From IMG/VR virus record IMGVR_UViG_3300009183_000354, positions 1 to 24,275 of that record: a stretch of 24,275 bases of DNA; one strand, 5' to 3'. Below are positions 1-24,275 of this stretch, in pieces. The DNA is from a virus. The position numbers and the translations under genes were made by a program. Positions within the stretch are counted from its first letter, which is position 1. Each line of letters starts with the position of its first letter. The notes beneath the pieces were generated by a model, which saw only the letters and a program-made list of their open reading frames with translations, did no database searches and was not told where the DNA came from.

Positions 1-5
1 GAACT

Positions 6-215
6 ATGCAAAATGTAAATATTTATTCTGTGATAGGACAAACAGGGTATTCGTTTAACTTTACAAGTGGGGCTTTAAATATATATGCAAATGGTGTATT
101 ATATGAAACAGGCGTGGATTATAGTCCATTCACTAATAGCTATAATTTAACTAATACACCTACAAATACATTTTTATTGCAACAACAAACATTCGCTCGC
201 GCAGGTGCGGCATAA
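6..215 (+). CDS. Small fibre-associated protein, possibly 5'-truncated
   Basis: This 69-residue reading frame stays open to the window edge, so the true start may lie upstream; no ribosome site can be judged in the 5 bases before the ATG. The core (about residues 17-42, with NIYANGVLYETGVDY) resembles small beta-rich modules of phage structural proteins. A similar pattern (VSVNGIELVNGTDC) closes the collagen-like protein at 4909. It lies 9 bases before a tail-fibre gene, so a role in the tail tip or fibre is likely. No specific function is recognised. Confidence 0.55.
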   Translation: MQNVNIYSVIGQTGYSFNFTSGALNIYANGVLYETGVDYSPFTNSYNLTNTPTNTFLLQQQTFARAGAA

Positions 216-224
216 GGGGAAAAA

Positions 225-1040
225 ATGACACAAGCCTTCAATCTATCGCAATTTGCCAATAAGGTAAATACTTCAGGACAAGCGGACTTAACAACTGCGG
301 TAACAGGAACACTTCCTATTTCCAATGGTGGAACAGGTGTTACTACTTCACCTGCGGCTGGCGCAGTTCCTATTGGCACAGGATCAGCATATACAGTTAC
401 AACTCTTACTGCCGGAACAGGTATTGGCATTACTAATGCTTCTGGTTCAATTACAATTAATTCAAATGCGGGTGGCGGCACAGTTGATACTCAAACATTT
501 AATACTACAGGCACATGGAATAGACCTACAGGAAACACTTTTAAAGTTCAAGTATGGGGTGGTGGTGGTGGTGGAAATGCTAGTTCAGGCGCACAAGGCG
601 GCGGCGGCGGATATAACGAATATATAGGATCAGTTAATGCTTTAATAGGAAATGTAAATACTATAACTGCAACTGTAGGAACAGGCGGTTCAGGTGCGGC
701 TGGTGGACATTCTGTATTTAGTAATATTAGAGCAAATGGTGGCTCATCTACTGTTAATTTTGCTTCAGGTGGTTATCCAGCTAGTGTAAATGGCGTTGGA
801 GCGGTTCAAAATGTTGCAGCTACTAGCGGCGCAACAATTAATCATTGGGTTGGTGGAGCTGGAACTGCTGGAAGTTCTGTTTGGGGTGGTGGTGGGGGTA
901 GTGGTGGCATTTCAACTTTTGGTGGATCAGGAACACCTGTATCATCTAATGCTGCTGGTTCTGCTCCTGGCGGCGGCGGTGCATATTGGAACGCGGGCAA
1001 CGCTGGAGCGGCTGGTAGAATTATTGTAACGAATTGGTAA
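225..1040 (+). CDS. Glycine-rich tail fibre / adhesin protein
   Basis: A 271-residue protein with the layout of a phage receptor-binding fibre tip. Residues about 28-40 contain LPISNGGTG, a signature of fibre shafts in many phages. From about residue 95 (TGTWNRPTGNTFKVQVWG) a glycine-rich domain begins, with G5, G6 and G4 runs separated by short variable loops. This layout recalls the polyglycine-sandwich host-range domains of known adhesins (family knowledge), whose loops contact the receptor; here that is inferred. The ATG follows AAGGGG-type ribosome-site sequence. Two other open frames inside it are artefacts of its GGN and GCN codons. Confidence 0.8.
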   Translation: MTQAFNLSQFANKVNTSGQADLTTAVTGTLPISNGGTGVTTSPAAGAVPIGTGSAYTVTTLTAGTGIGITNASGSITINSNAGGGTVDTQTFNTTGTWNRPTGNTFKVQVWGGGGGGNASSGAQGGGGGYNEYIGSVNALIGNVNTITATVGTGGSGAAGGHSVFSNIRANGGSSTVNFASGGYPASVNGVGAVQNVAATSGATINHWVGGAGTAGSSVWGGGGGSGGISTFGGSGTPVSSNAAGSAPGGGGAYWNAGNAGAAGRIIVTNW

Positions 1041-1050
1041 AGGAAAAATT

Positions 1051-1323
1051 ATGAAAAGATATTTAGTTATTGTAAATGAAATTGTTGATAATGATATTAT
1101 TGCTGAAGATGATTTTATACCTGAATCAAATTGGATTGAGCAACCTATATTACCATTATCATTAGAAAAAGGTGAGAGCTATCCAGGTATGGGATGGGCT
1201 TACAAAAATGGAGCATTTATTGAATTAACACAAACTAATTCAGAACCTATTGTTGAATCAACAAAAGATGATTTACTTGCTCAATTACAAGCATTACAGT
1301 ATCAAATAGCTCAATTAAAATAA
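1051..1323 (+). CDS. Small fibre-module protein with C-terminal coiled coil
   Basis: A 90-residue acidic protein starting 10 bases after the fibre gene, with AAGG ribosome-site sequence. The N-terminal half (YLVIVNEIVDN, then PGMGWAYKNGAF at about residues 45-56) resembles small proteins that accompany fibre genes in cyanophages and other aquatic phages. The last 20 residues (LLAQLQALQYQIAQLK) form a short heptad-like helix suited to trimerisation. It could be a fibre chaperone or a short accessory fibre; the sequence does not decide. Confidence 0.6.
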   Translation: MKRYLVIVNEIVDNDIIAEDDFIPESNWIEQPILPLSLEKGESYPGMGWAYKNGAFIELTQTNSEPIVESTKDDLLAQLQALQYQIAQLK

Positions 1324-1345
1324 TATAAAATAAGGATAAGATAAG

Positions 1346-2059
1346 ATGAAGATAGAATTTATAACTAATAATGCTATGGCTTTGGAATATTTTAAACCTA
1401 TTCCAGCCAAAAAAATGATACCTGAATGGTATAAAAAATTACCTTTAAATGTTGAAGGCATGGGTTTAGATGCAAAAAAAATGGTGCAAATGGAATCTAA
1501 AACACCATTTTCTATTAAAGGTTGTATTCCTGTTCGTGATTACATTACAAGTGGATACATTTTAATAGCTCATGCTGATTTATTAATTACACCTGAATAT
1601 ATACAAGAAACTGATACAAAAATATTTTGGTGGCGCTCTGAAGGAACATCAGTTGAAACTCATGGACATTCTCAATGTCCTGTAAAAATGCATGGATTTA
1701 AAAATCAATATATAAAATTTATGAATCCATGGGCAATTAAAACTCCAAAAGGATATTCTTGTTTATTTTATCAACCTGAATATTTTATGGAAAATAGATA
1801 TCAATTATTTCCAGCTATTGTTGATACTGATAAATATGATTTTAACCCTATTAATTTTCCAGGCGTTTTAATATCTAATGAATCATTTATAGTTAAAGCT
1901 GGCGAACCTATTATGGCAGTATTTCCTTTCAAAAGAGATAATTGGTCATCAAATATTAAAGCTATAACTAAAAAAGAAATGGAAAAGCCTAATAAATTTT
2001 ATGCTTCTTTTTTAAAGTCATATAAAAATCTATTTTGGAATAGAAAAAATTATGATTAA
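1346..2059 (+). CDS. DUF6065-like phage protein of unknown function
   Basis: A 237-residue protein with a ribosome site AAGGATAAGATAAG before the ATG. The motif pattern KPIPAKKMIPEWYKKLP near the N terminus, then IKGCIPVRDYITSGY, PWAIKTPKGYSCLF and VDTDKYDFNPINFPGVL, recalls a family common in aquatic phages that I remember as DUF6065. The family has no established biochemical role. Its place among fibre genes suggests a structural, assembly or decoration role. Codon use is very AT-rich, in line with its neighbours. Family assignment is from memory. Confidence 0.65.
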   Translation: MKIEFITNNAMALEYFKPIPAKKMIPEWYKKLPLNVEGMGLDAKKMVQMESKTPFSIKGCIPVRDYITSGYILIAHADLLITPEYIQETDTKIFWWRSEGTSVETHGHSQCPVKMHGFKNQYIKFMNPWAIKTPKGYSCLFYQPEYFMENRYQLFPAIVDTDKYDFNPINFPGVLISNESFIVKAGEPIMAVFPFKRDNWSSNIKAITKKEMEKPNKFYASFLKSYKNLFWNRKNYD

Positions 2060-2093
2060 AATAAAACAATATTTTAAAGAAATTAAACATACT

Positions 2094-2124
2094 TTATTTG
2101 TTATTTATTCAAATAAGGTATAAT
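2094..2124 (+). promoter_or_regulatory. Candidate sigma70-type promoter overlapping a 7-bp inverted repeat
   Basis: TTGTTA at 2098-2103 and TATAAT at 2119-2124 form a promoter-like pair with a short 15-bp spacer. The perfect inverted repeat TTATTTG (2094-2100) and CAAATAA (2110-2116) overlaps it, with a 9-base loop, and could be an operator or a weak hairpin. The site precedes the structural gene at 2200 by about 75 bases, which leaves room for a leader. Nothing else explains this 140-base gap. Confidence 0.45.
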
Positions 2125-2153
2125 TAACCATTCAATAAGATAAGACCATCGCA

Positions 2154-2178
2154 TTGCGTCAGAAAGATGCTTGCGTCA
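2154..2178 (+). repeat. Direct repeat TTGCGTCA x2 in the leader before the 2200 gene
   Basis: TTGCGTCA occurs at 2154-2161 and again at 2171-2178, 17 bases apart start to start, between the candidate promoter and the ribosome site (AAGG at 2189-2192). The spacing, longer than one and a half helix turns, and the higher GC than the surroundings suggest a binding site or a structured leader. No function is assigned. Confidence 0.4.
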
Positions 2179-2199
2179 TTAACCTTGTAAGGAAAAAAA

Positions 2200-2688
2200 A
2201 TGGCTATCTTTAATAAAAACACACTCCGTCAAGTTTCAGGATTTGACAATCAGATTATTGCAGGTGAACTTGTATATAATCAAGCTACCTACTGGAATCT
2301 AACACTTACCCAAACATCCACCGACTTACCTATTGACCTAACTGGCGCAACAATTAGCGCATCAATCATTCGCAGACAATTGTCTAATGTGCATGATAGT
2401 CGTTATGGTCTTACTTTTGACATAGCCGATTACACAGTAAGCGTTCCTTCCGCAGTTAATCTTACTATCACAAACAGAGTAAATGCTTCAGGTCAATTTA
2501 CATTAGTCATTGATGACAATGCTTGGGGCTTTATAGCAAGCGATACTCAATTAGATATTAACGCTGCTGATCCTGTAGGATTTTCAGGTCGTATTAAAAT
2601 TTCATACCCTGCAAGTGGCACAACACCAGCACAGGATTTAATTGTATTCTTACTATTCCTAGTAAGATCAGACGGAGTGATAAACTAA
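2200..2688 (+). CDS. Phage structural protein, baseplate/fibre-attachment-like
   Basis: A 162-residue beta-rich protein. The segment YWNLTLTQTSTDLPIDLTGA followed by TISASIIRR resembles the N-terminal module of baseplate or fibre-attachment proteins in which a 'D-L-T-G-A/Y' turn follows a first strand. It sits 1 base before the collagen-like gene, so it probably anchors or precedes that fibre. The ATG follows TAAGGAAAAAAA, a good ribosome site. Family is not certain. Confidence 0.6.
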   Translation: MAIFNKNTLRQVSGFDNQIIAGELVYNQATYWNLTLTQTSTDLPIDLTGATISASIIRRQLSNVHDSRYGLTFDIADYTVSVPSAVNLTITNRVNASGQFTLVIDDNAWGFIASDTQLDINAADPVGFSGRIKISYPASGTTPAQDLIVFLLFLVRSDGVIN

Positions 2689-2689
2689 A

Positions 2690-4909
2690 ATGGCTATTAT
2701 TAACGCACAAATTCAATCAGCGGCAGAATTAACATTAACTGTTGATCGTGGGATTATTGGAAGTTCAGGCACATCAGGTTATTCAGGTTATTCAGGTTAT
2801 AGTGGTGTAGGTGTTAGCGGATACAGTGGCTATAGCGGATATAGCGGCATTGATGGCACAGCACAAAGCGGTGTATCAGGATACAGCGGAAGAAGTGGAT
2901 ACAGTGGCTACAGCGGATACAGCGGCACAAACGGAAGTGCTGGCGCATCAGGAACAAGCGGATATTCAGGTTATTCAGGCAGTGGCATATCAGGATACAG
3001 CGGTGCAACAGGTCCACAAGGAATCAGTGGGTTTAGCGGCGCACAGGGCGCAAGCGGATTTTCAGGCGCAGTAGGCGCTAGCGGATTTTCAGGAATTAGT
3101 GGATTCAGCGGCACAAGCGGATATTCAGGATCAGGCATAAGCGGTTGGTCAGGTTATTCAGGCATAAACGGATTGAGCGGATACAGCGGACAAAACGGAT
3201 CGCAAGGCATCAGCGGATTTTCAGGTTACAGTGGAGCTGTTGGAACACAAGGCACTAGCGGATTCAGTGGATATAGTGGTGCAGGCGGTTCTGTTGGCGC
3301 GTCAGGAACATCAGGATACAGTGGTTTCAGCGGATATTCAGGTAGCGGATTTAGCGGTTACAGCGGATACAGCGGTGTAAATGGTTTAAGCGGATATTCA
3401 GGTCAAAATGGCTCACAAGGTATTTCAGGATTTAGCGGATACAGTGGAGCTGTTGGTGCATCAGGTCTATCAGGATACAGCGGAACAGTTGGTGCTAGTG
3501 GGTTTAGCGGATACAGTGGCTCAGGAATAAGCGGATACTCAGGTTACTCAGGCTTTAGTGGCGCACAAGGTCAGTCATCAAGTTATTTTGAATACCATGC
3601 TCACACAGGAACAACTTCAGGCTATCCAGGCGATGGCGCGGTTGGTTGGAACAACGCAACTCAAGCAAGCTCAACTATAGTTAATGTTTCACACTTAACT
3701 GAAACTAATGTTGATATAGATATTTATTTATCTTTATTAACTAATTCAGAACAATTTGTGGTTCAAGATGCAAACGCAAGTATTAATTCTCAAACTTGGC
3801 AAATTAATGGCACACCAATTAATTACAATGCTGGCACTGCAACTTCTTATTGGGCTTATCCTGTTACTTTAGTATCAAGTAGCGGAACAGGCACTACAAA
3901 CTTTGCAAACAATCATAATTTAATTTTAGCGCTTGTTAATGGTGTATCAGGCGTATCAGGTTTTAGTGGATATAGTGGTTTTAGCGGATTCAGCGGAATG
4001 AGCGGTGCAAGCACAAGTGGATACAGCGGTTACAGCGGTGCGGTTGGGGCTAGTGGCACAAGCGGATACAGTGGATATTCAGGAAGTGGTGTGTCAGGCT
4101 GGTCAGGTTTTAGCGGCATAAATGGTGCAAGCGGAATATCAGGCTTTAGTGGCGCACAGGGAATCAGTGGATATTCAGGATACAGTGGTGCAGTTGGTAT
4201 CAGCGGTTTTTCAGGCATCAGCGGATATAGCGGAATTGACGGAACAAATGGGGCATCAGGTATCTCAGGCTATTCAGGTTTCTCAGGCTCAGGCATTAGT
4301 GGCTACTCAGGATATTCAGGTAGCGGTATTAGTGGCTACTCAGGAATAAACGGATTCTCAGGAATCAGTGGATTCAGTGGAGCAAATGGAGCTTCAGGAT
4401 TCAGCGGATATTCAGGTGAAGTAGGCGCAAGTGGTTTTTCAGGAATCAGTGGCTACAGTGGATTTAGTGGATACAGTGGAAGCGGTATATCAGGTTATTC
4501 AGGTTCAGGTATATCAGGTTATTCAGGATATAGTGGAATAGGCACTAGCGGATTCAGTGGATTTAGTGGCGCGGTTGGTGCAAGCGGATTTAGTGGGTTC
4601 AGCGGAATCAGTGGATACTCAGGCTTTAGTGGATCAGGTATAAGCGGATTTTCAGGCGCAAGCGGCATATCAGGCTACAGTGGCGCTGCACCAAGCATTG
4701 TAACTAAAATGATTTATGATGTTTATACTGCTACGGCTGCTCAAACATCATTTACAACAACTAATACTTATACTGCAAATAAAATTCAAGTATCAGTTAA
4801 TGGTATAGAATTAGTTAATGGAACTGATTGCACAGTTAGCGGTGGCACTACATTTACAACAACTGCATTAACATTAAACGACAGGGTATCAGCAATATAT
4901 CCAATATAA
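2690..4909 (+). CDS. Collagen-like G-X-S triplet repeat fibre protein
   Basis: A 739-residue protein. Residues 1-23 are a short cap. Residues about 24-293 and 418-666 are almost pure Gly-X-Ser triplets with X mainly Tyr, Phe, Ile, Ala or Val. They are split by a non-repeat domain (about 294-417, containing YFEYHAHTGTTSGYPGDG and FANNHNLILALVNG) of a kind seen between collagen-like blocks in phage fibres. The last 73 residues form a small beta-rich module with VSVNGIELVNGTDC. Proline is almost absent (one GPQG), unlike classical collagen, so an aromatic-stabilised trimer is inferred. Serine alternates between TCA and AGC/AGT codons. Likely a long flexible tail or capsid fibre. Confidence 0.85.
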   Translation: MAIINAQIQSAAELTLTVDRGIIGSSGTSGYSGYSGYSGVGVSGYSGYSGYSGIDGTAQSGVSGYSGRSGYSGYSGYSGTNGSAGASGTSGYSGYSGSGISGYSGATGPQGISGFSGAQGASGFSGAVGASGFSGISGFSGTSGYSGSGISGWSGYSGINGLSGYSGQNGSQGISGFSGYSGAVGTQGTSGFSGYSGAGGSVGASGTSGYSGFSGYSGSGFSGYSGYSGVNGLSGYSGQNGSQGISGFSGYSGAVGASGLSGYSGTVGASGFSGYSGSGISGYSGYSGFSGAQGQSSSYFEYHAHTGTTSGYPGDGAVGWNNATQASSTIVNVSHLTETNVDIDIYLSLLTNSEQFVVQDANASINSQTWQINGTPINYNAGTATSYWAYPVTLVSSSGTGTTNFANNHNLILALVNGVSGVSGFSGYSGFSGFSGMSGASTSGYSGYSGAVGASGTSGYSGYSGSGVSGWSGFSGINGASGISGFSGAQGISGYSGYSGAVGISGFSGISGYSGIDGTNGASGISGYSGFSGSGISGYSGYSGSGISGYSGINGFSGISGFSGANGASGFSGYSGEVGASGFSGISGYSGFSGYSGSGISGYSGSGISGYSGYSGIGTSGFSGFSGAVGASGFSGFSGISGYSGFSGSGISGFSGASGISGYSGAAPSIVTKMIYDVYTATAAQTSFTTTNTYTANKIQVSVNGIELVNGTDCTVSGGTTFTTTALTLNDRVSAIYPI
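2759..3570 (+). repeat. Collagen-like repeat block 1 (coding)
   Basis: About 90 nine-base units encoding Gly-X-Ser, within the fibre gene. At DNA level the units mix GGTTATTCA, GGATACAGC, GGATTTAGT and similar synonymous versions, so long exact repeats are rare although the peptide is monotonous. Confidence 0.85.
3941..4688 (+). repeat. Collagen-like repeat block 2 (coding)
   Basis: Second run of Gly-X-Ser coding units in the same gene, after the central non-repeat domain. It uses the same mixture of TCA and AGC/AGT serine codons and has short interruptions such as GAVGAS and GINGAS. Confidence 0.85.
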
Positions 4910-4918
4910 AGGATTAAC

Positions 4919-5548
4919 ATGGACAAGATAACACAAGATGCTTTGGCATACTTTAAAGAGCATGACCAAAATCATTACAGATATTTGCTTACAAACAATT
5001 ACGAGCGAGCGGTTTTTCTAAAAGGCGATCCAGTCTTTCCTAGAGAAGCCACTCGTTATCTTTGGGCTAACCGCAATCTTTTAGGCAGAAATGTTTTAGA
5101 GATTGGTTGTTCTACAGGTTACGGCTCTCAATTTCTTCCAAATGATGCAAGTTATATAGGTTTAGATTACGATCCTGTTATTATTGGTGTTGCAAACGAA
5201 CAGCAATGGGGTTCTAACGCGTCTTTTATTTATGCTGATGCCAATGCCTACCCTTTTGAACAATACGATACCATAATCGCGTTTGAGTTTATTGAGCATA
5301 TTGAAAATGGGCTTGAGATAGCACAAAAACTTAAACAGCATTGCAAAAGACTTCTTCTTACTACTCCGCATAATGAGCCTGTTGGATTTTGGGGCGAACA
5401 TCACAAGCTTCATGGTTTAAATGAATCACATTTTCCCGACTTTAAATATGAATTTATTAATGAGGAAGGTTATATTTCAAAAGAACCTGCTGAAATTAAT
5501 GAAAGCAATAGATGTAACCTTATGATTATGAGGTGGGATAGTGAATAA
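4919..5548 (+). CDS. Class I SAM-dependent methyltransferase
   Basis: A 209-residue protein with a Rossmann-type SAM site: VLEIGCSTGYG at about residues 59-69 (motif I) and YIGLDYDP at about 79-86, where the Asp would bind the ribose. YDTIIAFEFIEHIENG follows at about 115-130. The pattern fits the Methyltransf_11/23 group that methylates small molecules or sugars; there is no DNA methyltransferase motif (no catalytic PC or DPPY). Its 3' end overlaps the following glycosyltransferase by 8 bases, so glycan or fibre decoration is the likely context. The acceptor is unknown. Confidence 0.8.
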   Translation: MDKITQDALAYFKEHDQNHYRYLLTNNYERAVFLKGDPVFPREATRYLWANRNLLGRNVLEIGCSTGYGSQFLPNDASYIGLDYDPVIIGVANEQQWGSNASFIYADANAYPFEQYDTIIAFEFIEHIENGLEIAQKLKQHCKRLLLTTPHNEPVGFWGEHHKLHGLNESHFPDFKYEFINEEGYISKEPAEINESNRCNLMIMRWDSE

Positions 5549-6509
5549 GGTTCTTTGCTCGGTAGCGACAAGAGGTCGTTATCACACAACACTTCCCTTA
5601 ACTTTAAATGCCATAATTAATCAAACTAAAAAGGTTGATAAGTTAATTATTTGTGACGACAATGACGAGCCACAGGATATGCGAAATGAGCTTATCTATA
5701 GTCATTTTTTTCAAATGCTTACTATTAAAGGCATTGCTTGGGAATGGATATTTGCAGGTAAAAAAGGTCAGCACTATATTCATCAAATGGCTAACATTAT
5801 GGGATATGATTGGGTGTGGCGAGTGGATGATGATGCAATACCCGAACCGCATGTCTTACAAACTCTTTTTAATTACACTCATAAAAATGTAGGCGCTGTT
5901 GGCGGTGCAATTATTACTTTGCCTGACAATCCTGATACTTCTAAATGCACAGGCAAAATAGAACATATCAATATAGAGCCTAACATTCAATGGTCTTTTA
6001 TTAACAAAGTCAAAGAGGTTGAGCATCTTCACTGTTCTTTTCTTTATAGAGCTGGGGTGCATGATTACAATTTAGCATTATCAAGAGTAGCGCATAGAGA
6101 AGAAACTTTATTTACTTACGGGCTATTTAATAAAGGATATAAAATCCTTGTTGTTCCTAATGCTAATACTTGGCATTTAAAGAATCCTAACGGCGGGATA
6201 AGAAGTGAAACTAATCAAGCTCTTTACGAAGCTGATGAAAAGATATTTAACAACACAATTAATTACAGCGACAAAACTGTTGTGGTATTGACAGGCGGTA
6301 TGGGCGATCATATAGTCTTTACTCATGTATTACCTGAAATTAAAAATGCAGAAATATTTACTTGCTTTCCTGACATAGTGCCAGGTCGTTCAATTGCTGA
6401 AGCTTATGAATTGTTTGGCAATATAGACCAATGGAATGTTTATATTAAGATGCATCAATGGGGTTGGAAAGACAGCTTGGAAAATGCTTATAGAAAGATG
6501 TATCTATGA
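5541..6509 (+). CDS. GT2-type glycosyltransferase with C-terminal GT9-like N-half
   Basis: A 322-residue protein starting at GTG with AGGTGG upstream. Residues 1-230 look like a GT-A glycosyltransferase: KLIICDDND near residues 34-42, the DDD metal motif at 96-98 in VWRVDDDAIPEP, and HREET at about 185-189. Residues 245-322 change character: VVVLTGGMGDHIVFTHVLPEI resembles the first beta-strand and glycine loop of a GT9/heptosyltransferase-like GT-B fold. The matching second half seems to be the next gene, which starts inside this stop codon (ATGA). Probable substrate: lipopolysaccharide or fibre sugar, inferred only. Confidence 0.75.
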   Translation: MNKVLCSVATRGRYHTTLPLTLNAIINQTKKVDKLIICDDNDEPQDMRNELIYSHFFQMLTIKGIAWEWIFAGKKGQHYIHQMANIMGYDWVWRVDDDAIPEPHVLQTLFNYTHKNVGAVGGAIITLPDNPDTSKCTGKIEHINIEPNIQWSFINKVKEVEHLHCSFLYRAGVHDYNLALSRVAHREETLFTYGLFNKGYKILVVPNANTWHLKNPNGGIRSETNQALYEADEKIFNNTINYSDKTVVVLTGGMGDHIVFTHVLPEIKNAEIFTCFPDIVPGRSIAEAYELFGNIDQWNVYIKMHQWGWKDSLENAYRKMYL

Positions 6510-6949
6510 TTATTATTAGCCCTTATTCTAAAAAGCTAATGAATGGCAAAAACAATCCTAAAAATTATCCTTACTGGAAAGAACTTATTAGACTAATCAA
6601 AGAGCCAATTGTTCAAATTGGTGTTGAGGGCGAAGAACAATTAGTTGATGACTTTAGAAAAAATTTATCTTTAGCAGAGCTTGAAACGCTTGTCAATGAG
6701 TGCAGAACATGGATAAGCTGTGATTCTTTTTTCCAACATTTTGCTTGGGATAAGAAAAAATATGGTATAGTATTGTGGTCGGTTTCTGATCCTCTGATCT
6801 TTGGACATCCTGAAAATATTAACCTATTGAAAGATAGGAATAATTTAGTTGAAAATCAATTTTTATGGTGGGAAGATACAGAGCATGACGCTAAAAAATT
6901 TGTTGATCCTGAAATAGTGATTGAAAGTTTAAATGCAAAACTCCTATGA
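6506..6949 (+). CDS. GT9/heptosyltransferase-like C-terminal half
   Basis: A 147-residue protein. EPIVQIGVEGEEQLVDDF, then SLAELETLVNECRTWISCDS, FFQHFAW, GIVLWSVSDPLIFGHPENIN follow the order seen in the nucleotide-sugar half of GT9 enzymes (family knowledge), including the 'S-x-D-S-x(3)-H' element at about 71-78. It lacks the N-terminal Rossmann half, which the preceding protein carries at its C terminus. The two frames overlap by ATGA, so the products are probably made together and may form one GT-B domain in two chains. Confidence 0.65.
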   Translation: MIIISPYSKKLMNGKNNPKNYPYWKELIRLIKEPIVQIGVEGEEQLVDDFRKNLSLAELETLVNECRTWISCDSFFQHFAWDKKKYGIVLWSVSDPLIFGHPENINLLKDRNNLVENQFLWWEDTEHDAKKFVDPEIVIESLNAKLL

Positions 6950-7121
6950 AACCATTGATGACATCTTCGATTTTCTACAAAATAAAACAATCAAAGACAT
7001 TGGGTCTGATTATGATGATAATAAACATTATTTGGTTATTTTATTATCTGATGGCTCTGTTGCTTATATATACAGCGATAACAGTCTTTATATGTCTATT
7101 GAAAAGCATCTTATTAATTAG
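6933..7121 (+). CDS. Small acidic hypothetical protein
   Basis: A 62-residue protein overlapping the previous gene by 17 bases. It reads as a soluble alpha/beta protein (KHYLVILLSDGSVAYIYSDN). An overlapping frame at 6946-7134 is possible but reads as compositionally odd hydrophobic sequence, so this frame is preferred. No family recognised. Confidence 0.5.
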   Translation: MQNSYETIDDIFDFLQNKTIKDIGSDYDDNKHYLVILLSDGSVAYIYSDNSLYMSIEKHLIN

Positions 7122-7130
7122 TGGAAAGAA

Positions 7131-7295
7131 ATGAAAATGAATATGGAAGATCATACGAAACATGTATTAGATACAGTTTCAGGTGTTACGGCTCTTGGCG
7201 CATTGATGAAATTTTTACCAGCTATTGCGGCAGTTTTATCAATAATTTGGTATTGTATTAGAATTTATGAATGGCTTCGTTCTAAATTAAAATAA
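7131..7295 (+). CDS. Small single-pass membrane protein, putative holin
   Basis: A 54-codon gene. After a polar N terminus (MKMNMEDHTKHVLDTVSG) comes one long hydrophobic stretch, about residues 20-45 (LPAIAAVLSIIWYCIRIYEW), and a basic tail RSKLK. This layout, and the TKHVLDTVSGVTALG pattern, recall small holins next to structural genes in podovirus- and siphovirus-like phages. GGAAAG lies 2 bases before the first ATG but 8 before the third codon (7137), so translation may start at Met3. A second holin candidate is at 19697. Confidence 0.6.
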   Translation: MKMNMEDHTKHVLDTVSGVTALGALMKFLPAIAAVLSIIWYCIRIYEWLRSKLK

Positions 7296-7343
7296 TGATT
7301 TTCTTGATGGTTTTATTTAGCAAAAAGTAGGAAACTGTTTCTT

Positions 7344-7366
7344 AAAATATACATTTTGTATATTTT
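7344..7366. promoter_or_regulatory. Perfect 10-bp palindrome upstream of pqqA
   Basis: AAAATATACA (7344-7353), three bases TTT, then TGTATATTTT (7357-7366). It ends 19 bases before the pqqA start and just before its AGGAG ribosome site. It could be an operator, or an RNA hairpin controlling translation. TATATT at 7359-7364 could serve as a -10 element, but no good -35 is visible at 16-18 bp. Confidence 0.5.
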
Positions 7367-7385
7367 GTAAATTAGGAGAAACACT

Positions 7386-7457
7386 ATGTGGACTAAACCA
7401 TCAGCAACAGAAATGCGTTTTGGCTTTGAAGTAACTATGTATGTAATGAACAAGTAA
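7386..7457 (+). CDS. pqqA: PqqA, pyrroloquinoline quinone precursor peptide
   Basis: A 23-residue peptide whose length and sequence match bacterial PqqA: it begins MWTKPSATEMRFGFE and ends VTMYVMNK. Glu15 and Tyr19 sit in the E-x-x-x-Y arrangement of PqqA, the two residues that the radical SAM enzyme PqqE cross-links to make PQQ (established for the family). A strong ribosome site, AGGAG, is 7 bases upstream. No pqqB, C, D or E is in the window, so the phage would supply only the ribosomal precursor and rely on the host enzymes. The gene stands alone between a holin-like gene and a terminator, like a moron. Confidence 0.92.
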   Translation: MWTKPSATEMRFGFEVTMYVMNK

Positions 7458-7461
7458 TAAA

Positions 7462-7484
7462 AAAGGGGCATTTTAAGCCCCTTT
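7462..7484 (-). terminator. Hairpin terminator between convergent units
   Basis: AAAGGGGC (7462-7469), seven-base loop, GCCCCTTT (7477-7484): a perfect 8-bp stem. Read on the - strand it is followed by T6-ATTAC, giving a classic intrinsic terminator for the leftward early unit. On the + strand the T-run is short (TTTCC), so it would also stop pqqA transcription, but less strongly. Confidence 0.8.
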
Positions 7485-7527
7485 CCTATATGTGAATACC
7501 GATTTTCTGAGGAACGCTATTCACCAC

Positions 7528-7547
7528 TTTGAGCCAAATGGCTCAAA
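7528..7547. other. 9-bp palindromic hairpin at the end of the leftward unit
   Basis: TTTGAGCCA (7528-7536), two bases, TGGCTCAAA (7539-7547). It starts 1 base beyond the stop codon of the leftward gene and lacks a T-run. A third pair, GTGAATA (7492-7498) with TATTCAC (7518-7524), lies between it and the terminator. The interval 7458-7548 therefore holds three stem candidates and no gene; a structured 3' end is likely. Confidence 0.55.
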
Positions 7548-7548
7548 T

Positions 7549-7746
7549 TCACTTAATATAATGATCGCCTGTATTTCCGTTCAATCCAACAATATCTATT
7601 TTATCTTCGTCCCAGGTAGTTGTTTCATCTGAATCGTAATAGATTTCTTTTTTCTTTTTACCAAAAATCTTTTCAAAATTATCATCAAACTTTTCTTTAT
7701 CTGTTTTTCTTGCTACTGAACCTTTACCCGCCTCGCTATATTTCAT
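7549..7746 (-). CDS. Small basic phage protein (GKGS...NFEKIFGKKKK type)
   Basis: A 65-residue protein starting MKYSEAGKGSVARKTDKEKF. The internal ATG at 7746 is chosen over an upstream start because AGGGG lies 8 bases before it and the start overlaps the metallophosphoesterase stop by 11 bases. Short phage proteins with GKGS-x(n)-R-x-T-x(4)-F/Y-x(3)-F/Y-x-x-I-F are widespread and uncharacterised. The C-terminal half is acidic (YDSDETTTWDEDK). Last gene of the leftward unit. Confidence 0.65.
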   Translation of the reverse strand: MKYSEAGKGSVARKTDKEKFDDNFEKIFGKKKKEIYYDSDETTTWDEDKIDIVGLNGNTGDHYIK

Positions 7747-8707
7747 AAGCTTTACCCCTAAATGCAACAAGACCATCACCAATAACTTCCACTAATTCCG
7801 GTGGTAGAAGTTTACCCTTCCAAAAAGTAAGAACAGCAAAACCACTTCGCCAATTTTTTGGATTATCTTCAGTATAATGAACAAACTGTTCGCCGTCAAT
7901 TTCAGCAAGAGTTCCAGTGTCGACACCATAACGAGTGCCTGTATAGTCTGTGTAAGCAGCGACTTTAAGAGAGTGCAAATGTCCTGTAACCATACTTGTG
8001 CCAGCGCCCATAGTATTGTTATGGGTAGCATGAACGCCACCTTTCCATCTGTGTTTAATACATACATCGTTTACCCATGTTGCCCAGCAAGGTTTCCAAG
8101 CAGGGAAATGGTCTTTTAAATGAAAACCATGTATCTTTTCATACTGCGGGGCTACCGCCGCTAACAGAGTTTCAAAACGGCTATCATGATTACCTAAAGT
8201 CCAAGTCAATATAGGGCTAGGTTTAATCTTTTTGCAAGCATCTTCAATGCCGCCTAGCATTGTTTTGCAGGCTTCTAATTCTTGATAAACATCAGGTCTA
8301 TTTTCAAGGAAACCAATACGACCATGACGAGATATATTAGCGCCATCAAAAGCATCACCATTACATACTACAAGTTTTGGCTTTAATTCTTCAATAGATT
8401 TAATTAAAGCTCTGTAAGCTGTTGAAGGGTTGTCGTTCCAAAAGTGTGCATCAGAAAATACTAAAACTACACCATTTTCAACAGGAACATTAATTCTAGC
8501 CGAATGTCTTTCTATCATTGGGGTTTCGCTATTAGTAACTAAATCAAGTCCGTAACGAGCCTCTAAACTGCGTCTGCGTCTGTAAACAGCAGTAAGATCA
8601 CAGCCGATAGCTAACGCCATTTTTTTAGGTGACTTTAATTCTTTCCAAAGTTTTAAAAATTCTTCATCTGTAGTTATTTGATTCGCTGGTGCATAAGCTC
8701 TTGGCAT
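7736..8707 (-). CDS. Calcineurin-like metallophosphoesterase with N-terminal HTH-like segment
   Basis: A 323-residue protein. The metallophosphoesterase signature is present in order: FSDAHFW (about 84-90), NGDAFD (116-121), GNHD (172-175), and TGHLH (about 241-245), giving the metal ligands of this superfamily. Residues about 14-50 look like a DNA-binding helix-turn-helix (SPKKMALAIGCDLTAVYRRR). Related phage proteins occur in recombination or replication clusters and may be nucleases (Mre11/SbcD superfamily) or phosphatases. A terminator lies just before its ribosome site (AAGGAA), so its expression may be lower than that of the genes upstream. Confidence 0.8.
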   Translation of the reverse strand: MPRAYAPANQITTDEEFLKLWKELKSPKKMALAIGCDLTAVYRRRRSLEARYGLDLVTNSETPMIERHSARINVPVENGVVLVFSDAHFWNDNPSTAYRALIKSIEELKPKLVVCNGDAFDGANISRHGRIGFLENRPDVYQELEACKTMLGGIEDACKKIKPSPILTWTLGNHDSRFETLLAAVAPQYEKIHGFHLKDHFPAWKPCWATWVNDVCIKHRWKGGVHATHNNTMGAGTSMVTGHLHSLKVAAYTDYTGTRYGVDTGTLAEIDGEQFVHYTEDNPKNWRSGFAVLTFWKGKLLPPELVEVIGDGLVAFRGKAYEI

Positions 8708-8722
8708 ATTTTTCCTTAAAAA

Positions 8723-8742
8723 AAGGGGGACGAATCCCCCTT
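8723..8742 (-). terminator. Intrinsic terminator/attenuator inside the leftward unit
   Basis: AAGGGGG (8723-8729), six-base loop, CCCCCTT (8736-8742). On the - strand a T7 run follows directly and merges with the ribosome site of the metallophosphoesterase (TTTTTTTAAGGAAAAATATG). It lies 5 bases after the SSB-like gene. Partial read-through would separate the recombination genes from the last two genes. Confidence 0.8.
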
Positions 8743-8747
8743 AGTTA

Positions 8748-9005
8748 TTAAAATGGAACATCAGATTCCATGTCGTCAAAGTTTGCTGGTGCAGCCTCGT
8801 TATTTCTAGCCGTAGATTCTCTTGGCTTTGGCTCTCTAGTGTTTAACCAGCCGTCAAAATTAACAGGTAGCGTTTCTAATTTTATAGATAAGCCACCATA
8901 TTTATTTTCCATAACTACACCGCAATAAATATTCTTGCGTCTTTCTTTGCCGTCTGTGCCGACATATTTTTCACCGCCTGCAATTACATCATATTTAACT
9001 GCCAT
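8748..9005 (-). CDS. SSB-like single-stranded DNA-binding protein
   Basis: An 85-residue protein starting MAVKYDVIAGGEKYV. The internal ATG is chosen because AAAGGAAAAGAAA precedes it. The beta-rich body (IYCGVVMENKYGGLSIKLE) could be an OB-like fold. The C terminus, DDMESDVPF, is the acidic D-x-P-F tail by which single-strand DNA-binding proteins recruit partners (family knowledge). It overlaps the YqaJ exonuclease gene by 11 bases, and ERF is three genes upstream, so it probably serves the recombination set. Confidence 0.7.
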   Translation of the reverse strand: MAVKYDVIAGGEKYVGTDGKERRKNIYCGVVMENKYGGLSIKLETLPVNFDGWLNTREPKPRESTARNNEAAPANFDDMESDVPF

Positions 9006-9630
9006 TTTCTTTTCCTTTAAGTTGTTGAACAATTATATCTATTTCGTCATTAAATGCCATGACTTCCGTTTCTGCTTGCTTTATAAATTCCTCGTCCCTA
9101 AAAACCCTAGTAATAAAAAGCTGTAATGCATCGCTAATATCAGGATCAAAAGAAACTAAGTCGCACCATTTTCTATCAACACCACAGCAAGCCATTTGCC
9201 ATTGAACTTGAGCATAATAACGACTTATTAAATCTTTGCCATCATTAATAAAATGCTCTAAATGGTTTTCAGGGTTGGGGCATTTAATTTCTATAAGCCC
9301 GTCGCTACCAATTAACCCGTCAGGTGAACAACCTGCCATAGAAATGACAGGGTGATTAACAAAAGGAAGCTGATCTACGAACAAACCCATGCGAATCTCG
9401 TAAGAAGCCCTTGCGAGAGGCTCTAACGCGTTTCCTCTTTCCATTGCGGCATTGGTATAACCCTCAATGCGTTTGCCCGTTAAACGCTCTCGTATGAGTT
9501 CGTTTTTTAATTTTTTACGACCAGCGCTCTCACCTGTCTTAACTTTTGACATTAGATCAGAAATTCTGCTCGCCGTAATTTTACCGAGGCGCATTTCAAA
9601 CCATTCGTTACTTCCTTGTTGTATGTCCAT
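8995..9630 (-). CDS. YqaJ/lambda-Exo family recombinase exonuclease
   Basis: A 211-residue protein with the YqaJ pattern: QQGSNEWFEMRLGKITAS at residues 4-21, MERGNALEPLAR at 63-74, and catalytic GCSPDGLIG...LIEIKCP with Asp104, Glu114 and Lys116, then YYAQVQWQMACCG near 142-154. Enzymes of this family digest one strand of duplex DNA to produce the tail used by an annealing protein; ERF is encoded just upstream in the same unit. Length is normal for the family and no key residue is missing. Confidence 0.88.
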   Translation of the reverse strand: MDIQQGSNEWFEMRLGKITASRISDLMSKVKTGESAGRKKLKNELIRERLTGKRIEGYTNAAMERGNALEPLARASYEIRMGLFVDQLPFVNHPVISMAGCSPDGLIGSDGLIEIKCPNPENHLEHFINDGKDLISRYYAQVQWQMACCGVDRKWCDLVSFDPDISDALQLFITRVFRDEEFIKQAETEVMAFNDEIDIIVQQLKGKENGS

Positions 9631-9778
9631 AAAAATACCTTCCCATTGCGTGCTGGTTAATTGGTTCCATATCGTTATTTCTTTTGAGCCTTAGATAAAT
9701 TGTTTGCACAATCCATTGAACTCTCATACTTTCTGAATGGGGATAAATTTTATGAGATTTTTCTATTAATGAGTTCAT
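9608..9778 (-). CDS. Small basic hypothetical protein, 56 residues
   Basis: The start ATG overlaps the stop of the upstream HTH gene as ATGA, and the 3' end overlaps the YqaJ gene by 23 bases, so it fills the otherwise empty 9631-9774 gap. The sequence begins MNSLIEKSHKIYPHSES and contains WIVQTIYLRLKR. No family is recognised. Support is positional (coupling and gap filling). Confidence 0.55.
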   Translation of the reverse strand: MNSLIEKSHKIYPHSESMRVQWIVQTIYLRLKRNNDMEPINQHAMGRYFYGHTTRK

Positions 9779-9990
9779 AGCATTCCTCTGATTCTGTATT
9801 CAGCTACGATACAAGTTTCATTAAAAGTATTTTTAACCTTTTTATCTGTAGTTTCGATTGCATAACCTTTTTTGCGTAGATTATAAACACAATCTGCTAA
9901 ACGATAAATACCAAGTTTAGTCCATGCCCTTAAAGGATCGATTGTTTTAGATTTTTTAAAGTGATTAATTAAGCGTTGTTGTTGCGTCAT
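9775..9990 (-). CDS. Winged helix-turn-helix protein (HTH_39-like)
   Basis: A 71-residue protein. TQQQRLINHFKKSKTIDPLR, then WTKLGIYRLADCVYNLRKKGY, is the pattern of small phage winged helices (HTH_39 type): a helix, 'I/L-x-P-x-x-A' linker, and a recognition helix with RxxDxxxxLRxxGY. Probably binds DNA. It lies 1 base after the ERF gene and is coupled to the 56-codon gene. Confidence 0.7.
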   Translation of the reverse strand: MTQQQRLINHFKKSKTIDPLRAWTKLGIYRLADCVYNLRKKGYAIETTDKKVKNTFNETCIVAEYRIRGML

Positions 9991-9991
9991 G

Positions 9992-10543
9992 TTATTCCCC
10001 TTTTAAGATAGCTTTCATTTTGTTAGTTTCTGAAATTACAGCTTTAGAAATTGTTTGATTATTTTTAACTTCACCAATTACGGAAGCATAATTAGCTTGA
10101 AGTTCTTCAATCGTTTTGCTTGACTGAATTTTCTTTAAATAGTCTTCAGGATTCATGCGGGTAGATTCACCATCATCATCGTCTTGATATAGACCTGTAA
10201 TTGACGCCAAAGTATAGCGGCGCAAATAAGTCAAAGCCGACCCGTATCCCTGAGGGTCATTTTTTTGCAAAGGGCAAATAGCTGTATCTTCTATCCATTC
10301 ACCTGAGGAATGAATTAAACGGGTAGTTAATGCTAAAGTGCCAGGCTGTGATTCTGTGGGGGTTTGAATGAAAGCTATGCCGAAGTTGTTTAAAGATTCT
10401 TTAATCGCATGAATTACCGAACCTAAATCTGCATAACGAGATTTAAAATGAGGATTGGTAGAATCTTTAACGGCAAAGGTAATGTCGTCTTGTGCTTTTA
10501 CTAACGCTGTTGCTATTTCTTTTATACTATCTGATGTTTTCAT
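9992..10543 (-). CDS. ERF family single-strand annealing protein
   Basis: A 183-residue protein with the ERF signature: NPHFKSRYADLGSVIHAIKE at about 31-50 and DPQGYGSALTYLRRYTLASI at about 95-114, followed by an acidic DDDDGES. ERF proteins anneal complementary single strands during phage recombination, normally with an exonuclease such as YqaJ, which is downstream here. The ribosome site is AAAAGGAATTTATAAGAT, like that of the gene at 11453. Confidence 0.88.
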   Translation of the reverse strand: MKTSDSIKEIATALVKAQDDITFAVKDSTNPHFKSRYADLGSVIHAIKESLNNFGIAFIQTPTESQPGTLALTTRLIHSSGEWIEDTAICPLQKNDPQGYGSALTYLRRYTLASITGLYQDDDDGESTRMNPEDYLKKIQSSKTIEELQANYASVIGEVKNNQTISKAVISETNKMKAILKGE

Positions 10544-10565
10544 ATCTTATAAATTCCTTTTAAAA

Positions 10566-10901
10566 TTAAATAATGTGCTTTATTGTTTCCTCGTATGCCC
10601 ATCTAGCGAAATTATTATCTTTATGATGTTCCGCTATAAAGCGTGCAAGCCCTTCTATTTCCGCATCATATAAATCTCTAATGCGTCCAAGCTTATCATC
10701 TTCAGAATCGTAGATGATATTTTTTACTTGTTCTTGTATTGCGTTTTCTTTGTAGTAATCACTAAATTTTTTAGACTGAAACATAATATGATCTTCAATT
10801 AATTCTTGAAGGGTCGGTATATCTTCAGCCCAGTCCGTATCGGGATTAACCAAAGCTTGAATATGGACTTTCTCTGTTGCAACATTCTCTTGGTCAGACA
10901 T
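10566..10901 (-). CDS. Acidic hypothetical protein
   Basis: A 111-residue, strongly acidic, mostly helical protein (LQELIEDHIMFQSKKFSDYY; DSEDDKLGRIRDLYDAEIEG). Ribosome site AGGAG precedes the ATG by 5 bases. It lies between ERF and the 10932 gene in the same transcription unit. No family is recognised. Confidence 0.6.
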   Translation of the reverse strand: MSDQENVATEKVHIQALVNPDTDWAEDIPTLQELIEDHIMFQSKKFSDYYKENAIQEQVKNIIYDSEDDKLGRIRDLYDAEIEGLARFIAEHHKDNNFARWAYEETIKHII

Positions 10902-10931
10902 AATATCTCCTAAGTTGTTGATTTTTCAAGA

Positions 10932-11453
10932 TCATACTCCCAAATTGTTGAATTGCAAAGCATTTTTATCAAACCAATAAGGAATGTCACGATCAGTCCA
11001 TTTTGCGATATGAGCTTTGTATAATTGGTAGTATTTTTGATATGAAGCGATAGCGTCATTTTTAATTTTGCAATCGTCAGGCATAGCTGGCGTAGGCTCA
11101 GTAAAATTATCTGTGCCAATATTTTTAGGAACAGCATAAAGCTCGTCTAGCAATCCTGATGTCTGAACTTTATGTATTTTTGCATAGCGATATGTATATT
11201 CAATACATAAAAATGTTAAAAGATTATGCAACCAGATATAATTATGGTAACTTTTGCGAACCCATACAGCAGACGGGTGATTCATGTGAGTTTTTTTATA
11301 CAATTTACGAGCGTTAGCATAATCGTCGCCATCAAGAACACGATGAGCGGTAGAAAGAAGCTGTGCATATTCGAGAATCATTTTGACGCAATGCTTATCA
11401 AGATGCATGATAGCGCAGTCGCGAGGGTTATTGTGCAGATAAAATATATTCAT
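10932..11453 (-). CDS. Conserved phage protein, possibly pyrimidine-dimer glycosylase-related
   Basis: A 173-residue protein beginning MNIFYLHNNPRDCAIMHLDK, followed by MILEYAQLLSTAHRVLDG, HMNHPSAVWVRKSYHNYIWL and a C-terminal YWFDKNALQF. This pattern is common in aquatic phages. I recall it being loosely annotated as pyrimidine-dimer DNA glycosylase-like, but I cannot confirm that; conserved His, Lys and Tyr residues fit an enzyme. First gene after promoter B, so an early function. Confidence 0.6.
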   Translation of the reverse strand: MNIFYLHNNPRDCAIMHLDKHCVKMILEYAQLLSTAHRVLDGDDYANARKLYKKTHMNHPSAVWVRKSYHNYIWLHNLLTFLCIEYTYRYAKIHKVQTSGLLDELYAVPKNIGTDNFTEPTPAMPDDCKIKNDAIASYQKYYQLYKAHIAKWTDRDIPYWFDKNALQFNNLGV

Positions 11454-11479
11454 ATAAATTCCTTTTAATTCCTGTTAAA

Positions 11480-11508
11480 AAAATACTACAAAATTAATTA
11501 TCTTCCAA
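11480..11508 (-). promoter_or_regulatory. Early promoter B (leftward)
   Basis: On the - strand: TTGGAA (11503-11508), a 17-base spacer ending TTTTGTAG, and TATTTT (11480-11485). The same -35, spacer core and leader (TTAACAGGAATT then AAAGGAA) recur at promoter A 1.3 kb away. It lies directly after a terminator and before the 11453 start. Confidence 0.8.
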
Positions 11509-11524
11509 GTATTTAAAAAAAGAA

Positions 11525-11544
11525 AGCATTATTCGCATAATACT
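11525..11544 (-). terminator. Intrinsic terminator between early units
   Basis: On the - strand: AGTATTAT, loop, ATAATGCT, an 8-bp stem with one G-U pair, followed by TTCTTTTTTT. The TAA stop of the small gene is inside the stem. The -35 of promoter B starts only 17 bases beyond, so one transcription unit ends where the next begins. Confidence 0.7.
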
Positions 11545-11705
11545 TTTATAGTTAAATCTTTTACTTTTTCAACATCTTCGGGCTTCATTCGGTTAGCTAT
11601 TTCTATTGCGAGTTTAGAAGCTTTTCCAGCGTCTTTATTGTCCTTGGCTGTGATAGCAAGGATCAAAGCAACACTTAAAGCATGGGCGTCATTCTGTATC
11701 TTCAT
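11529..11705 (-). CDS. Small helical hypothetical protein
   Basis: A 58-residue protein starting MKIQNDAHALSVALILAITA. The start at 11705 is chosen because GGGGGA precedes it by about 6 bases; it overlaps the upstream gene by 17 bases. Predominantly helical (ASKLAIEIANRMKPEDVEKV). Last gene of the first early unit; no family recognised. Confidence 0.6.
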   Translation of the reverse strand: MKIQNDAHALSVALILAITAKDNKDAGKASKLAIEIANRMKPEDVEKVKDLTIKVLCE

Positions 11706-11880
11706 CAGCTTCCCCCACATTTTCTATATCCTGAACATCAAATTGTTCTTCAGATATTTTATCGTTATCGTCAATAGAATCAGTAAAAATATCAATGGCT
11801 TTATCTTCGTTTTCAGCAACAACTTCCCGCTCGTAAGTGTTTTGGGAAGTGATTACAATTTTAAATTTATACAGTTTCAT
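11689..11880 (-). CDS. Small acidic hypothetical protein
   Basis: A 63-residue protein starting MKLYKFKIVITSQNTYEREV, with a highly acidic tail (DVQDIENVGEADEDTE). Two adjacent ATGs exist; the second (11880) has AGAGG at the better distance. Small early acidic proteins often bind host enzymes, but no evidence here points to a target. Confidence 0.6.
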   Translation of the reverse strand: MKLYKFKIVITSQNTYEREVVAENEDKAIDIFTDSIDDNDKISEEQFDVQDIENVGEADEDTE

Positions 11881-12199
11881 CATAATCCTCTCTTGTATTT
11901 TCATCAGAAGCTTTTAACTCATATTCATAATCTTGAATTATATGATCGGCTATTTCATACCAATTAACTTCGTCCATAAAAGCTCTTGCATAACTTAAAG
12001 CCAAGCACTCATTATCCAAACCTTTTTGATCGGCAGATAAAATTTCATCAGCGTATTCTTCTAAAAATTGACCAAATTCATAAGTTTTAAGCATGTATGT
12101 TTGATAATAATCGGACATATCAAATCCATCAAACATTTCTAAATTGATGCGCCAAGTAGCGTAATTAGTCCAGCCGTTATATTTATTGTCTTGTGTCAT
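11867..12199 (-). CDS. DUF7249-like phage early protein (NGWTNYATW)
   Basis: A 110-residue acidic protein with YNGWTNYATWRINLEMFD at residues 7-24, a signature shared by a widespread phage early-protein family that I remember as DUF7249. The rest is helical and acidic, ending SDENTREDYDETV. Function unknown. It starts 8 bases downstream of the small membrane gene. Confidence 0.7.
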   Translation of the reverse strand: MTQDNKYNGWTNYATWRINLEMFDGFDMSDYYQTYMLKTYEFGQFLEEYADEILSADQKGLDNECLALSYARAFMDEVNWYEIADHIIQDYEYELKASDENTREDYDETV

Positions 12200-12207
12200 T
12201 TTTTATC

Positions 12208-12315
12208 CTATCCAAATAATTTAGTTAAATAAGGGTAGCCAACATAAAGCCAAAGAGCCACATAAGCCCAAAAAGCTGTTGCAAAGATAATGCCTTGGAT
12301 TAAGTCTTTTTTCAT
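12208..12315 (-). CDS. 35-residue membrane protein
   Basis: A very short gene: start MKKDLIQGIIFATAFWAY, then a continuous hydrophobic run (VALWLYVGYPYLTKLFG). Ribosome site GGAGAGG precedes the ATG by 5 bases, and the start overlaps the upstream stop as TAATG. Ribosome site, coupling and a clean transmembrane helix support it. Encoded next to an exported protein, so both may act at the envelope, for example in superinfection control (inference). Confidence 0.6.
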   Translation of the reverse strand: MKKDLIQGIIFATAFWAYVALWLYVGYPYLTKLFG

Positions 12316-12569
12316 TATTCCTCTCCTATGCTAGATTTATATGGATCAATACTACTTTGAACATATTCGTAAGTATTATTTACGGAATTGCGCTGAAGTT
12401 TAGAGTTAGGGACTACAAACTCGTATTTGTTTTCGACCCAGTTAAGTTTGAGTTTGGCTTCTTTGGGGGCATAATGCCATTCTTTTTCCACCCAGTTATA
12501 TCGAAGCTTTGCCGTATCAGCGTATGATACGATTGGAAGTGCGATTAATAATGCCGTTAATAATTTCAT
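12315..12569 (-). CDS. Exported triple-repeat early protein
   Basis: An 84-residue protein with a signal peptide (MKLLTALLIALPIVSYA, cut predicted after Ala17). The mature part is three degenerate 17-18-residue repeats: AKLRYNWVEKEWHYAPKE, AKLKLNWVENKYEFVVPN and SKLQRNSVNNTYEYVQSS, each N-x-V-x-x-x-[WY]-[EH]-[YF]. Similar short exported repeat proteins occur in other aquatic phages and have no known role. Early expression of a periplasmic protein suggests envelope remodelling or exclusion (inference). Start overlaps the upstream stop as ATGA. Confidence 0.75.
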   Translation of the reverse strand: MKLLTALLIALPIVSYADTAKLRYNWVEKEWHYAPKEAKLKLNWVENKYEFVVPNSKLQRNSVNNTYEYVQSSIDPYKSSIGEE

Positions 12570-12733
12570 AGAGGCACCGTCACTGCTGGATTAGCTAAAG
12601 TGTCATATGCAATTTTTTGATATTTGTCGCAAGATTTGTAATTTTCTGCAACATATTGGAGGGCTTGAGAGAAATTAATATTTTTTTTCTCTGCAAGTGT
12701 TTCGATTATACAGTAAGCGCCTGTTATTCTCAT
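12566..12733 (-). CDS. First early gene, small hypothetical protein
   Basis: A 55-residue protein starting MRITGAYCIIETLAEKKNIN, with AAGGAAACGAT as ribosome site; an upstream TTG start is less likely because it overlaps that site. Helical, with two cysteines. It is the first gene behind promoter A and is coupled to the exported repeat gene. No family recognised. Confidence 0.6.
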   Translation of the reverse strand: MRITGAYCIIETLAEKKNINFSQALQYVAENYKSCDKYQKIAYDTLANPAVTVPL

Positions 12734-12763
12734 ATCGTTTCCTTTCAATTCCTGTTAAGATAA

Positions 12764-12792
12764 AATCTACTACAAAACGAATCATCTTCCAA
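12764..12792 (-). promoter_or_regulatory. Early promoter A (leftward)
   Basis: On the - strand: TTGGAA (12787-12792), 17-base spacer with ATTCGTTTTGTAG, TAGATT (12764-12769). About 70 bases around it align with promoter B, including the leader TTAACAGGAATT and AAAGGAA. The rest of 12734-12848 is A/T tracts between divergent units; no convincing promoter for the + gene at 12849 is visible there. Confidence 0.8.
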
Positions 12793-12848
12793 CATTTCGA
12801 AAAAGAAAAGCTTTTTTTTACTTTTTTTATAAATATTTTATAAAAGCG

Positions 12849-13199
12849 ATGAAAAACGACGAACACAAAGAACAAGTAGCACTTATAGAATGGTTCAGAT
12901 TTCAATACCCTTTAATTAGGGGTTGTTTATTTGCTATTCCAAATGGTGGTGTAAGGAATATAGGGACGGCTATAAAGCTCAAACGAGAGGGAGTTATGGC
13001 AGGTGTCTCGGATTTGTTTTTAATGGTCCCAAAATCGCCCAAATGTGGTTTGTTCATAGAAATGAAAGCTAAAGGTGGAAAAGCGCAAGAAAATCAGTTA
13101 GAATTTCAAAAGTTAGCTAAAAATATGGGTTATGACGCTCAAGTGTGTTTTGGCTTCTTGGAAGCGAAAGAAACTATAAAGAATTACCTTAAAGCATAA
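12849..13199 (+). CDS. VRR-NUC domain nuclease
   Basis: A 116-residue protein, the size of stand-alone phage VRR-NUC nucleases. Conserved elements: FAIPNGGVRNIGTAIKLKRE (about 28-47), AGVSDLFL with Asp55, FIEMKAKGG with Glu71 and Lys73, and a Q-x-x-Q region after it. Family members cut branched or flapped DNA, so a role in replication-fork or recombination processing is likely. No clear ribosome site precedes the ATG. First gene of the rightward replication unit. Confidence 0.82.
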   Translation: MKNDEHKEQVALIEWFRFQYPLIRGCLFAIPNGGVRNIGTAIKLKREGVMAGVSDLFLMVPKSPKCGLFIEMKAKGGKAQENQLEFQKLAKNMGYDAQVCFGFLEAKETIKNYLKA

Positions 13200-13202
13200 A
13201 AA

Positions 13203-13224
13203 AACTTTCTTTTTTTTGAAAGTT
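13203..13224. other. 7-bp inverted repeat with T8 loop
   Basis: AACTTTC (13203-13209), eight T, GAAAGTT (13218-13224), 3 bases after the VRR-NUC stop and running into the -35 of promoter C. It may be an operator or a weak transcription pause site. Confidence 0.4.
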
Positions 13225-13251
13225 GGGCAATACTTCGTTTTGTAACAATAA
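13223..13251 (+). promoter_or_regulatory. Promoter C, same motif as early promoters A and B
   Basis: TTGGGC (13223-13228), a 17-base spacer containing TTCGTTTTGTAA, and CAATAA (13246-13251). The spacer core TTCGTTTTGTA is identical to promoter A although the orientation is opposite and the flanks differ. The -10 is poor for sigma70. The gene start at 13268 lies 17 bases beyond. Confidence 0.55.
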
Positions 13252-13267
13252 GACAAAAAGGAGTATT

Positions 13268-13948
13268 ATGCATTATTACCAGCACAATATAGCTGATTAC
13301 AGAAAGGATACAACCCATTTATCACTGTTAGAACATGGGGTTTATCATCAGCTTATAGATCAGTATTACCTCTCAGAACAACCAATACCCCTAGAAGAAA
13401 CCAAACTATATCGCTTAATGAGCGCAAGGAGTGAAGATGAAAAGATTGCCATACAAAGTGTTCTTGAAGATTTTTTTATTAAAACTGAAGATGGATATAT
13501 TCATAAGCGGTGCGATATTGAAATTGAAGCTTATCAAACTAAATCTGAACGCGCGGTTGTTGCCGCGAAACTAAGGTGGGGCAAGGAAAGTAATGCGACC
13601 GCAATGCAACCGCATACCGAACGCATACCGACCGCTATGCAAACCATAAACCATAAACCAATAACCATAAACCATAAACCAATAACTAATAAACCAAAAA
13701 CCAAGTTATTAGAGTGTGATGAGTTTATACAATTTTGGAATACTTACCCTAAAAAAGTGGGTAGGGATAAAGCATTAGAATCTTGGAACAAGACAAGACC
13801 TAATATAGAAGAAGTGCTTAAAGCATTGGATTGGCAAATTAAAAGCGACCAATGGTTTAAAAATGGTGGGCAGTTTATACCAAATCCTACTACTTACCTA
13901 AATCAAGGTAGGTGGAAAGATGAACAGCCCGTTCCTATAACTTTCTAG
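13268..13948 (+). CDS. DUF1376 replication protein (helicase-loader/initiator type)
   Basis: A 226-residue protein. The start at 13268 is chosen (AAGGAG 5 bases upstream); a TTG further upstream lies inside the promoter. Residues 1-95 match DUF1376 (MHYYQHNIADYRKDTTHLSL; EHGVYHQLIDQYYLSE). A low-complexity linker with the doubled heptapeptide NHKPITI/NHKPITN follows at 128-141. Residues 150-226 match the C terminus of phage replication proteins (FIQFWNTYPKKVGRDKAL; FIPNPTTYLNQGRW). Probable origin-binding or helicase-recruiting protein, with the origin inside its own gene. Confidence 0.78.
   Translation: MHYYQHNIADYRKDTTHLSLLEHGVYHQLIDQYYLSEQPIPLEETKLYRLMSARSEDEKIAIQSVLEDFFIKTEDGYIHKRCDIEIEAYQTKSERAVVAAKLRWGKESNATAMQPHTERIPTAMQTINHKPITINHKPITNKPKTKLLECDEFIQFWNTYPKKVGRDKALESWNKTRPNIEEVLKALDWQIKSDQWFKNGGQFIPNPTTYLNQGRWKDEQPVPITF
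13611..13685 (+). repeat. Iteron-like direct repeats inside the replication gene (origin candidate)
   Basis: CGCATACCGA occurs at 13611-13620 and 13622-13631. A perfect 21-bp tandem repeat starting CCATAAACCATAAACC covers 13644-13664 and 13665-13685, and degenerate AACC repeats continue to about 13703. Strong A/C strand bias. Lambda-type phages place their origin iterons inside the initiator gene in this way (established for lambda O). Confidence 0.55.
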
Positions 13949-13956
13949 GAGGAAAG

Positions 13957-14313
13957 ATGATAAATGAAATCTTATGTTTATCAGCAATTATGTTTGGCGA
14001 GGCTCGCGGTGAGCCAGATATTGGAAAAGTTGCTGTCGCTTACACAGCAATTAACCGCAAAGCCGATCCAAATTATCCGAAAAATATTTGTTCGGTAATG
14101 AACCAACCTTATCAATATGAATTTTTAAAGAAAAAAGGAATGCCTAGTAAAAGAGATTTGGCTTACCTTATGCCTTTAGCTGAAGCAATATTGGAAGGTC
14201 GGATCGATGATCCAACAAAAGGCGCTAAATGGTTTCATACTAAATCTATAAAACCATATTGGGCGAAAAACAAAACAGTGAAGTTAGCATATAACAATCA
14301 CATTTTTTATTAA
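13957..14313 (+). CDS. SleB-type cell wall hydrolase (Hydrolase_2)
   Basis: A 118-residue protein with the SleB catalytic-domain pattern: FGEARGEPDIGKVAVAYTAI with catalytic Glu15, then NR, ICSVMNQPYQYEF, DPTKGAKWFHT and a terminal NNHIFY. These enzymes cut peptidoglycan glycan strands. There is no signal peptide or wall-binding domain. AGGAGG precedes the ATG. It is far from the holin/M15 pair at 19697-20541, so the phage has two muralytic enzymes; this one could act in lysis or elsewhere. Confidence 0.82.
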   Translation: MINEILCLSAIMFGEARGEPDIGKVAVAYTAINRKADPNYPKNICSVMNQPYQYEFLKKKGMPSKRDLAYLMPLAEAILEGRIDDPTKGAKWFHTKSIKPYWAKNKTVKLAYNNHIFY

Positions 14314-14328
14314 AAGAGAGGATAAGAT

Positions 14329-14520
14329 ATGACAGAACTTGTAAAGCAATTATGGGAAAAAGCAACAGAACTTACAGATGAGAGCAGAGCGTCCACAGAC
14401 CTTGTGTTAGTTCACAAGCTGCGCGATGCTTCTGTTCTTATGCTGTTAGCCGCAAAAGAAATTGAAGCGCAGGAAATTAAGTACGAAAAATTGCAAGAAG
14501 ATTTTGAATTGTTATCATAG
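14329..14520 (+). CDS. Small helical hypothetical protein
   Basis: A 63-residue helical protein (LVKQLWEKATELTDESRAST; MLLAAKEIEAQEIKYEKLQE), probably a coiled coil. Ribosome site AGAGGATAAG. No family recognised. Confidence 0.55.
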   Translation: MTELVKQLWEKATELTDESRASTDLVLVHKLRDASVLMLLAAKEIEAQEIKYEKLQEDFELLS

Positions 14521-14529
14521 GAGAAAATA

Positions 14530-14793
14530 ATGGGATTAGAACTTTCAGTAAGACAAGCAATGGGTGAGCTTAAAATTCCTGAGCATATGTTTCAACCTTC
14601 AGTAAAAATTGTTCATACTGAAAAAAAGAAAAACATTGTTCATAAATGTTATGCTCATATTATGAATAATGGTCGTGTGGGTATGAGTAAAAAAAACAAA
14701 TCAAAAGACAGTCAGCAAAATATTATATTAATTTTTGATGGGAACACTAAAGAACTTTTAGGGGCTGAAAAACTTGAACTTGAAACTGATTAA
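14530..14793 (+). CDS. Hypothetical protein, 87 residues
   Basis: Begins MGLELSVRQAMGELKIPEHM, has a Lys-rich middle (SKKNKSKDSQQ) and a possible beta hairpin (NIILIFDGNTKELLGAEKLE). Ribosome site AGGAG. It overlaps the following TTG-started membrane gene by 20 bases. No function can be given. Confidence 0.5.
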   Translation: MGLELSVRQAMGELKIPEHMFQPSVKIVHTEKKKNIVHKCYAHIMNNGRVGMSKKNKSKDSQQNIILIFDGNTKELLGAEKLELETD

Positions 14794-14899
14794 AAAAATA
14801 ATTGATATTTTAATTTGGACTTTAATAATTGGCGGTATAATTGGTTTAGCTATCGGAGTTCATACTATGATCGATTTAATTTTGATAAGGATGCTTTAA
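14774..14899 (+). CDS. Tiny single-pass membrane protein (TTG start)
   Basis: A 41-codon frame: NLKLIKKIIDILIWTLIIGG continuing IIGLAIGVHTMIDLILIRML. Lys-rich start then a long hydrophobic helix. AGGGG is 9 bases before the TTG; a second TTG at 14780 is an alternative. The stop overlaps the next start as TAATG. Fills what would otherwise be a gap. It follows SleB closely and could be lysis-related. Confidence 0.45.
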   Translation: MNLKLIKKIIDILIWTLIIGGIIGLAIGVHTMIDLILIRML

Positions 14900-14997
14900 T
14901 GTTAGAGTTATTAGTTGCATATAACCTGTATATCCATGACGCAAGCTGGTTATGGTGGTTTATATTTGCTTTTGTTTTTATTCTCTCAAGGGATTGA
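14899..14997 (+). CDS. Tiny membrane protein, 32 residues
   Basis: MLELLVAYNLYIHDASWLWW then FIFAFVFILSRD: a hydrophobic, Trp-rich helix. It overlaps the upstream stop as TAATG and the downstream start as TGATG, which suggests a coupled trio of small genes. No family is recognised. Confidence 0.45.
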   Translation: MLELLVAYNLYIHDASWLWWFIFAFVFILSRD

Positions 14998-15176
14998 TGG
15001 AAATTTTATTTAGATATTTAGTGTTTGATGATTTTGGTGAACCTATTCGTAGGTTTAGAACAAAACATGAGGCAGAGTGTTATGTGCAAAACAAACCTGA
15101 CCATGTAATAAAAGTTTTACCAAAGTTACCGAAAGAAAATGTTTTTGATTTAATACCGGAAGAACCACCATTTTAA
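14997..15176 (+). CDS. Small hypothetical protein, 59 residues
   Basis: MEILFRYLVFDDFGEPIRRF, then KHEAECYVQNKPDHVIKVLP and an acidic/proline end. The start at 14997 is chosen because it has AAGGGA and overlaps the previous stop. The pattern (modified-residue-like FDDFGEPIRRF-x(3)-EAECY) resembles small phage proteins found near replication genes. Function unknown. Confidence 0.55.
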   Translation: MEILFRYLVFDDFGEPIRRFRTKHEAECYVQNKPDHVIKVLPKLPKENVFDLIPEEPPF

Positions 15177-15187
15177 AAGGAAATTGA

Positions 15188-15616
15188 ATGTTAGAACAAG
15201 ATAAAAGAAATTTTATGAATATGATTAACTCGGTTATGAATATTTATGGTGAGCCAAATGTTGAATTAGACATGATGCGTATTTGGTTTGGTAAACTAAA
15301 GCAATTTGATTTTGCGGTGATATGTAAAGCTTTTGATACGCACACCAGCAAATCTACCTTTGCACCTACACCAGCAGACATTATTAGATTATGTCCTGTG
15401 CCTACTGAGTTTACAAAACTTGCGCCGCCAAAAATGCCAAAAGAAGAAAGCAAAGAATACTCAGAGAAAATGTTAGAGGCTATTGAAAAAGCGCCTAAAC
15501 CAACTACCGATCCGAAAGCATGGGCTAAACGCATAATTGCTAACCCTAAAAACTATCCTGATATCTCTCTACGCTTTGCAAAGGAAGCTATAGCAGCAAG
15601 AAATGTCAGAATTTAG
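15188..15616 (+). CDS. Helicase-loader-like replication protein
   Basis: A 142-residue protein. The N-terminal helical domain (FMNMINSVMNIYGEPNVELD; MRIWFGKLKQFDFAVICKAF; FAPTPADIIRLC) follows the layout of phage helicase-loader or loader-inhibitor proteins (lambda P/G39P type), which bring the replicative helicase to the origin. The C-terminal part is charged with DPKAWAKRIIANPKNYPD. It follows the DUF1376 protein within 1.3 kb. Assignment is by pattern and position. Confidence 0.55.
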   Translation: MLEQDKRNFMNMINSVMNIYGEPNVELDMMRIWFGKLKQFDFAVICKAFDTHTSKSTFAPTPADIIRLCPVPTEFTKLAPPKMPKEESKEYSEKMLEAIEKAPKPTTDPKAWAKRIIANPKNYPDISLRFAKEAIAARNVRI

Positions 15617-15857
15617 ATGGAAAAAGTATGGTGACTACGCAATAACATCAAATGGATATTCTATTTCCAAATATAAAATTGCTGATTCCGCAAAATATAT
15701 ATTATGGTATTTGCCTAATACGCAAATAAAAATATTTAATACATCACAAGAGGCTAAAGATTATGCAATGGATCATTACAAAACAAAACCTGCCTTTCCT
15801 AGTGGCGAAGCTAGAGGCTCTAGACTTCTCAAAAAAATGGAAAGTGGTTCTTACTGA
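15603..15857 (+). CDS. Small phage protein (WKKYGDYAITSNGY)
   Basis: An 84-residue protein; residues about 5-55 (WKKYGDYAITSNGYSISKYK; YILWYLPNTQIKIFNTSQEA) resemble short phage proteins of unknown role. It overlaps its upstream neighbour by 14 bases. Its last 31 codons overlap the NinB-like gene in another frame, so its C terminus is constrained by that gene. Confidence 0.6.
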   Translation: MSEFRWKKYGDYAITSNGYSISKYKIADSAKYILWYLPNTQIKIFNTSQEAKDYAMDHYKTKPAFPSGEARGSRLLKKMESGSY

Positions 15858-16116
15858 AAATAAAGATGTGAGAACAAACGAGCAAAATGATCGTTTATGG
15901 GCTATGTATAAAGCTATAGGCGATTACCTTGGTTATAGCCAAGACGAAATACATAAGATGATGAAATATAAATTTTTAAGGACAGAGCGTATTATCAATG
16001 ATGAAGTCTTTGAGGTTCTTAAAAGCACGACAAATTTGAGCATTGAACAAATGACCGATTATATGGAAAAAATTGAGGCTTGGGCGGTTACGGAAATAGG
16101 ATTTAGCTGGCAATGA
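15763..16116 (+). CDS. NinB-like recombination protein
   Basis: A 117-residue protein. VRTNEQNDRLWAMYKAIGDY and MMKYKFLRTERIINDEVFEV fit the NinB (lambda Orf) pattern, a recombination mediator that helps load annealing or RecA-type proteins on ssDNA coated by SSB. The start overlaps the previous gene by 95 bases, long for a phage; a later Met would shorten the conserved N terminus (MQWIITKQNLPFLVAKLEAL). Confidence 0.65.
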   Translation: MQWIITKQNLPFLVAKLEALDFSKKWKVVLTENKDVRTNEQNDRLWAMYKAIGDYLGYSQDEIHKMMKYKFLRTERIINDEVFEVLKSTTNLSIEQMTDYMEKIEAWAVTEIGFSWQ

Positions 16117-16391
16117 CTAAAGATGAAAAGAAACACTATGAAAAATTATCTCAGCTTGGTTGTATTGTTTGTCGTAATCTTGGGTTTGGTTATTCAGCTC
16201 CACATATTCATCACATACGGCATGGGGTTGGATTGGCTATGCGTAGCCATTGGAGTTTGGCTATCCCTTTATGTCCTATGCATCATCAAAATGGCGGTCA
16301 TGGCGTGGCGCTTCATGCGGGACAAAAAACATTTGAAGAAAAGTATGGGACGGAATCTCAACTTTTACAACAAACATTAGAGCTTTTGTAG
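16113..16391 (+). CDS. Ref-like HNH nuclease
   Basis: A 92-residue protein. LGCIVCRNLGFG supplies a Cys pair; PHIHHIRHG, HWSLAIPLCPMHHQ and ALHAGQKTFEEKYGTE follow the Ref family (RecA-dependent nuclease) pattern with its HNH-like zinc site. Start and previous stop overlap as ATGA. Together with NinB it forms a recombination-helper pair. Another frame here, 16123-16380, is hydrophobic and is treated as a shadow. Confidence 0.7.
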   Translation: MTKDEKKHYEKLSQLGCIVCRNLGFGYSAPHIHHIRHGVGLAMRSHWSLAIPLCPMHHQNGGHGVALHAGQKTFEEKYGTESQLLQQTLELL

Positions 16392-16416
16392 TAGAATAAT
16401 TTTTTAAGGAGTTATT

Positions 16417-16821
16417 ATGAAAAAAGTATTTTCAATAAAAGAAGCTGACATGGTTTCGCCTAGCGTTACTATTGGGGAATTTTTCTTAAAATTATTACAC
16501 GCAGCTACAAATGGTCATATTTTACATTTACAATCTAAATCTTATTCAGAACATAAAGCTTTGCAAAAGTATTATGAAAGCCTTCCTGATTTAGTCGATA
16601 ACATTATTGAACAATGGCAAGGTGCTTATCAGACAATTGTTGAATATCCAAACAATTACAATCCGCCTTTATCTGACGCGCTGACTGAAGTTTATCAAAT
16701 TAGAGATTTTCTTGCTAAAAACAGAGCTGTTGTTGGTGATTACAGTTCAATTCAAAACCAAGTAGATGAATTAATGAGTTTGTTAGATTCAACAGTGTAT
16801 AAATTAACATTTTTAAAATAG
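16417..16821 (+). CDS. Dps/ferritin-like phage protein (DUF5856-like)
   Basis: A 134-residue helical protein. HILHLQSKSYSEHKALQKYY then SLPDLVDNIIEQWQG gives His34, His46, Asp61 and Glu65. Their spacing (12, 15, 4) equals that of the ferroxidase ligands of Dps proteins (E. coli His51, His63, Asp78, Glu82, established). The fifth ligand (Asp67 in E. coli) would fall on Gln50. The family is, to my memory, DUF5856. A ferritin-like fold is likely; iron oxidation is unproven. It sits next to the DNA-modification genes. Confidence 0.6.
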   Translation: MKKVFSIKEADMVSPSVTIGEFFLKLLHAATNGHILHLQSKSYSEHKALQKYYESLPDLVDNIIEQWQGAYQTIVEYPNNYNPPLSDALTEVYQIRDFLAKNRAVVGDYSSIQNQVDELMSLLDSTVYKLTFLK

Positions 16822-16828
16822 GATAAAT

Positions 16829-17434
16829 ATGAAGATAGAATATAAAAAGATAATAGATTTAATTCCGTATGAAAAAAACAGTCGCATTCATACAGATGCT
16901 CAATTAGATCAAATAGCCGCCTCTATCAAAGAATTTGGTTTTAGAAACCCTGTTATCGTTGATGGCGATAATATTCTTGCAGGTCATGGCAGAGTTGAGG
17001 CAGCAAAAAAACTAAACATTAAAGAAGTGCCAACGATTAGCGCTTCAGATTTAAGCGATGACCAAAAGAAAGCATTCATTATTGCAGACAATAAGATTGC
17101 TCTTAATGGTGAGTGGGACGAATCACTACTTATTCAAGAGATAGAAGATTTAAAGTTAGCTGATTTTGATATTAGCGTTTTAGCTTTTGATCCTTCTGAG
17201 CTTCAAGTTAAAGATATTGATTATTCTATTTTAGATCAGCACGACCTTGGCTCTCAGTTAGATGATTTAGCAAAAGGCGTAAGAAAAGCAATTCAAATTG
17301 AATTTGAGCCTGAACATTACGAGCGTGCGCAGTTAGCTGTTAAATTTTGGCGAGATCAAGATGCTTATGTTGGTTATATGATGCTGGAATATTTTGAAAG
17401 AGAAATGAAAGCGGTTAAAGATCAAGGCTTATGA
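16829..17434 (+). CDS. ParB/Srx-fold nuclease-domain protein
   Basis: A 201-residue protein. Residues 1-100 match the ParB N-terminal domain of phages: LIPYEKNSRIHTDAQLDQIA, FGFRNPVIVDGDNILAGHGR, VEAAKKL, IADNKIALNGEWDE. In many phages this domain is fused to an N4/N6 DNA methyltransferase; here only about 100 further residues follow and they show no methyltransferase motif. It is ATGA-coupled to the TET-associated glycosyltransferase, so it probably belongs to the same DNA-modification module. Confidence 0.8.
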   Translation: MKIEYKKIIDLIPYEKNSRIHTDAQLDQIAASIKEFGFRNPVIVDGDNILAGHGRVEAAKKLNIKEVPTISASDLSDDQKKAFIIADNKIALNGEWDESLLIQEIEDLKLADFDISVLAFDPSELQVKDIDYSILDQHDLGSQLDDLAKGVRKAIQIEFEPEHYERAQLAVKFWRDQDAYVGYMMLEYFEREMKAVKDQGL

Positions 17435-18162
17435 TTTGTTATATACCTACAAAATCAAGACAAAATACTAAAACATATAAATTATTCGAAGAAGCAGGGA
17501 TAGAGTTTATACACTTTATCGAGCCTCAAGAGTTTGATGTTTATGATGTTCCTAACAAAGTAAACATTGAGCAGAACGACAAAGGAATCGTATATGTTCG
17601 AAATTTTATGCTGGACTACGCAAGACAACACAATCATGATTGGATTATCATTTGTGATGATGATGTCACAGGATTCGGAATCTTCAATGGCAAAACTGTC
17701 AATCTTGGTGCAAAAATTTGGTTCGAGATTTTTGAAAAAGCTTCAAAACTTCCATTTGAATTAGTCGGTATCAATTACACGCAACACGCATGGCATGAAA
17801 AAACTTCCTACTCTATAAATAGAAAATACGCTGAAGTATGCGTTCTCATTAATACTAAAACTATTACTTGGAAATATAGAGAGCAATTTAAGTTTAAAGA
17901 GGATAGAGATTTTGCCTTACAAACTATTAAGCGAGGTAGTGGCATATTAAGATTTAATCATTACTGGTTTGCCTGCCCAAATGTTGGAACTAACCCTGGC
18001 GGACTGCATGAAGATTACAAATCTAAACGAGATGAAGAAGCCGCTATAAAAATGGTTAAAGAATGGCACCCATTCCTCACACTTCAAAACAAAAATGGTC
18101 GTATAGATATTAAGTCTGATATAAAAGGATTCGCAGCTCATTATAAAAAGGTTATCAAATGA
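17431..18162 (+). CDS. TET-associated glycosyltransferase (TAGT-like)
   Basis: A 243-residue protein. CYIPTKSRQNTKTYKLFEEA at the N terminus, VEP-like FIEPQEF, GIVYVRNFMLDYARQHNHDW (about 52-71) and ICDDDVTGF with Asp76-78 are the pattern of glycosyltransferases that accompany TET/JBP dioxygenases in phages and add sugars to hydroxymethyl bases. Both flanking genes overlap by ATGA, and the downstream one is the dioxygenase, which strengthens the assignment. Substrate base and sugar cannot be read from sequence. Confidence 0.75.
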   Translation: MICYIPTKSRQNTKTYKLFEEAGIEFIHFIEPQEFDVYDVPNKVNIEQNDKGIVYVRNFMLDYARQHNHDWIIICDDDVTGFGIFNGKTVNLGAKIWFEIFEKASKLPFELVGINYTQHAWHEKTSYSINRKYAEVCVLINTKTITWKYREQFKFKEDRDFALQTIKRGSGILRFNHYWFACPNVGTNPGGLHEDYKSKRDEEAAIKMVKEWHPFLTLQNKNGRIDIKSDIKGFAAHYKKVIK

Positions 18163-18956
18163 AGCGTGTCGATTTAGATTTACAGGAACATAATATAAAG
18201 ATTGGCGATACATGCGGCGATTTAAAACCAAATGTTACTGAGGATAGCATTTTCTACGCTGATGGTGAGCCGATTGGATTTTACCTAAAGGAAGTGCCTA
18301 CAAAATTAAAACAATTCGCTGAAATCGCTAATGCAGAGCTTTTATCTGATAGAGTTCCTAAAGAGATAATGAGCCGTGGTCCTAACAGTGAGTTCTATAA
18401 AAAATTGCTTGAAGAAAAAGGCATGAAACATGTAGATCAGTTTAGTACTATTTTAGGAAGCTGCGCACCAAGACCACATATGCGTATGCCATATCCTAGA
18501 ATTTCAAGAGTTCATGAAGTAGAATCTGCTCAAACATTTATTAAAGCTATGTTGCTTGCTTGTCATGAAGCTGAGGAACTTATTAAGGAGTTAGTGCCAA
18601 ATGTATATGAAAAACAGCTTAAAGCAATCGAAGAAAATGTCCCCCCTCGTTTCAGATTTGGTAGATTGTTTACTTCTAGCATCTCTAATTTCAACATCGC
18701 TGCTAATTATCATATTGATGGTGCGAACCTTAAAGATTGCGTTAATGTAATTATTGCAAAAAGAAGTAATGCTAAAGGTGGTAACACTACTGTGCCTGAT
18801 TATGGCGCAACTGTTGATAGCTCGGATAATTCTATGTTAGTTTATCCTGCTTGGCGAAATGTTCACGGAGTGACGCCGATTATACCACTTAAAGAAGGCG
18901 GTTATAGGAACACTTTAGTATTTTATCCATTAAAAGCGTTTAAAAATTACTGGTAA
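18159..18956 (+). CDS. TET/JBP family Fe(II)/2-oxoglutarate DNA dioxygenase
   Basis: A 265-residue protein with the double-stranded beta-helix ligands: His185-x-Asp187 in NFNIAANYHIDGANLKDCVN, His236 in AWRNVHGVTP, and Arg250 in GYRNTLVFYPL, which would bind 2-oxoglutarate. RFRFGRLFTSSISNFN precedes the first motif. This ordering is that of phage TET/JBP enzymes, which oxidise 5-methylcytosine or thymine in DNA (family knowledge). It shares ATGA with the glycosyltransferase, whose sugar would be placed on the new hydroxyl. A prolyl-hydroxylase-like role is the main alternative. Confidence 0.75.
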   Translation: MKRVDLDLQEHNIKIGDTCGDLKPNVTEDSIFYADGEPIGFYLKEVPTKLKQFAEIANAELLSDRVPKEIMSRGPNSEFYKKLLEEKGMKHVDQFSTILGSCAPRPHMRMPYPRISRVHEVESAQTFIKAMLLACHEAEELIKELVPNVYEKQLKAIEENVPPRFRFGRLFTSSISNFNIAANYHIDGANLKDCVNVIIAKRSNAKGGNTTVPDYGATVDSSDNSMLVYPAWRNVHGVTPIIPLKEGGYRNTLVFYPLKAFKNYW

Positions 18957-18957
18957 A

Positions 18958-19398
18958 ATGCCTACTGTTCCTACGAACACCAAATGCAGGGAGTTAGGTT
19001 GCCCAAATCAGAAAACCTACCGCTCAACATTTTGCGCTGAACATGGTGGCGGAATGACCGAAAAGGGTAAGGAAAATAGCAAACTTTACTCCACTGCATA
19101 TTGGAAAAAGCAAAGAATCTCTCAATTAAGCAAGAATCCGCTATGTGCGTCTTGTTTGCTTGAAGGTAAAGTTGTTTCAGCTCAGCATATTGACCATGTG
19201 TTTCCACATAGGCAAGATGGCGTTAAATTTAAAAATAATATATTTCAAAGTTTATGTGGTCCATGTCACACCAATAAAACATTAGAAGAAAATATAGGTG
19301 TGTATTTTCATTACACAAGTAATGGAATAATTAAATATACGGATGCTGATTATGGCTACAAAATTGCTAACCAAACAGAACTTACGCAAAATATATAA
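18958..19398 (+). CDS. HNH endonuclease
   Basis: A 146-residue protein. CRELGCPNQKTYRSTFCAEHG at the N terminus is a zinc-knuckle-like Cys/His group; PLCASCLLEGKVVSAQHIDH, VFPHRQDG, and NIFQSLCGPCHTNKT form the HNH fold with two CxxC pairs. HNH proteins near terminase genes help cut at cos in HK97-like phages (established). It is 1 base after the dioxygenase gene and about 2.1 kb before the small terminase. Confidence 0.85.
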   Translation: MPTVPTNTKCRELGCPNQKTYRSTFCAEHGGGMTEKGKENSKLYSTAYWKKQRISQLSKNPLCASCLLEGKVVSAQHIDHVFPHRQDGVKFKNNIFQSLCGPCHTNKTLEENIGVYFHYTSNGIIKYTDADYGYKIANQTELTQNI

Positions 19399-19696
19399 AG
19401 CGTTTCAATCTTTACCACCTTTTAATCAATATAGAATGCCTGCTGCGCACAAGGTAACATTTCAAGTAGTTAATGATGGTGAAGCATTTGGTTGGTTTAT
19501 AAATGATCCAGCAGTTATTAAAATAGATAAAAGCTGCGAAACATGGGATCAAATATCACAGACTATGTTACATGAGATGATTCACTGTATGCTTTGGTAT
19601 AATAAACACAAAGATTTTGATCAGCACGGAAAAAAATTTGAAAAGTATGCAAAAATAGTGTGCGACATGTATAATTTTGATATAGAGGAATTTTAA
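19352..19696 (+). CDS. SprT-like zinc metallopeptidase-fold protein
   Basis: A 114-residue protein. HEMIH at 74-78 followed by His92 (QHGKKFEKYAK) fits the HExxH...H zinc site of SprT-like proteins. The Met at 19352 is chosen; an earlier ATG at 19343 adds three residues and is not excluded. It overlaps the HNH gene by 47 bases. SprT-like phage proteins may process proteins crosslinked to DNA or act in packaging; function is inferred. Confidence 0.7.
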   Translation: MATKLLTKQNLRKIYKAFQSLPPFNQYRMPAAHKVTFQVVNDGEAFGWFINDPAVIKIDKSCETWDQISQTMLHEMIHCMLWYNKHKDFDQHGKKFEKYAKIVCDMYNFDIEEF

Positions 19697-20080
19697 ATGG
19701 GAAGTTTAATAAGTTTGATATTGCCAGCTTTAGTTCCAGCATTTACTGATGGAGTTAGAGGTATATTTGCTAAATTTACAGGTGGCGCAGGTGGAACACC
19801 ACAAAATATGCAAGAGCGCATACAATTAATCGAAGCAGAAACAGAAAAGCTTAAAGCTTTAGCGGCATTAGATATGCCTAATGGTGAACCAAGTAAATGG
19901 ATTGTTAATCTAAGAGCAGCTTATAGATACTTTATCGTTACTTTCATCTTACTTGCAACTATCTTCGTAGTATATTCACCAAATGTTCCTGCTGCTGTTG
20001 TTGGTGTATTTTTAGACATGACTGGCGCTTGCATGAGTTTTATTATAGGTGAGCGTATGTATTTAGGATTAAAAAAGTGA
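19697..20080 (+). CDS. Putative holin (GTA-holin-like)
   Basis: A 127-residue protein: short amphipathic start, a glycine-rich loop, charged helix (MQERIQLIEAETEKLKALAA), then two hydrophobic segments, about 79-93 (FIVTFILLATIFVVY) and about 98-116 (PAAVVGVFLDMTGACMSFII). This recalls the three-segment holins of gene-transfer agents and related phages. The last base pair of its stop overlaps the GTG start of the M15 endolysin, the usual holin-endolysin order. Confidence 0.72.
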   Translation: MGSLISLILPALVPAFTDGVRGIFAKFTGGAGGTPQNMQERIQLIEAETEKLKALAALDMPNGEPSKWIVNLRAAYRYFIVTFILLATIFVVYSPNVPAAVVGVFLDMTGACMSFIIGERMYLGLKK

Positions 20081-20541
20081 ATTTAAGTCAACATTTCACA
20101 TTAGAGGAATTATCCTACAGTGATATCGCTAAAAGACACTCTTTGGACAATACTCCTGACAAACATATCATTTCTAATCTTACTCGACTTGCCGAGCTAC
20201 TTGAGAATGTTCGTTCTTTATTTGATAAACCTATTCATATTAATAGCGCTTATCGTAGTATTACAGTCAATTCTTTGTTAGGAAGTAAGCCAACATCTCA
20301 ACATTGTATAGGATGTGCAGCTGATATTAGGATAGATGGATTAACACCGGAACAGGTTGTTAAAAAAATTGTTAAAAGTGATATTCAGTATGACCAAGTA
20401 ATTAGAGAGTTTGATAGTTGGGTGCATATATCTATCCCTAATGCTGAAGGATATATAGCCCGTAAACAAGCACTCATTATAGACAAGACAGGAACGCGAC
20501 CATATATGAGCAAGGTAGATGGATCAATATTTGCTTTGTGA
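20077..20541 (+). CDS. M15-type endolysin peptidase
   Basis: A 154-residue protein starting at GTG within the holin stop (GTGA). NLSQHFTLEELSYSDIAKRH is the N-terminal pattern of phage Peptidase_M15 enzymes. Zinc ligands: His76 and Asp83 in SQHCIGCAADIRI and His117 in WVHIS, with Glu111 as probable catalytic base. It would cut peptidoglycan cross-link peptides. No signal peptide, consistent with holin-dependent release. Confidence 0.85.
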   Translation: MNLSQHFTLEELSYSDIAKRHSLDNTPDKHIISNLTRLAELLENVRSLFDKPIHINSAYRSITVNSLLGSKPTSQHCIGCAADIRIDGLTPEQVVKKIVKSDIQYDQVIREFDSWVHISIPNAEGYIARKQALIIDKTGTRPYMSKVDGSIFAL

Positions 20542-20626
20542 TATACTATGCGTTATTGGCTATATAGAGTGGGTAGTTATAGCAGGTGTAGTAATATATA
20601 CGATAATAATATATAAGAGACCATAA
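20531..20626 (+). CDS. Possible 31-residue membrane protein (TTG start)
   Basis: A frame starting TTG at 20531 with GGA 7 bases upstream: LCDILCVIGYIEWVVIAGVV then IYTIIIYKRP, one membrane helix. It overlaps the endolysin stop by 11 bases and ends 1 base before the next gene, so it closes the gap. Position after an endolysin fits a spanin-like or lysis accessory protein, but there is no lipobox or other signature. Weak. Confidence 0.3.
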   Translation: MLCDILCVIGYIEWVVIAGVVIYTIIIYKRP

Positions 20627-20627
20627 C

Positions 20628-20942
20628 ATGACGATAATACAAGATAGAGATAAGACACACGCACCATCAAATAAATACATAGAGCTAGCCAACACAGCTC
20701 AGTCACTTAAGCTAGTATTCAGATCAGCCTTATTAGAGCAGGATTTATGGCTGGAAGATGACATGATGGAGGCAATCGACCTAATATGCACCAAAATGGC
20801 TCGCATAGCACATGGTGACCCAACACATATAGACCACTGGTTAGATATAGCTGGCTATTCCCAACTCATAGTAAATAGACTACAATCCCAACAGACACCC
20901 CCTATCGCTAAGAAGCGAACAGAGAGAAGAACTAACGAATAA
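20628..20942 (+). CDS. DUF6378-like phage protein with unusual codon use
   Basis: A 104-residue protein. The order R-D-K-T-H, then a helical segment, ICTKMARIAHGDP and HIDHWLDIAGYSQLIVNRL, recalls a family of phage proteins I remember as DUF6378. Isoleucine is coded 8 times by ATA, twice by ATC and never by ATT, whereas neighbouring genes favour ATT; leucine CTA and arginine AGA are also frequent. This suggests recent transfer. Function unknown; it precedes the terminase region. Confidence 0.65.
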   Translation: MTIIQDRDKTHAPSNKYIELANTAQSLKLVFRSALLEQDLWLEDDMMEAIDLICTKMARIAHGDPTHIDHWLDIAGYSQLIVNRLQSQQTPPIAKKRTERRTNE

Positions 20943-20953
20943 CTTAAATTTTA

Positions 20954-21016
20954 GGGGTTCGCTACACAAGCAGGCGAGGGGACAATCTTCTGCAAAGTAA
21001 GTTGCAGAGGGGGGGG
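20954..21016 (+). other. G-rich, hairpin-bearing segment before terminase (packaging-site candidate)
   Basis: A 120-base gap before the small terminase. It holds G4 at 20954-20957, G4 at 20978-20981, a perfect stem TCTGCAA (20989-20995)/TTGCAGA (21002-21008) and a run of eight G at 21009-21016. Such GC-rich sequence is out of place in this AT-rich genome. Position beside the terminase genes and the presence of an HNH gene fit a cos or pac site; long-loop G-quadruplex formation is another possibility. Not proven. Confidence 0.4.
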
Positions 21017-21062
21017 TCAACAAAGAATTATGCCCTCATTTTAGAAAAAAGGTTGAAAAATT

Positions 21063-21539
21063 ATGCAATCAAGGAATAAATTTCCGCCAGAGCTTCACAT
21101 CGTTCATGGCACGCAGGGAAAAAATCAGGGAATCACTTTGCCTGAGAAATTAAAACAATATACGCCTGTTGCGTATTGGTTAAAAAAACCTGAGGAATGG
21201 GATCAGGAAAAATTTATAGAAACAACCGCTAAATATTTATACGACCTATATGGTATCGGATCGGAACAAGACCAGCATGTGCTTGCTATGTTAGCCGACC
21301 ACATGACGACTTATGTTGAATGCGTTAAAGGTATAAAGCTTTCAGGCGTAATCGCAAAATATAACGGCGGTAAAACTTTTGGTCCTAGTCCGCATGTTTC
21401 TTTAAGAGATAAGGTAACGCCGCGTATTATTTCTTTAATGAACGAACTTGGTTTAACTCCGAGAGGCAGGCTTACAGGAAATGCAACCGACGATGTTCAC
21501 CTTGGGGATTTAATTGGTGGTCCTGACAATTTTAAATAA
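21063..21539 (+). CDS. Small terminase, P27 family
   Basis: A 158-residue protein. The helical central part and YNGGKTFGPSPHVSLRDKVT, PRIISLMNELGLTPRGRL, then an acidic end are the pattern of P27/Terminase_4 small subunits, which bind the packaging site and control the large subunit. It is 3 bases from the large terminase gene. The N terminus contains a putative DNA-binding helix pair. Ribosome-site quality is poor (AAAAGGTTGAAAAATT). Confidence 0.82.
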   Translation: MQSRNKFPPELHIVHGTQGKNQGITLPEKLKQYTPVAYWLKKPEEWDQEKFIETTAKYLYDLYGIGSEQDQHVLAMLADHMTTYVECVKGIKLSGVIAKYNGGKTFGPSPHVSLRDKVTPRIISLMNELGLTPRGRLTGNATDDVHLGDLIGGPDNFK

Positions 21540-21542
21540 GAC

Positions 21543-23204
21543 ATGAATAATTGGGAAGATGGCATACAATACGCCATAGATGTAACTAAAGGAAATATTG
21601 CAGTTTGTAAAAATGTTGATCTTTCTTGTCAGCGTTTTTTAGACTTTATGGGCAATAGGCATTGGGAATATGAATTTCACGAAAAATATGTCCGTCATTT
21701 TTTAAGATTCGTAGATGTTTTAAAACATACTAAAGGTCCTGATGCTGGAAAGCCTATTTGCCTTCAACCTTTTCAGATTATGCTTATCTGTGCTATTTAT
21801 GGGTTTAGACATAAAAAAGATTTGAACAAAAGAATGACCACCGATGTCATTGTCTATATTCCAAGAAAAGCAGGTAAGTCAACTTTAACTTCTATAATCG
21901 CCCTTTATGAATTAATTTATGGCGAGGCTGGTGCAGAAGTTTTTACATTAGCAACCAATCGTGAACAAGCCACCATTGTATTCGATGCCGCTAAAGGTAT
22001 GGTGGAAGCCATGCCAAAAACAGCGCAAAGTTGGTTTATCAATAGCAAATATCAGCTTTCTAAAAAAGGCGACAGTCAGTCCATGTTCCGAGCTTTATCT
22101 AGGGACAATAAAAAATCAGGTGACGGAAAAAATGCTAGTTGTGCCATTATCGACGAAGCGGCTCAGATTGTAGATAGAAATTCTATTGAGGTAGTTTTTT
22201 CGGGCATGGTGGCTAGAAAAAATCCACTACGCATTTATATAACTACCGCTTCCTTCACAAAAGATACAAAATTTTATGAAGATATGCAAATGTTCGAAAG
22301 TATGCTTCATGGCGAAGCGCCTGATAATCCTCACTGGTTTGGACTTTTATATGGTCTTGATCCCGCGGATGACTGGCGCGATGAAAATGTTTGGAAAAAA
22401 GCTAATCCAATGCATGGTATTTCTATTTATCAGTCGGCTATTCAAGAGAGATGCGATCAAGCAAGACTTAAGCCAGCCTCTTTAAATGAATTTTTATGCA
22501 AAACTCTAAATGTTTATGTTTCTGCTAACTCTGCTTGGATAGATAGAGATTACTGGGATAAGTCTATAAGCGAAGTTAAGCCCGAACCTGAGGCTGTGTT
22601 TATTGGCTTTGACCTTGCCGCAACGCGAGATTTGAACGCTGTCTGCACGCTAAAGCGTTACTCTGAGAATGATTATTTTGCAGAGTTCCAATTTTTCTTG
22701 CCCGAAGATGGTCTTGCTCTTATTCCATCTCATTATCGTTCTATATTTGACCAAGCTGTAGAATCGAAAATATTACACATAACTGAAGGCAATGTTATGG
22801 ACGATAGAGAAATATCTGAATATATTATTAAACAGGCATCTCTTTATAATGTTAAAGAAGTAGGGTATGATGCTTATAACGCCGCGAGTTTAATTTCTCG
22901 TTTACACGACAACGTCATTCCTGTAAAAAAAGTCGGACAGGGAATGGCGATATTAAGCAACCCGTCTAAGCATGTTGAAAAATTAGTAATGCAAAATCAA
23001 ATAAAACATAATGGCAATCCATTCCTAGGTTGGCAATTAGGAAATTGTGAAGTTTATGAAGATGTAAACGGAAATATTAAAATTCGTAAGAATGAAGCTG
23101 ACAAATCAGCTAAAGTTGATGGTATAATAGCCCTCATTATTGCTATGCACTGCTCACTTGACCACCCATTCGTTTCGAGTTCATTCGGATTCAGAAGTAT
23201 TTAA
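21543..23204 (+). CDS. Large terminase subunit (Terminase_1 type)
   Basis: A 553-residue protein, normal for the family. ATPase part: Walker A PRKAGKST at 107-114, Walker B AIIDEA at 201-206, coupling motif TTAS near 234-237. Nuclease part: GFDLAATRDL with Asp357, and KVDGIIALI near the C terminus. It pumps DNA into the prohead and cuts the concatemer. Context with P27 small subunit, HNH and HK97 portal is typical of Siphovirus-like phages using cos packaging. Confidence 0.93.
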   Translation: MNNWEDGIQYAIDVTKGNIAVCKNVDLSCQRFLDFMGNRHWEYEFHEKYVRHFLRFVDVLKHTKGPDAGKPICLQPFQIMLICAIYGFRHKKDLNKRMTTDVIVYIPRKAGKSTLTSIIALYELIYGEAGAEVFTLATNREQATIVFDAAKGMVEAMPKTAQSWFINSKYQLSKKGDSQSMFRALSRDNKKSGDGKNASCAIIDEAAQIVDRNSIEVVFSGMVARKNPLRIYITTASFTKDTKFYEDMQMFESMLHGEAPDNPHWFGLLYGLDPADDWRDENVWKKANPMHGISIYQSAIQERCDQARLKPASLNEFLCKTLNVYVSANSAWIDRDYWDKSISEVKPEPEAVFIGFDLAATRDLNAVCTLKRYSENDYFAEFQFFLPEDGLALIPSHYRSIFDQAVESKILHITEGNVMDDREISEYIIKQASLYNVKEVGYDAYNAASLISRLHDNVIPVKKVGQGMAILSNPSKHVEKLVMQNQIKHNGNPFLGWQLGNCEVYEDVNGNIKIRKNEADKSAKVDGIIALIIAMHCSLDHPFVSSSFGFRSI

Positions 23205-23213
23205 AGGAAAAAC

Positions 23214-24275
23214 ATGGCTATACTAGACATTTTCAAAAGAAAACCTGATACAAACAAAAGCGAAAGTAACTCTCTTTTTGGTCAAACAGCCCTTGGTAAT
23301 AACATTCTACGCAATGTTAAAGCTCAAGGAATCCAATCTTCAAACCAATTATTATATGTAACGACATCATCAGTTAATACCGCAGGTCGCGTATTAGATA
23401 TGTCCACACTATCCCGTAACTCTACTGTTATGGCGTGTGTCAATGCAAAAGCTAGAGCATTATCTCAATTACCTATTAAAATCATGGCTTATGATGAAAA
23501 TGGCAAAATGGTTGATGCAATTAGCGATCCAAATGTTTCAGGTCGCGATAAAGCAAAAGCAAAGCAAGTTTATAATTTATTAAATAATCCAAACAATTAT
23601 CAATCATGTTATGAATTTTGGTATCAATGGAGTATGTGGTATGACCTCAGCGGAGAAACTTTTACTGCTTTATGGCGTAAAGATCAAGCAAATTCTACGC
23701 AAACTCCAATTGAAATGTATTTATTAGATTCGACTTTAATAACTGCTCAAATTACACCTACTAGATACCCTACTTATAGGCTTTCTACTTCTACTTACGG
23801 TTTTAACAAAGATGAACCATTAGATTATTATCAAGTTATTCACGCAAGTGAAATGGCTTGGCAAGGTTCCGCAGGTTTTAACAAAGGTATTTTAGCTACA
23901 GAATTAGTATCGCTAGATCAAGATATTGATTTATATGCAAATTTTATTATGTTAAATGGCGCTAAACCTAGTGGCATGTTTGTCACAGATCAAGTTATAC
24001 CTGATGCTAAATTTAAAGAAATTGCCGCAAGATTAAAAGAAGCTTGGACATCTCTTACAGGATCGCGTTCTACTGATTTATCCAAACCAGGTCAGGGCAT
24101 GTTGTTAGATAACGGCATGAAATATATGCCATTAGAAATGCTAACACTTCAAGATGCTGATGCAAGAGCTTTAAAACAACAAACTATGAAGCGTATTTGC
24201 GGATTGTTTGGTGTGCCACCTGCAATGATCGGAATTGAAGAAGGCAAATATAATAATACTCAAACAATGCTTGAC
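23214..24275 (+). CDS. HK97-type portal protein, 3' truncated by the window
   Basis: 354 codons from an ATG with AAAGGAA 5 bases upstream, open to the edge. MAILDIFKRK at the start, STVMACVNAKARALSQLPIK at about 70-89, LYANFIMLNGAKPSGMF at about 240-256, and GLFGVPPAMIGIEEGKYNNT near the edge fit the phage portal family (PF04860 type). It forms the dodecameric ring for DNA entry and exit. The missing C terminus is simply beyond the window. Confidence 0.9.
   Translation, partial: MAILDIFKRKPDTNKSESNSLFGQTALGNNILRNVKAQGIQSSNQLLYVTTSSVNTAGRVLDMSTLSRNSTVMACVNAKARALSQLPIKIMAYDENGKMVDAISDPNVSGRDKAKAKQVYNLLNNPNNYQSCYEFWYQWSMWYDLSGETFTALWRKDQANSTQTPIEMYLLDSTLITAQITPTRYPTYRLSTSTYGFNKDEPLDYYQVIHASEMAWQGSAGFNKGILATELVSLDQDIDLYANFIMLNGAKPSGMFVTDQVIPDAKFKEIAARLKEAWTSLTGSRSTDLSKPGQGMLLDNGMKYMPLEMLTLQDADARALKQQTMKRICGLFGVPPAMIGIEEGKYNNTQTMLD

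Follow-up and report, generated by a model that had tools for sequence, protein, structure and literature searches.

The gene pqqA, which encodes the 23-amino-acid precursor peptide of PQQ, lies at the junction of two convergent gene units in the window, by which we mean the whole 24,275-nt stretch of DNA analysed. To its left a rightward unit contains tail fibre, methyltransferase and glycosyltransferase genes and small ORFs, and to its right a leftward unit contains a small ORF and genes for a metallophosphoesterase, an SSB-like protein, a YqaJ/RecE exonuclease and Erf (Table 1). The window is genuine viral sequence, a phage fragment that encodes terminase, portal, tail fibre and Erf/exonuclease. 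The phage P19250A matched 28 of its 43 ORFs, the portal being 90% identical, and of 50,697 phage records P19250A was the only one to match the window at the DNA level and the only one with a terminase more than 60% identical to that of the window (80%). As the host strain of P19250A belongs to the freshwater LD28 clade of Methylophilaceae, this nearest named relative makes it likely that the window phage has a freshwater Methylophilaceae host (LD28/Methylopumilus-like), in agreement with the host guessed in an earlier sequence-only reading of this DNA. In P19250A, pqqA and the convergent small ORF form a block whose orientation is opposite to that in the window; the breakpoints fall near window positions 7293-7299 and 7743, and the inverted block is of ~450 bp (window 7293-7743 vs P19250A 27748-28243).

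Table 1. Features around pqqA in the window (strand given where one is assigned).
Feature	Position	Strand	Remarks
54-aa small ORF with hydrophobic stretch, closes the rightward unit ahead of pqqA	7131..7295	+	no PHROG match
Perfect palindrome, 10-bp arms and 3-nt loop, AAAATATACA-TTT-TGTATATTTT	7344..7366	+	pqqA leader
Ribosome-binding site AGGAG	7374..7378	+	7 nt before ATG; read from sequence
pqqA, 23-aa PQQ precursor peptide MWTKPSATEMRFGFEVTMYVMNK	7386..7457, stop included	+	PF08042 and TIGR02107 above curated cut-offs
GC-rich stem-loop between convergent units	7462..7484		terminator-like on minus strand
Hairpin with core GCGTTCYTCAGAAAATCG	7482..7528	-	antisense to pqqA here; elsewhere usually 17-34 nt after phage pqqA
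8-bp hairpin TTTGAGCC/GGCTCAAA	7528..7547		z -5.9
65-aa small ORF (MKYSEAGKGS...) converging on pqqA	7549..7746	-	inverted together with pqqA in P19250A
Calcineurin-like metallophosphoesterase	7736..8707	-	PF00149, PHROG 221
YqaJ/RecE-like exonuclease, lineage marker	8995..9630	-	PHROG 149; pqqA beside it in 10/10 close relatives

The product of the ORF matched the Pfam PqqA family PF08042 (E=3.2e-11, 43.3 bits, cut-off 21.1) and the NCBIfam PqqA equivalog TIGR02107 (E=2.3e-10, 40 bits, cut-off 20), and these two curated models bear out its earlier assignment to the PqqA type. The FEVTMY segment contains E15 and Y19, the ExxxY pair (Glu, three residues, Tyr) that is cross-linked by PqqE, as had been read from the letters. 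The peptide shares its length, MWxxP start, GFEVTMY motif and E15/Y19 pair with bacterial PqqA, especially that of Methylophilaceae; unlike bacterial PqqA it is encoded by a phage in a genome without pqqB-E, and the usual pqqB-E operon context, which membership of the family does not require, is absent from the locus. A search of solved structures for PqqA relatives gave no match. A chance origin of the profile matches is excluded, because they are full-length and because relatives carry the gene at the same site, and we predict with high confidence that 7386-7457 is a functional phage-borne pqqA.

The leader contains the ribosome-binding site and the palindrome that had been described for it. 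The palindrome is possibly a leader hairpin or an operator; no second exact copy was found in the window and looser copies were at chance level, for which reason an operator shared within the phage was rejected. No clear promoter for pqqA was found in the window. A terminator had also been proposed downstream of pqqA, and the stem-loop at that position is real (z -2.75), but its U-run gives a canonical terminator call only on the minus strand, the plus-strand tail being CCTATAT. A clean plus-strand terminator after pqqA was thus rejected, and the stem-loop may be as useful to the converging leftward operon as to pqqA.

The gene was also said to be carried alone and to be short enough for gene callers to skip, and both claims held. 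No pqqB-E genes were seen in the gene list of the window or near viral pqqA in the ~120 viral stretches from a first-pattern scan. Exactly one PqqA above cut-off was present in each of 48 viral records tested (a 49th record served as a bacterial-looking control), related whole phage genomes included, and PqqE above cut-off was present in none of the 48. Methanol dehydrogenase (TIGR03075) was found in a single one of these records (G061) and was absent from P19250A and the 46 others; the window itself is a fragment of a phage genome. A tblastn search of the 50,697 phage records with two PqqA variants recovered Venkman, P19250A, MEP301, MEP401, MEP402, four Melnitz isolates and ctXG6705. The only matches outside the methylophages were ctXG6705, which is uncultured and of unknown host, and two records filed as Acinetobacter phage. 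All six methylophage species that surfaced among these records carry pqqA; other methylophages named in the taxonomy, such as MEP431-434, lie outside this coverage, and a literature search on MEP431-434 found nothing. The gene is unannotated in every methylophage and ctXG6705 record opened, and in ctXG6705 and Melnitz the sole annotated feature at the pqqA site is an antisense ORF. The matches to Acinetobacter phage MD-2021a were set aside as bacterial sequence, as the contig examined has pqqB-E among ordinary bacterial genes. One record filed in this way, CAKLQF020000010.1, carries a bacterial-type pqqBCDE operon and a polyphosphate kinase gene and is probably a misfiled bacterial sequence.

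Conservation of the cross-linked residues was assessed in viral genes found by scanning IMG/VR with a pattern that covers only the N-terminal half of PqqA, so that Glu15 and Tyr19 fall outside it and circularity is avoided. Both residues were kept in 119/119 genes, as the earlier reading would have them conserved in related phages. The dN/dS value was 0.019 for the C-terminal half (genes found via the N-terminal pattern) and 0.18 for the N-terminal half (genes found via a C-terminal pattern); these values are rough, as synonymous sites are near saturation. The C-terminal half of viral PqqA is, on these comparisons, clearly under strong purifying selection.

Carriers of pqqA are phages of different kinds with differing gene neighbourhoods, namely the T4-like Melnitz, the Zobellviridae MEP401/402 and the small phages P19250A, Venkman and MEP301, and other pqqA contigs have terminases of further PHROG types. 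Among relatives of the window exonuclease of at least 58% identity, pqqA was at the same place in 10/10, and among those below 53% identity in 0/70, some of these sequences being truncated. In the Venkman lineage 31 of the 34 members with enough sequence carried the gene. Universal carriage among terminase relatives of the window was rejected: pqqA was present in 2/48 and absent from 46/48, mostly fragments of unknown host. It follows that pqqA is not linked to the packaging functions, and the adjoining exonuclease is the marker that tracks it. Three contigs (L033, L036 and L124) have pqqA peptides unlike the usual Methylophilaceae type, together with other terminase/portal types, which suggests that phages of other PQQ-using hosts may also carry pqqA. 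Across 133 distinct viral pqqA loci, GGAG or AGGA preceded the start in 95%, an exact TATAAT lay 20-90 nt upstream in 32% (13% of shuffles), a leader stem of at least 6 bp was present in 40% (11% of shuffles) and a terminator occurred within 100 nt in 50% (2% of shuffles). Such free-standing units in phage genomes are termed 'morons', and in many loci phage pqqA often looks like one. The window is a poorer example of this pattern, its plus-strand terminator being weak and its promoter unclear.

A second conserved element accompanies many of these genes. The full hairpin, GGTGAATAGCGTTCYTCAGAAAATCGGTATTCACC, occurs on the minus strand of the window (7482-7528), at 28011-28057 of contig L396 and in L576-L618. 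An exact scan for its core in all viral contigs gave 47 matches, in partly redundant contigs, and pqqA was within ~65 nt in 43. In 40 of these 43 the core lay 17-34 nt past the pqqA stop on the same strand, in more than one gene order; of the remaining core contigs, two have pqqA ~1.9 kb away, and two that are without pqqA are also without the lower stem. None of 82 host loci contained the core, and the window gave no Rfam match above a family cut-off. In the alignment of the hairpin 92.6% of cells are paired, with covariation no higher than in shuffles, and either strand of the region may encode a short product. In the window the hairpin and pqqA lie on opposite strands, which looks as though the gene was exchanged or inverted and the element stayed in position.

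In the presumed hosts pqqA is a familiar gene. It was present in 22/22 Methylophilaceae genomes, at 1-12 copies, and thus has a host homologue in a metabolic pathway, as an auxiliary metabolic gene should; PqqE was present in 21/22, mostly as a single copy. Published counts are similar, with 3-12 pqqA copies vs one pqqBCDE set (PMC4109929), and many of the pqqA copies are orphans located away from pqqE. In the closed chromosome of the OM43-type strain LSUCC0665 (G090) the nearest pqqA is ~110 kb from pqqE. Three host genomes (G090, G097 and G099) have pqqE without an adjoining pqqA, and several OM43-type genomes have a tandem pqqA pair ~200 bp apart. As orphan pqqA is normal in these hosts, the lone phage gene is the phage version of the same arrangement, and phage and host peptides are near-identical. 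The most abundant OM43 transcript is xoxF (PMC5120137). In Acetobacter, plasmid-borne pqqAB raised PQQ by 29% (PMC7936290), an experiment that cannot isolate the effect of PqqA because pqqB was overexpressed along with it. The published growth medium for OM43 includes PQQ (PMC9004378), and an effect of phage PqqA could be masked in it. With several pqqA copies of their own, the hosts may not be limited by PqqA.

One PqqA is destroyed for each PQQ made, while PqqB-E are reused, and each newly made methanol dehydrogenase needs PQQ. Because PqqA is consumed and the enzymes are not, it would be the only gene that the phage needs to bring. From the identity of the peptide, its solitary carriage, the invariant cross-link residues, the purifying selection, the unrelated carriers and the presence in hosts of PqqE and orphan pqqA, our best reading, which we consider likely, is that the phage supplies the sole consumed component of the PQQ pathway, with host PqqB-E doing the rest. 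In an infected methylotroph the phage gene would give rise to the PqqA peptide, host PqqD would present it to host PqqE, and PqqE would join Glu15 to Tyr19; host peptidases, PqqB and PqqC would then complete PQQ for the XoxF/MxaF methanol dehydrogenases. Phage PqqA alone could in this manner sustain the PQQ supply once host expression drops, and we infer that phage pqqA is transcribed, that its peptide is used by the host enzymes and that the phage benefits. With PqqA consumed, xoxF the top transcript and a PQQ needed for each enzyme, PqqA alone would maintain or raise PQQ. Topping up PqqA is probably, from the breadth of carriage, a common way in which methylophages keep their hosts energised.

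A milder form of this best explanation is that the phage merely replaces PqqA lost during takeover, with PQQ held at its normal level and no boost. Cyanophages bring psbA, a fast-turnover photosystem part, and the analogy is of this type: a phage would bring the single fast-consumed part of the host energy machinery, psbA being a photosystem subunit and PqqA a sacrificial precursor peptide. The milder form draws on the same data, and the sequence data cannot tell replacing from boosting; we assign it somewhat less than half of the weight of the best explanation. A different possibility is that phage PqqA is a decoy or regulator, which occupies PqqD/PqqE or a regulator and slows PQQ synthesis or signals infection. 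Excess substrate peptide could titrate PqqD, and multiple host pqqA copies differ in expression (PMC9851590), but phage PqqA keeps its cross-link residues and its C-terminal motif in an exactly host-like form, and loss of E15 or Y19 would be to the advantage of a decoy. As residues and motif are kept, the peptide is expected to function as a substrate, and we consider a decoy improbable.

Less credible still is that a host orphan pqqA was acquired by chance as passenger DNA and kept without selection. The many dispersed host copies would be easily acquired, and phage and host peptides are near-identical. Against it, purifying selection is strong and synonymous change is close to saturation, the gene is retained at the same site across a lineage, and unrelated phages carry it; we regard it as very unlikely.

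More widely, lone pqqA may be a near-universal and repeatedly acquired methylophage gene, strongly selected because nothing else in the PQQ pathway is consumed, and often forming a cassette with the hairpin 17-34 nt later; as this hairpin lacks an Rfam match and was not seen next to host pqqA, it might provide the gene's own 3' RNA control or a recombination site. We put the chances of this wider proposal at about even.

Viral PqqA as such is already known, so that the central idea of the sequence-only reading is not new. Coutinho et al. reported it in 2020, together with methanol dehydrogenase, in one Lake Baikal phage population (PMC7678222), and pqqA is listed among genes of viruses in reservoir sediments (PMC13188868). 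The Baikal Methylophilaceae phage populations VP_266/VP_139 resemble the present case in viral PqqA, methylotroph host and proposed boost to methanol oxidation (PMC7678222); VP_266 differs in being T4-like and in also encoding methanol dehydrogenase, whereas the window has PqqA alone in a small P19250A-like phage. The methylophages P19250A, Venkman, MEP301, MEP401/402 and Melnitz have, like the window, a lone pqqA, and open papers on cultured OM43 phages make no mention of a phage PQQ-precursor gene (PMC8163748, PMC8024684, PMC10580990, PMC9004378). What is new is the solitary, lineage-wide and overlooked pqqA and the conserved hairpin that often follows it; the literature searched gave no account of the lone form of the gene, of its spread or of its having escaped notice in all cultured methylophages checked. 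OM43/LD28-type bacteria oxidise methanol with a PQQ-dependent key enzyme, and the carbon flux involved is sizeable; if most of their viruses bring PqqA then infection directly touches this flux. As six culturable phage species carry pqqA, the idea is testable at once, and phage-host pairs in existence include Venkman/H5P1, MEP401/FZCC0133 and P19250A/IMCC19250. Gene callers and auxiliary metabolic gene pipelines have a blind spot for metabolic genes of ~20 codons, and the findings suggest a rule for phage cargo, in which the consumable part of a pathway is carried and not its enzymes.

Two further regions of the window are of note. At 16829-18956 (+) a ParB-like protein, a TET-associated glycosyltransferase (PF20691) and a Tet/JBP-type 2OG oxygenase (PF12851, slightly below cut-off) are encoded in a row, likely a DNA base hypermodification cluster as judged from these domains; its genes had no match in P19250A. 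The tail fibre of 739 amino acids (2690-4909, +) contains collagen-like GYSGYSG/ISGFSG repeats.

Follow-up and report, generated by a model that had tools for sequence, protein, structure and literature searches.

We describe here a three-gene operon of an uncultivated tailed phage in which a TET/JBP-type dioxygenase is encoded together with a ParB-like protein and a TET-associated glycosyltransferase (TAGT). Comparison with related loci makes it fairly likely that the TET would hydroxylate thymine in DNA to 5-hydroxymethyluracil (5hmU) and that the TAGT would then glycosylate the 5hmU. We favor thymine as the substrate because, in the same TET lineage, enzymes of thymidine hypermodification occupy the slot that holds the TAGT in this phage. 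More broadly, we give about even weight to the view that, in large groups of tailed phages, TET/JBP enzymes make 5hmU in DNA and an exchangeable cassette decorates it, the operon described here yielding glycosylated 5hmU as a counterpart of base J.

A ParB-TAGT-TET operon in a tailed phage

The stretch of DNA that we analyzed (the window) is IMG/VR record IMGVR_UViG_3300009183_000354, which has 24,275 bases and is linear by IMG/VR class; an exact-match check for an end repeat in the window found none. It has a tailed-phage layout, with tail-fiber-type genes on the left, recombination genes (YqaJ, ERF) in the middle, and terminase and portal on the right. Positions 2690 to 6949 encode a collagen-like protein with "SGYSG" repeats (739 aa) and, after it, a SAM methyltransferase, a GT-2 glycosyltransferase, and a 147-aa protein; the relative G006 has counterparts of the latter three with 67 to 87% identity. 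These genes possibly serve in virion-protein modification.

The three genes at positions 16829 to 18956, all on the plus strand, form one operon. They encode a ParB-like protein of 201 aa (16829 to 17434), a TAGT of 243 aa (17431 to 18162), and a TET/JBP-fold 2-oxoglutarate/Fe(II) dioxygenase of 265 aa (18159 to 18956), and they are joined by ATGA stop/start overlaps at 17431 to 17434 (ParB/TAGT) and 18159 to 18162 (TAGT/TET). A sequence-only reading of the window had already named the three products and both overlaps, and the reading frames, the Pfam and PHROGs scores, and the fold match bear it out. All three genes are strongly supported by PHROGs; by Pfam, only the TAGT exceeds its cut-off (PF20691, 52.2 bits versus 27.5; phrog_842, 1.6e-22). 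The ParB-like protein scores 25.7 bits with PF02195, just below the curated cut-off of 26.3, and matches phrog_620 ("ParB-like"; E value of 9e-52) and phrog_498, the ParB part of a DNA methyltransferase family (5e-47). The TET scores 32.5 bits with PF12851 (E value of 6e-8), below the curated cut-off of 34.9, and matches phrog_6059 at 2.8e-47, a family misnamed "queuine tRNA-ribosyltransferase."

The ParB-like protein is probably a DNA-binding or targeting subunit and the constant partner of the TET. A role in DNA targeting fits a fusion protein of the relative L008 (L008:11920-13083), which joins a ParB domain from this family to an N6/N4 DNA methyltransferase (PF01555, 54 bits). This protein is the second ParB of the family in that locus, is 59% identical, and lies some 1.9 kb downstream from where the TET begins.

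The third gene encodes a TET/JBP dioxygenase

The AlphaFold model of the TET (pLDDT of 91.4) gave as its best solved-structure matches TET2 (Z score of 18.7), NgTet1 (18.4), CcTet (17.1), and, at the end of the range, CMD1 (15.6 to 16.2), with FTO coming next after the TET enzymes (14.6). The TET/JBP hallmark is present, namely, the double-stranded beta-helix, the HxD...H motif, and the arginine that binds 2-oxoglutarate. Indeed, across an alignment of 40 relatives, some with as little as 25% identity, H185 and D187 (HxD), H236, and R250 never vary. The intact HxD...H...R motif of the sequence-only reading is thus confirmed, and the fold matches place the enzyme with TET/JBP rather than with the prolyl-4-hydroxylase-like enzymes that this reading had named as the alternative. 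Relatives of this TET are encoded in 585 IMG/VR stretches, and the module is therefore not a chance arrangement.

The solved TET-fold structures matched in the PDB searches are mostly 5-methylcytosine (5mC) enzymes. This carries no weight against thymine, since no JBP dioxygenase domain is among the matches of these searches. The residue three positions after the HxD was considered as a substrate marker and rejected, as it did not separate the groups: it is N in 158 aligned TETs of the window lineage and also in TET2, and D in the Melnitz-type and P12024L-type TETs and also in many TETs coupled to ADDT.

In one relative (L019:2828-3616), the TET gene occupies two frames (136 and 125 aa), so that either the copy is defective or the sequence contains an error. 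Public records misname genes at L081:15790-17914 and L189:776-1744, with "queuine tRNA-ribosyltransferase" given for the TETs and "DNA methylase" for the ParB of phage MED4-184. Some public phage records label such TETs "thymidine hydroxylase" or "Tet-like J-binding protein."

An exchangeable slot between ParB and TET

ParB lies upstream of TET in 144 of the 162 loci of the family, and the remainder are often clipped at a contig end. The slot between the two genes holds an FkbM methyltransferase in 71 loci and a TAGT in 33, the window included. In 19 loci, it holds a P-loop kinase, a class II glutamine amidotransferase, and a 293-aa protein (one further locus has an extra gene), and in 6 loci, a 333-aa relative of the 293-aa protein together with a kinase. 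A protein of 240 to 327 aa with a 148-aa protein is found in four loci, a second type of TAGT in two, and other genes in three, and the slot is empty in six; ParB-TET without a cassette is seen, for example, in phage Nigel, L114, and L132. These loci are not independent, since grouping the 158 full-length TETs at 94% identity leaves 58 groups.

On a TET tree of 50 rows, the cassette type switches at least 17 times (shuffles gave a mean of 26 and a minimum of 22). The window TET groups with those of L006, which has another cassette, and L007, which has an ADDT-like gene and a kinase (bootstrap, 95; SH-aLRT, 85), and the L007 TET is 76% identical to that of the window. Furthermore, the TAGTs are more diverged than the TETs: between L015 and the window, the TETs are 75% identical and the TAGTs 19%. 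We also considered coinheritance of ParB and TET, which the correlation of identities across 16 loci did not support (rho of 0.26 for ParB versus TET and 0.49 for TAGT versus TET); the history of ParB is thus no closer to that of TET than the history of TAGT is, which counts against the reading given here.

The cassette of L006 (L006:8579-10008) encodes a 327-aa protein without a family match and a 149-aa protein with a DxDG motif, which we take to resemble that of HAD phosphatases. The predicted structure of the 327-aa protein was set aside (pLDDT of 48.2). Further single-gene cassettes without a Pfam match lie between ParB and TET at L019:1947-2831 and L076:922-1842.

ADDT cassettes in the slot of related loci

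The 293-aa slot protein is an amino acid:DNA transferase (ADDT), scoring 68.7 bits with PF18724 (cut-off, 26.2). The 333-aa protein is linked to the group of the 293-aa ADDT by BLAST clustering and hhalign (94.9%), and it reached 40.5% in hhalign against the ADDT of Tonitrus and LilMcDreamy; the ADDT-like gene of L007 has no Pfam match of its own. The kinase beside the 333-aa protein is in turn linked to gp7 of Tonitrus (hhalign, 95.2%).

According to PMC6449724, phages M6, ViI, and phi W-14 probably build their hypermodified thymidines on 5hmdU in DNA via a 5hmdU DNA kinase. In phage M6, which served as a positive control, our search recovered the ADDT, the 5-hmdU DNA kinase (HMUDK), and a thymidylate-synthase relative (PF00303). 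The same search found PF00303 in 0 of 25 ADDT records of TET phages and in neither Tonitrus nor LilMcDreamy. Provided that ADDT and kinase require 5hmU, its sole visible source is the TET, which would hydroxylate thymine in DNA.

We then collected further ADDT loci. Of the 80 loci retrieved with one query, 71 were new; a second query, with the Tonitrus ADDT, returned 1 locus. TET is present in 68 of the 72 new loci and ParB in 58, figures that overstate the TET-ADDT link for ADDTs at large because the main query came from a TET locus; a C5-methyltransferase is present in none. In the four loci without TET, the sequence available ahead of the ADDT is short. Many of the new loci have, with Pfam support, the order ParB-TET-GATase-GNAT-ADDT-kinase. 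An example is L303:3529-7394, which encodes ParB, TET, a glutamine amidotransferase, a GNAT acetyltransferase, ADDT, and a P-loop kinase and represents a widespread TET-linked hypermodification cluster.

A second, distant TET lineage is represented by Nonlabens phage P12024L. TET is accompanied by a TAGT in P12024L itself and by an ADDT-like protein and a P-loop kinase elsewhere in this lineage, and 10 of the 22 loci of the P12024L-type set match the ADDT profile. Judged from sequence, the TAGT/ADDT exchange occurs independently in this lineage.

Cultured phages show the same variety of arrangements. The gene order is ParB, FkbM, TET, and terminase in Prochlorococcus phages MED4-184 and MED4-117; ParB, TET, and terminase in mycobacteriophage Nigel; ParB, TET, ADDT, Asp/Arg hydroxylase, and terminase in mycobacteriophage LilMcDreamy; ParB, TET, ADDT, and kinase in Rhodococcus phage Tonitrus; and ParB, TET, and FkbM in Pelagibacter phage HTVC112P. 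The C5-methyltransferase profile (PF00145) has no match in any of these six phages. The aspartyl/asparaginyl-hydroxylase-like gene of LilMcDreamy directly follows the ADDT (L192:2656-3759), and its product may tailor the attached amino acid.

C5-methyltransferase genes are systematically absent

We found METHYLTRANSFERASE to be absent from the window, and this absence is systematic across the ParB-TET relatives. As the sequence-only reading had stated for C5-methyltransferases, PF00145 has no match in the window record; PF00303 has none in the window either. Among the relatives, PF00303 matched 0 of 50 records, 43 of which belong to the ParB-TET family. PF00145 matched somewhere in 5 of 77 ParB-TET records, which count against the thymine reading; 4 are in a set of 43 and 1 in a set of 34 (1 of 31 contigs and none of the 3 isolates, Tonitrus, Nigel, and LilMcDreamy). 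The first set was obtained from 50 records by leaving out L170, L172, L177, L181, L182, L083, and L084, which are not of the ParB-TET family, and the second from 50 by leaving out 14 P12024L-type or D-type records, Cr30, and M6. The 77 records are part of the fetched ParB-TET loci, and absences were counted per IMG/VR record. By record position, two of the PF00145 matches (G021 and G026) lie about 4 to 5 kb from TET.

We compared these loci with a TET family found via Methylophilales phage Melnitz-2, applying the same search to both. A C5-methyltransferase lies immediately upstream of TET in 63 of the 64 Melnitz-type loci with upstream sequence, versus 0 of 158 ParB-TET loci within 3.5 kb upstream of TET. 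Where a phage TET works with a C5-methyltransferase of the phage, the gene is thus plainly visible, and the ParB-TET loci do not show it.

The sequence-only reading had also suggested that a methyltransferase could lie in genome sequence that the window does not cover. G006 is a syntenic relative of 39.8 kb whose portal and terminase are 86% and 90% identical to those of the window. It contains the missing segment, which stretches from behind the portal as far as the tail genes and, judged by gene position and size, appears to encode head and tail proteins; PF00145 is absent from the whole record. We therefore rejected this suggestion, which the comparison leaves weak.

A single genome scan for hosts yielded only four metagenome-assembled genome (MAG) contigs. 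One beta-proteobacterial MAG with a TET contig in its bin has five PF00145 matches, so that a host might supply 5mC; another MAG has none. In addition, PF00145 matches somewhere in 3 of the 25 ADDT records, and in L178, a C5-methyltransferase-like gene (PF00145, 31.8 bits, positions 1 to 78 only) adjoins TET, ADDT, and kinase. Both observations count against thymine as the substrate.

Discussion

From the sequences, we infer thymine as the substrate, the order of the steps, the identity of the sugar, the role of ParB, and protection of the phage. The operon would act once the double-stranded DNA of the phage itself has been replicated, and its target there would be thymine. The TET/JBP-type dioxygenase would convert the thymine methyl group to give 5hmU, and since this hydroxylation would take place within DNA, neither a methyltransferase nor a modified nucleotide pool would be required. 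The TAGT would then add a sugar to the new hydroxymethyl group, and the resulting base-J-like glycosyloxymethyluracil may shield the phage DNA from host nucleases. Recruitment of the enzymes to DNA or to particular sites probably falls to the ParB-like protein, as a targeting factor or a tether. ParB and TET are retained among the relatives and the decorating enzyme is exchanged; TAGT would add a sugar, FkbM probably an O-methyl group, and kinase plus ADDT an amino acid.

The main rival explanation is that the TET oxidizes 5mC made by a methyltransferase of the host, or by an unseen one of the phage, and that the TAGT glycosylates the resulting 5hmC. Characterized phage TETs act on 5mC, as Burke et al. 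reportedly found in 2021. Phage TETs are likewise cited as acting on 5mC in PMC11404850, and the likely targets of glucosylation by the TAGTs of T6-like phages are cytosine derivatives, according to PMC13390438. One of the MAGs with a TET contig also has five C5-methyltransferase matches, and another has none. Against this stand the contrast between the Melnitz-type and the ParB-TET loci, the lack of PF00145 over the whole of the syntenic G006 record, and the pairing of the same TET lineages with ADDT and kinases known from 5hmU. Furthermore, sparse 5mC in the host would presumably lead to little modification. Of the three sources that the sequence-only reading had left side by side, thymine hydroxylation thus fits best in view of the slot enzymes of the same TET lineage, the missing segment is a poor candidate, and 5mC supplied by the host is the main rival, though the less likely one.

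It is still more improbable that the TET uses another substrate or base, or that its product stays undecorated and the TAGT acts on a virion protein or a host glycan. The catalytic core fits TET/JBP yet gives no readout of the substrate, CcTet, one of the fold matches, was crystallized with 6mA-DNA, and some relatives have ParB-TET without a cassette. However, the TAGT sits inside the operon, joined by 4-nt overlaps, in a slot common to enzymes of DNA base modification, and the GT-2 gene at 5541 to 6506, by the tail-fiber-type genes, is a better candidate for virion glycosylation.

If thymine is indeed hydroxylated by these enzymes, phage TET/JBP proteins would be split into users of 5mC and users of thymine, and the hydroxylation of thymine within DNA, hitherto attributed to the kinetoplastid JBPs, would extend to bacterial viruses. 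It would also explain how phages could have 5hmU without a modified nucleotide pool. Several modified thymines are predicted in cultured phages, namely, P12024L, Nigel, LilMcDreamy, Tonitrus, MED4-184, and HTVC112P, and these systems would supply DNA-thymine hydroxylases and DNA-modifying transferases for use as tools.

Comparison with known systems

The component families of the module are already known, and a TET-linked thymidine system has already been proposed: according to PMC11955845, the ParB/TET/aGPT/kinase set of Tonitrus is a proposed thymidine hypermodification system. The claim of the sequence-only reading that a base-J-like thymine in a bacterial virus would be new has to be toned down for this reason, and also because Iyer et al. 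reportedly predicted the substrate specificities of phage TET/JBP proteins in 2013. In the open-access literature searched, we found neither the ParB-slot-TET pattern with TAGT/ADDT exchange at a constant TET nor a measured glycosyl-5hmU in a phage, and PMC6449724 gives the latter as unreported as of 2019.

Tonitrus resembles the window relatives in having ParB, a TET-like protein, ADDT, and a P-loop kinase in one cluster, with neither PF00145 nor PF00303. However, its cassette is of the amino acid transferase type, whereas that of the window is a glycosyltransferase, and the two TETs are 25.8% identical.

The ADDT and P-loop kinase of Pseudomonas phage M6 have counterparts at the position of the window's TAGT in relatives of the module. 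In M6, however, the PF00303 gene is read as a dUMP-hydroxymethylase making 5hmU before replication, while the TET is the sole source of hydroxymethyl groups seen here. Compared with the M6-type set of hydroxymethylase, HMUDK, and ADDT, the window is without PF00303 and has a TAGT in its slot.

The systems of C5-methyltransferase and TET, as in the Melnitz phages and reportedly in the work of Burke et al. of 2021, similarly use a TET-fold enzyme on a pyrimidine, but their methyltransferase gene adjoins TET in nearly all loci and the window has none; conversely, ParB had no match in the 72 Melnitz-type loci scanned. Provided that the substrate is thymine, the likeness to kinetoplastid base J (JBP1/2 and JGT) would lie in the two-step pathway logic: thymine in DNA would be hydroxylated and then glycosylated. 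Base J differs in being eukaryotic and in amounting to about 1% of thymine, and JBP1 has a J-DNA-binding domain. Prochlorococcus phages MED4-184/P-HS2 and MED4-117 share with the window a ParB and a TET (49.6% identical to that of the window) clustered just before the terminase, and they differ in that their slot holds an FkbM methyltransferase (PF05050, 43.8 bits).
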